Shown here in pieces: positions 1 through 46,214 of a DNA stretch of 46,214 bases; the stretch's first letter is position 1, and the number at the start of each line of letters is the position of its first letter. The DNA is from Desulfovibrio sp. DV (lineage in GTDB: Bacteria; Desulfobacterota; Desulfovibrionia; Desulfovibrionales; Desulfovibrionaceae): positions 1-46,214 of the forward strand of contig NZ_MLBG01000023.1 in NCBI RefSeq assembly GCF_001936595.1. The letters run 5' to 3'. The position numbers were made by a program, and so were the translations under genes. The notes below the pieces were generated by a model, which saw only the letters and a program-made list of their open reading frames with translations, was not told the DNA's origin and did no database searches.

Positions 1-245
1 CCCGCGACATCTATAACGCCGTCTATTCGCCCATCCACGCCCTGGCCAAGCTCGATATCAGCGCCGACGAGATTCCGACCGACCAGGGCTTTGCCACCCG
101 CCGGATGCTTTCCGACGCTAATTTGCCCGAGGAAGTCAGGAATTCCACCGCAATGCGGCAGTACACCGGCGGCTACGACTGTCTGGCCGGCTACAAGGAC
201 AGGACCTATCCGCTGATGGAACAGCCGGCGGCCATGGCCGGCTAA
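1..245 (+). CDS. anfD: Fe-only nitrogenase alpha subunit, C-terminal end (partial)
   Basis: Only the last 80 codons are in the window; the reading frame is open from base 3 to the TAA at 243-245. The visible part begins [20 protein letters not shown] and contains [16 protein letters not shown], which I recognise as the carboxyl end of the AnfD/VnfD catalytic subunit. AnfD carries the FeFe cofactor and, with AnfK and AnfG, forms the dinitrogenase component of the molybdenum-independent nitrogenase in the cytoplasm. The next gene starts 11 bases downstream and is anfG, then anfK, the normal anfDGK order. The iron-only rather than vanadium assignment rests mainly on AnfK. The cofactor ligands lie outside the window and cannot be checked. 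Confidence 0.9.
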
Positions 246-256
246 GGGGGGACGCC

Positions 257-607
257 ATGGAAGATTTGAAAAACGAGCGCGTCGAACTGCTGATCGACTA
301 TATCATGAAAAAGTGCCTGTGGCAGTTCCATTCCCGGGCCTGGGACAGAAAGGACCAAAACGAAAACATCTTGACCCGCACGCGCCAGATCCTGTGCGGC
401 GAGCACGTCAGCTTGGAAACCCCGGCCGACCGCTGCTTCTGGGTGGATGCCGTGCTTCTGGCCGAAGCCTACCGGGAACGATTCCCCTGGCTCATTGCCA
501 TGCCCAAGGAACAAATCGCCGACCTGTTGCAGGCGGTCCACGAACGCATGGACTTCCTGACCATCACCGGCTCGCTCAACCTGGAACTCACCGACCAGCA
601 CTACTAG
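257..607 (+). CDS. anfG: Fe-only nitrogenase delta subunit
   Basis: This 116-residue protein is the small delta subunit found only in the alternative (V and Fe-only) nitrogenases, where it binds the alpha subunit of the dinitrogenase. The N-terminal stretch [20 protein letters not shown] and the later [17 protein letters not shown] match what I know of AnfG/VnfG, and the length is normal for the family. The ATG at 257 follows a purine-rich ribosome site (AAGGGGGGA) at the end of anfD. The next gene, anfK, begins 13 bases after the stop. The position between anfD and anfK is diagnostic: molybdenum nitrogenase operons have no gene here. Confidence 0.95.
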
Positions 608-620
608 AAGGGCATAGCAT

Positions 621-2009
621 ATGTCTTGCGAATTACAGGAAAAATCACGGGCAGGCGTCATCAATCCGATCATGACCTGCCAGCCGGCCGGGGCCCAGTT
701 CGTCAGCATCGGCGTGACAGACTGCATCGGCATCGTCCACGGCGGCCAGGGCTGCGTCATGTTCGTGCGCCTCTTATTCTCCCAGCACTTCAAGGAGAGC
801 TTCGAACTGGCCTCGTCGTCGGTGCACGAGGACGGCGCGGTGTTCGGGGCCTGCGGCCGGGTGGAGCAGGCCGTCGACGTCCTTTTAATGCGCTACCCCC
901 ACGTCAAGGTGGTGCCGATTATTTCCACTTGCTCAACCGAAGTCATCGGCGATGACATCGACGGCGTGGTCAGCAAGTTAAGCGCCGGCCTGCTCAAAGA
1001 AAAGTATCCCGACCGCGAGGTCCACCTCATCCCCATCCACACCCCGAGCTTTGTCGGCAGCATGGTCACGGGCTATGATCTGGCTCTTCGCGACTTCGTC
1101 ATGCACTTTGCAACCAAGACCGAACCAAACGGCAAGCTCAACCTCATCACCGGCTGGGTCAATCCGGGCGACGTCACGGCGCTCAAACACCTGCTGGCGG
1201 CCATGGACATCGAGGCCACGGTCCTTTTCGAGATCGAAAATTTCGATGCGCCGCTCATGCCCCACGGCAACCACGTGGCCCACGGCACCACCACCATCGC
1301 CGACCTGGCCGGCACGGCCAATGCCCTGGGCACCCTGGCCCTGAACCGCTACGAAGGCGGCAAGGCAGCGGCCTATCTGGAAAAAGAGTTCGGTATGCCG
1401 ACCATCGTCGGCCCAACACCCATCGGCATCCGAAACACCGACACGTTTCTGGCCAACCTCAAAAAGCTCACCGGCAAGCCCATCCCGCAGTCGCTTGTGC
1501 GCGAGCGCGGCATCGCCATCGATGCCCTGACCGATCTCACCCACATGTTTTTCGCGGAAAAGCGCGTGGCCATCTACGGCAACCCCGATCTGGTCATCGG
1601 GCTGGCGGAATTTTGCATCGACCTGGAGATGAAGCCGGTCCTGCTGCTCCTTGGCGACGACAACCCGGCCTACGCCCGGGACCCCAGGATCAAGGCGCTG
1701 ACGGAAAACGTCGATTGGGACATGGAGATCATAACCAACGCCGATTTCTGGGAAATGGAAAACCGCATCAAGAACGAAGGCCTCGAACTCGATCTGATCC
1801 TTGGCCATTCCAAGGGCCGGTTCATTGCCATCGACAACAACATCCCCATGCTGCGGGTGGGCTTTCCCACCTATGACCGGGCCGGCATGTACCGCCACCC
1901 GGTGGTCGGCTACGCCGGAGCCATCTGGCTGGCCGAGCAGATGGCCAATGTCCTTTTCACGGACATGGAGCACAAGCACAACAAGGAATGGATTCTCAAC
2001 ATGTGGTAG
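621..2009 (+). CDS. anfK: Fe-only nitrogenase beta subunit
   Basis: This 462-residue protein is the beta subunit that shares the P-cluster with AnfD and passes electrons to the FeFe cofactor. The length equals that of the Azotobacter AnfK I remember, and the sequence is close throughout (for example TCQPAGAQFVSIG, GGQGCVMFVRL, CSTEVIGDD, LDLILGHSKGRF). The three cysteines expected to bind the P-cluster are C20, C45 and C104. The protein lacks the long N-terminal extension of NifK, as expected for AnfK. An upstream GAAGGG can serve as ribosome site. Expression is normally driven by sigma-54 with AnfA from a promoter before anfH, which lies outside this window. Confidence 0.97.
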   Translation: MSCELQEKSRAGVINPIMTCQPAGAQFVSIGVTDCIGIVHGGQGCVMFVRLLFSQHFKESFELASSSVHEDGAVFGACGRVEQAVDVLLMRYPHVKVVPIISTCSTEVIGDDIDGVVSKLSAGLLKEKYPDREVHLIPIHTPSFVGSMVTGYDLALRDFVMHFATKTEPNGKLNLITGWVNPGDVTALKHLLAAMDIEATVLFEIENFDAPLMPHGNHVAHGTTTIADLAGTANALGTLALNRYEGGKAAAYLEKEFGMPTIVGPTPIGIRNTDTFLANLKKLTGKPIPQSLVRERGIAIDALTDLTHMFFAEKRVAIYGNPDLVIGLAEFCIDLEMKPVLLLLGDDNPAYARDPRIKALTENVDWDMEIITNADFWEMENRIKNEGLELDLILGHSKGRFIAIDNNIPMLRVGFPTYDRAGMYRHPVVGYAGAIWLAEQMANVLFTDMEHKHNKEWILNMW

Positions 2010-2036
2010 GCGGCGCGCCCTGGCCGCGTGCTTGAC

Positions 2037-2086
2037 TCCCGGCCGCGCCGGCCAGGACCCGGGGGTCCCGGCCGGCGCGGCCGGGA
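2037..2086. repeat. Perfect 17-bp inverted repeat between anfK and the next gene
   Basis: Arm 2037-2053 is the exact reverse complement of arm 2070-2086. Inside the loop, 2055-2059 and 2064-2068 can pair for five more base pairs. No T-run follows on either strand, so it is not a standard Rho-independent terminator. It ends 14 bases before the ATG of the downstream gene, next to its ribosome site. It could protect the 3' end of anf mRNA, attenuate readthrough, or be a short palindromic repeat. Confidence 0.75.
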
Positions 2087-2099
2087 CAGGGAGGTGACG

Positions 2100-2747
2100 A
2101 TGCAGCGAAGAACCGAAATGGCGCCGGGAAGCAACGCACCACCCGGGCCGGTGGTGACCGGGCACGGGCGCAGGCTTCTCTATTTCTCGTACGGGGCCGA
2201 GATGCTCTCCAGCCGCATCCGGTCGCGCTGCGCCGCGCCCAAGGTGGTGGCCACGGCCAGACTGGCCGACCACCGCCTGGGCTTTTACGGCTACAGCCCG
2301 ATCTGGGACGGCGGCCTGGAAACCGTGCTGCCGGCCCCGGGCTGCGAGGTCTGGGGCGTGGTCTATGCGCTCAGTTTCTCCGATGCCGACAGCCTGGACA
2401 CCTGGCAGGGGGTGCGGCTTAACGGCACCGGCACGTATTTTCACTCCCCGGCCGAGGTGACGGACGGCCAGGGCACGGTGTATACTGTCCTCGTGTTTAA
2501 AAAGGATGTGCTTGGCGAACCGACCCGGCCAAGCCGCCCCTATCTCGACGCCATCGTTGCCGGAGCCCTGGAACACGGCTTGCCGCCTGCCTCCATCCAG
2601 TCGCTGCAGGACATGGCGTCAAAGCCGGCCGCCTACCCCGTGCCCAGGTTCGGCCTGGCCCGGCAGCCCGGGGTCCTCTCCGGCGAATCCTGCGCCGATT
2701 GCGGCAGCCTGGCCCCGCCCCGGACCGGCCGGCACAACCACGCCTGA
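2100..2747 (+). CDS. Gamma-glutamylcyclotransferase-fold protein with altered active site, in anf cluster
   Basis: The 215-residue protein has the GGCT (AIG2/BtrG-like) fold. LLYFSYGAEM at 26-35 matches the family loop (YFAYGSN in human GGCT). GCEVWGVVYAL at 81-91 and SLDTWQGV at 98-105 align well with human GGCT. The family's catalytic glutamate, in LDEQEGV of the human enzyme (Glu98), is Q103 here, and the SN of YGSN is AE. The C-terminus has a CxxC (ESCADCGS). I therefore infer a binding or accessory role rather than glutamyl cyclisation. ATG 2100 follows GGGAGGTGAC; an earlier in-frame start at 2028 would lie within the inverted repeat. It follows anfK on the same strand, so a role in Fe-only nitrogenase maturation is possible but unproven. 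Confidence 0.75.
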   Translation: MQRRTEMAPGSNAPPGPVVTGHGRRLLYFSYGAEMLSSRIRSRCAAPKVVATARLADHRLGFYGYSPIWDGGLETVLPAPGCEVWGVVYALSFSDADSLDTWQGVRLNGTGTYFHSPAEVTDGQGTVYTVLVFKKDVLGEPTRPSRPYLDAIVAGALEHGLPPASIQSLQDMASKPAAYPVPRFGLARQPGVLSGESCADCGSLAPPRTGRHNHA

Positions 2748-2772
2748 ACGGCTGCCAACCAAGGAGAAGCAC

Positions 2773-3270
2773 ATGTCCGAAGCAAAGCATCCCGGCCATC
2801 CCCATGGGGCCATGCGGCGAAAGGACCGGGAGATCACCGACCGAACCGCCATTGACGCCATCATCGACGCCGGCCGGGTCCTGTATCTGGCCCTGGCCGA
2901 TGACAACATCCCCTTCGTGGTGCCGGTCTTTTACGCCTATGACCACACGGGCCTTTTTTTTCATTGTGCCCGGGCCGGGACCAAGGTCCGCATCATGCAA
3001 CGCAATCCGGCAGTGAGCTTTGCCATTTCCCTGGATCACGGCGTGATCGAAAGCGACGCGGCCTGCGACTTCGAGGCGCGCCACCGCACGGTCATCGGCT
3101 TTGGCCGCACCGTTTTTATCACGGACGAAGCCGCCAAAATAGCAGCCCTGGACCGGATCGTGGCCCGCTTTACGCCGCAGCACTTCGACTACCCCAAGAC
3201 CAATCTGGCCGCCACGACCGTGGTGCGTATCGAAATAGACTCGGTCAAAGGCAAAACGCACGGCCTGTAA
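2773..3270 (+). CDS. Pyridoxamine 5'-phosphate oxidase-fold flavin-binding protein
   Basis: The 165-residue protein belongs to the PPOX / NimA-like split-barrel flavoproteins, which bind FMN, F420 or sometimes heme. Typical features are RKDREITDRTAIDAIIDAG near the N-terminus, LYLALADDNIPFVVPVFYAYD, and LFFHCARAGTKVRIMQRNP, the family's flavin-phosphate-contacting segment. The substrate cannot be told from sequence. The ATG at 2773 has a good ribosome site (AAGGAG, 7 bases upstream) and lies 25 bases after the GGCT-fold gene, so the two are probably co-transcribed, perhaps with anfDGK. A redox or oxygen-related role beside nitrogenase is inference only. No terminator precedes it. Confidence 0.85.
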   Translation: MSEAKHPGHPHGAMRRKDREITDRTAIDAIIDAGRVLYLALADDNIPFVVPVFYAYDHTGLFFHCARAGTKVRIMQRNPAVSFAISLDHGVIESDAACDFEARHRTVIGFGRTVFITDEAAKIAALDRIVARFTPQHFDYPKTNLAATTVVRIEIDSVKGKTHGL

Positions 3271-3371
3271 CACGCCGGCCGCCCGGACCTGCCGTCAGCC
3301 AGACCCGGCCTGACCGGAGGGGCGTCACAGCCTGCCCTCCCCAGCCATCGCCGCAACCACTCGGAAAACAA

Positions 3372-3399
3372 ACGGCCGGGACCCTGTGGTCCCGGCCGT
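3372..3399 (-). terminator. Rho-independent terminator of the porin gene
   Basis: A perfect 12-bp stem (3372-3383 with 3388-3399) has a CTGT loop on the + strand. Read on the minus strand it is followed by TTTGTTTTCC. It lies 30 bases after the stop of the porin gene. It may also stop + strand transcripts from the anf side, although the plus-strand T-run is absent. Confidence 0.85.
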
Positions 3400-3428
3400 A
3401 TCTGCTTGGGGTCTGCTGCGTCAGGCGG

Positions 3429-4907
3429 TTAGAATTTATACGACAGACCGAAGGAGACCTTCCAGGTGTCGCCGTTTCTGGACTGGTTGACCAGGGAATG
3501 GCCCCAGACGCTCTGCTGGAACTCGCCATGGGCCCAGCCGGTCTCGACCACGGCGGAGAGGTTCTCATAAATCATGTACTTGTTGTCGAAATTCACGCCA
3601 TAGACATGCTCGTTGATGGTCAGGTCGCGCCCCATCTGGAAATAGGGGTTGCTGCCCATGAGCGTATTGAGCGTGCGGATGGCCCGGGCGGAGTTGGTGC
3701 CGTTGACGAACAAAAACGTCAGGCGATGGGTGAGCTTCTGGACAAAGGAGACATCGTCGAGGGTGACGCCAAGGCCCCAGGAACCGACCGGGCTCATGCC
3801 CATGTTGGAGTTTTTGACCAACTCCTGGCTGTCGTCGAACAGGAAGCTGTTGCCGGGTCCCCAGTTGGGACGGATCATGGGCATCCGCTCGGAACCGTTT
3901 GCAGTCGAACCGTCTTCGCCGGTGGACCACCAGCCATAGGCCTTGGGCGTCAGGACATCCCAGCCGGTGTATTCCACGCCGGCATCCATGAACCAGCCGC
4001 TGCGATGGCTCTTTTTACGGTCGCTCTCGGCTCCTGCGCCATAGATCACGTCGGCGTAGAACTTCACGGGATCAAGAGCGCTGACTTCAAACGCGCCGCC
4101 GGCCCACCAGAAGGCGTTCTGGTCGTTTTTCCACAGCTTGGGCGTGGCATAGGTCCCGGCCGAGGTCAGGTTATCGGCGTAAAACGACGAATTCTGCTGG
4201 GAGCTTTTGAGCGTGAAGAGATTGGCGTCCTTGCCGGCCACAGCGACAGCGCCCCAGGGCGTGGCCTTGAAGCCGTCCAGGGTGATCGGCAGGGCCAGGA
4301 AATAGGCGTCGAGTTCGTCGGCCACCTGGGTGGTCGTCGTATCGTAGGTCCGGTTGGTGTCGATCAGCCGGCCATATCCGGCCATCACCGAAAGGGTCTT
4401 GTCGATGAGCGGAGCCTTGACGACAAGGGCGGCCATGCGGTCGCCAAACACCGGCGAACCGTAGAACATCTTGCTCTGCGGCAGGGCCACGTTCTGCAGG
4501 CCGGCCGTAACATCCACATCCGTGCAAGGCAGCTTGAACTGCAGATACGCTCCGTAGATCATAATGGCGACTTCCGGGTTGGCGGCAGTGAACGTGCCGT
4601 GTCCCCAGGTGTCCTCCACCTTCATTTCCAGGCGGAACTTCACGGCCTCGTTGGCCACAAAGTCCGTGCGCAACCGGAACCGCTCCCAGATTTCAAAGGC
4701 TTCCTCGGTTTTCTTGCCGGCCTTGCTCCAGGTCGGTGTGGCGGAGGTCCAGGCCGGAGCGTTCCAGCCGGTGAAATTGCGGTTGGAGAAAAACGATCCG
4801 TAGACCAGGGCGTCGCCCACCATGCGCACTTCCGTGGCCGCCAAAGCCGCCGTGGCCATGGCCAGGACGAGAAACACCGCCAAAACCGAGATGCGTGTTT
4901 GTTTCAT
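3429..4907 (-). CDS. Outer-membrane homotrimeric porin (Desulfovibrio type)
   Basis: The 492-residue protein has a signal peptide (MKQTRISVLAVFLVLAMATA, cleavage near ALAA-TEV), many alternating aromatic/hydrophobic beta strands, and a C-terminal phenylalanine (LSYKF) typical of outer-membrane beta-barrels. Its size and the early segment VRMVGDALVYGSFFSN fit the abundant porins of Desulfovibrio that form general diffusion trimers. ATG 4907 follows AGAGGAAGGGAG. It is monocistronic: a terminator lies directly downstream and an AT-rich region of about 850 bp lies upstream. Such porins are usually highly expressed and regulated; the long leader may hold the control sites. Pore selectivity cannot be read from sequence. 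Confidence 0.88.
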   Translation of the reverse strand: MKQTRISVLAVFLVLAMATAALAATEVRMVGDALVYGSFFSNRNFTGWNAPAWTSATPTWSKAGKKTEEAFEIWERFRLRTDFVANEAVKFRLEMKVEDTWGHGTFTAANPEVAIMIYGAYLQFKLPCTDVDVTAGLQNVALPQSKMFYGSPVFGDRMAALVVKAPLIDKTLSVMAGYGRLIDTNRTYDTTTTQVADELDAYFLALPITLDGFKATPWGAVAVAGKDANLFTLKSSQQNSSFYADNLTSAGTYATPKLWKNDQNAFWWAGGAFEVSALDPVKFYADVIYGAGAESDRKKSHRSGWFMDAGVEYTGWDVLTPKAYGWWSTGEDGSTANGSERMPMIRPNWGPGNSFLFDDSQELVKNSNMGMSPVGSWGLGVTLDDVSFVQKLTHRLTFLFVNGTNSARAIRTLNTLMGSNPYFQMGRDLTINEHVYGVNFDNKYMIYENLSAVVETGWAHGEFQQSVWGHSLVNQSRNGDTWKVSFGLSYKF

Positions 4908-5762
4908 AACTCCCTTCCTCTAAAGCTGTACAAAACCGGCGAAACCCAATGTCGCGCCACCGTTCACGGCGAATGAACGTGCGGCCGAATGTTACAAATT
5001 TGAAAAATGACAGCAAATCAAAAGGAATAGAAATTCACAAACAATCACAGGCTGTTAAGATAATCCTTTGAAAAAGCTACTGACACGCTTGCTGTAATTT
5101 GCAGAATTTAATATCAACTCAGTCTATTACTTTCAAAAAGTACGATCACGACAAATGCAAGAAGCGTGATCGTCAAAGCACGGACAGACAGACCCTAGGC
5201 ACTGCCCATTACAGAATAGCATATTGCGTGAATTCTGTGCACAAAACACAACCCGCCAGGAATCGGTACGTCCGTTCAACACGCACGCACCTGACACTCT
5301 TTTTTTACAAAGAATCGAAACAGGCGCGAAGCAACCAACCGGCAAGGGCAAGGTCTTGCAGGCACTGGAGACGCTGGACAAGACCCGGCCTCGAGGCCGC
5401 GACCCTGTCAACGCCCGGACCGCGACGGCCGCACGCCGCGCGGCCTCGCCATCACTGGGAAAACGGGAAGTGAAAAAGGAAAAGGAATCGGCAGGGGCAG
5501 GTCCATGATCACACGGCATCATGGCTGTGCAGGCGGGATTCGTTGCTCGTAACGCTGGCAACACTCCCCAGGCCGGCGGAAGCCGGCGGGGGTGGGCACA
5601 GGAAGCGCCCTATCCCGCAGCCCGGGCCTTGGGCGAGGAATTGACCGGGACGCTGGCCGGCCTTGCCCGTTCTTGCGGATGCAACACCCGGCCAAAGCCC
5701 AAAAAAACACTCTTTCGGCCCCGCGCCGGCGCGGCCTGGGACGCGCCGGCGCGGGGTTGGGC
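4908..5762. other. 855-bp intergenic region, AT-rich near the porin, with a 9-bp dyad
   Basis: I see no convincing gene. Overlapping open frames on both strands here have no recognisable domain and no good ribosome site. Bases about 4985-5330 are much more AT-rich than the surroundings, as expected of a promoter/leader for the minus-strand porin. A dyad lies at 5142-5150 and 5165-5173 (ACGATCACG and its exact complement, spacer 14), a candidate regulator site. Bases 5350-5700 return to high GC and hold nothing I can name. Confidence 0.6.
5698..5756 (-). terminator. Rho-independent terminator of the glycine-zipper lipoprotein gene
   Basis: A perfect 15-bp stem (5719-5733 with 5742-5756, 8-base loop) lies just after the minus-strand stop at 5763. 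On the minus strand it is followed by GAAAGAGTGTTTTTTTGGG, a late but clear T-run. Confidence 0.8.
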
Positions 5763-6509
5763 CTACCAGACGGGATTGCTGATCGGCACGATATAGGTCT
5801 GGACCATGTTGTCGTAGCGCAGCACCACCCGCAGGGAGTGGATGCCGAGGTTGGCCGGGAAGTACAGATAGCCCGGCATCAGGCCCATGGGAGCGATGGG
5901 GGCGGCCCTCCAGGCATAGGTGGCGATGTCCTGGTAAAGCGTGGCCCGGTACTGGTCCATGCTCGGCTGCTGAGCCAGAGCCGCGCCGCCGACAGCGCCG
6001 ATGCCGGCGCCGATAAGCGCTCCGGGGCCGGCTCCCCAGCCGCCGTTGAAGCCCGAACCAATAAGCGCCCCAAGGCCCGCGCCCACGGCCCCGCCGGTCA
6101 GGCCGCCGACTACCGCCGCCTCGGCGCTCTTCTTGTAGGCCGTGGAGTTGAACACAACATCAGCCGCCGCCGCCACAGGATACGGCGGATATTCCACGCC
6201 GCCGGGCCCTATGCCGCGACACTCCTCGGCGTAGACCACCGGGTTGTAGCCCGACTTGTTGCGCACCAGCAGCAGGGTCGGGAACAGGCCGGCCTCATAA
6301 TAGTTGATGCCGCTTCCGGACCAGGCATAGCGCACCGCACCGATATCCCACTGGGCCGTGCGCACGGCGCTTGGCAGCATGGCCGGATCGACCACCCCGT
6401 TGATCTGCGGGTTGGGCGGCGTGTACGTGGCGCACGACGCCAGGGCCAGGCTCAGGAGGAGTGCAGACACAACCTTGGCCGGGCCGGTGAGAAAGGACAG
6501 TCGTTTCAT
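5763..6509 (-). CDS. Lipoprotein with a glycine-zipper membrane segment
   Basis: The 248-residue protein begins with a lipoprotein signal (MKRLSFLTGP...LLLSLALASC), with the lipobox cysteine near residue 26, so it should be anchored in the envelope. Residues about 132-178 are a glycine-zipper region (GGLTGGAVGAGLGALIGSGF ... GALIGAGIGAVGGAALAQQ), which in known proteins inserts into or oligomerises in the outer membrane. The C-terminal part (YLYFPANLGIHSLRVVLRYD) looks like a small beta domain. I do not recognise a precise orthologue. Its terminator is directly downstream. The next gene upstream on this strand starts at 7216, leaving 65 bases between them, so the two may be co-transcribed. 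Confidence 0.85.
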   Translation of the reverse strand: MKRLSFLTGPAKVVSALLLSLALASCATYTPPNPQINGVVDPAMLPSAVRTAQWDIGAVRYAWSGSGINYYEAGLFPTLLLVRNKSGYNPVVYAEECRGIGPGGVEYPPYPVAAAADVVFNSTAYKKSAEAAVVGGLTGGAVGAGLGALIGSGFNGGWGAGPGALIGAGIGAVGGAALAQQPSMDQYRATLYQDIATYAWRAAPIAPMGLMPGYLYFPANLGIHSLRVVLRYDNMVQTYIVPISNPVW

Positions 6510-6574
6510 AAGACCTCTTGCATGATGCAGACGTGGTTTGGCAGCGGAAAAGACGTCTCCGCTGTTGGCATCTT

Positions 6575-7216
6575 CTACCGGCAGAACCTGATGGAGTCCA
6601 TGATCTGGCGCAGGACGGGCCGGGCCGCCGCGAAATCCTTGTTCTCGCTGTGGGCCATGAAGTTCATGTAATAGTTCTCTCCGTCATAGGCCTGCCAGAT
6701 GATGCGCTGGTAATCATTTTTCTGCGGTGCTTCAACAATTTCCCAACCGATGACGCCACATTTCTTTTTTGCGTCGCCATCGTCCCGACGCTTGGCCTCC
6801 AGGTACTTGTTTATGCTGACCATCTCCTTGGCCTGCTTGAGCGAGGCCTCCACCGAGGCCTTGCGCGGAAAACTCGGCACCATCTGCTCCAGGTGGAACT
6901 GGAAGCCCCAGGTGGTGCCCGGTTTCATAAACAGCACGGATTCGCTGGCCGGATCGCCGCTCTCCAGTTTCCAGCCGGCCGGGATGGTGAACGCAAAGCC
7001 CCGGGCCGGGTTTGTATACGTGGTGTCCATGCCAAGCACCGCGCCGCCGGCCCCGCCGCCCTTGGCGCCGGGGCCGGGGGTTGTGGCCGGTTCGGCGGCT
7101 TTCTTGCCGCTGGTCACGGCGTCAAGGCCCTGTTGCAGGATGCCGAACTGGGCCAAGGCAGCATTGGGCAGACACACAGCCAGGGTCAGCAGCAAGGCGG
7201 CAAACAAACGGTCCAT
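6575..7216 (-). CDS. Exported protein of unknown function (PsbP/DUF1795-like C-terminal domain)
   Basis: The 213-residue protein has a Sec signal peptide (MDRLFAALLLTLAVCLPNAALAQ). A flexible Gly/Pro/Ala linker follows (about residues 35-60), then a domain beginning TTYTNPARGFAFTIPAGWKLESG. The motif 'short beta strand, F-x-I/F-P-x-G-W' is typical of PsbP / DUF1795-type small domains seen in many envelope proteins. Two cysteines (in KKKCGVIGW and the final FCR) could form a disulfide. The lipoprotein at 12892 has a similar FSFIPPQGWTV motif, so this fold occurs twice in the window. The ATG at 7216 follows a purine-rich GAGAGAACGC. The substrate or partner is unknown. Confidence 0.75.
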   Translation of the reverse strand: MDRLFAALLLTLAVCLPNAALAQFGILQQGLDAVTSGKKAAEPATTPGPGAKGGGAGGAVLGMDTTYTNPARGFAFTIPAGWKLESGDPASESVLFMKPGTTWGFQFHLEQMVPSFPRKASVEASLKQAKEMVSINKYLEAKRRDDGDAKKKCGVIGWEIVEAPQKNDYQRIIWQAYDGENYYMNFMAHSENKDFAAARPVLRQIMDSIRFCR

Positions 7217-7251
7217 GCGTTCTCTCCTTCGCTACGGGCGGTTTATCGTCC

Positions 7252-8088
7252 TTACTCCACCAAAACGCCGGCGTATCCCACCACCTGTCCATAGTCGCCG
7301 CTGACCTCGGCCGACGTGGCGTAGGCAGCCAGTCTGGCCGACTTCGCCCCCAGGGCCAGGACGACAAAGAGTCCAAGGACCATGGGCAGCACCCCGCACA
7401 TGGTGATGCCGGCCTCGCGCACCACCTGATACAGCCCCGGCGGATCGAGGGCCAAAATCCGGTCCAGGGCCAGGGAGTCGCGCGTTTTGGCGGTGTCGTG
7501 GGAAACGTAATGGCTCATGTCCGAACTGACGACCACCGAGACCGGCTGTTCCCAGCCGGCCAGGACCCCGGCCACGGCGGCAGCGGTTTCGGCCAAAGCG
7601 GCCAGGTCCGGCTCGGCCACGGCCACAGGCACAATGCGGCAGGCCGGGCGGACCTGGCACAGAAACGGCAACAGCACTTCCAGGGAATGTTCGCCCAGAT
7701 GGGCGGCCTGATCCGGGACCAGTCCCGGCGCGGCCGCCAGCAAGGCTGCGGCCAGGGCATCGTCCACAGGCACGTCGTGGCCCGGGATGCGCCAGACCCC
7801 GGACGGCCAGACAGCCAGACGCGCCCCCTGGCCGGTGTGGTTTGGCCCCAAAAGCAGCAGGGTATCGGCCAGACGGGCCGCGCCCAGGGTGCGCCCGGCC
7901 ACCGGGCCGCTGTAGACGGCTCCGGCATGGGGGGCCATGGCCAAGAGGGTCGGCTGCTTGGACGACGGTTCGGCCTGGGCCAGATAGCCGGCTGTTTCCC
8001 GGTCCAGGCCGGCGGCATCGCCGGGATAGAAGCGACCGGCCACCACGGGCTGTCGCAGGCTGCCTTGTCGGGCTGTAGTGTGGGGCAT
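7252..8088 (-). CDS. MEMO-family protein (AmmeMemoRadiSam system protein B)
   Basis: The 278-residue protein belongs to the MEMO1 family, relatives of metal-dependent extradiol dioxygenases. Conserved blocks seen are RQPVVAGRFYPGD, APHAGAVYSGPVAG, LLLGPNHTG, SSDMSHYVSHD and the late MCGVLPM cysteine, which corresponds to the family's metal-site region. In bacteria the gene often sits with AMMECR1 and a radical-SAM gene; neither is next to it here. The start at 8088 is preferred because AAGGAG lies 7 bases before it; an upstream frame to 8136 has no such site. The C-terminal half has a hydrophobic stretch (VLPMVLGLFVVLALG) that is probably buried core, not a membrane span. Confidence 0.9.
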   Translation of the reverse strand: MPHTTARQGSLRQPVVAGRFYPGDAAGLDRETAGYLAQAEPSSKQPTLLAMAPHAGAVYSGPVAGRTLGAARLADTLLLLGPNHTGQGARLAVWPSGVWRIPGHDVPVDDALAAALLAAAPGLVPDQAAHLGEHSLEVLLPFLCQVRPACRIVPVAVAEPDLAALAETAAAVAGVLAGWEQPVSVVVSSDMSHYVSHDTAKTRDSLALDRILALDPPGLYQVVREAGITMCGVLPMVLGLFVVLALGAKSARLAAYATSAEVSGDYGQVVGYAGVLVE

Positions 8089-8175
8089 GGCCGACTCCTT
8101 GTCTACCGGCCGCGAGGGTCGGGACAGTAGCGCCAATCTAGCCCGGATCGGGGCTTCTTGACAAGAGCGCGGCAG

Positions 8176-11088
8176 TTACTTGCCCCGGGTCAGGGAGTCG
8201 AGGCGGTTTTGAAGGCCGCTGGCGGCCAGATCGGAAGCGGCCATCCGGCCGTAGAGGGAATCGGGCGAGGCGTCGCGCATGGCGGTCAGGGTGGCCCGCC
8301 AGCCGTCCAGGTCGCCCATGGCCCGCTGGATGGCGGCCATGCGCATCCGGTTGCCGGCCCAGTCGTCGTCGCCTTCCTTGCAAAGCGTGGCGTATTCGGC
8401 GGCATGCTTGAGGGCCTTGGCGTACTCGCCCTGGGCCCGGGTGGATTCCACCAGGATGTTGACGGCAGCCTTGCGCTTGTCGGCGTCGCGGCCGGTCTCC
8501 TGAAACATGAAGGCCGCCTCGCCGGCATAGAGCTGGGCCTTTTCGTATTCCTTCTTGGCCATGGCTTCCTTGGCCACGAAATACAGGGCATAGCAGCGTT
8601 TTTCGGCCTCAAGCTGCTGATCGCCGGCCATCTTGGCCCAGAGTTTGAGGGCCCGGTCGGATTCGCCGAGATTCTCCAGGGACTCGGCCACGAGATACTC
8701 AAGCCCCCGGCGCTGGTTGGGGGTGAACCGCCAGCCCTGGACCTGGCGGGCCAGATCCACGATGTCGCGCCAGGACCGTTCATTCTGGTAGACCGACATG
8801 GCCATGGTCAGCGCCCAGTTGCCGTTGTCCGTTTCCTTGGGGCCGACATAGGGCAGGGCCTCGGCCAGGGCCTGGCGGGTCTTGCCCAGGCGCAGGTAGG
8901 CCAGGGCCAGCCCGAGGCGGGTGGTGTCGGAGAGCATCCCCCGGTTGGCGTTGATGAGCCGATGGTCCTGATAGGCGGCCACCAGCCGGTCGTAGTCCTT
9001 GTGGGCCAGCATGTCGGCGGCCATCTTTTCAAAGGCGGTGATGGCCGTTTCCTCGGCTTTGGGGGCCAGTTCGCTTTGGGGATAGCGTTCCAGATAGGCA
9101 GCGGCCTCTTTGAGGCTCCCGGGGTAGTTCTGCTGGTGGAGCAGCCACATGGCGAGCTTGAGCTGGGCCAGCGGGGCCAGCGGGCTTTGAGGGTGGTCGC
9201 GGATGATGCCGGCGTAGATTTCCTCGGGGCTGCCGTACTCGGGCTTGTCGAAAAGCGAAAACATCTCGGAGATGGTCGGCTGGTCGTGGACGCCCTGCTC
9301 GGCCAGGCGCATCTTGGCCACCAGTCCGCCTTCGCTGTCGGGATAGTCCTTGATGGCCAGATTGTAGAAATCCACGGCCCCGGGTTTGTTGCCGAGCCTG
9401 GCAAAGATGTCGCCGAGCTTGGCCAGGACCAGATCGGCATCCTTGACCTTGGGGTCCATGTTGTAAAAGAGCATATAGGCGTCACGCGCTTTCTTGAAAT
9501 CCCCGTTGCGGTAAGCGATGTCGCCGGTTATGCGCAGTATTTGCGGAAATTCGATATAGTAGCGCGGCCAGCGCTTGTCCACGTAGTCGGCAATCTGAGC
9601 CGCATCCTTGTAGCGTCCAAGGCGTACCAGGGTCTTGGCCAGACCCATGGCTCCCTCGCGCACAAATTTGCTCTCGGGAAACTTCTCGACCAGATTCTTG
9701 TATTCTTCCTCCGCTTTCTTGTACTCACCCCGGTCATAATAGTATTCACCCCAGGCAAAGTTGACCAGGGGCACGTTGGCGTCGGTCGGGTACTTGCGTG
9801 TGAGCACATTGAAATAGCCCTTGGCCTCCGGGATGTTGCCCACGCGCAAATTGAGCATCCCAAGCTGCAACAACGACTCCGGCACCCGGTAGGAGTTGGG
9901 GTTGACGTTTATGGCTTCATTGAGCGCCCGTTGGATCTCGTCATAGTGGCCGGCCGGATCGTCCTTGTGCAGATCGACCAGCACCCCGGCCAGGGAGTGC
10001 ATGGCCTCTTCGCGCACGTCGGGCTTGAGCCCGGTTTTGGCCACCAGATCGCGCATCATGTTCTGCGCCCCAAGCAGATTGCCGCCCAGCCGTTCGGCCT
10101 GGGCCGACACCAGGGTGTTGGCGTCGTGGTCTTCTTCCTTGGCCGGCGGCGGCTCGACAGCCGGAGCCGGCGGCGGCGGAGTGGCCTCGGCCGTGGCTTT
10201 GGGCGGGGACGAAACGGGCTGCGGTCCGGTCCCGGGCGGGGCGACCGGGCTGCGGGTCTGGCCGCCGCTGGCGATTTCCGGCGGAATCGGCGGTAATTTG
10301 ACGGGCTGGCGCAGTTCGCCGTTGCCGCTGGCCCGGCCGGCGGCGGCCTGCCCGCCCTGGCCGGCCGGCTTGTCGGCCAGGGCCGGGGACGGAACCGTCT
10401 CCAGCCCGGCCGGACGCAGCACCGGGGATTTCTCCGGCCCGACGCGCAGGGCCGTGGCCCGCATGGACGACGGCACGGCGTAAAAGGGTTCCCTGGCCGC
10501 TTCAGCCGCTTTGGCCGCTGCCGGGGAGGCTGCGGCCGGAGCCATGGAAGGCGGCAATGGTGGCAGATCAAGGGGTCCTGGCGTGTTGTTGGGCGGCGTG
10601 ACCGGCAGGGTCAGGGACGAGGCCGGCTTGGGCGCGGCCCCGGCCGGCGGCCAGGTGGTGTTGGCTGCCGCGGTTGGCGCGCCAGGCGTCCAGTTGGCCC
10701 CGGCCGGGTCGCGGTAGACCTGGAGCTTGAGTCCCTGCTCGCCTTCGGGCCAGCCGACAAAGCCGAAGGCATCGGATTTAAGGCGCACCAAAACCGTGTC
10801 GCCCTCCACCCGGACCCCTTCAAGGAGCCGCGAAGAATGGAAATCCGTCTCGGCCGGAGGTGGTTCGCCAGCCATGGAGCCGGGCGGAAAGGTCAGGCTG
10901 ATTTCGACCGGACCGGTGCGGGCAATGGTGGGATAGGCCCCGCGCCGGGAAAATTGCAGGATCAGCGAGTCCGTATCCGGCCGGGTGACCGTGGACACGG
11001 ACAAGGCGGCCGCCGGACCGGCGGATACCATGGCCAGGAAGGCCGCAAGAAGGAGTCGCCGCAAGACGGCGCAGGAGAGAAGGCTCAC
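8176..11088 (-). CDS. Large exported tetratricopeptide-repeat protein
   Basis: The protein is about 970 residues. The start is placed at GTG 11088 because AAGGAAG lies 6 bases upstream and it leads into a clean signal peptide (VSLLSCAVLRRLLLAAFLAM...AAALS); an upstream ATG at 11112 lacks a ribosome site. Residues about 30-130 form a beta-rich AMIN-like domain (LILQFSRRGAYPTIARTGPVEISLTF), then a long Pro/Ala-rich low-complexity linker to about residue 320. The remaining roughly 650 residues are TPR-like helical repeats (e.g. PEAKGYFNVLTRKYPTDANV, GEYKKAEEEYKNLVEKFPES). This suggests a periplasmic scaffold. The gene follows a sigma-54 activator and a flagellar rod gene on the same strand, so an envelope or flagellar role is plausible. 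Confidence 0.85.
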   Translation of the reverse strand: MSLLSCAVLRRLLLAAFLAMVSAGPAAALSVSTVTRPDTDSLILQFSRRGAYPTIARTGPVEISLTFPPGSMAGEPPPAETDFHSSRLLEGVRVEGDTVLVRLKSDAFGFVGWPEGEQGLKLQVYRDPAGANWTPGAPTAAANTTWPPAGAAPKPASSLTLPVTPPNNTPGPLDLPPLPPSMAPAAASPAAAKAAEAAREPFYAVPSSMRATALRVGPEKSPVLRPAGLETVPSPALADKPAGQGGQAAAGRASGNGELRQPVKLPPIPPEIASGGQTRSPVAPPGTGPQPVSSPPKATAEATPPPPAPAVEPPPAKEEDHDANTLVSAQAERLGGNLLGAQNMMRDLVAKTGLKPDVREEAMHSLAGVLVDLHKDDPAGHYDEIQRALNEAINVNPNSYRVPESLLQLGMLNLRVGNIPEAKGYFNVLTRKYPTDANVPLVNFAWGEYYYDRGEYKKAEEEYKNLVEKFPESKFVREGAMGLAKTLVRLGRYKDAAQIADYVDKRWPRYYIEFPQILRITGDIAYRNGDFKKARDAYMLFYNMDPKVKDADLVLAKLGDIFARLGNKPGAVDFYNLAIKDYPDSEGGLVAKMRLAEQGVHDQPTISEMFSLFDKPEYGSPEEIYAGIIRDHPQSPLAPLAQLKLAMWLLHQQNYPGSLKEAAAYLERYPQSELAPKAEETAITAFEKMAADMLAHKDYDRLVAAYQDHRLINANRGMLSDTTRLGLALAYLRLGKTRQALAEALPYVGPKETDNGNWALTMAMSVYQNERSWRDIVDLARQVQGWRFTPNQRRGLEYLVAESLENLGESDRALKLWAKMAGDQQLEAEKRCYALYFVAKEAMAKKEYEKAQLYAGEAAFMFQETGRDADKRKAAVNILVESTRAQGEYAKALKHAAEYATLCKEGDDDWAGNRMRMAAIQRAMGDLDGWRATLTAMRDASPDSLYGRMAASDLAASGLQNRLDSLTRGK

Positions 11089-11148
11089 GCCGGGCTTCCT
11101 TGCAAGGAACATGCAACGGCCATGGGCGCGCGACAGGGCACCCCGGGC

Positions 11149-12162
11149 TCACTCCCCGGCCATGTTGCGTTTTTTGAGCTTCTCGATCAGCGTCGTGCGT
11201 TTGATGCCAAGCAGTTCCGCTGCCTGATTTTTTACGCCGCCAGCCCGCTCCAGGGCCTCAACGAGAAGCGTTTCCTCCATGGCGTCGAGAAATTCCTTGA
11301 GCCCCATGGATTTCTCGCCCAGATCAGCCAGGGTCGGCCAGCGGAAACCCGCAGCCGCAGCCTCGACCACCGGCGGCGGCAGGACCACGCCGGCGTTGTC
11401 GAGGATTTTTCGCGGCAGATCGTGCGGCGTGATCACGTCCTGGTCGCACAGGATGGAGAGGCGCTCCATGAAGTTTTCCAGTTCGCGGACATTGCCGGGC
11501 CAGGGATAGCCCAGGATGAGATCCCGGGCTTCGGGGGTAAAGGTCTGGACGCAACGGTTTTTCTGGCGGCAGAAGCGGCCGAGGAAATGGGAGGCCAAAA
11601 GCAGGATGTCGTTGCCCCGCTCCCTGAGCGGCGGCAGGTGCAAGGGGATGACGTTTAAGCGGTAATAGAGGTCTTCGCGAAACCGGCCGGTCTCCACCTC
11701 GACTTCCAGGTCGCGGTTGGTGGCGGCCACGATACGCACGTCGGCCTTCATGGTCTTGTCGCCGCCAACGCGCTCGAATTCCTTTTCCTGAAGGGCTCGC
11801 AGGATCTTCACCTGCAGGCTTAAATCCATCTCGCCGATTTCATCGAGAAAGATGGTCCCGCCCTCAGCCAGTTCAAACCGGCCCTGGCGGGTGCGAACGG
11901 CCGAGGTGAAAGCCCCTTTTTCGTGGCCAAACAGTTCCGATTCGAGCAGTTCGCGGGGGATGGCCCCGCAGTTGACCGGGACAAAGGGCTTTCCGGCCCG
12001 ATGGCTGTTGGCGTGCAGGGCGCGCACGAGCAATTCCTTGCCTGTGCCGGATTCGCCCGTGACAAGCACGGTCGAGTCGGTGGGAGCCACCTTGCCGAGC
12101 ACCCGCAGCACTTCGGCCAAACAGGCGCTTTGCCCGACCATGCCGGAAAGGTTCAGTTCCAT
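11149..12162 (-). CDS. Sigma-54-dependent activator without receiver domain (FlbD/FlrC-like)
   Basis: The 337-residue protein is an AAA+ enhancer-binding protein. Walker A GESGTGKE is at 36-43, Walker B appears as [11 protein letters not shown], the sigma-54 contact loop is GAFTSA (83-88), [12 protein letters not shown] precedes a linker, and a Fis-type helix-turn-helix ends it ([20 protein letters not shown]). The usual contact motif is GAFTGA; residue 87 is Ser here. There is no N-terminal sensory domain. The start at 12162 follows GGAGGCCAG closely; the longer frame to 12207 has no good ribosome site. The position next to a flagellar rod gene and the absence of a receiver domain fit a flagellar activator, but this is inference. 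Confidence 0.85.
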
Positions 12163-12381
12163 CTGGCCTCCGGAAAAAAGCACCGCCCGATCCTGGCGGC
12201 TTTCCATGATCTATAGCTTCGTTCCGGGGCTGTCAATTTCCTGACGGGAAATACCTGCCTGGACACGGAAACCGGGCAGGGCCTTGAGCGGGGCGGCAGT
12301 GGGCCTCGGCGGCGGCCAATAAACGGTCTCGCGGCGTTCCGCCCTCCCCTGCCGGCCAGGCCGGCTTCGGGTGCAGCCCGC

Positions 12382-12768
12382 CTAGACGCGCGTGTCCAGC
12401 AGGGTGCCGAGCATGTCGTCCTGGGTGCGGATCACGGCGGCGTTGGCCTCAAAGGTCCGGGCGGTCTCGACCATGTCGACGGCCTGGCGGGCCAGATCCA
12501 CGTTGCTGGTCTCGACCATCCCGGCGGTCGGCTCATACACGCCGGCCTCGTTTTGGGCGCTGACCGCGGCCGGGCGGTAGCCGCCGGCCGAATCGTCCTC
12601 GACCACGTCGCCCACCCGCACGCCCTGGCCGCCCGGGCCGGTGGCCAGCCGCACGTCCTTGGACTTGTAGCCGTCGGTATTGACGTTGGCCACATTGTTG
12701 GCCGTAACCGCCATGGACGTGGACATGGCCCCCAGGGCCGACTGGGCTGAGGAGATGGCGTCGATCAT
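12382..12768 (-). CDS. Flagellar basal-body rod-family protein
   Basis: The 128-residue protein has both flagellar rod signatures. The N-terminal MIDAISSAQSALGAMSTSMAVTANNVANVNTDGYK is the flg_bb_rod motif, and the C-terminal TSNVDLARQAVDMVETARTFEANAAVIRTQDDMLGTLLD is the rod C-terminal domain. It forms helical bundles in the rod or a hook-proximal structure. It is the size of FlgC, but the sequence lacks some blocks I would expect of true FlgC, so I give no symbol. ATG 12768 follows AGGAGGCGTACACC. A GCCTG-A8-CAGGC small dyad lies in the leader (12784-12801). No other flagellar gene is in the window. Confidence 0.88.
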   Translation of the reverse strand: MIDAISSAQSALGAMSTSMAVTANNVANVNTDGYKSKDVRLATGPGGQGVRVGDVVEDDSAGGYRPAAVSAQNEAGVYEPTAGMVETSNVDLARQAVDMVETARTFEANAAVIRTQDDMLGTLLDTRV

Positions 12769-12891
12769 GGTGTACGCCTCCTGGCCTGAAAAAAAACAGG
12801 CTCTTTCTCTATAATGCACCCTGGGCCGGCGGGCAAGGCGCGTCGGGCGGTCTTTGGTTGAAGCGACGGCCCGGCCATGCTAGAGGCGGGC

Positions 12892-13470
12892 ATGCGCCGC
12901 ATTCTCCTGCTTGGGCTGGCCATGGCCCTGCTCCTGCCTGCCTCGGGCTGCTACGAAGCGCCGGCAAGCGTGGATCGCTACATCAATACCCCGTATCTCT
13001 TCAGCTTCATCCCGCCCCAGGGCTGGACCGTGCGCGAAGAAAAAACAGCCGCCTGCCTGGCTTCGGTGGAAGCCCGGCACGGGGATTGCCGGTTTTACAT
13101 CTGTGTGAGCGAGCGCCCCGAAGACTTTCTGCCGACCACGTCGGACTTTGCCAATTGCGAGCTGGTCAAAAATTATGTGATGGATACGCTCAAGGGCTAC
13201 AACGTGAGCTGCCGCCCGTCCACAACCCATGGCCGGCGCAGCTACGACGCCATCTACCTGCGAAACGTGGCCGACGAGGCCGGAACGGTGCGCCTGCAAC
13301 TCGTTCGCCAGACGTTTTTGTCGCGCGGCCGGATGCTCTATACCCTCACCTCCTACGTGTTTGGCCGCGACGAAGCGGAACTGCGCACCCTGGCTCCGCC
13401 CTGCGACAGCGACATCCTGCGCTCGGAAGCGACGTTCTTCCTGCACCAGCCGGGTTCCATGGGCCATTAG
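12892..13470 (+). CDS. Lipoprotein of unknown function
   Basis: The 192-residue protein starts MRRILLLGLAMALLLPASGC, a lipoprotein signal with the lipobox cysteine at residue 20. ATG 12892 is preferred over 12877 because GAGGCGGG precedes it and because it gives a standard signal length. The mature part begins with a beta segment YLFSFIPPQGWTVREEK that resembles the motif in the exported protein at 6575-7216 (PsbP/DUF1795-like). Several cysteines (CLAS, CRFYIC, CELV, CRPS, CDSD) suggest disulfides. It is transcribed away from the flagellar-type gene. I do not recognise a named orthologue. Confidence 0.75.
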   Translation: MRRILLLGLAMALLLPASGCYEAPASVDRYINTPYLFSFIPPQGWTVREEKTAACLASVEARHGDCRFYICVSERPEDFLPTTSDFANCELVKNYVMDTLKGYNVSCRPSTTHGRRSYDAIYLRNVADEAGTVRLQLVRQTFLSRGRMLYTLTSYVFGRDEAELRTLAPPCDSDILRSEATFFLHQPGSMGH

Positions 13471-13487
13471 CGAGGGGAAGGGAAGAG

Positions 13488-13524
13488 GAAGAGTGCCTCC
13501 GGCGGCCAAAGGGCTGAGCCCTTT
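13488..13524 (+). repeat. Dispersed palindromic repeat, copy 1
   Basis: A 20-nt head GAAGAGTGCCTCCGGCGGCC (13488-13507) is followed by an 8-bp palindrome (AAAGGGCT-G-AGCCCTTT, 13508-13524). The identical head recurs at 26513-26532 and, inverted, at 33948-33967, each beside a different palindrome. Here it lies between two convergent genes. Confidence 0.8.
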
Positions 13525-13605
13525 GGAATCCCACCTGGGGGAAGTTTGATCAGACCGGGTGCGTTGCCAGGTCGATGGGCGAACATTGCGCAGGAAAAGA
13601 CGAAA

Positions 13606-13635
13606 ACGGGCCGCTCCAGAAATGGAGCGGCCCGT
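13606..13635 (-). terminator. Terminator of the decarboxylase gene
   Basis: A 13-bp perfect stem spans 13606-13618 and 13623-13635 with a four-base loop. On the minus strand it is followed by TTCGTCTTTTCC. It lies 37 bases after the stop of the thiamine-diphosphate enzyme and just inside the convergent junction. Confidence 0.85.
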
Positions 13636-13671
13636 CTTGCGTCAGAGGAGCCCGGCCGGCTGCCCGGCGGG

Positions 13672-15288
13672 CTACCTGGGAATGAGGTCGCCAACGGCCT
13701 TGGCGGCAGCGATTTCGATGACCGATACACCCTTGGCGGCCAGGGCCTTGGAAAAGGCCTCGCGAATCCCGGCCGGGGTGGACGCCTTGGCCGTGGCCGC
13801 GCCGTAGCCCTGGCCAAGGGACACGATGTCGAGCCCCGGCAGGTCCAGGCCCGGCACGCCCGGCGTTTCCTCCAACCGGGCAAAGGCCTTGAGGATGCCG
13901 TATTCCTCGTTTCGAAGGACCACGAACACCACATGGGCCCCATGCTGCACGCCCGTCCAGATGGACTGGAGCGAATACTGGAAGGAACCGTCGCCAATGA
14001 TCGCCACCACCGGCCGATTGCGGCCGGTCTGCGCCTCGGCCAGGGCCAGGCCCACGGCGGCAGGCATCCCCCAGCCAAGCCCCCCGGAAGCCATGACATA
14101 CGAACTGTCGGGCCGGGTCACCACGCCAAGAGGCGTCGCTGCCAGCTCATGCATGTTGGAAGGCGACTCGTTGACCACGATCACGTCTGCCGGGGCGACC
14201 TGGGACAGCACGGCAAAGATCTGGGCCGGGGTCAGGGGCAACGGCGCATTGTCGGGCACGGCAACCGTCGGGGCTTTCTGCCGGACCGGCCCCCGGGCCG
14301 GCCGGCTGCCCACCAGGGGAACAAGGGCCTCCAGGGCCAACAGGCTGTCGGCCACGAGGCTGTCGCCGGTGACGGACTTGGCCGCCTCGTAGGGGTCGTC
14401 GATGATCTGCACCAGTCTGGCTCCGGCCGGCAGGATCTCCCCGGCCACCCAGGGATAGTAGCGAAAGACCGGCGCACCCACGACCACGACCAGATCATGG
14501 CCGGCAAGCGCCTTGCCAAGCGGCCCCACAGCCGGCGGCAGCACGCCGGCAAAAAGTGGATGGTTGCCGGGAAACGGCACCCGCTCGGTAAAGGGTCCAA
14601 GCCACACCGGGGCCTGCAGGGCCTCGGCAAAGGCGATGCCGGCCTCCCAGGCCCGGCTGCGGGACAGGTCGCCGCCGTAGACCAGCACGGGATTTTTGCT
14701 GGCCCGGATGCGGGCGGCGAAATCCTCGATGCGCGCCGGGTCCGGGGCATGGCGGGTGGAGACGGTGCGGGAGACGTCAAGGGCGTCCATCTCCTTTTCC
14801 CAGTCATCGAGCGGCAGGGAGAGAAAGACCGGTCCCGTGGGCTGCTGCACGGCCATGGCGTAGGCGCGCATGAAGGCTCCGGGCACGTCCTGGGGGCGTT
14901 TGGGCTCATAGCTCCATTTGACCCAGGGCTTTGGCAGCAGGGTTTCGTCGATGTTGGTGAGAAACGGCTCGCCCAGGAGCATGTCGCGGGTCTGCTGCCC
15001 GGCGGTGATGATCAGCGGCGTCTTGTTGAGGTAGGCCGTCAGGATGCAACCCATGGCGTTGCCCATGCCGGCGCCGGTGTGGACGTTGACCAGGACGGGC
15101 TTGCCCAGGCCCTGGGACAGGCCGTCGGCAATGCCCACGACGCTTGATTCCTGAAGGGCCAGGACATAGGTGAAATCTGTAGGGAAATTTTTAAGAAAGG
15201 TCTCTTCCGTGGAGCCGGGGTTGCCGACGACAACAGTCAGATCGAGACGACGCAGCAGTTCAAACGTCACATCGCGCACAGAAGGCAT
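13672..15288 (-). CDS. Benzoylformate-decarboxylase-like thiamine diphosphate enzyme
   Basis: The 538-residue protein is a ThDP-dependent enzyme closest to benzoylformate decarboxylase. Family positions fall on the same numbers as the Pseudomonas enzyme: S26 (GNPGSTEETFL), E47 (LQESSVVGIADG) and H70 (VNVHTGAGMG). The ThDP/Mg motif is IGDGSFQYS...LRNEEYG. However, the second active-site histidine of BFD (His281, in GAPVFRYH) is a tyrosine here (Y278, GAPVFRYYPW). Thus the 2-oxoacid substrate or the reaction may differ; an acetolactate-synthase-like or oxalyl-CoA-type role is less likely from overall sequence. The start at 15288 follows CGGGAGAATACT; 13 extra upstream codons have no ribosome site. 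No pathway neighbours are visible. Confidence 0.85.
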   Translation of the reverse strand: MPSVRDVTFELLRRLDLTVVVGNPGSTEETFLKNFPTDFTYVLALQESSVVGIADGLSQGLGKPVLVNVHTGAGMGNAMGCILTAYLNKTPLIITAGQQTRDMLLGEPFLTNIDETLLPKPWVKWSYEPKRPQDVPGAFMRAYAMAVQQPTGPVFLSLPLDDWEKEMDALDVSRTVSTRHAPDPARIEDFAARIRASKNPVLVYGGDLSRSRAWEAGIAFAEALQAPVWLGPFTERVPFPGNHPLFAGVLPPAVGPLGKALAGHDLVVVVGAPVFRYYPWVAGEILPAGARLVQIIDDPYEAAKSVTGDSLVADSLLALEALVPLVGSRPARGPVRQKAPTVAVPDNAPLPLTPAQIFAVLSQVAPADVIVVNESPSNMHELAATPLGVVTRPDSSYVMASGGLGWGMPAAVGLALAEAQTGRNRPVVAIIGDGSFQYSLQSIWTGVQHGAHVVFVVLRNEEYGILKAFARLEETPGVPGLDLPGLDIVSLGQGYGAATAKASTPAGIREAFSKALAAKGVSVIEIAAAKAVGDLIPR

Positions 15289-15559
15289 AGTATTCTCCCG
15301 AGGTACGACAGTTGGAGGTGGTTCCATGCTTACGCCGCCCAGGCAGCGCCAAGGCTGTCGGCCCCCTGCTCCGACACGCGGCAGGGAGGTCCGACTATGG
15401 CCAGCATTGCCACCAGTCGGGAGGAGAGGTCAAGACGGGAAGGCGTTGGTTGACGGCGGCAGGTTTGCCAGGACGGTGTTTTCCCCAACGGCATGAAGCT
15501 GTTCAGACTGCCGGTTCTTGCTGGGTTTTCCCGAGAGCAAATACATTACCGAATGCATA

Positions 15560-15589
15560 TTGACCAATAAAAAGACAACATGATATAAT
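15560..15589 (+). promoter_or_regulatory. Strong sigma-70 promoter for the membrane protein at 15659
   Basis: TTGACC (15560-15565) and TATAAT (15584-15589) are separated by 18 bases in a short AT-rich stretch within GC-rich DNA. The predicted transcript starts near 15597, giving a leader of about 60 bases before the ATG at 15659. Confidence 0.8.
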
Positions 15590-15658
15590 TTTATAAAATA
15601 AGCGTTCTGGAAAAGGACAAATCGTTCGCCTGGGATACCGGAAAAGGAGGCCACCACA

Positions 15659-16417
15659 ATGTCCACCGACCCATCCCCCTGGGGCGACGCCATTGTCGGC
15701 ACGACCGGCGTGTGCATCGTCAGCCTGTATCTCGTCAGCGCCTTCCTGTTTCTGATCTTTTCCCTGGCCAGAGTCTGGCCGCCAATCGCCCTGTGCACCG
15801 AAGGCGCGCCGGCCGCTGGCGCATCCGGCCCTGCCAAGCCAGGTGAGAAACCGGCCCAGGCCGGGACAGGCGCGGCCAACGCCCCTTCCGCCAACCAGGC
15901 GGAGGAGAAGCCGGCTGAAGCCGAGAAGGGAGCCCCCGGCAAGCCTGCATCCGGCAAAGAGCCGCAAGAACCCGTTCAAGCCGGGGCGGGAACAGGCACG
16001 AAAGCCGGCATTTCCGATCCCACCCTGCTGTGCCTCGTGGCCATCGTCGGCGCTCTCGGGGCGATCATTCACGCCATGCGTTCCTTTTACGCTTTTGTCG
16101 GCAACGGACAGTTCAAATACTGCTGGCTCCCCATGTATGTCCTGCTGCCCTGCATCGGTTCAGCCCTGGCTTTGATCTTTTTCCTCATTCTCAAAGGCAT
16201 CCTGTCCAGCGGCGCACCGGCAGGCGTCAGCTACAACACCACCCTCGGCTATCTGGCCGTAGCCGGTATCGTGGGACTTTTTACCGAAGAGACGACGGTG
16301 AAAATCCAGGAAGTCGCCCAGAGCATACTGGGCAAGAAGCAGGACCAGAAAGACCCGCTCACCCCCACGCCTCCTCCGGGCAAACCAGGGGCCAATCCTG
16401 GCGCGACCGGCAGCTAG
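15659..16417 (+). CDS. Membrane protein of unknown function
   Basis: The 252-residue protein has four predicted membrane spans: about residues 12-42, 122-145, 155-180 and 195-215. Residues 45-118 are a low-complexity Ala/Pro/Lys/Glu-rich linker (PAEAEKGAPGKPASGKEPQE), and the C-terminal tail is Pro/Gly/Lys-rich. A conserved-looking segment before the tail is GLFTEETTVKIQEVAQSIL. The ATG follows AAAAGGAGG, an excellent ribosome site, and a near-consensus promoter is upstream, so it is probably well expressed. I do not recognise a family. The neighbours (decarboxylase, histidine kinase) are on the other strand and give no clue. Confidence 0.75.
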   Translation: MSTDPSPWGDAIVGTTGVCIVSLYLVSAFLFLIFSLARVWPPIALCTEGAPAAGASGPAKPGEKPAQAGTGAANAPSANQAEEKPAEAEKGAPGKPASGKEPQEPVQAGAGTGTKAGISDPTLLCLVAIVGALGAIIHAMRSFYAFVGNGQFKYCWLPMYVLLPCIGSALALIFFLILKGILSSGAPAGVSYNTTLGYLAVAGIVGLFTEETTVKIQEVAQSILGKKQDQKDPLTPTPPPGKPGANPGATGS

Positions 16418-16472
16418 GCAGGAACGATGCGGACAGAGGGTGGAACGTGAAAGACGGGAGCGCCGCCAAAGC

Positions 16473-18425
16473 CTAGGCCGGGCCGGCCACGCTCTTGAGG
16501 TTGGCTTCGAGCACCTCGGCCAGCTGTTCGATGGAGTGCGGCTTGGCCAGATAGTCGTTCATGCCCAGGCGTAAAAACCGCTCCCGGTCCTTTTCGCTGG
16601 CATAGGCCGTCAGGGCCACCACCGGGATGCGTTTGGACAGGCCCGGCACTTCGCCGTTGCGGATGTGATGGGTGCACTCGATGCCGTCCATGACCGGCAT
16701 CTGGATGTCCATGAGCACCGCGTCCACCTGCTCCCGGGAAAGCACGGCCAGCGCTTCCTGGCCGTTTATGGCCTCGAGCACGTTGTAGCCAAGACGCGCC
16801 AGGGTGCGCCCGGTGGTCAGGCGGTTGATGCGCTCATCCTCGACCAGCAGCACCGTATACTCTTCGGGCGAAAAAACCGGGTCCTCGCTGGTGTAGACCA
16901 CGGCCGCATCCCGGCATTCATAGTCGGGCATGGCAAAGGGCACCGTGAAATAAAACGTGCTGCCATGGCCAAGCGTGCTTCGAACCCAGATATGCCCGCC
17001 AAGCATCTCCACCAGATGTTTGGCAATGGACAGCCCGATCCCGGCCCCGCTCAGGCGTTTGGTCAGATAGTGCTCAGCCAGCTCGAAATCCTCGAAAATC
17101 TTCCCTTGCAATTCCTTGGCAATGCCGATGCCGGTGTCGCGGACCATGAAAAGCAGGGTGCAGTACTGGGGGGCGAAGGCGGCCCGGGCCGAGGCGATCC
17201 GCTTGGCCCGGACCTCGATGGCACCACAACTGGTGCATTTGAGGGCGTTGTCCACCAGATTGGACAGGATCTGGCGCAGGCGGAACACGTCCCCGACCAG
17301 ACGCTCCGGAATACGCGGGTCAAGGCGCGTGGAAAAGCTGATGCTTTTGACCTTGGCCCGCACGCCGTAGCTGCGGCCGAGCGAGGCCAGCAGATCGCGC
17401 ACGCTGCACGACGACAGCACCGGCTCAATGGCTGCGGCATCGATGTCGGCCAGCTCCAACACGTTGTTGACGATGGACAACAGCCGCTTGCCCGAGTCTT
17501 CGACGATCTGCCACAGCTCTTCCTGGTCATCGCCCTCGCCACCCGACATGGCCAGCTGGGTGGCCCCGATAATGCCGTTTAGGGGCGTTCGCAACTCATG
17601 GGTGATGTTGCCCAGGAACTGGGATTTGGCCTGGCTGGCGGAAAAGGCCAGTTCCTTTTCCCGGCGCAGCTGGTTTTCCGTTTCCTTAAGCGGCGTGATG
17701 TCGCGGGAATAGCTGGCAATGGAGGTGACCTGCCCGGCCTCGTCGGCAATGGGGCACAGGCTGACCTGATAGACATGATCCTCGTGGCGCTCTTCATACC
17801 AGACGATGGTGTTGTTGACGGCCGCCTCATGGAGGCGTTCCCGCCGCGTCTCGGCCAGCTCCGGAGTCATAGAGCTGTACAGGCTGGCTCCGACCAGACC
17901 GGCGACGGTCTGGCCCCGCCGCCGGGCGGCCTCTTCGTTGAGCACCAGGATGTAGCCGTCGATGTCGGATAAAATGATGGAGTCGTGGGTGGCGTCGAGC
18001 AGCGCCTTGAAGATGGCCTGGTTTTCCGCCAGCAGATGCTGGGACAACACCAGTCTGGTCACGTCTTCGCGGATGATGATGCCGCCCTGGACCACGCCGT
18101 TCTCGATGACCGGAATGCCCCGGATATTCTGGTAGGCCGACTGTCCGCCGCTGCACTCGTCGGTATACAGCGCTTCGAGGTGGATGGTCTCGCCGGCCAG
18201 GATGCGCTTTATTTCGGTATCAATGCCGGCGGAGAGGATGCCGGGCAGTTCCTGGAGCTTTCTGCCGACATAATAGTCCCGGTCGCGCTTGCCCCGGGCG
18301 AAATTGGCCAGATGCCAGTCGTTGACGAAGGTTATGACGCCCTCGGCGTCGATGCTCATGATCGACACCGGGGCCAATTGAATGATCTGCTCGCAGTTGG
18401 CCGCAAGCACGTCTTGGCCACACAT
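16473..18425 (-). CDS. Hybrid sensor histidine kinase (PAS-PAS-HisKA-HATPase-REC)
   Basis: This 650-residue cytoplasmic kinase has two PAS domains (about 10-120 and 128-255). The dimerisation/phosphoacceptor helix contains H276 in GNITHELRTPLNG. The ATPase domain shows VDNALKC, DTGIGI and GAGIGLSIAKHLV, and the C-terminal receiver (about 525-645) has D573 in VLMDIQMPVMDG. No membrane segment is seen, so it senses an internal signal, possibly redox or a ligand through PAS. No response regulator with an output domain is adjacent, so phosphotransfer would go through an unlinked HPt protein or stay internal. The ribosome site before ATG 18425 is weak. Confidence 0.92.
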   Translation of the reverse strand: MCGQDVLAANCEQIIQLAPVSIMSIDAEGVITFVNDWHLANFARGKRDRDYYVGRKLQELPGILSAGIDTEIKRILAGETIHLEALYTDECSGGQSAYQNIRGIPVIENGVVQGGIIIREDVTRLVLSQHLLAENQAIFKALLDATHDSIILSDIDGYILVLNEEAARRRGQTVAGLVGASLYSSMTPELAETRRERLHEAAVNNTIVWYEERHEDHVYQVSLCPIADEAGQVTSIASYSRDITPLKETENQLRREKELAFSASQAKSQFLGNITHELRTPLNGIIGATQLAMSGGEGDDQEELWQIVEDSGKRLLSIVNNVLELADIDAAAIEPVLSSCSVRDLLASLGRSYGVRAKVKSISFSTRLDPRIPERLVGDVFRLRQILSNLVDNALKCTSCGAIEVRAKRIASARAAFAPQYCTLLFMVRDTGIGIAKELQGKIFEDFELAEHYLTKRLSGAGIGLSIAKHLVEMLGGHIWVRSTLGHGSTFYFTVPFAMPDYECRDAAVVYTSEDPVFSPEEYTVLLVEDERINRLTTGRTLARLGYNVLEAINGQEALAVLSREQVDAVLMDIQMPVMDGIECTHHIRNGEVPGLSKRIPVVALTAYASEKDRERFLRLGMNDYLAKPHSIEQLAEVLEANLKSVAGPA

Positions 18426-18596
18426 AGACTGTCACATACCTACACCAGGGATTACGAGCAAGAGGCATTGCGCCCAGTCCGGCGCACCCCACCCCTCAAA
18501 AAACCTATCCGCCTGCAGATAAAGAAAAAAAATAGCCACATCGAGACGTTGACCGGCAGATTCGCCAGGGTCCGGCCCGCGCTGCCGGCCCGCCCC

Positions 18597-19418
18597 CTAC
18601 GGCCGATGCGCCGCTGTCCCGGCGCCGCCGGCCAGGGGCCGCTCGTTGCGTCCTTCAATATCGGCAAAAGCGCTGTGGTTGTGGATGGACTCAAAGCTCT
18701 CCACTTCCACCCGAAACCACGTCACCTTGGGGTGCTCCCGCAGCGACCGGGCCACCTGCCGGGCCACGTCCTCGACAAACGTGGGATTGGCAAAAGCCTG
18801 TTCGGTCACGAATTTTTCGTCCTCGCGCTTTAACAGCGCATAGACCGGCGACGACCCGGCCGCCTCGGCCATGTCGATCAATTCTTCGAGCCACACAAAG
18901 CCGGTGAAGCGGCAGCGGATGGACACGACCGCCCGCTGGCTGTGGGCCCCCTGGTCGGAAATGGCCAGGGAGCATGGGCACACCGTCATGACCGGCACAT
19001 CCACGCCAAGGGTCTGGCGGAATTTCTCGCCCTCAAACTCCCCGGACACATGGCAGCTGTAGTCCATAAGCGCGCAAGCGCCGGTGGCCGGCGAGGTCTT
19101 GGACAGGAAATAGGGAAAATGCAGGGCCAGATGGGCGTTTTGGGCCTCAAGCCGGTCGCGCACGTCAGAGAGCAGCGCCCGAAACGACACCAGGTCGAGT
19201 TCGCCGGTAAAGCCGGACAAGGCCTCGACAAACCGGCTCATGTGCGTGCCCTTGAACCGGGCCGGCAGATCGACGGACAACTCCACGTCGGCCACTGTGT
19301 GCTGCCGGCCGCGCACCCGGTCGCGGACGGTCAGCGGCAGGCGGAAATTCTTGATGCCGACCCGGTCCAGGTCGATGGGGACCTCGGGGGGTCCGCTCTG
19401 AACGTCTTGCATGGCCAT
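18597..19418 (-). CDS. folE2: GTP cyclohydrolase I, type IB
   Basis: The 273-residue enzyme converts GTP to 7,8-dihydroneopterin triphosphate, the first step of tetrahydrofolate (and queuosine precursor) synthesis. Diagnostic FolE2 sequence is seen in [21 protein letters not shown], which has the metal/active-site cysteine, and in the late [16 protein letters not shown]. FolE2 can work with metals other than zinc and often replaces FolE under zinc shortage. ATG 19418 has GGAGG 10 bases upstream. It is third in a minus-strand series after a methyltransferase and nikR, but 162 bases of GC-rich palindromic DNA separate it from nikR. Co-location with a metal regulator is noted, but no shared operator is visible. 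Confidence 0.95.
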
Positions 19419-19580
19419 AAATACAATGCCTCCGACGACTGGCGGGGTCTGCCCGGCCGGCCGCCCCGACCGGGGGATGGTCTCCCCCGGGCCCCCGGAT
19501 GCGGCTTTGGGGGGGCGGGGACGCGGTTAGTACGCCGCAAGGAAATGCCTGTAAAGCGCCCTGTCCGGGACGACGCGGGC

Positions 19581-20000
19581 CTAGACGATCTCCTGGCCGG
19601 TGGTGGCCAGGGTGAGCTTGCCGTATTTGACCCCGCGCGTGGAAACGAGCTTTTGCGACAGGCGTTGCACGGCCTCGCCCGGTCCCTTGAGGACCAGGGC
19701 TTCCAGGCAATTGTGGTGGTCAAGGTGCACGTGCATCGAGGACAGGATGACGTCGTGCTGCTCATGCTGGGTTTCAATGAGCCGCTGGGCCAGGTCGGAG
19801 GTGTGGTGGTCGTAGACCAGGGTCAACACGCCGGCCACTTCCTTGTCGGACTGTTCCCATTCCTTTTGCACCAAAACGCCCCGGATAAGATCGCGGATGG
19901 CTTCGGAGCGGGTCTGGTAGCTTTTCTCGTCGCAAAGGGCGTCGAATTTTTCCAGCAATTCGGAATTGAGCGAAACGCCGAAGCGAATGGTCTGTCCCAT
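19581..20000 (-). CDS. nikR: Nickel-responsive transcriptional regulator NikR
   Basis: The 139-residue protein has the N-terminal ribbon-helix-helix DNA-binding domain ([18 protein letters not shown]...[10 protein letters not shown]) and a C-terminal ACT-like nickel-binding domain. The four high-affinity nickel ligands are present as H79, H90, H92 and C98 (HVHLDHHNC), matching H76, H87, H89 and C95 of E. coli NikR. It should repress nickel uptake genes, important for NiFe hydrogenases in these bacteria. ATG 20000 follows GGGAGGAAGACGC and lies 12 bases after the stop of the methyltransferase gene, so those two are co-transcribed. No nickel transporter gene is in the window, and I found no matching GTATGA-type operator. 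Confidence 0.95.
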
Positions 20001-20012
20001 GCGTCTTCCTCC

Positions 20013-20708
20013 CTATGGTCTGATCTCGTAGAGGCTGATGGTGCTGCGGCACGAAGCCACCGACACGGATTCCTCGTGCAACCGGGTCACGGCAAACCCG
20101 TCGGCGGCCAGCCGGTCCCAGACCGGGCGCGACACTTCCCGCCAGGGCTCGGACAGGACAATGCTGCCGCCCGGGGCCAGCAGCGACCGGAAAAGCTGCG
20201 TCAGCGGTTCGTAAAACCGCGTTTCATATAAAATGTCGCTGCCCCAGATGCGCTCGAACACGCCCGGCCGGCAGGCCGGACGACGCCAGTCCATGACGGC
20301 AAAATCCGCTTCCAGGCCGTTTTCCCGGGCATTGGCCAGGCCGTGGGCCACGGCCGCGGGTTCGTAGTCCACCCCGAGCACCCGGGCGCCGGCCGCAGCC
20401 CCGGCCATGGTCGAAAGCCCCATGCCGCAGCCGAGATCGAGGCAATGCCGGCCGGCCACATCAAAGGCCCCGGACCCGAGCCAGGCGGCCAGGAGCACGC
20501 TTGCCGGCCACAACTCGGCCCAGTACGGCATGTGTTCGTCAGCCCCGAACGCATCCCGGCCCAGCCCGGCCCACAGCGATTCCATGTCGGCCTGGCGGCA
20601 CAGCGTGAATTCCCGGCCGGCCAGGGCCAGCCGCATCCGGCCGTCCTGCCACTGCGGAACAGCACGGTTTGGCGGGACAATTGGGGACGGGACATATTTC
20701 TGGCTCAC
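20013..20708 (-). CDS. Class I SAM-dependent methyltransferase (METTL21-like)
   Basis: The 231-residue protein has the methyltransferase fold: CLDLGCGMGLSTMAGAAAGARVLGVDYEP is motif I with the acidic residue that ends beta-2. AVMDWRRP follows, and WGSDILYETRFYEPL resembles the D-x-x-Y region of protein-lysine methyltransferases related to METTL21/METTL18. The upstream block ADEHMPYWAELWPASVLLA also fits that group. The likely start is GTG 20708 (GAGGAG 8 bases before); an ATG at 20741 would add 11 residues. The gene is directly followed by nikR. The target protein is unknown. Confidence 0.8.
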   Translation of the reverse strand: MSQKYVPSPIVPPNRAVPQWQDGRMRLALAGREFTLCRQADMESLWAGLGRDAFGADEHMPYWAELWPASVLLAAWLGSGAFDVAGRHCLDLGCGMGLSTMAGAAAGARVLGVDYEPAAVAHGLANARENGLEADFAVMDWRRPACRPGVFERIWGSDILYETRFYEPLTQLFRSLLAPGGSIVLSEPWREVSRPVWDRLAADGFAVTRLHEESVSVASCRSTISLYEIRP

Positions 20709-20936
20709 CCAAGGCTCCTCAAGGGACCAAAAGCGCATCATGGCGCACTATCCGTGCTACCGTGAAACCCTCAAATGCGCAACAGGGAGCACGGCCGACG
20801 ATTCTTCGGCCTGCTGTCGGAACAATTGACGGGCACTGCTTGCCCCAGGCCAGCCAAAGCGGTATTTGACGGCCAGCCCGTAACGACCCCAGGCGGGCTG
20901 CCACACCGACCGATCATCACGCCAGGGAGAAGCGCC

Positions 20937-21311
20937 ATGCAAAAGGATCTGCTCTATTCCAAAACCCACGAGTGGGTACGCGTCGAGGACGAAATTGCCA
21001 TGGTCGGCATTACCGACTTTGCCCAGGAACAGCTCGGCGACATCACCTATGTGGAGCTGCCGGCCGTTGGCGACACTGTGGAAGCCGGACGGGAGATGGG
21101 TTCCGTCGAATCCGTCAAGGCCGCCAGCGAACTCTACAGCCCGGTTTCCGGCGAAGTCATCGAAGTCAACGACGAACTGGAAGGCACGCCGGAGAAGGTC
21201 AATACCGACCCCTACGGCGAAGGCTGGCTCATCCGGGTGCGCCTGACCGACGAACCTGCCGGACTGCTGTCGCCCGAGGAGTACGAGGAACTGGCCAAGG
21301 CCGAGCATTAA
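20937..21311 (+). CDS. gcvH: Glycine cleavage system H protein
   Basis: The 124-residue lipoyl carrier shuttles the aminomethyl group between the P, T and L proteins. K61 in VESVKAAS is the lipoylated lysine, and [26 protein letters not shown] is the standard N-terminal block. ATG 20937 follows AGGGAGAAGCGCC. It heads the gcvH-gcvPA-gcvPB-lpd operon. The 228-base region upstream (20709-20936) shows no glycine riboswitch that I can recognise. Confidence 0.96.
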
Positions 21312-21324
21312 ACCGGAGCGTTCC

Positions 21325-22656
21325 ATGCCCTATATTCCCCATACCCCGGATGAGATCCGGGAAATGCTCGACGTCGTCGGCCTGCCCGACATCGACGCCC
21401 TTTTTGCCGAAATTCCGGCCTCGCTGCGGCCCCAGAGCTTCGATCTGCCCAAAGGGGCCACGGAAATGGCCGTACGCACGGCCATGGAGCGGCTGGCGGC
21501 CAAAAACCGTATCGACATGGTCAGTTTTCTGGGCGGCGGCTACTACGACCATTATGTGCCGGCCGCCTCGGACATGCTGCTTTCACGCGGCGAGTTCTAC
21601 ACCGCCTACACGCCCTATCAGCCGGAAGCCTCCCAGGGCACGCTGCAGGCCATCTTCGAGTACCAGACGGCCGTCACCCGGCTGCTCGATATGGAATGCT
21701 CCAACGCCGGGGTCTACGACGGTGGCACGGCCCTGTACGAAGCCCTGATGATGGCCGTGCGCCACACCCGGCGCAAAAAAGCCGTGGTCAGCGAGACGGT
21801 CAGCCCCATCTACCGCATTGTCCTGGCCACCTACACCAAAAACCTCCATCTCGATCTGGTGGTCGTGCCGCATAAAAACGGCCTGGACGACTTCGAGGCC
21901 CTTGCGGCGGCCATTGATGGCGAGACCGCGGCCATTGTGGTGCAAAATCCCAATTTCTTCGGCAACGTCCAGGACTTCACCGAACTTTTCACCACGGCCC
22001 GGGACAAGGGCGCGGTGTCGATCCTGTCCTGCTATCCGGTGCTCCAGACCGTACTGAAAACCCCCGGGGCCATGGGGGCGGACATCGCCACGGCCGAGGG
22101 CCAGAGCCTTGGCCTGCCCCTGTCTTTTGGCGGCCCGTATCTTGGCATCATGACCTGCAAAAAGACCATGATCCGCCAGATGCCCGGCCGCATCGCCGGA
22201 CGCACCAAAGACCAGCAGGGCCGCACCGGCTACGTGCTGACGCTGCAAGCCCGGGAGCAGCACATCCGCCGCCAGAAGGCCACCTCCAACATCTGCTCCA
22301 ACCAGGCCTTGTGCGCGCTTCGCGCCCTCATCAACGTCTGCCTGACCGGCAACGAGGGTCTGGCCCGGCAAGCCGCCCGGTCGATTGAAAATGCCAACTA
22401 CGCTGCCTGGAAACTGTGCTCCATTCCCGGCGTGTCGCTTCTAAACGAAGCGCCGTTTGGCAACGAGTTCGCGGCCGTCTTTCCGGTCAACGCCAAGCAG
22501 GTGGCCAGAACGCTCATGGACGGCGGCATCGTGCCGGGCTTTCCGCTGGGCCGCTACTTCCAGGGCCTGGAGAACGCGCTCCTTATCTGCTGCACCGAAA
22601 AGCACGACCGCGCCGACATCGACCGTCTGGCCCGGCGGCTGGAGAAAGCCTTATGA
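21325..22656 (+). CDS. gcvPA: Glycine dehydrogenase (decarboxylating) subunit 1
   Basis: The 443-residue N-terminal half of the split P protein works with GcvPB in PLP-dependent glycine decarboxylation. Family blocks seen are MPYIPHTPDEIREMLD, FLGGGYYDHYVPAAS, TAYTPYQPEASQGTLQ and GRTKDQQGRTGYVLTLQAREQHIRR. It lies 13 bases after gcvH, and its TGA overlaps a following ATG (ATGA at 22653-22656), which is the natural start of gcvPB. It contributes mainly structure and substrate channel; the PLP-lysine is in the partner subunit. Confidence 0.96.
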   Translation: MPYIPHTPDEIREMLDVVGLPDIDALFAEIPASLRPQSFDLPKGATEMAVRTAMERLAAKNRIDMVSFLGGGYYDHYVPAASDMLLSRGEFYTAYTPYQPEASQGTLQAIFEYQTAVTRLLDMECSNAGVYDGGTALYEALMMAVRHTRRKKAVVSETVSPIYRIVLATYTKNLHLDLVVVPHKNGLDDFEALAAAIDGETAAIVVQNPNFFGNVQDFTELFTTARDKGAVSILSCYPVLQTVLKTPGAMGADIATAEGQSLGLPLSFGGPYLGIMTCKKTMIRQMPGRIAGRTKDQQGRTGYVLTLQAREQHIRRQKATSNICSNQALCALRALINVCLTGNEGLARQAARSIENANYAAWKLCSIPGVSLLNEAPFGNEFAAVFPVNAKQVARTLMDGGIVPGFPLGRYFQGLENALLICCTEKHDRADIDRLARRLEKAL

Positions 22657-24103
22657 GCACTGATTTTTTCCGAAATCCGTGCCCGGCCGCGAAGGGGTGT
22701 GGCCCGACGCCCCCAAGACCGCGCCCATCGACTTTATTCCGCCCGGCCTGCTACGCCAGGGCGACCCCGGCCTGCCGTCACTGTCCGAGCTCGACGTTGT
22801 GCGCCATTTCACGGCCCTGTCGCGCAAAAACTACGGCATCGACTCCAACTTCTATCCGCTGGGGTCGTGCACCATGAAGTACAACCCCAAATTCACTGAG
22901 GAAGTGGCTGCCCTGGCCGGCTTCTCCAGGCTCCATCCGCTCACCCCGCAGCTGCCCGGCGGCGGCGACATGTCGGCCGGGTCCCTTGAAGTGATGTATG
23001 AGATGGAACGGTGCCTGAGCGAAATCACGGGCATGGCCGCCTTTACCCTGCACCCCATGGCCGGGGCCCACGGCGAACTGACCGGCGCGCTCATGATCGC
23101 CGCCTACCACGCCGACAAGGGCCATAAAAAGACCAAGATCATCTGCCCGGACTCGGCCCATGGCACCAACCCGGCCTCGGCCGCCATTGCCGGCTTCGAG
23201 GTGGTGACCATCGAGTCCAAGGACGGCATCATCGACCCCGCCGCCCTGGCCGCCGTCATCGACGACGAGACGGCCGGCGTCATGATGACCGTGCCCAACA
23301 CGCTTGGCCTGTTTGAACGCAACCTGCCCGAGATCGTGGCCCTTTGCCGCAAATTCGATGCGCTGCTCTACTACGACGGGGCCAACCTCAACGCCATTTT
23401 GGGCAAACTGCGGGTGGGCGACGCCGGCTTTGACGTCGTGCACATCAATCTGCACAAGACCTTTGCCACGCCCCACGGCGGCGGCGGGCCGGGCGCCGGT
23501 CCGGTTGGCGTGTCCGAGCGGCTCATTCCCTATCTGCCCATCTCCCGGGTCGAGAAAGACGATGCCGGCCGGTTTTCCTTAAGCTACGACCATCCCAAAT
23601 CCATCGGCTACGTGGCCCCGTTTTACGGCAACTTCGGGGTGGTGCTCAAAGCCTACGCCTACATCCTGCGCCTGGGGCGCGAGGGGCTGACGCGGGTGTC
23701 GGAATCGGCCGTGCTGTCGGCCAACTATCTGCGAAAGCGGCTGGCCGACGCCATCGAAGTGCCCTATGACCGGGTGTGCATGCACGAGTTCGTGGCTTCG
23801 GCCGCCAAACTCGCGGCCGAGAAAAACGTCCGGGCGCTGGACATCGCCAAGGCGCTCCTCGATCGCGGCTACCACGCCCCGACCATCTACTTCCCGCTGA
23901 TCGTCAAGGAAGCGCTCATGTTCGAGCCGACCGAAACCGAAAGCAAGGACACCCTCGACGTTTTCGTGGCCGATCTGCTGGACATCCTGGCCCTGGCCGA
24001 GACCGATCCCGAGGCCATTCGCGCCTGCCCCACCACCCTGCCGGTCGGCCGGTTGGACGAAACCTACGCCGCCCGGGCCATGGAGATCACCGATGACCTC
24101 TAA
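22653..24103 (+). CDS. gcvPB: Glycine dehydrogenase (decarboxylating) subunit 2, with a -1 frame break near its start
   Basis: The body (22679-24103, 474-475 codons) is a complete GcvPB: PLGSCTMKYNPKF, HPMAGAHGELTG, DSAHGTNPASA and the PLP-lysine region HINLHKTFATPHGGGGPG are intact. The natural start is ATG 22653, overlapping the gcvPA stop as ATGA, and it reads MSTDFFRNP. This is out of frame with the body, whose family-typical KSVPGR motif continues only if the ribosome shifts back one base, or if one base is missing from the TTTTTT or AAA run at 22664-22675. The shift site GAT TTT TTC contains T TTT TTC, a classical slippery heptamer. An alternative GTG start at 22679 has no ribosome site. 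Either a sequence error, a real lesion or frameshifting explains it. Confidence 0.9.
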
Positions 24104-25463
24104 TCCGGCCAGACGGCTGGTGGTGGTCGGAGCCGGCCCCGGCGGCTACGAGGCCGCGCTGACCGGCGCGGCGGCGGGCTTGGCCGTCACCCTGGTCGAG
24201 CGCGGCAAACTGGGCGGCACCTGCCTCAATTGGGGCTGCATTCCAACCAAGCATCTGCTGGCCACCACCCTGGCCGTGGAAGCCCTGGCCGCCCAGGCCA
24301 AACAGAAGCTGGCCAGCGGCACGGTGACCCCGGATCTGGCCGCCATCCAGGCCAAAAAGAAAAAGCTCATCGCCGCCACCCACTCGGCCATGGCCGCCAC
24401 GCTCAAAAAAGCCGGCATCCGGCTGGTCACGGCCAACCTGACCGGGGTCAAACCCGGACTGGCCCAGGTGGCCGGCGGCGGCGAAACCGAAGACCTGCCC
24501 TTTGACGCCCTGATCCTGGCCCTGGGCTCGCGGGCCGCCAGCTTCCCCGGGGTCAAACCCGACGGACAGGCCGTGCTCGGCGTTGCCCCGGTGCTCGATT
24601 TCACCGAAGCGCCCGAGAGCCTGGTCATTGTCGGGGCCGGGGCCATCGGCCTGGAGATTGCCGCCGTCTACCACCGCCTGGGGACCAAGGTGACCCTGGT
24701 CGACGCCGCCCCCCGCCTCGCCCCGGCCGAAGACCCGGATGTGGCCAAGGTCGTGGCCCAGGTCATGCGCCGCCAAGGCATCGACGCCCGCCCCGGAGTC
24801 AAGGTGGAAAGCCTTGTCACCGAGGACGGCCGGGCCAAACTCACCCTGGCCGGCGGCGAAACCATCCTCGCCGACAAGGCGCTCGTGGCCATCGGCCGCT
24901 TTGCCGCCACCGTCGTCCCCGGCCTTGCCGACTGCGGCGTGGCCTTTGCCGACCCCTCGCCCAACCGCTCCTGGATCAAGACCGGCGACACCCTGGAGGC
25001 CGCGCCCGGCATCTATGCCGTGGGCGACTGCAACGGCCGGGTGCTCCTGGCCCACGCCGCCGGAAGCCAGGGCGTCTATGCCGCCCGCCACGCCGCCGGC
25101 CTGGAATCCGGGCCGTACGCTCCGGGTCCCATTCCGGGCTGCTACTACGGCTCGCCGGAGATCATGCGCGTCGGGGCCATCGCCGCCCCGGGCGACACCA
25201 TTTCCGAGGCCGCCTTCGTGGCCAACCCCATTGCCCAGGCCCATGCCGACACGGCCGGATTTGCCCGGGTGCTCTGGAAAGACGGCAAAGTGGCCGGCAT
25301 CACTGCCGTCGGCCACGGCGCTTCGACCATGGGCACCCTGGCCACGGTCATCGTGTCCCAGGCCTGGACCCGCGAGCAGGCCGAACGCCTCATCTTCCCG
25401 CATCCCGGCCTGGATGAGACGCTTCGGGCCGCGCTTTTGGGTGAGAGAAAGGTGAAGGCGTAA
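24093..25463 (+). CDS. lpd: Dihydrolipoyl dehydrogenase (L protein)
   Basis: The 456-residue flavoprotein reoxidises the dihydrolipoyl arm of GcvH with NAD+. It has an FAD dinucleotide fold at the N-terminus (VVVGAGPGGYEAAL), the redox-active disulfide GGTCLNWGCIPTKH, an NAD fold (LVIVGAGAIGLEIAAVY), the second FAD motif GIYAVGDCNGRVLLAHAA, and the C-terminal HPGLDETLR with the catalytic His-Glu type end. Its ATG overlaps the end of gcvPB by 11 bases, showing translational coupling. Context assigns it to glycine cleavage rather than a 2-oxoacid dehydrogenase. Confidence 0.95.
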   Translation: MTSNPARRLVVVGAGPGGYEAALTGAAAGLAVTLVERGKLGGTCLNWGCIPTKHLLATTLAVEALAAQAKQKLASGTVTPDLAAIQAKKKKLIAATHSAMAATLKKAGIRLVTANLTGVKPGLAQVAGGGETEDLPFDALILALGSRAASFPGVKPDGQAVLGVAPVLDFTEAPESLVIVGAGAIGLEIAAVYHRLGTKVTLVDAAPRLAPAEDPDVAKVVAQVMRRQGIDARPGVKVESLVTEDGRAKLTLAGGETILADKALVAIGRFAATVVPGLADCGVAFADPSPNRSWIKTGDTLEAAPGIYAVGDCNGRVLLAHAAGSQGVYAARHAAGLESGPYAPGPIPGCYYGSPEIMRVGAIAAPGDTISEAAFVANPIAQAHADTAGFARVLWKDGKVAGITAVGHGASTMGTLATVIVSQAWTREQAERLIFPHPGLDETLRAALLGERKVKA

Positions 25464-25605
25464 GTCGAAGCGCAATCGGGGGAAGCGTCTTGGAAGAAGT
25501 TTCCCCCCGCGCCCCCCTTCAAGAACGTTTCCAGGGGTGGATGTCATGCCGGCCGCACTCGAAAAATCTTCGGCCACCGACCACTGCCAAACAGGAACCA
25601 GGACC

Positions 25606-26481
25606 ATGCTGCACCATTCTATCGCTGCGGATGCTCGGGAAACGACCGGCGTCAGCCGCCGTTTCATCCTTCGGGCCGGCCTGACCGGGTTTTGCGCCTG
25701 CTTTATCCCCTGGTCGGCCGTTGCCGCGACCAAGGCCGGCGGCGCTGCGGCCCCGGCCCCGGCCGCGCCGGTCGGCTTTTATGCCGAGAACAAGGCCAAG
25801 TTCCTGGCCGATTTCAAAGGGGTGTGCGCCGGGGCCGAGAAATGGATGGCTGCGCGCGTGTCCGAACCCGTGGCCAAGGCCACGGCTGCCGACGCCCAGC
25901 GCCGCTTCGAAGCCCTGCTCCCGGGCCTGCCCGATCTCGGCGGCAGATCCAACCGCAACCAGCCCTTTATCACCATGGCCGGCTGGCTGACCGCCCTCAC
26001 CCAGGCCATGCGGGAAAAAGGCATGACCGCCAAGGATGCCGGACGACTCCTCTACGACCTCTACGCCGCTGATTGGGCTGCCATACCCCCGCAAAAAGCC
26101 CAAGCCATGGGCGCTGCGCTGTTTAGCCCCGCCGCCCAGGGCGCGCTCAAGGAATGGGCCGAGGCCAGCCAGCAAAAGCTGCTCCCCGCCGATTGGGTCG
26201 GCAAATTCATCCCCGGCGACGGCAAGGCCTTTGATCTCGGCTACGACTATACCGAGTGCGGCGCAGTCAAATATTTCAAAGCCCAGGGCGTGGCCGAAGT
26301 GGCCCCGTATTATTGCCTCAACGACTTCCTGGCCTCGCGCGCCCAGGGCACGGGCCTGTCCCGCCAGCACACCATCGCCCAGGGCGATGCGCTGTGCGAT
26401 TTCCGCTACAAGCAGGGCCGCGCCGTGACCCAGGACTGGAATACCGAGACCCCGCGCTTCGAAGGCAAAAAACCGGCGTAG
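25606..26481 (+). CDS. Tat-exported protein of the ATC hydrolase (L-2-amino-thiazoline-4-carboxylate hydrolase) family
   Basis: The 291-residue protein has a twin-arginine signal (SRRFILRAGLTGFCACFIPW) after a short N-terminal tail, then an Ala/Pro linker. The C-terminal segment is typical of the ATC_hydrolase family: APYYCLNDFLASRAQGTGLSRQHTIAQGDALCDFRY with conserved Cys, Arg and the final CDF motif. The mature protein should act in the periplasm. The classical reaction opens a thiazoline ring on the way to L-cysteine, but most family members have unknown substrates, and Tat export is unusual. ATG 25606 follows CAGGAACCAGGACC. It lies downstream of lpd after a 142-base repeat-like spacer. 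A terminator is at 26614. Confidence 0.75.
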   Translation: MLHHSIAADARETTGVSRRFILRAGLTGFCACFIPWSAVAATKAGGAAAPAPAAPVGFYAENKAKFLADFKGVCAGAEKWMAARVSEPVAKATAADAQRRFEALLPGLPDLGGRSNRNQPFITMAGWLTALTQAMREKGMTAKDAGRLLYDLYAADWAAIPPQKAQAMGAALFSPAAQGALKEWAEASQQKLLPADWVGKFIPGDGKAFDLGYDYTECGAVKYFKAQGVAEVAPYYCLNDFLASRAQGTGLSRQHTIAQGDALCDFRYKQGRAVTQDWNTETPRFEGKKPA

Positions 26482-26512
26482 GGTGCAGGGGTGACGGAGG
26501 GGGGAGGAGCGA

Positions 26513-26555
26513 GAAGAGTGCCTCCGGCGGCCGGGAGGGGGTAACCCCCTCCCGG
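26513..26555 (+). repeat. Dispersed palindromic repeat, copy 2
   Basis: The 20-nt head GAAGAGTGCCTCCGGCGGCC (26513-26532) is identical to copies 1 and 3. It runs into a perfect 11-bp palindrome (26531-26541 with 26545-26555, loop TAA). It lies just after the stop of the ATC hydrolase gene and before its terminator. Confidence 0.85.
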
Positions 26556-26613
26556 ACCCTCCCTAAAGGGGCTGAAGGGACCGGGTCAGCGTTTCTCCTG
26601 GCGACAAGCGCCT

Positions 26614-26640
26614 AACGCCCATCAAACCGGGCGTTTTTTC
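26614..26640 (+). terminator. Rho-independent terminator after the ATC hydrolase gene
   Basis: A 7-bp stem AACGCCC / GGGCGTT (26614-26620, 26629-26635) with an 8-base loop is followed by a run of T on the plus strand. It probably ends the gcv transcript as well. Confidence 0.8.
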
Positions 26641-26749
26641 ATTTCTGACGGTTGGCAGCGGGACGCCCGATTCCAGGCGGCCGGATGTTCCTTTTGTTTC
26701 CGGGCGCTCCTTGATTGTTCGTAAAAATATAAAAGTATTGCAGGATGCT

Positions 26750-27331
<582 letters not shown>

Positions 27332-27340
27332 CTACATATA

Positions 27341-27970
27341 TTATTTTACTTGGAAAACATCACAAGCTGTTGCATATGCTCTATTTGTATTTTGCATATT
27401 CATAACGAACACTATCACATAAGCTATCACTTCAAGGCCTGCAAACCAAAAATACCAACCATCCCACGTTTCATTGCCTATTTTATAAACCATAAGCACA
27501 AACGTAATGAGCAGAGAAATCCCCATTACTGCAAACCCAAGAGTAAAAGGACTTGGATTCTTATTTATATGTTTTTCAACCATGACACTTTCCCAAATAA
27601 TTATTCTTTCACCAAGTAATTCATTTATTTTCTTTTCTACTGCACGAATATACGAGTAATGAACATTTATCCACGATAATACAGAATTCACAACAAGACA
27701 CAAAACATAGGAAAACTGGGATAGTGAAATTAGTATTTCATTTTTATGCATGGCTGTAATTGATTTTGGATCGCCATTATCAAGTAAAATCTTCATGAAT
27801 GCAGCGACACCGAGAGAAAACAATGCTATCACTTGTATCTGTGTTCTTTCAAAACCAACCAATTCGCTGCGTAGATCCCGCTTTTCGGCTAACATCGCGT
27901 CAACCAACAATTTCTTGTTATCGAACAACAGTTTCTCATCGACGCTTGCAGCCATTTTTTCGGCGACCAC
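27341..27970 (-). CDS. AT-rich membrane protein of unknown function, likely acquired
   Basis: The 209-residue protein has a charged N-terminal helix (about 10-42, ending LRSELVGFERTQ) and four predicted membrane spans (about 45-64, 83-106, 145-166, 173-193). The second hairpin is separated by a charged cytoplasmic loop with ERIIIWESVMVEKHINKN. Base composition and codon use are strikingly AT-rich compared with all neighbours, and the AT-rich block runs from about 27335 to 28060, so the gene was probably acquired. The start is GTG 27970 with TAGGAG 7 bases before it. I do not recognise a family. The layout is loosely like small membrane effectors of phage-defence modules, but no partner gene is present. 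Confidence 0.7.
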   Translation of the reverse strand: MVAEKMAASVDEKLLFDNKKLLVDAMLAEKRDLRSELVGFERTQIQVIALFSLGVAAFMKILLDNGDPKSITAMHKNEILISLSQFSYVLCLVVNSVLSWINVHYSYIRAVEKKINELLGERIIIWESVMVEKHINKNPSPFTLGFAVMGISLLITFVLMVYKIGNETWDGWYFWFAGLEVIAYVIVFVMNMQNTNRAYATACDVFQVK

Positions 27971-28119
27971 GGCAGACTCCTAAGCTAGGAATTCATGAAC
28001 ACATAGACCTCCTTTTTATATGTACTTAAATATAAACATGTCAATTTAAATTACCGCTCAATTACCCACGAACTTCTGCCGCCTATCAGACTCCAAGAGC
28101 ATTGTGGGCAGCGGCATGA

Positions 28120-28160
28120 AAGGCCAGCCTATTGATTCAGGGACAAAAGAGGCTGGCCTT
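28120..28160. repeat. 11-bp inverted repeat after the FMN-binding protein gene
   Basis: AAGGCCAGCCT (28120-28130) and its exact complement (28150-28160) flank a 19-base spacer. It lies 54 bases after the minus-strand stop at 28214 and may act as a weak terminator. No long T-run follows. Confidence 0.6.
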
Positions 28161-28213
28161 CCATTCCATGCCATGACTGCACGCTTGTCCGCCGCAACTT
28201 CCCCAGCACCACG

Positions 28214-28585
28214 CTAGATCGTCTGTTTGAGCGACGTCACCGTGACTTCAAGAACCCGAGTCAGAAACGGAAATTTTTGTTTCATCATATCAAATCCCGG
28301 CCCCTGCTTGAAAAATCGAGCGGTGCCTTCAAGTAAAAACCCGGTGCCAGGGCCCATGCGTCCCTCGACTTCCTTGCTGCCGAGCGTCAACAGCACCTTG
28401 TTGTTTTGAAGCACCTTGCCCTCGGTCTTGCGCATTTTCCAGGCGGGGATGAGAAGCGTTTTCTCGTCCGGGGTCACCAGATAGGAATTCCAGGTATTGA
28501 CCACATGGGCCTCACCATCGGCGCACGTCACGATGGACACCACCCCTTCTTTGCCGATCACTTCCTGAAACGTATCCGTAAACAT
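28214..28585 (-). CDS. FMN-binding protein, Desulfovibrio FMN-bp type
   Basis: The 123-residue protein aligns end to end with the small FMN-binding protein of Desulfovibrio vulgaris Miyazaki F as I remember it (122 residues). Shared blocks are NEGVV-like KEGVVSIVT, HVVNTWNSYL, KTEGKVLQNNKVLLTLGS, and EGRMGPGTGFLLEG. It is a cytoplasmic homodimeric split-barrel flavoprotein; its physiological partner is not established. ATG 28585 has AAGGAG upstream. It is transcribed divergently from an Rrf2 regulator, with overlapping promoter DNA between, so regulation by that protein is likely. Confidence 0.9.
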   Translation of the reverse strand: MFTDTFQEVIGKEGVVSIVTCADGEAHVVNTWNSYLVTPDEKTLLIPAWKMRKTEGKVLQNNKVLLTLGSKEVEGRMGPGTGFLLEGTARFFKQGPGFDMMKQKFPFLTRVLEVTVTSLKQTI

Positions 28586-28601
28586 GCCAAGACTCCTTGG
28601 G

Positions 28602-28630
28602 TTGACCGAATTAAAGACATAAACTATCCT
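28602..28630 (+). promoter_or_regulatory. Candidate promoter for the Rrf2 gene in the divergent intergenic region
   Basis: TTGACC (28602-28607), a 17-base spacer and TATCCT (28625-28630) fit sigma-70 on the plus strand. On the minus strand TTGAGG with a 17-base spacer and TAGTTT could serve the FMN-binding gene. The two would overlap. An ATCCTG/CAGGAT pair (28626-28631, 28667-28672) is a possible operator. Confidence 0.5.
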
Positions 28631-28717
28631 GGATTCATCTAGTCCTCAATTCTGGACCCGTCAAGACAGGATCGCCCTTTTGCGGTAAGATAGTGGCATT
28701 GGATTGGGAGGTTCAGG

Positions 28718-29206
28718 GTGCAATTCAGTATCGGGGTCGAGTACGCGTTTCACTCGCTTTTCTATATGGTTGACATTCCTAATGGAAAAACAATCGGGAT
28801 CAAGCGTATAGCGGAATTGCACGGCATCACCGAGACGTATCTCTCAAAAATCTTTGCCAAGCTTGGCCGGGCGCAAATCGTCAAATCCATCCCCGGCGTC
28901 AAAGGTGGCTATGCGTTGGCGAGAAACGCCGAGGACATCTCGTTTTGGGATATCATCGAAGCTGTCGAGGGGCCGGCCTATCTGTTTCAATGCGCCGAGA
29001 TTCGCAAGAAAAACATCTTTGTGGATGATCCGTCAGTCTTTTCGGATAAATGCCCTTGTCTGATCAAGGTCGTCATCCAGGAAGCAGAAGACGCGTTTCG
29101 CAACAGCCTGCGGACCAAATCGCTGCGATGGTTGTTTGATCACGTTCGAGGCGGCTTTCCCGACGCCAAAAAGCAGGCGATGACGGACTGGATCGACAGC
29201 GTTTAG
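28718..29206 (+). CDS. Rrf2-family transcriptional regulator
   Basis: The 162-residue protein has the Rrf2 winged helix at the N-terminus (SIGVEYAFHSLFYMVD...IKRIAELHGITETYLSKIFAKLGRAQIVKSIPGVKGGYALAR). Its cysteines (FQCAEI, DKCPCLI) lie where family members bind Fe-S clusters, but the spacing C-...-CxC differs from IscR, so I cannot assign a cluster. Rrf2 proteins sense iron-sulfur status, NO or redox. The GTG start at 28718 follows GGGAGG. The divergent FMN-binding protein gene is the probable target. Confidence 0.9.
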   Translation: MQFSIGVEYAFHSLFYMVDIPNGKTIGIKRIAELHGITETYLSKIFAKLGRAQIVKSIPGVKGGYALARNAEDISFWDIIEAVEGPAYLFQCAEIRKKNIFVDDPSVFSDKCPCLIKVVIQEAEDAFRNSLRTKSLRWLFDHVRGGFPDAKKQAMTDWIDSV

Positions 29207-29228
29207 GCGCAATCGCCGCTGTCCCGCG

Positions 29229-30071
29229 TCACGCCCCCTCACCCTCCCCCCGCCCGGCCAGCCCGCGCAGCGTCACTGCGGCAACGACCACCAGTCCGCC
29301 GCAAACGGCCCAGGTGCCCGGCAGTTCGCCGTAACCAATGGCCACCAGCAGCGGGTTGCAGATCGGTTCGAGGGTCATGAGCAGCATGGCGGACAAGGCC
29401 GGCAGGCGCTTGATGCACCACACGTACAAGGCCAGCGACACTCCCTGCTGCACGATGCCGAGATAGCCAAGCCCGAGCAGGGCAAGGACGCTGTCCGGCA
29501 GCTCGCCGGGCAGAAACGGCAGCGCAGCCAGCACCGTCAGCAGATGCCCGGCAATGACCGACGAAACCGGCGAATCCTCGCGCCCGGCCCGCATGCACAG
29601 CGTAAAGGCCGCGTAGCAAAAGCCGCTGCCAACGGCCAGGATGTTGCCCCAAAACCCGCTGGCCGAGAGCTTGTCCACGAAAAAAAGCCCCATGCCGCCA
29701 AGGGTTGCGGCAATAAACAGCCAGTCTGCCCGGCGCGTCTTCTCGCCCAGAAAATACGGCGCAAGCAAGGCCACGTAGACCGGAGCGGTGTAGGCCAGCA
29801 AGATGGCGTTGGCGGCAGTGGTCAATTTGGTCGCGGCCACATTGGTGATCAAAAGGCCGGCATAGGCCGCAGCCGCGCCCAGACGGGCCGGGGTGGGACG
29901 GAAATCGAGGCTCCCCCGGAAAAGCACCAGCAGCGTGGCCGCCGACAAGAGGCTTCGCCAGCCGGCCACGGCAATGGGGGCGAGCGGCACCAGCTTGATC
30001 GCCAGTCCGCCGGTGCTCCACAGCAGGGCCGTTGCCGCCATGCCCCAGGCGGCCCGGACGTTCTCACGCAT
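29229..30071 (-). CDS. EamA/DMT-family transporter
   Basis: The 280-residue inner-membrane protein has ten hydrophobic spans in two EamA repeats of about 140 residues (first: WGMAATALLWSTGGLAIKLVPLAPIAVAGWR; second: GNILAVGSGFCYAAFTLCMRAG). The family exports metabolites or amino acids; the substrate is unknown. ATG 30071 is preceded by CGGAGACACGAC. An open frame extends far upstream but overlaps the CYTH gene on the opposite strand and shows no family sequence. It is divergent from the CYTH gene with 105 bases between. Confidence 0.92.
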   Translation of the reverse strand: MRENVRAAWGMAATALLWSTGGLAIKLVPLAPIAVAGWRSLLSAATLLVLFRGSLDFRPTPARLGAAAAYAGLLITNVAATKLTTAANAILLAYTAPVYVALLAPYFLGEKTRRADWLFIAATLGGMGLFFVDKLSASGFWGNILAVGSGFCYAAFTLCMRAGREDSPVSSVIAGHLLTVLAALPFLPGELPDSVLALLGLGYLGIVQQGVSLALYVWCIKRLPALSAMLLMTLEPICNPLLVAIGYGELPGTWAVCGGLVVVAAVTLRGLAGRGEGEGA

Positions 30072-30176
30072 GTCGTGTCTCCGGGGGTCGTCTTGCCAGC
30101 GCCGCCAAACCGGCGTAACAGCCCGGCACCATGAACCAATCCACTGCGGGAGGCAATCCCGCCTCCGGGGCCGGCC

Positions 30177-30722
30177 ATGTTTGAAGCCGAAATCAAGTAT
30201 CTGGCCGAGCCCGATTTCATGCCCGCGGGCGAGCGTCTCCCGGACGCCGTCTACCACGATGTGTACTTCGACACCCCGGACGGAGCGCTTGCTGCCTCGG
30301 GCCGCGAACTGCGGCTGCGGCGGATGGGCGGGACAGCGCTTCTGACGGCCAAAGCCCCGCCCTTTGACGTGGCAACCGCGTCCAAAGAGGAATTCGAGAC
30401 GGCGGTCGATGATCCCGAGGCGGCCGCCGCCCTGCTCGCCGCCCTGGGCTACGTCGTGCGCGTGGCCTATGCCAAACACTGCCGTCGGTTCCATGACACG
30501 GCAGGCGGCCTCACCCTGGCCATCACCGTGGCCGGCGTGGACTTCGACCGGCGCACCTTTGTGGAAATCGAACATCTGGCCGCCACAAAAGCCGCAGCCA
30601 GGGCCGCCCTGCCGGCCATACGCGCCTATGCGGCCGCACTGGGGCTTACCCGGGAATGCCGCGACGCCTATACCGATCTGGCCCTGGCCGCCCTGGCTGC
30701 GGCGGCTGCGGACAGGCCCTGA
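30177..30722 (+). CDS. CYTH-domain protein (class IV adenylate cyclase-like)
   Basis: The 181-residue protein begins MFEAEIKYL, the ExExK motif of the CYTH fold. It continues with DVYFDTPDG, GRELRLRR and a late RTFVEIEHLA, giving the beta-tunnel of paired charged residues that binds triphosphates. Members are class IV adenylate cyclases (CyaB), thiamine triphosphatases or polyphosphatases. The sequence around the ExExK and VEIEH motifs looks CyaB-like to me, but substrate assignment is not safe. It ends 255 bases before the next gene. Confidence 0.88.
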   Translation: MFEAEIKYLAEPDFMPAGERLPDAVYHDVYFDTPDGALAASGRELRLRRMGGTALLTAKAPPFDVATASKEEFETAVDDPEAAAALLAALGYVVRVAYAKHCRRFHDTAGGLTLAITVAGVDFDRRTFVEIEHLAATKAAARAALPAIRAYAAALGLTRECRDAYTDLALAALAAAAADRP

Positions 30723-30863
30723 GCCATACGGCCACGCCTGTTTGCGACAATTTCGTCGCTCTTTTCCGCCACTTTTGCAGCATCGCCCCGCACGTTTCCA
30801 GCCCATGCCCCGGCCTCGCTGCCGGCCATGCGCAATTGTGCGAACAAAATCAGCGCCCTACTC

Positions 30864-30876
30864 TTTGTGTCACAAA
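30864..30876. promoter_or_regulatory. Palindrome TTTGTG-T-CACAAA upstream of the 105-residue gene
   Basis: Six-base arms around a single T form a perfect dyad 35 bases before an extended -10-like TGCTTATAT (30911-30919). It could be a CRP/FNR-type or other homodimer site controlling the gene at 30978. A similar palindrome CTTTGT-C-ACAAAG lies at 36931-36943. Confidence 0.45.
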
Positions 30877-30977
30877 TTCTCCACATTGTTGGTGTACTTT
30901 GCACGAGTCTTGCTTATATTAGCAGCTAGCGTCCCCCGCCCCCTACCGGCGAGGGTAATCACATCGAGGAGGTCGCC

Positions 30978-31295
30978 ATGGAATCGGCTCTGACGCTGCG
31001 TACAACTGTTCCGCCGGAACTCAGTGACGAAGGCCTCGTTCTCCACCATGTGTCTGTCTTCGAAGTGGAATTCGGCTCCGGGGCCATAGACACCATGCGA
31101 AGGGCCATGCGTGAAGTGGCCACCCAGACCGGCGTCAGTTACGACGACGTCATGCTCGGCCTGTCCGGGCATATGTACTGGGTGGAAGCCACGGGAAAGC
31201 TCGTGTGCGTAATTCCCCTGCCTGAAAACGACCTCTATCTGGAAGTCCCTGAGGATTTCTGGCGCATCCGCGAACGTTCGCGGGCCACACATTGA
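30978..31295 (+). CDS. Small conserved-looking protein of unknown function
   Basis: The 105-residue soluble protein starts at an ATG with GAGGAGGTCGCC before it, a strong ribosome site. It has no signal or membrane span; central sequence is FEVEFGSGAIDTMRRAMREVATQTGVSYDDVMLGLSGHMYWVEATGKLVCVIPLPENDLYLEVPEDFW. Predicted mixed alpha/beta. It precedes a GAF sigma-54 activator by 122 bases on the same strand, so the two may be linked, but I recognise no family. Confidence 0.75.
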   Translation: MESALTLRTTVPPELSDEGLVLHHVSVFEVEFGSGAIDTMRRAMREVATQTGVSYDDVMLGLSGHMYWVEATGKLVCVIPLPENDLYLEVPEDFWRIRERSRATH

Positions 31296-31417
31296 TCCCC
31301 TGATCCAACTGCCGACTGGCGATCCGCTCCCCGTGGGGCGGACCGCCACCCCGGTCCCAAGCCTTGCCCCGCGTCCGCTTTTCCGGCATGGTCCGGCGAA
31401 ATTTCCGGGATCATGCC

Positions 31418-32962
31418 ATGTCGCCAAGCATTTCCGATTTCCCCAAAGCCCTGTTCGAGGTTCTTGAAACCGACAAGCTCCAGCGTCGTTTTCTGGAAGC
31501 CCTGGTCGAATTCCAGAACGTGGAACGCGGTTCGCTTTGGATCAAGCGCCCTGACGGCTACCAGTGCATCGAGGCCACCGGCGACGAGGCCGACCGGCTG
31601 GTGGGTTTTCTCGTGCCCAGGGGCAAGCCGAGCATCGTCGGCTGGGTCATCGAAAACGGCCAGATGACCATCGCCGAACCCGGCAAGGACAAGCGCCATT
31701 TCAAGGAGGCGGAATCGGGCATGGACGTCAAGTCCACGCTCATTTTGTGCTATCCGCTGGTGCTCAAGGACGGCGACGTCTACGGCGCGGTGGAAATCAT
31801 CGACACTGCCCACGGCGGCAGCCGGCTGAATTTGTCCAAGGAATATCTGGAACTGCTCGAAGAATTCGTGGCCATCGGTTCCATTGCCCTGGGCAACGCC
31901 CTGGCCTTTGCCGACCAGAAAAAAGAAACCCAAAAGCTCAAGCGCATCATCGGCGAATTTCGCGGCGAGACGCCACTTGTCGGGAAAAGCCCGGCCTTCA
32001 AGACCGCTCTTGAGGCTGCGGCCAATTACGCCCGCACCGATTTCCCGGTGCTCATAACCGGCGAATCCGGCACTGGTAAAGAGCTTTTCGCCCGGGAAAT
32101 CCACCGATTAAGCCCCAGAAAAGACAAGCCGTTCCTGGTGCAAAACGTCTCGGCCATACCGGACACGCTGCTGGAATCCGAGCTTTTCGGCTATAAGAAA
32201 GGGGCGTTTACCGGAGCCGACCGTGACAAGATCGGCCTGTTCGAGGCGGCCGACGGCGGCACGGTTTTTCTCGACGAAATCGGCGACATGCCCCTTAGCC
32301 TGCAGGCCCGCATCCTGCGCGTGCTCCAGGAAAACGAGATCAAGCCCCTGGGCGGCTCGGAAACCCGGCGGGTGGACGTGCGCGTCATCTCGGCCACCAA
32401 CTGCGACCTGCCCCGGGCCATTACGGCCGGCACCTTTCGCGAGGATCTCTTCTACCGCCTAAACGTCCTGCCGCTTCGCCTGCCGGCGCTGCGCGAACGG
32501 GCCGAAGACATCCCGGAACTGCTCGACTATTTCCTGGCCCGCGACGCCGCCCGCCTGGGGCTGGCCCAGAAATCCTTTTCGCCCAAGGCCCGTCGCACCC
32601 TGTGCCAGCGGCCGCTGCCCGGCAATGTGCGCGAAATGGAAAATCTCGTGCGCTACCTGCTGGCCACCGTGTCCGGCCCGGTCATCGAGGACGACGACAT
32701 CCCGCCGCCAAGCGCCCACGGCGATCCGCGCCCGACCAGCCCGGCAGCCTGTCCGGCCCCGGACCAGGACGCGGCCCAGGACGCGGCGCCCGCCGCAGGC
32801 CCGGACCTGACCGCCTACACCTGGGATGCGCTGGAACATGCCTACGCCCTGGCCCTGCTGGAGAAATTCAAATGGAACGTGACCAAGGCCGCCAAGGCCG
32901 CCGGGGTCAACCGTTCGACGTTTGACTCCCGGCTGCGAAAGCTCGGCATCAATAAGGAATAA
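31418..32962 (+). CDS. GAF-domain sigma-54-dependent activator
   Basis: The protein is about 514 residues. Residues about 15-165 are a GAF-type sensor domain (RRFLEALVEFQNVERGSLWIKRPDGYQCIEATG ... YPLVLKDGDVYGAVEIID), then the AAA+ domain with Walker A GESGTGKE (215-222), the intact sigma-54 loop GAFTGA (262-267), GTVFLDEIGD, and NVREMENL. A low-complexity Asp/Pro/Ala linker precedes a Fis-type DNA-binding end (WNVTKAAKAAGVNRSTFDSRLRKLGI). It activates sigma-54 promoters on a small-molecule or redox signal. The start is uncertain: ATG 31418 gives the best domain edge but has a weak ribosome site; ATG 31388 would add 10 residues. It is convergent with the next gene, three bases apart. Confidence 0.92.
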   Translation: MSPSISDFPKALFEVLETDKLQRRFLEALVEFQNVERGSLWIKRPDGYQCIEATGDEADRLVGFLVPRGKPSIVGWVIENGQMTIAEPGKDKRHFKEAESGMDVKSTLILCYPLVLKDGDVYGAVEIIDTAHGGSRLNLSKEYLELLEEFVAIGSIALGNALAFADQKKETQKLKRIIGEFRGETPLVGKSPAFKTALEAAANYARTDFPVLITGESGTGKELFAREIHRLSPRKDKPFLVQNVSAIPDTLLESELFGYKKGAFTGADRDKIGLFEAADGGTVFLDEIGDMPLSLQARILRVLQENEIKPLGGSETRRVDVRVISATNCDLPRAITAGTFREDLFYRLNVLPLRLPALRERAEDIPELLDYFLARDAARLGLAQKSFSPKARRTLCQRPLPGNVREMENLVRYLLATVSGPVIEDDDIPPPSAHGDPRPTSPAACPAPDQDAAQDAAPAAGPDLTAYTWDALEHAYALALLEKFKWNVTKAAKAAGVNRSTFDSRLRKLGINKE

Positions 32963-32965
32963 GGC

Positions 32966-33736
32966 TCAGCCAGCCCCACCCAGCGTGAACCGCCAGGCGC
33001 AGGCGCAGTCTTCGCGCGTGGTCTCCGGCGGACAGCTCACGCAGGACACCCGGATCCCCGGATCGATGCCGGCGGCAAAGGCCGTATATTCCACGGTGCC
33101 GCCCGACACGCACGGATACGGCGGCAACCCCTGGCGGGCGCGGGAGGACTGCACCCGGCACTCCACCATGCGAAGGACGAGTGCGTCCGGCGATTCCTCG
33201 ATAAAATCCAGCGTGTTGATATTGGCGACAAGCCGGGCCGACAAGGCCGCCCGCAAGGCAGCCAGACCGCCGCGCTCAGGCAGCCCAAGGAGCTCCCTGG
33301 CCCGCACCGCCTCGTAATAGCCAAGCCGCGACCAGCAACTGTCATTGACCCGCTTGGCGTCGTGCATCCCCCGCGCGTCCTCCACAGCCCGAAACCACAC
33401 CCCGTCCGCCGCCAGCCAGGACACCGACAGGGCGGCAAGCAGCTTTTCCAGCCGCTGTGTCCCCAGCCCGGCCAGAAGCGTCGTCACGTCGCTAGGCAGG
33501 TCCAGCGCCCGTTCGATGCGCCGGGTAAGCAGCGGCACAAAGGCGTCGCCGGCCTTGGCCTCCAGGGCCACGGCCTCGGCCGTGCCGAACTGATGGGCCG
33601 CCTCGGCCAGCCACAAACCGTAATGCACCCCGATCTGCCGCCCGGCCTCGATGACCTTGCGGGCGAGAAGGTGGAGGGCCTCCGGCGTCCCGGAGAGGCT
33701 CTGCCTCTCCGGGACCTCTCCGCCGGGGGGGATCAT
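32966..33736 (-). CDS. DUF6125-like protein with a repeat-disrupted 5' end
   Basis: The body (about residues 20-256) reads LHLLARKVIEAGRQIGVHYGLWLAEAAHQFG and then SWLAADGVWFRAVEDARGMHDAKRVNDSCWSRLGYYEAVRARELLG, which resembles the DUF6125 group of unknown function; the C-terminus is cysteine-rich (VECRVQ, PPYPC, VSCVSCPPETTREDCACAW). The first coding stretch lies inside palindromes at 33687-33715 and 33723-33742. A well-placed natural-looking start, ATG 33777 with TAAGGAAAAAGC before it, is out of frame and meets a stop after 14 codons. The ATG at 33736 is the only ATG close upstream in frame, with no good ribosome site. So the gene may be a recent pseudogene or have a new start. Confidence 0.6.
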   Translation of the reverse strand: MIPPGGEVPERQSLSGTPEALHLLARKVIEAGRQIGVHYGLWLAEAAHQFGTAEAVALEAKAGDAFVPLLTRRIERALDLPSDVTTLLAGLGTQRLEKLLAALSVSWLAADGVWFRAVEDARGMHDAKRVNDSCWSRLGYYEAVRARELLGLPERGGLAALRAALSARLVANINTLDFIEESPDALVLRMVECRVQSSRARQGLPPYPCVSGGTVEYTAFAAGIDPGIRVSCVSCPPETTREDCACAWRFTLGGAG

Positions 33737-33742
33737 CCCCCC
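33687..33742. repeat. Two adjacent palindromes within the start of the DUF6125-like gene
   Basis: A perfect 13-bp palindrome (33687-33699 with 33703-33715, TCT loop) is followed by a G/C palindrome with an ATCAT centre (33723-33742). The second has seven G on one side and six C on the other; a near-identical, symmetric copy lies at 33906-33926. Confidence 0.8.
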
Positions 33743-33905
33743 GGACCCCCTGGAAGGGTGGAATTGTCGTGGGTCATGCTTTTTCCTTATTCGCTTGCAG
33801 CGGCACAGGACAAATCCATGGTGCAACCGCGCGGCCCTGGTCCCCAGCCGGCGGATTGTCGCCCAGCGCCAAGAACCCATTAAATACTTCTCCCTTTGCA
33901 GGGGT

Positions 33906-33967
33906 CCGGGGGGATCATCCCCCCGGTGGGGTCCGGGGCAAAGCCCCGGCCGCCGGAGGCACTCTTC
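33906..33967 (-). repeat. Dispersed palindromic repeat, copy 3 (inverted)
   Basis: The 20-nt head is at 33948-33967 on the minus strand, identical to copies 1 and 2. It adjoins a CCGGGGC-AAA-GCCCCGG palindrome and then a palindrome CCGGGGGGAT-C-ATCCCCCCGG. It sits between the DUF6125-like gene and the chemoreceptor, 29 bases from the chemoreceptor stop. Confidence 0.85.
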
Positions 33968-33995
33968 CGGCCTTCCTCTTCTTCCGTTCCCCCGA

Positions 33996-35804
33996 CTACC
34001 CGTCCAGGCTGCCGAGTTGGCGGATCAGTCCGGTCAGGGCTCCGGTCTGGTCCGAGAGGTTTTCGAAATGCCGCGAGGCTTCGGTGGCCCGGTCGGCGTT
34101 GTCCCGGGCAATGTCGCTGACCTGGTCCACGCTGTCCATGATGGACTGGGCCGAAACGGCCTGCTGGTCGGCGGCGGTGGCAATGGCCTGGACCTGGGCG
34201 GCGGCCTGTTCGGCCACGGTCAGAATCTGGCGCAGCTTGCCGCCGGAGGTTTCGGCCAGACTGGCCACATTGTCCACGGCCTCCAGGGTCTTGTCCACGC
34301 TGTCGAGGTTGTCCCGGGTCATGGCCTGGATGGCCTGGATGCTTTGGCCCACTTCGCCGGTTGCGGCCATGGTCTTTTCGGCCAGTTTTCGCACCTCGTC
34401 GGCCACCACGGCAAAGCCGCGTCCGGCCTCGCCGGCCCGGGCCGCCTCGATGGCGGCGTTTAAGGCCAGCAGGTTGGTCTGGTCGGCGATGTCGGAGATG
34501 ACCTGGATGACCGCGCCGATGCCCTCGGACTGGGCACCCAGGCGTCCCATATTGGTCTTGAGATTGTCGGCCATGGTTTTGAGGCCGTCCGTGGCCGTAA
34601 CCGTGCGCTTGACGATGGACTCGCCTTCGGTGGCGGTTTCCCGGGTGAGTCCGGTTGATTTCGAGGCTTCGGCGGCATTCTGGGCCACTTCGCCCACAGC
34701 GTCGCGCATCTGGGCCATGGCTTGCCCCGTGCTTTCCAGGCGCTCTTGCTGGCTGGCGGCCCCGTGGCGGATATCTTCGCCGATGGCGGTGAGGTCGCGG
34801 GTGGCGGTGCCGAGGTGCGAGACCACACCGGTCAGGCCCTGGACCGTGGCCAGCATGGCGGCATTGGCGGACTCGGCCTGAACCATGGCCTGCCGGGCCG
34901 CTTCGGCCGCCTCTTCGGAACGCCCGGCCTGGAGGATGGCTTCATTTTCCTTTTCGGTCAGGGCCGCGAGATTGGCCTTGAGGGCTACGGCCATGGCTTC
35001 CAGGGCCTGCTTGAGCTTGCTGGCCTCGTCGCGGCCGGTGGCGTCGAGATGGACGTCGAGGTCGCCGGCGGCGATGCGCCGGGCCGCTTCGGTCGTTTCG
35101 CGGATGGGGCGCACGATGCCGCGCGAGGTGACAAGGCTCATGGGCAAGAGGACCAGCAGGAACATGACGGCAAAGACCACGGAATCAATAAGCGTGGTGC
35201 GGTTGGCTATGGCGTGCATCTTCCCGGCTATACCGCCGGCGGCATCGTCCACATTGTCCACATAGACGCCGGTGCCGATCCAGTAGGGGGTGCCGGCGAT
35301 GGCGGTGGCATAGCCGATTTTGGGCATGTCGCCCTTGCCGGGCTTGGCCCAGGTGAAATTGACGAACCCGCCGCCGGAAGCTGCGGCCCTGGCCAGTTCG
35401 CGCACCGAATGGACGCCGTCGGCTCCCTTGAGATCGCCGAGATCCTTGCCGTGCAGGGCCGGATTGACGGCGTGGGCCACGCTGGTGGTGCCGGAATAGA
35501 CGAAGAAATAACCTGAGCGATCGGATTCGAAAATGGCGTCCTTGATGGCCTCGCGCAAGTAGGCCACCCGGGCCGGTTCATCGGCCAGACCGGCCATGCC
35601 CTTGGACAGGGCGCTGGCCATGACGTCGGTTGCCACCTTGATCTTGGCCCGCTCGCCGTCGAGCATGGCTTTTTGGGCTTCAGACGCCCCGGCATCGGCC
35701 AGGGTATGGGAAGAATACGTGCCGACGCCGAAAATGACGGCAGCGGCCAGGGCGGAAACGAAGAAAAGGATCAGAAGCCGTGTGGCGATAGGCAGGTTCT
35801 TCAA
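33996..35804 (-). CDS. Methyl-accepting chemotaxis protein with a Cache sensor
   Basis: The 602-residue receptor has a first membrane span (about 6-30, [19 protein letters not shown]). A periplasmic single-Cache (sCache_2) domain follows (about 35-190: [50 protein letters not shown]). Then come a second span (about 205-228), a HAMP domain ([22 protein letters not shown]) and a long signalling domain with the highly conserved tip [37 protein letters not shown]. The start is TTG 35804 with AAGGAG 8 bases before it; further upstream codons overlap another gene. It is the second gene after a small membrane protein on the same strand. The ligand is unknown, but this Cache type often senses small organic acids. 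Confidence 0.94.
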
Positions 35805-35837
35805 GACAGATACTCCTTGTCTTGGCGAGTGGGAAAG

Positions 35838-35862
35838 GGCCGGCCCTGGAAGCGGGCCGGCC
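35838..35862 (-). other. Intercistronic hairpin before the chemoreceptor gene
   Basis: GGCCGGCCC (35838-35846) pairs with GGGCCGGCC (35854-35862) around a 7-base loop, 33 bases before the TTG start. No T-run follows. It could adjust expression of the chemoreceptor relative to the upstream gene. Confidence 0.5.
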
Positions 35863-35886
35863 GGGGCGACGGGATGCCGGGAAGGA

Positions 35887-36180
35887 TTAAAGAGCGGCGC
35901 CGCCGACCAGGGCGACAAGATAGGCGATGGTGGCCAGGCCGACGAACTGGCGGGCGCGACGGATAAAGGCGCGGCGTTTGGCAAGCATGAACTCAATCAT
36001 GCCCAGGCGCTCGTCAGGACGGTCACGAATATGCGGCAATCTGTCGATGTAGTGATCCATGTAGGCGTGTTCGGCAAGCAGGATCAGATAGATTCGGTGG
36101 CGGAAGTACAATTGGTAGAACAAGACGAAAACCAGAAAATAGACGACAAAGATCGCAATGGCATATGTCAGACTCAGCAT
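35887..36180 (-). CDS. Small two-span membrane protein of unknown function
   Basis: The 97-residue protein has an N-terminal membrane span ([22 protein letters not shown]), a charged central helix ([42 protein letters not shown]) and a C-terminal span ([18 protein letters not shown]). ATG 36180 follows AAGGAAGG. It is probably co-transcribed with the chemoreceptor 82 bases downstream. No family recognised. Confidence 0.75.
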
Positions 36181-36329
36181 CAATACCTTCCTTTGCGGGC
36201 CAGTGGTGCAGGCTGCCGCCATTTCCGTCTTCCCACACTTCGCCCCCGAGTTCAAGACGCTGCGACAACTCTTGCCCCGCTGACGGCCGCGTTGTAGCCT
36301 GCCGTCGATCCTACTTTTGCGGAGGCCTC

Positions 36330-36797
36330 ATGTTTACAAACGACCGTTTCGCCCTCCTCGTCTCCGGCCTTGGCCCCATTGGCCGGATGCCCTACGCCCA
36401 GGGCACCTGGGGTTCGGCCGCCGCCGTGCTGCTTGCGCCGGTATGTTTCCTGCCACTGCCCATGTTCGCGCGCCTGCTCGTTTTGGCCCTGGTCTTTTAT
36501 GTCGGGGCCAAGGCGGCCGACCGCACCGAAGCCATCCTTGGCCGCAAGGACCCGGGCCATGTGGTCATTGACGAGCTGGTCGGCCAGTGGCTGACCTTCC
36601 TGCCCCTGGCTGCGCCCACCACCTTTGACATGGTGGCCGGCTTTTTCCTGTTTCGGGCCTTTGACATTCTCAAACCGCCGCCGGTGCGGGCCTCGGAGAA
36701 CTGGCTGCCCGGGGGCTATGGCGTCATGATCGACGACGTGCTGGCCGGGGTCTACGCCTGCATAAGCCTGCTCGTGCTCATCTGGCTGCGCGGGTAA
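36330..36797 (+). CDS. pgpA: Phosphatidylglycerophosphatase A
   Basis: The 155-residue inner-membrane enzyme dephosphorylates phosphatidylglycerol phosphate in phospholipid synthesis. Conserved family blocks are GLGPIGRMPYAQGTWGSA near the N-terminus, DPGHVVIDELVGQW (catalytic acidic residues), FRAFDILKPPPVR and GYGVMIDDVLAGVYA. Length is normal. ATG 36330 follows GCGGAGGCC. It stands alone on the plus strand. Confidence 0.94.
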   Translation: MFTNDRFALLVSGLGPIGRMPYAQGTWGSAAAVLLAPVCFLPLPMFARLLVLALVFYVGAKAADRTEAILGRKDPGHVVIDELVGQWLTFLPLAAPTTFDMVAGFFLFRAFDILKPPPVRASENWLPGGYGVMIDDVLAGVYACISLLVLIWLRG

Positions 36798-37199
36798 AGA
36801 GCCTTGGCCGCGGCCGGTGCGGCCGACGAAGCGGCTTTGCGACCGCACGAGGGTGCAAAGCCGGACCCGCGCCTGGCAAAGGGATCTGCCCCGGGCCGAC
36901 GGCGCGGCCGGGCTCTCCGGGTGCGGTCAGCTTTGTCACAAAGTGGACAGCTGGCCGCACCCCTCAATTGCACCGAGGCGGCGAATAAAAGTCGCAAGGA
37001 CAGACCGTCCTGGCCGGGGATGACGATTTTTGCCCACTGCCGGGCGGGCATGGGAAAAAACCGTACTCGGCCAGGGCGAAACGTTTTGCAGGAATGCTGG
37101 TTGGTTGATCGCGGCACGGGGTGCGCCGGGGGAATCTTCGGAGCGTGCAGGCCTCGACAAAGCAGAAGCCGGCCAGGCGGCGTCGCGGCCGGGTGTAGC
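36798..37199. other. 402-bp region between convergent genes with one hairpin
   Basis: No gene is convincing. A 12-bp inverted repeat with one G-T pair (36921-36932, 36949-36960) encloses the palindrome CTTTGT-C-ACAAAG (36931-36943). It may terminate pgpA, although no T-run follows. I see nothing else. Confidence 0.55.
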
Positions 37200-37349
37200 C
37201 TAATGAAACAACAGGCCCCGGTAGATGAAGCGTTCGTACACAGAGCAAAGCCGCCGGGCGTTTTTCCGGGCCAGCCCGAAATCCATGAGCCGACAGTACA
37301 TGTGCACGGGATTGAGCCGATGTTGCAGGTAGTTACGGATGATGTTCAT
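37200..37349 (-). CDS. Short basic protein of 49 residues, unknown function
   Basis: The ATG at 37349 has GAGGCAACGCC upstream and encodes MNIIRNYLQHRLNPVHMYCRLMDFGLARKNARRLCSVYERFIYRG. The protein is basic, Tyr/Arg-rich, and shows codon use like its neighbours. Small proteins of this kind (RNYxxHRLNPxHMYCRL) seem familiar from Desulfovibrio, but I cannot name one. It is the first gene after the ferredoxin and its terminator on the minus strand. Confidence 0.6.
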   Translation of the reverse strand: MNIIRNYLQHRLNPVHMYCRLMDFGLARKNARRLCSVYERFIYRGLLFH

Positions 37350-37493
37350 GGCGTTGCCTCGCTTGGGCACTGTTCCCAGTCCCCTTGAAGCGTAGCAAGA
37401 AACGTTCCTGCCACATCCTGTCCGAGAGACAGGAGGCTTCATACTGCTTATCGGCTGTTGCGGGCAAAGGCTTACGGAAGGCCGGCGTCGGCC

Positions 37494-37530
37494 ATAAAAA
37501 AAGCCCCGCGCCGGCAAGCCGGCGCGGGGC
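37494..37530 (-). terminator. Rho-independent terminator of the ferredoxin gene
   Basis: A 13-bp stem (37503-37515 with 37518-37530) is followed on the minus strand by TTTTTTTAT. It lies 23 bases after the ferredoxin stop. Confidence 0.92.
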
Positions 37531-37553
37531 GTCCCGCAAGGGGACAAGAGTCG

Positions 37554-38196
<643 letters not shown>

Positions 38197-39921
38197 ATGG
38201 AAACGACGCTGAGGGCCATGTTACCAGATCTGCACGACCTGCTCGAATCCCTGCCCTCCCACGCCGCCGTTCTCGATATGGCCGGCCTGCTGGTTGCGTC
38301 CAACACCACCTGCCTCGAACTCCTGCGCGAAATTGATCCCGACATGGGCCTTGGCCGGCCCTTTGGCGATGCCTGCGCCAAAATGCTGACCCAGCCCGTG
38401 GGTTTTGCCGTCCAGGAAGGCATTGCCGCCGTCCTCGCCGGCAGTCTGCCGCGCTACGAGATGGACCTGCCCTGCGGTCAGGCTGGCAGCCAGACGTGGC
38501 GGGCGCTTTGCATCACGCCGCTGCACGGCCCCTTCCCGGGAGCCCTGGTCACCCTGGCCGACATCTCCCGGCAAAAGCAACTTGAAGAGCACATCCTCCA
38601 CGACGCGTTCCACGACACCCTGACCGGACTTTTTAATCGGGCCCTTTTCATCAACCGGCTCGATCAGTCCATAAAACGCCTCAAGCGCAGTCCGAAGGCC
38701 CTCTACGCCGTCCTGTACCTGGACATGGACCGCTTCAAGCTGGTCAACAAGACCTTCGGCCACGTCACCGGCGACCGGCTGCTCATGGTCATTGCCAACC
38801 GGCTGCAGAAGCAGTTGCGCGAACTCGACACCCTGGCCCGGTTCGGCGGCGACGAGTTCGCCATCCTCCTCGAGGACATTGCCGGCCTGGAAGATGCCTG
38901 CTCCATGGCCGAGACGGTGCTGCGCCAGCTGGCCCAGTCGTTTCGGCTCAAAAAACAGGATATTTTCGTCACCTGCAGCATCGGCGTGGTCCTGGGCTCG
39001 GCTGCCTACGAACACCCCGACCAGGTGCTGCGCGACGCCGACAACGCCATGTACAGCTCCAAGGAGCACGGCGGCGACCACTACACCGTCTTTGACGCCG
39101 GCATGCGCGTGCTCACCCAACGGCGCATGGAAATGGAACTGGCCCTGCGCCACGCCATGGAAGCCGGCGAGATCACGGTCCACTACCAGCCCATCGTGTC
39201 GCTGACCTCAGGCGACGTCACAGGCTTTGAGGCCCTGGCCCGCTGGCAGCATCCGCGCCAGGGGCTGATCGCCCCCTCGGAATTCATTCCCATCGCCGAG
39301 GAGACCGGCCTCATCAATGAACTGGGGGCGCTCATTCTGCGCCAGTCCTGCCGCCGTCTGGTGGAGCTGCTCCGGGCCAATCCGGATTTTACCGACCTGA
39401 CCCTGTCCGTCAACATTTCCGGACGCCAGTTCAAACGACCGGATTTTGTGGACGAAGTCTCGACGATCCTGGCCGAAACCGGCATCAATGCCCAGCTTCT
39501 CAAACTCGAACTGACCGAATCCGTGCTCATGGACGACGCCGACGAGGCCGTGCGCACCATCAAGCGCTTAAAGGCCCTGGGGGTCAAGGTGGTCATCGAC
39601 GACTTCGGCACCGGCTATTCGTCCCTGTCCTACATCCAGCGCTTTCCCTTCGACAGCCTCAAGGTGGACCGGTCGTTTGTGGGCAACATGAACGAGGCGG
39701 AACAGAACATGGAGATTGTGCGGGCCATTATTGCCATGGCCCACAAGCTCGGCCTGGAGGTGGTGGCCGAGGGGGTGGAGCTGGCCGAGCATCGCACGGC
39801 CCTGTCAGAATTGCGCTGTGAAAGCGCCCAGGGGTTCTTTTTTTCCAAGCCGGTTCCGGGCGAGGAACTCGACCTGCTCATGCGCAAGCACTGGAAAAAC
39901 GAAGCGCAACCGCTTCTGTAA
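38197..39921 (+). CDS. PAS-GGDEF-EAL cyclic-di-GMP enzyme
   Basis: The 574-residue cytoplasmic protein has an N-terminal PAS-like sensor (about 10-125, AVLDMAGLLVASNTTCLELLRE). A diguanylate cyclase domain follows with an intact GGDEF (217-221) and LDMDRFKLVNKTFGH. The phosphodiesterase domain has an intact EAL (345-347, FEALARWQHP), DDFGTGYSSLSY, LKVDRSF and AEGVE. Both active sites look complete, so it could make or degrade c-di-GMP. No membrane span is present. The start at ATG 38197 is uncertain; ATG 38218 would drop seven residues. A structured element follows the stop. Confidence 0.93.
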   Translation: METTLRAMLPDLHDLLESLPSHAAVLDMAGLLVASNTTCLELLREIDPDMGLGRPFGDACAKMLTQPVGFAVQEGIAAVLAGSLPRYEMDLPCGQAGSQTWRALCITPLHGPFPGALVTLADISRQKQLEEHILHDAFHDTLTGLFNRALFINRLDQSIKRLKRSPKALYAVLYLDMDRFKLVNKTFGHVTGDRLLMVIANRLQKQLRELDTLARFGGDEFAILLEDIAGLEDACSMAETVLRQLAQSFRLKKQDIFVTCSIGVVLGSAAYEHPDQVLRDADNAMYSSKEHGGDHYTVFDAGMRVLTQRRMEMELALRHAMEAGEITVHYQPIVSLTSGDVTGFEALARWQHPRQGLIAPSEFIPIAEETGLINELGALILRQSCRRLVELLRANPDFTDLTLSVNISGRQFKRPDFVDEVSTILAETGINAQLLKLELTESVLMDDADEAVRTIKRLKALGVKVVIDDFGTGYSSLSYIQRFPFDSLKVDRSFVGNMNEAEQNMEIVRAIIAMAHKLGLEVVAEGVELAEHRTALSELRCESAQGFFFSKPVPGEELDLLMRKHWKNEAQPLL

Positions 39922-39932
39922 GACCCAAAAAA

Positions 39933-40022
39933 AGAGATTCGCCGTTGGCGCGGGAGCTGCTTATACAGCCGGTTCCGAAGCTTTGCTTCGGGAACTCTTA
40001 CTCATACGCCTAGCGAATCTCT
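39933..40022. other. 90-bp folded element bounded by a 10-bp inverted repeat
   Basis: AGAGATTCGC (39933-39942) is the exact complement of 40013-40022. Inside are three further pairings: 39947-39950 with 40007-40010, a small hairpin 39956-39969, and a ten-pair hairpin 39972-39995 with one bulged G. The whole could fold as a branched RNA or be a short mobile-element remnant. The ten-base outer arm starts 12 bases after the GGDEF-EAL stop. It does not fit a tRNA (no anticodon arm of the right size). Confidence 0.55.
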
Positions 40023-40172
40023 GCCAGTGACGCCTCAATGCGTCGGGTATGGATGCATCTTTTTATTTTGCCCACCCCTCCGTCTCTGTTGCTGGCATAT
40101 TGTCTGGGGATGAACTCCCCTTGCAAGAGAGAAATAACCACCCCGGATGCATTGTAAAGACCCGGTCACGCC

Positions 40173-40469
40173 TTAATTGCGGCGGTGGGCATGGCAGGAG
40201 ACCAGAAAAAGTGCGGCCCGCAGTTTGAGCACCTCGCGCGGGGCGCGCTCCATCACCCCATGGGCCGGCATCGGCTCCATGGTGGCCAGGGCTGTTTTTT
40301 CCCGCAGGCCGCTGTCGGCGTAGCCCATGGAGACAAGTTCTTCCAGGGCGGCCAGGACGTTTTGCCGCTCCTGGGAAAAGGCCTCGCCCAGTCTGGCGGC
40401 ATGTTCGGGGTGGTGGACGTCGAGAACCGGCGTGGCTGCGTGGGGCATGGCGGGATGGGACGATTTCAT
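40173..40469 (-). CDS. Small protein of unknown function
   Basis: The 98-residue protein is His/Ala/Glu-rich (MKSSHPAMPHAATPVLDVHHPEHAARLGEAFSQERQNVLAALEELVSMGYADSGLREK) and predicted mostly helical, without signal or membrane span. ATG 40469 has AAGGAG 7 bases upstream, which supports real translation. It is divergent from the large TPR gene, and the sigma-54 promoter lies between them. No family recognised. Confidence 0.65.
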   Translation of the reverse strand: MKSSHPAMPHAATPVLDVHHPEHAARLGEAFSQERQNVLAALEELVSMGYADSGLREKTALATMEPMPAHGVMERAPREVLKLRAALFLVSCHAHRRN

Positions 40470-40533
40470 GGCAGACTCCTTGCTGTCTTGTCGGCCGAAT
40501 CGGACCCACCGTTAGGGGCCGGACAAAATTTCC

Positions 40534-40549
40534 TGGCACGATTGCTGCT
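40534..40549 (+). promoter_or_regulatory. Sigma-54 (-24/-12) promoter for the large TPR gene
   Basis: TGGCACG (40534-40540), four bases, then CTGCT (40545-40549). The invariant GG and GC are exactly ten bases apart, and only one position differs from TGGCACG-N4-TTGCW. The start codon at 40581 is 32 bases further on. It needs an enhancer-binding protein such as those encoded at 11149 or 31418. Confidence 0.8.
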
Positions 40550-40580
40550 TTCCCTGGGGAAACGCAGGGAAGCGATATCC

Positions 40581-43500
40581 GTGAAACAGACACCACTCCA
40601 TTTTCGACCCATCCGACGCCGGACCGCCTGGCTGCTGCTTGCCGCCGCAGTCCTGTGTCTGGCCGTCGCCATGCCCCGGCACGGTCAGGCCGCCGATCCG
40701 GCCCTGGCCGCCGTGCGCCAGCCCGACGAAGCCGTCAAAACACCGCCCAAGCCGGCCCCGGTCCAGGATGGCCGGGAGCTTCGGGTGGTGCTCAAAAAAA
40801 GCGCCCCGTCCGAAGGCACCCCGCGCGTCGGCGGGGCGGCCTCCTTTGAAGCCCGGATCTTTCGCGGCGAGACAGACGTGACCGGGTCCGACTACGAGTG
40901 CCGTTGGCAGGCTGACGCCGGCGCCAAATTTTTGGAGGCGGCCGGCCCCTGCACCAACACCGCCGTCTTCATGCGGCCGGGCCGCCAGCGGGTCTGGGTG
41001 GAAGTGGTGCCGAAATCCGGCCCCTCGGCAGGCCTTGCCGCCGTGTCCGACCCGGTGGTGCTGGAAATTTCCCAGCCAAGCTTTGGTCTGGCCGCCTCCC
41101 CGGCCGCACCACTGGTTGGCGAAGAGACAACCGTGGTGATCCGGGATTTCCCGGTCCACGACGGGGTGGAATTTCGCTGGGATCCGCTGCCGGCCCATGC
41201 CAAGCTCGTGCGGGTGGGCGAACGCAGCCTGACGTATTACCCGACCGAGGCCAAGACGGTTGCGGTCAAGGTGGCGGCCGTGGCCGCCAACACCGGCAAA
41301 TCCGGCGGGGCGCTCGGATCGGCCAAGGCCGACATCCCGTCGCGCCACTATGCCATTACCGTGGACAACCGGGGACTGGCCGAAGCGCCGGCCACAGTCT
41401 GGCGCGACGGAGAAGGGCCGGTGGCGGCCGAGGGCGTGGCCGTGGGCCAGCGCGTGGGCCTTCGGGCCGCTGTGGCCCCGACACCCCCGGACCAGCCCCT
41501 GGCCTATGCCTGGGGCCTTTGCCCCGGAGCCCGGGCCGCCGGCGGAGGCGACACCCGGGAGATTGCCGCCTCCCGCCGGGAAACCGGCCCCTGCCCGGTC
41601 TCGGTCGAGGTGCGCGATAACCGGGGCCTGCTCCTTGGCCGGGGCCAGGGCGAATTCACCGTGGCCGTCTCCCAGGCCGATCTCGACGCCGCAGCCGAGC
41701 GGGCCAGGGAAGTGGACCGGCTCGTGCGCGAATCGGCCACGGCCTGGGCCGAGGGCGACCCGGTCCGGGCGGCAGCCGCAGCCGGGCAGGCCGTGCGCCT
41801 GAGTCCCAAAGATCCCGCCACCGTCGCCGCCCTGGACCGGGTCGTTCGCGACAAGGGCCGCCTGGACGACCATCTGGCCCGGGCCGGCGCGGCCCTGGCG
41901 GCCGATGATTTCGACGAAACCACGGCCATGCTCGACGCCGCCGCCAAGATCAATCCCAAGGCATTGGCCATTGCAACAGCCCGTCAGGCCATGGAAGCCC
42001 GCAAGGACGTTCTCGGCCGCATCGGCAGATTGCTGGCCCAGGCCCGGGACAAATGGAACGCCGGCGAAGTGGAAGGGGCGCTTGGGCTGGCCGGCAAGGC
42101 CCTGGAACTCGATCCGGCCCATGCCGCGGCCAAATCCGAACGCGAGCGGCTGGTCGCCGCCCGGGACCGGCTTATTGCCGCGCTCAAGGAGTCTGCCGGC
42201 TATCTGACCGCCAAGCGTTTCGACAGCGCGGCCAAGGCCCTGGACGAAGCCCGGGCCATCAGCCCCCGGTTCGGAGCCGTGGCCGAGTTGGAAGCAGCCA
42301 TCGCCGCCCGAAAAAAGCGGGCCTGGAGCCTGGATGAACGGCTGGCCCGGGCCAGGGACCAGTGGAACGCCGGCGATGCCGACGCGGCCCTGGCCACGGT
42401 CAGCGAGGCCGCAGCCCTTGATCCCGAACACCAGGGAGCAGCCCAGGCGCGCAAAAATCTGGCCCTGGCCCGCGACAAGCTGGCCCGGGCCGAGGAACGG
42501 GCCGAGGCCGCCCTGGCCGAAGGCAAACTCGACGAGGCCCGCGCCGCCCTGGCCGAGGCCGCCAAAGTCAATCCCCGCCACGGGCGCATCGCCGAATTGC
42601 AGGACGCCGCCACCCACCGGGCCGGCCGCGACCAGCGTCTGGCCGCCCTGGCTGCCGAAGCGGCCAGACGAAACGCGGCCGGCGATCTTGACGGCGCGCT
42701 CTTGGCCATAAACGACATGCTGGCCCTGGTTCCCAATGATCCGGCCATCATGGCCCACCGGGCCAAGCTGGCCCGGGCCCGGGACGCCGTGGCCGACGCC
42801 CTGGCCCGCACCCGCGATTTCCTGGCCGGGCGGCGCTTCGATCTGGCCCTGGCCGCCCTGGCCGAGGCCGAAAAAATCAATGCCAAACTGCCGGTGGTGG
42901 CCGAGTGGCGGCAAAAAGTGCAGGCGGAAAAATCCCGCAGCGAAACCGACCTGACCGCCACCCTGGCCCAGGCCGGCAGCTTGGCCGACACCAGGGAGTT
43001 CGACGCGGCCAGGCGGCTTCTCGATGCCGCCCGGGAGACCGGCCCCCTGCCTCCGGCCCTGGCAGCCAAGGCCAAGGAACTGGAGCGGCGCATCGATGCC
43101 GGCCGGGCCCGCCACGAAGATGCCAAACGCGAACAGACCAACCGGGGCAAATCCGCCGCCCCGGCCGACGCCGACCGGGCCGGACGCTGCGAGGCCCTGG
43201 GCCGGCAGGCCGGCAGCAAGCGCGACGCCGGCGACCATGCCGGGGCCATCCGCGACTACCAAACCTTGCTGACCCAGTGCCCGGACACCTGCCAGGCCTA
43301 CAACAATGTCGGCACCTCGCTCTTTTCCCTGGGCTACGCCGCCGAATCCCTGCCGTGGTTTGACGAGGCAGTCAAATGCGACCCTGCCCAGGCGCTTTTT
43401 CGCGACAACGCGGCCCTGACCCGCAAACGGCTGGCCGCCGCCCAACCCCCGGCTTCCGATGCCCAGGCCCTTTGCAGCGCAGCCTTTGAAAAAGCCGAAA

Positions 43501-43742
43501 ACCGCCGCAGCGGCGGCGATCTGGCCGGGGCAGTCGAGGGCTACAAGGCCGTGGTCAACCGCTGTCCGGACTTCTGCGCCGCCTACAACAACCTGGGCCT
43601 GACTCTGCACAAGCAGGGCAACACCCCGCAGTCCCTGCCTTTTTTTGAACAGGCCCTGCGCTGCAATCCCCGGGACAACTTGTTTAAGGAAAACTACGAA
43701 CTGACGGTCAAGCGCCTGCGCACGGCGGAAAAGCGGCCCTGA
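40581..43742 (+). CDS. Very large exported TPR-repeat protein
   Basis: The 1053-residue protein starts at GTG 40581 (AGGGAAG 9 bases upstream) with a signal peptide (RRRTAWLLLAAAVLCLAVAMPRHGQAA). Residues about 40-330 are beta-rich Ig-like domains (SYECR-type DYECRWQADAGAKFLEAAGPC; FGLAASPAAPLVGEETTVVI; FRWDPLPAHAKLVRVGERSLTYYPTEAKT). From about 370 to 860 come repeating helical units of about 75 residues (LARARDQWNAGDADAALATVSEAAALDPEHQGAA). Two C-terminal TPR pairs each carry CP-x2-C (QCPDTCQAYNN, RCPDFCAAYNN). It should act in the periplasm as a protein-binding scaffold. It follows a sigma-54 promoter. No known named homologue. Confidence 0.88.
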   Translation: MKQTPLHFRPIRRRTAWLLLAAAVLCLAVAMPRHGQAADPALAAVRQPDEAVKTPPKPAPVQDGRELRVVLKKSAPSEGTPRVGGAASFEARIFRGETDVTGSDYECRWQADAGAKFLEAAGPCTNTAVFMRPGRQRVWVEVVPKSGPSAGLAAVSDPVVLEISQPSFGLAASPAAPLVGEETTVVIRDFPVHDGVEFRWDPLPAHAKLVRVGERSLTYYPTEAKTVAVKVAAVAANTGKSGGALGSAKADIPSRHYAITVDNRGLAEAPATVWRDGEGPVAAEGVAVGQRVGLRAAVAPTPPDQPLAYAWGLCPGARAAGGGDTREIAASRRETGPCPVSVEVRDNRGLLLGRGQGEFTVAVSQADLDAAAERAREVDRLVRESATAWAEGDPVRAAAAAGQAVRLSPKDPATVAALDRVVRDKGRLDDHLARAGAALAADDFDETTAMLDAAAKINPKALAIATARQAMEARKDVLGRIGRLLAQARDKWNAGEVEGALGLAGKALELDPAHAAAKSERERLVAARDRLIAALKESAGYLTAKRFDSAAKALDEARAISPRFGAVAELEAAIAARKKRAWSLDERLARARDQWNAGDADAALATVSEAAALDPEHQGAAQARKNLALARDKLARAEERAEAALAEGKLDEARAALAEAAKVNPRHGRIAELQDAATHRAGRDQRLAALAAEAARRNAAGDLDGALLAINDMLALVPNDPAIMAHRAKLARARDAVADALARTRDFLAGRRFDLALAALAEAEKINAKLPVVAEWRQKVQAEKSRSETDLTATLAQAGSLADTREFDAARRLLDAARETGPLPPALAAKAKELERRIDAGRARHEDAKREQTNRGKSAAPADADRAGRCEALGRQAGSKRDAGDHAGAIRDYQTLLTQCPDTCQAYNNVGTSLFSLGYAAESLPWFDEAVKCDPAQALFRDNAALTRKRLAAAQPPASDAQALCSAAFEKAENRRSGGDLAGAVEGYKAVVNRCPDFCAAYNNLGLTLHKQGNTPQSLPFFEQALRCNPRDNLFKENYELTVKRLRTAEKRP

Positions 43743-44088
43743 CGCCCCAGCCCGGGCCGCCCGGAAAACGCGCTCCCCGACAGCCGCGCCCGCCGCTCGT
43801 CCGGGCCACCCCGGCCGGGACGCCCATTTTCTGGCTGCCCTCCGGGAGAGTGCCCTCCCCCCGTCCGCCGCTCCTGCCGTCCAGCCACAGGCGGCTCCGG
43901 CCGGCGCAAAACCGTCATCGCGCAAGCAGGGGCGTCGCACCTCCTTTTTTCCCACTCTGCCGGACGCGCGGTTCCGCCCCACGGCGGTTCACGGCGCAGC
44001 GTGCAGCCAGCGGCGCTGATCAAGCAGCGCTACGCGCCCCCCTGGCCGTCCGGCCACCAGTTCCCCCTGCCGGGCGCACCATAAAAAA
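43743..44088. other. 346-bp intergenic region without a visible gene
   Basis: GC-rich DNA between the convergent large TPR gene and pal. Open frames here lack a ribosome site and family features. I see no clear terminator for the TPR gene; it may depend on Rho. Confidence 0.6.
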
Positions 44089-44116
44089 GCGGCCACCGGG
44101 ATAACCCGGCGGCCGC
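44082..44116 (-). terminator. Rho-independent terminator of pal
   Basis: GCGGCC-A-CCGGG pairs with CCCGG-C-GGCCGC around ATAA (44089-44116); on the minus strand TTTTTTAT follows. It lies 25 bases after the pal stop. Confidence 0.88.
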
Positions 44117-44141
44117 CTTGCACTCACAATGTGAGAAAAGA

Positions 44142-44657
44142 CTAGTAGGTGGCGCGGAATTCGTCGCGGCGGTTCTTGGCGTAGGCGGCTTCGCCGGTGC
44201 CCGGATCCAGGGGACGTTCCTTGCCGTAGCTGACGGTGGACAGACGATCGGAGCCGATGCCGAGGTTGGACAGGTACTGGGCTGCAGCCTGGGCGCGACG
44301 CTCGCCAAGGGCCAGGTTGTATTCAGCCGTGCCGCGCTGGTCGCAGTTGCCTTCGACAATCAGCTTGATCTGGGGGTACTGGCGCATGATCTCGGCCTTG
44401 CGGGTCAGGATCTGCCGGGACTCGGCGCTCAGGTTGGAGCTGTCCAGGGCGAAGTGGACCATCTGGGCCAGTTCGGTGGAAGCAGCGCCAAGCTTCTCGC
44501 GAAGGGCGCGTTCCTGTTCCAGACGAGCCCGCTCCTGCTCTTCCCAGCTGGTGCCGGAACCGTCACCGGGGCCGCCGGCCTTTTTGGCGCAACCAAAACC
44601 GGCCAGGGAAAGCATCAGGACCAACATAGCCATAATCAACATCTTCGAACGCATCAT
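44142..44657 (-). CDS. pal: Peptidoglycan-associated lipoprotein Pal
   Basis: The 171-residue protein has a lipoprotein signal (MMRSKMLIMAMLVLMLSLAGFGC, lipobox cysteine at 23), a charged linker of Glu/Arg-rich helix (about 37-60), and an OmpA-like C-terminal domain that binds peptidoglycan (LIVEGNCDQRGTAEYNLALGERRAQAAAQYLSNLGI). It sits on the inner face of the outer membrane and works with TolB in cell constriction and envelope integrity. ATG 44657 follows GGAGGAAGAAAAC. Order tolB-pal on the minus strand is the standard Tol-Pal arrangement. Confidence 0.97.
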   Translation of the reverse strand: MMRSKMLIMAMLVLMLSLAGFGCAKKAGGPGDGSGTSWEEQERARLEQERALREKLGAASTELAQMVHFALDSSNLSAESRQILTRKAEIMRQYPQIKLIVEGNCDQRGTAEYNLALGERRAQAAAQYLSNLGIGSDRLSTVSYGKERPLDPGTGEAAYAKNRRDEFRATY

Positions 44658-44906
44658 GTTTTCTTCCTCCTCACATTGCCCGCCTGGGCATTAAAATACC
44701 GCAGGGCTTTGCCCCGGGCATCGTCCCGGGTGCTGGCGAAGCACCACTGGAACCGGCCCCCAATTACGCCTCCTGCAATAAATTGCAACAGGGAATTGGC
44801 GGGGGTTCCGGGGAGTTGCGCAATCTTGCCCAACCCGTTGACACCATTGTCCAGGTCCGAAGCAGCTCCGGCCCTGACCGACCCTCCCGCGCCAGGGGGG
44901 GCGAAG
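44658..44906. other. 249-bp spacer between tolB and pal with three hairpins in a row
   Basis: Short palindromes AGGGC-TTT-GCCC, CCCGGG-CATCGT-CCCGGG and GTGCT-GGCG-AAGCAC follow each other at about 44704-44747. They resemble the palindromes of the dispersed repeat, but the conserved 20-nt head is absent. They may limit or stabilise pal mRNA. Confidence 0.55.
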
Positions 44907-46214
44907 TTATTGGGCCAGCGGCCCCCAACTCGGCATATAGGCAGCCCCGTCGCCGGTGGGAACCATCACCGGGGTCGCGCCATGCCGGGTGGTCACGAAG
45001 ATCTTCTTCGACCCGCTTCTGGTGGACGAAAAGGCGATGAAGTAGCCGTCCGGGGAAAAGGAGGGGTTCTCGTCAGAACCGCCGCCGGAAGTCACCTGGG
45101 TTTCCTGGCCCGTGCCCAGGTCCAGGACGAAGACCTTCTGCGCTCCACCCATCTGCTTGGTGAAGGCAATGAGCTTGCCGTCAGGGCTCATGCTCGGGTT
45201 GGTGTTGTAGCCTGAGGAGGTGACCCGCCGGCCCGCGCCGCTGCCGGCCACATCCTTGACATAGATATTGGGGCTGCCGGTCTCGTCGGAGACATAGGCC
45301 ATGGAGCGTCCCGAGGCGTCGAAGGTCGGCGACACTTCGATGCCGCTGCCGGACACAAGGGGCCGGCCGGGCTGGTAGCCGGCGCCGAGCAGATAGATGT
45401 CGGCCTTGCCGTGGATGGTCAGGCTCACGGCCACCTGCCCGTCGGGCAGGAAATGCGGGCTGACCACGTTGGTGGAGGGCAGGGTATAGACCTGCGGCTT
45501 GCCGCCGCCGGACCAGAGGCCGAGATAGTGGCCGCGCGAACCGATCAGGGTAAAGACGATGCGGCGTCCGTCAAAGGACCAGGCCGGGCTGACGGCCATG
45601 CCAAGCTCGTTGTAGCTGGTCACCCGGGTCAGTCCCCGGCCGGTGGGACGCACGGTCCAGATGTCGGTGCCCTTGCCAGAGCTGGGTTTGACGAAGGCGA
45701 TCTGGGAATTGAAAAAGCCGCCCTGGCCGGTGAGCGCCTGCATGAGTTCCATGCAGAAGCGGTCGGCGATGTCGGGCAGCTGGGCGTCGGTGACCGAATC
45801 GTAGCCTTTGCCGACGAGCACCTTCTGGGAATAGACCTCAAAGGCCCGCAGTTCGACGTTGCCGAGGTTGCCGCCGGGGGTCCAGTTGGCGGTGACCAGG
45901 ACATCGACCTTGGCCAGGCTAAACGGCTTGAAGTCGATCTGGTCGGCGGTTGCGCCGTTTACCTGCCCCGGCACGTTGGACGGGGGGACGATCTGCAGGA
46001 AGGGCAAAAACTGCAGGTCCTTGTTGATGAGGTCCTGGAGCTTGTCGGCCGGGGTGAGCTGGCCGCCGCCGGCAAAGGGCCGGGCCATGACCAGATTCAT
46101 CTTGGCCTGCCCGGGTCCCTGGATATCGACGGCAAGGGAGGTTTGGGCCTCGGCCCGAAGGGCCGCAAGGCACACAAGGACGGCCAGGGCCGCACTCCAC
46201 AATCCGGTCAAAAA
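44907..46214 (-). CDS. tolB: Tol-Pal system protein TolB (N-terminus cut by window edge)
   Basis: About 434 residues are visible: a signal peptide (SAALAVLVCLAALRAEAQT) without its first residues, an N-terminal TolB domain (LVMARPFAGG ... DKLQDLINKDLQFLPFLQIV), and a C-terminal six-bladed beta-propeller with the repeated SPDG/FSPDG strands (MSPDGKLIAFTK, FSPDGYFIAFSS). TolB is periplasmic and cycles between Pal and TolA. The frame stays open to the window edge, where the first visible codon is TTG; the true start is probably a few codons beyond 46214. pal follows 249 bases downstream. Confidence 0.95.
   Translation of the reverse strand, partial: FLTGLWSAALAVLVCLAALRAEAQTSLAVDIQGPGQAKMNLVMARPFAGGGQLTPADKLQDLINKDLQFLPFLQIVPPSNVPGQVNGATADQIDFKPFSLAKVDVLVTANWTPGGNLGNVELRAFEVYSQKVLVGKGYDSVTDAQLPDIADRFCMELMQALTGQGGFFNSQIAFVKPSSGKGTDIWTVRPTGRGLTRVTSYNELGMAVSPAWSFDGRRIVFTLIGSRGHYLGLWSGGGKPQVYTLPSTNVVSPHFLPDGQVAVSLTIHGKADIYLLGAGYQPGRPLVSGSGIEVSPTFDASGRSMAYVSDETGSPNIYVKDVAGSGAGRRVTSSGYNTNPSMSPDGKLIAFTKQMGGAQKVFVLDLGTGQETQVTSGGGSDENPSFSPDGYFIAFSSTRSGSKKIFVTTRHGATPVMVPTGDGAAYMPSWGPLAQ

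What the first reader, a model, noticed from the sequence alone, without database searches (positions are those of the whole stretch)
2100..2747. GGCT-fold protein behind anfDGK with the catalytic glutamate replaced
The sequence aligns with human gamma-glutamylcyclotransferase over GCEVWGVVYAL and LDTWQGV, but the catalytic Glu (Glu98 in the human LDEQEGV) is Gln103 and the YGSN loop is YGAE. A dead or re-purposed GGCT fused to an Fe-only nitrogenase operon suggests a new accessory factor, for example a cofactor or subunit chaperone. The C-terminal CxxC could help bind metal.
Basis: partly seen in the sequence, partly recalled or inferred. Interest (0 to 1): 0.8.

Follow-up and report, generated by a model that had tools for sequence, protein, structure and literature searches.

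The report
Iron-nitrogenase helper AnfR, a dead cyclotransferase
The gene behind the iron-only nitrogenase genes is AnfR, a helper protein known by name for decades but of unknown function; it turns out to have the shape of a glutathione-breaking enzyme whose key catalytic residue has been lost, which suggests that it now works as a non-enzymatic assembly factor for this nitrogenase.

Summary
Window 2100-2747 encodes a 215-aa GGCT-fold protein right behind anfG and anfK, with Gln103 where human GGCT has catalytic Glu98. It is not a new factor: it is the ortholog of Azotobacter vinelandii AnfR (46% identity, same Gln), whose mutants grow poorly on N2 and whose role is unexplored (PMC9310841).

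New within the papers searched: AnfR is a GGCT-fold family that has lost the catalytic Glu. In 39 AnfR the site is Q25 H4 V3 E2 W1 C1 S1 A1 L1; in 51 ordinary GGCTs it is Glu in 50. AnfR has its own loop motif (39 of 39; controls 0 of 51) and a C-terminal Cys pair (36 of 39; controls 0 of 51). In 395 genomes of the phylum the 8 with anfG are exactly the 8 with AnfR. Of 80 anf loci from many phyla 31 carry AnfR; elsewhere an unrelated HEPN-like protein often takes the slot, never both (29/0/28/12 of 69).

Most likely AnfR is a non-catalytic maturation or fidelity factor of the FeFe protein. Homocitrate as its ligand is untested and not supported by nifV linkage.

The parts
3..245 (+). anfD, last 80 codons (window starts inside the gene)
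   Evidence: ORF open at the window's start, directly before anfG; an AnfD piece (TIGR01861 865 bits) lies on contig C120 of the same genome
257..607 (+). anfG, Fe-only nitrogenase delta subunit
   Evidence: TIGR02929 183 bits, cut-off 124.7
621..2009 (+). anfK, Fe-only nitrogenase beta subunit
   Evidence: TIGR02931 923 bits, cut-off 853.85
2037..2086 (+). RNA hairpin between anfK and anfR (22 pairs)
   Evidence: gap folded as RNA, z -4.6; the gaps of three relatives (two of them folded in part) give z -3.2, -2.4, -4.0
2100..2747 (+). anfR: GGCT-fold protein without catalytic Glu
2190..2201 (+). codons Y31-E34, the YGSN-type substrate loop (YGAE here)
   Evidence: alignment with human GGCT and A2: Y31 invariant, G32 nearly so
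2406..2408 (+). codon Q103 at the place of catalytic Glu98 of human GGCT
2415..2441 (+). codons R106-F114, AnfR-specific loop [RK]x[DN]GxGx[YH]F (RLNGTGTYF here)
   Evidence: motif in 39 of 39 AnfR, 0 of 22 and 0 of 29 ordinary GGCTs
2691..2702 (+). C-terminal Cys pair CADC (C198, C201)
   Evidence: CxC or CxxC in 36 of 39 AnfR, 0 of 22 and 0 of 29 ordinary GGCTs
2773..3270 (+). PNPOx-family gene next in line, short relative of Anf3
   Evidence: PF12900 76.8 bits; 26% identity to A. vinelandii Anf3 over 117 aa

Best explanation
The gene is anfR. Its product is a GGCT-fold protein that has most likely given up cyclotransferase chemistry and kept the barrel with a rebuilt pocket loop. It most likely acts without catalysis as a maturation or fidelity factor for the Fe-only nitrogenase component (FeFe protein), at the stage where AnfO acts and where NifB-co plus homocitrate is thought to be completed inside the immature AnfDK protein. 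Shown here: orthology to AnfR, the fold, loss of the Glu, one AnfR clade, co-occurrence with anf in two genome samples of the window's phylum, and an unrelated HEPN-like protein in the same operon slot of other lineages. Taken from papers: anfR mutants grow poorly on N2, keep some acetylene reduction and show no apparent N2 reduction. Inferred: that AnfR is non-enzymatic, that it acts on FeFe protein maturation, and that the pocket and the Cys tail bind a ligand or cluster. The first two rivals below are more specific forms of this reading.
For: 46% identity to A. vinelandii AnfR over 180 aa, E 1e-55, same Gln and loop; that gene sits directly behind AnfO (PF09582, 172 bits), as published for anfR (PMC9310841, discussion section read). 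Fold. Glu absent in 37 of 39 AnfR, present in 50 of 51 ordinary GGCTs (22 of 22, taken from the listed loci; 28 of 29). AnfR clade support 99/99 (99/98 with two paralogs added). 395 genomes of the phylum: 8 with anfG over the cut-off (3 more with weak matches below it), the same 8 with AnfR at 236-278 bits, every other listed match at most 96.1 bits. 59 relatives: anfG in 4, AnfR in the same 4 and in G018. 11 of 11 Thermodesulfobacteriota loci among the 80 carry AnfR. AnfR and the HEPN-like protein never co-occur: 29 / 0 / 28 / 12 of 69 loci. Mutant phenotype: PMC9310841.
Against: AnfR is not universal: 31 of 80 anf loci (29 of 69 with at least 3 kb of downstream sequence), and 12 of those 69 have neither AnfR nor the HEPN-like protein. 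In 11 genomes searched whole whose anf locus lacks AnfR, 10 have none anywhere. A reconstruction in E. coli did not seem to need anfO or anfR (PMC8085987, passage). Two anf-linked AnfR have Glu (L065, L081), so an active enzyme is not excluded in every member. G018 has an AnfR (Trp at the site, no Cys pair) but no anfG. I found no biochemistry of AnfR in the papers seen. The slot exchange follows lineages (6 changes for each label on the AnfK tree), so its weight is less than the Fisher value.
Confidence: 0.6

Rival explanations
1. AnfR is a homocitrate (or homocitrate-lactone) carrier. The GGCT pocket, built for a gamma-glutamyl group that closes to 5-oxoproline, is re-used to hold homocitrate, whose gamma-lactone is the oxygen analogue of that ring, and places it on NifB-co inside immature FeFe protein.
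For: Homocitrate attachment is thought to occur within immature FeFe protein without a scaffold (PMC11938142, passages and discussion). anfR loss keeps acetylene reduction but not N2 reduction (PMC9310841); nifV mutants of the Mo system keep acetylene reduction and reduce N2 poorly (PMC6934396, passages). In 3 of 3 Pelosinus anf loci anfR directly follows two nifV-type homocitrate synthase genes (those scanned lie below the NCBIfam cut-off, as half-matching proteins). 5-oxoproline is a known ligand of the fold (title of 3juc). The ring analogy is from general chemical knowledge, not from a call.
Against: nifV within 6 kb is not enriched with AnfR: 3 of 29 AnfR loci against 5 of 40 others, Fisher p = 1.0. 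The same phenotype follows from a wrong cofactor in FeFe protein. A HEPN-like stand-in would not be expected to bind homocitrate (inference).
Confidence: 0.15
2. AnfR is a second cofactor gatekeeper beside AnfO: it shields immature FeFe protein from FeMo-cofactor or FeV-cofactor, with the Cys tail catching the cluster.
For: The authors of PMC9310841 suggest one process for anfO and anfR. This genome has NifD, NifK, NifE and NifN-type proteins (domain pieces scanned, NifE over its cut-off, the others with the Mo-system or NifEN models as best match but below cut-off), so it should have FeMo-cofactor, yet no AnfO (best PF09582 match 10.2 bits, cut-off 30.3). C-terminal Cys pair in 36 of 39. AnfO and AnfR are negatively associated over 69 loci: 14 both, 15 AnfR only, 32 AnfO only, 8 neither, p = 0.009 uncorrected for phylogeny.
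Against: 14 of 69 loci have both, so they are not simple substitutes. In AnfO a His, not the Cys residues tested, is needed (PMC11938142, passage). AnfR is not mentioned in that paper (0 occurrences).
Confidence: 0.25
3. AnfR is a sensor of nitrogen state: the dead pocket binds glutamine or another gamma-glutamyl compound and modulates FeFe protein.
For: The fold binds gamma-glutamyl groups (PMC7022552, one section read). In the 8 Bacillota anf loci with AnfR a class-I glutamine amidotransferase gene (in pieces in L081) follows it.
Against: That amidotransferase also lies in anf loci without AnfR (L034, L041, L058, L066, L089, L094, L097). The published phenotype concerns N2 reduction, not regulation.
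Confidence: 0.07
4. AnfR is an active enzyme with a shifted catalytic residue, for example an acid in the new loop, cleaving a gamma-glutamyl compound in Fe-nitrogenase cells.
For: Glu at the site in L065 and L081 and in the two paralogs away from anf. Residue 108 in the loop is D32 N7. Human ChaC2 was proposed to have two alternative Glu residues (PMC7022552).
Against: The old site holds nine different residues in 39 sequences, which does not look like a conserved catalytic group; in GGCTs this Glu is the general acid/base.
Confidence: 0.12

Closest known systems
AnfR of Azotobacter vinelandii (Anf2 of Rhodobacter capsulatus is called its homologue in PMC6579470)
   Same: Orthologous: 46% identity, operon position behind the anf structural genes, Gln at the GGCT Glu site, C-terminal Cys pair
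   Different: In the window anfO does not lie between anfK and anfR, and no AnfO was found in the genome
Gamma-glutamylcyclotransferase GGCT (human C7orf24, PDB 2pn7, 3cry, 2rbh, 2i5t)
   Same: Fold (TM 0.83 by target), Tyr-Gly loop, LD before the catalytic site
   Different: No Glu at the site, inserted loop motif, WDG motif, C-terminal Cys pair
AnfO
   Same: Neighbour in many anf operons; mutant phenotypes of anfO and anfR are described as alike in PMC9310841
   Different: A two-domain protein of another family (PF09582), to which AnfR shows no match; not found in this genome
Anf3 (PDB 6rk0)
   Same: The gene after anfR in the window is a PNPOx-family relative (6rk0 is its third PDB match, E 6e-10)
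   Different: 165 aa instead of about 225; best PDB match is a nitroimidazole-resistance protein, 2fg9, E 7.5e-17

Membership tests
AnfR | Sequence orthology to A. vinelandii AnfR | tested here: met
   46% over 180 aa, E 1e-55; one clade with it, support 99/99
AnfR | Encoded downstream of the anf structural genes | tested here: met
   90 bp behind anfK
AnfR | Encoded directly behind anfO, as in A. vinelandii | tested here: not met
   No anfO between anfK and anfR and none found in the genome. Not a family-wide feature: 15 of 29 AnfR loci lack a strong AnfO match
AnfR | Needed for good N2-dependent growth with Fe-only nitrogenase | not testable with these tools
   Reported for A. vinelandii in PMC9310841
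GGCT enzyme | GGCT fold | tested here: met
GGCT enzyme | Catalytic acid/base Glu (Glu98 in human GGCT) | tested here: not met
   Gln103; Glu in 2 of 39 AnfR, 50 of 51 controls
GGCT enzyme | YGSx substrate loop | tested here: inconclusive
   YGAE here; over 39 AnfR the third position is S22 A10 and others, the fourth N26 D7 and others
GGCT enzyme | Cyclotransferase activity | not testable with these tools
   needs a bench assay
AnfO | PF09582 match | tested here: not met
   No match in hmmscan at E up to 1

The most novel reading that the evidence does not exclude
AnfR is a pseudo-cyclotransferase turned into a homocitrate-lactone carrier: it reads homocitrate as a mimic of 5-oxoproline and sets it on NifB-co inside immature FeFe protein, so that Fe-only nitrogenase makes its cofactor without the NifEN scaffold; lineages without AnfR use an unrelated HEPN-like protein for the same step.
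Probability: 0.12. Interest if true: 0.88.

Novelty: new variant of a known kind. Interest (0 to 1): 0.6.

Why it matters
AnfR is a named but unexplained Fe-only nitrogenase gene. Fe-only nitrogenase is described as a favoured target for moving nitrogen fixation into other organisms (PMC9310841, passage). Knowing that AnfR is a cyclotransferase-type fold without its catalytic residue gives a concrete idea of what to assay: ligand binding in a known pocket, a Cys tail, and an unrelated protein that may replace it. That makes the question of how the FeFe-cofactor is completed without a scaffold directly testable.

Tried and rejected
That the gene is a new, unnamed factor: rejected when the profile rang at the A. 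vinelandii anfR position. That Gln itself is the selected residue: rejected, nine residues occur. That Glu was lost once and for all: not so; four AnfR-family members with Glu lie in the Bacillota branch (L065, L081, L152, L153); retention and regain cannot be told apart. That nifV linkage proves a homocitrate role: rejected, 3 of 29 against 5 of 40. That AnfO and AnfR replace each other: only a negative trend. That AnfR is a general anf gene: rejected, 31 of 80. A search of plasmid records gave 11 of 72,556 with a match, 28-38% identical and covering at most 79% of the query, none at AnfR level. The leuA gene beside the second Pelosinus copy (L153) was judged too thin to use. A pocket analysis on model coordinates was not possible, since only a summary of the model is returned.

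Limits of the counts. The 80 loci are the best 80 of 303 AnfK-related matches, so loci with more distant AnfK, among them that of Rhodobacter capsulatus, were not sampled. Rows dropped before the Glu count: four loci that duplicate first-round loci, judged by equal contig lengths (L028, L030, L031, L033), and one incomplete extra fragment of L086; L020, which is not at an anf locus, was kept. For the slot test 11 of 80 loci with less than 3 kb downstream were left out. L046 had a chance AnfO match (E 0.002), counted as AnfO but not. Control exception: L183 (Ala), perhaps a misalignment; L164, an intermediate GGCT of 125 bits with Glu, is counted among the controls. The Alphaproteobacteria sample (class name recalled; 337 genomes) was not searched for anfG except G549, so it does not test co-occurrence. 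In the large samples only the top candidates of the first look were scored in each genome. For the second tree six long-branched GGCT rows were left out, and the tree program warned that long branches meet. The AnfK tree is a quick one.

Full report
What is there. The window opens with the end of anfD, then anfG (257-607), anfK (621-2009), the GGCT-like gene (2100-2747) and a PNPOx-family gene (2773-3270), all on the + strand. The 215-aa protein matches Pfam AIG2_2 over its cut-off and human GGCT in the PDB at E 1e-17. An AlphaFold model made from 26 aligned sequences (pLDDT 82.3; residues 18-22 and 185-205, the Cys pair included, are under 50) matches human GGCT at Foldseek E 1e-15 and TM 0.83 by target. 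The gene is under purifying selection (dN/dS 0.34, 0.43, 0.45 against three relatives). There is no second copy in the genome at E up to 1.

Which gene it is. A scan of public genomes with an AnfK alignment gave 80 anf loci, the best 80 of 303. A profile of the first twelve GGCTs rang downstream of anfK in 31 of 80, among them Azotobacter vinelandii, where it names the ORF directly behind AnfO (PF09582, 172 bits). That is the published place of anfR (PMC9310841, discussion read). The window protein and A. vinelandii AnfR share 46% identity over 180 aa and both have Gln at the Glu site. anf2 of Rhodobacter capsulatus is described as homologous to anfR (PMC6579470, passages). So the window gene is anfR.

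Loss of the catalytic Glu. Over 39 AnfR sequences (12 first-round, 27 from the 80 loci after removing four duplicates and one incomplete fragment) the site is Q25 H4 V3 E2 W1 C1 S1 A1 L1; in the window's phylum it is Q15 W1 C1 S1 A1 of 19. In ordinary GGCTs found by the same profile it is Glu in 22 of 22 from the window's phylum and 28 of 29 from an Alphaproteobacteria sample. GGCT-fold enzymes use this Glu as general acid/base (PMC7022552, one section read). AnfR has features that the 51 controls lack: a WDG motif (37 of 38 readable rows; controls 0 of 51), the loop [RK]x[DN]GxGx[YH]F right after the lost Glu (39 of 39; 0 of 51) and a C-terminal CxC or CxxC (36 of 39; 0 of 51). AnfR is one clade (support 99/99). 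The Glu-bearing exceptions, two anf-linked Desulfosporosinus proteins and two paralogs away from anf (Sporomusa L152, Pelosinus L153), all sit in the Bacillota branch.

Linkage. In 395 genomes of the phylum, anfG over its cut-off occurs in 8 (3 more weak matches lie below it) and AnfR-level matches (236-278 bits) in the same 8; 33 other genomes have only ordinary GGCTs of at most 96.1 bits. In 59 relatives, anfG is in 4 and AnfR in the same 4 plus G018, whose AnfR stands alone near a contig end, has Trp at the site and lacks the Cys pair. In 337 genomes of the class of Telmatospirillum only the anf-bearing centre genome reached AnfR level; one genome has an intermediate GGCT (125 bits, Glu present) and no anfG; the rest were not searched for anfG. 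Of 20 anf genomes that I chose for a whole-genome search, 19 are held; 9 have AnfR-family matches, 8 of them at the anf locus (Pelosinus JBW45 with a second copy elsewhere), and Sporomusa KB1 only elsewhere; the other 10, all with an anf locus without AnfR, have none. All 11 Thermodesulfobacteriota loci among the 80 carry AnfR.

What replaces it. In 69 loci with at least 3 kb behind anfK, AnfR is present in 29, an unrelated protein (132-165 aa in the 11 aligned) in 28, both in none, neither in 12 (Fisher 3.5e-10 without correction for relatedness). On a quick AnfK tree each label needs 6 changes, so the exclusion rests on few independent events, for instance Pelosinus (AnfR) beside Sporomusa (the other). 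Six of 11 members scanned match the HEPN domain of Pfam at E up to 1, at least one over the cut-off (P0008, 24.1 bits, cut-off 22), while P0007 has no match; P0007 has no PDB sequence match at E up to 1. HEPN-like is therefore a lead, not a firm family. AnfO is not exclusive with AnfR: 14 loci have both, 15 AnfR only, 32 AnfO only, 8 neither. A PNPOx-family gene lies within 6 kb behind anfK in 60 of these 69.

How it most likely works. PMC9310841 reports, citing earlier work that I could not read, that anfR loss gives poor growth on N2, some acetylene reduction and no apparent N2 reduction, and suggests that anfO and anfR act in one process. AnfO holds apo-FeFe protein and captures FeMo- or FeV-cofactor, while the FeFe-cofactor is thought to be finished inside FeFe protein by adding homocitrate to NifB-co, without a scaffold (PMC11938142, passages and discussion; AnfR has 0 occurrences there). 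A barrel that lost its general base, kept a rebuilt pocket loop and gained a Cys tail fits a binding role at this stage; this is inference. The window's genome adds a point: it has proteins that match NifD, NifK, NifE and NifN-type models best, so FeMo-cofactor should be made, yet no AnfO was found; AnfR may be its safeguard. The boldest form, AnfR as homocitrate-lactone carrier, is chemically attractive, and in three Pelosinus loci anfR follows homocitrate synthase genes, but nifV is not enriched with AnfR in general (3 of 29 against 5 of 40).

What is known. Searches for gamma-glutamylcyclotransferase with nitrogenase (2 papers, listing only, by title about other subjects), AnfR with nitrogenase (3 papers, passages read in all three), cyclotransferase with Fe-only nitrogenase (none) and HEPN with nitrogenase (3 papers, listing only, by title about other subjects) found no statement that AnfR is a GGCT-fold protein or that a HEPN-like protein belongs to anf operons. 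These cover open-licence PMC papers only. NCBIfam gave no match for the window protein at E up to 1.

Verdict. The pseudo-enzyme identity, the AnfR motif, the exceptions with Glu and the HEPN-like stand-in appear to be new, as far as these searches reach.

Noticed in passing
L060:11474-11869, L082:11419-11844 and 26 further loci of the 69: A conserved HEPN-like small protein fills the slot behind anfK in many anf loci that lack AnfR; never found together with AnfR in 69 loci.
   Followed up: partly
window 2773-3270: PNPOx-family gene behind anfR, a short relative of Anf3; its FFH segment aligns with the segment of Anf3 that holds the heme ligand His70. It may be a small flavocytochrome or a flavin-only stand-in.
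   Followed up: partly
window 2037-2086: Strong RNA hairpin between anfK and anfR (z -4.6); the same gap, folded whole or in part, gives z -3.2, -2.4 and -4.0 in three relatives. It may stabilise the anfHDGK message or lower anfR expression.
   Followed up: partly
L083:15449-16159 and other Bacillota anf loci: A class-I glutamine amidotransferase gene lies between anfR and the Anf3-type gene in Bacillota anf operons, and also in anf loci without anfR.
   Followed up: partly
L083:11543-14832, L064 and L078 likewise: In Pelosinus nifB and two nifV-type homocitrate synthase genes lie between anfK and anfR.
   Followed up: yes
L153:8489-9043, L152:8657-9226: AnfR-family paralogs away from anf keep the Glu together with the AnfR loop and a Cys pair; the Pelosinus one is tail to tail with leuA.
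   Followed up: partly
L020:730-1308: Orphan AnfR in a genome without anfG, near a contig end, with Trp at the Glu site and no Cys pair.
   Followed up: partly
window 3429-4907: ORF on the - strand behind the operon that looks by eye like an outer-membrane porin; no family search was made.
   Followed up: no
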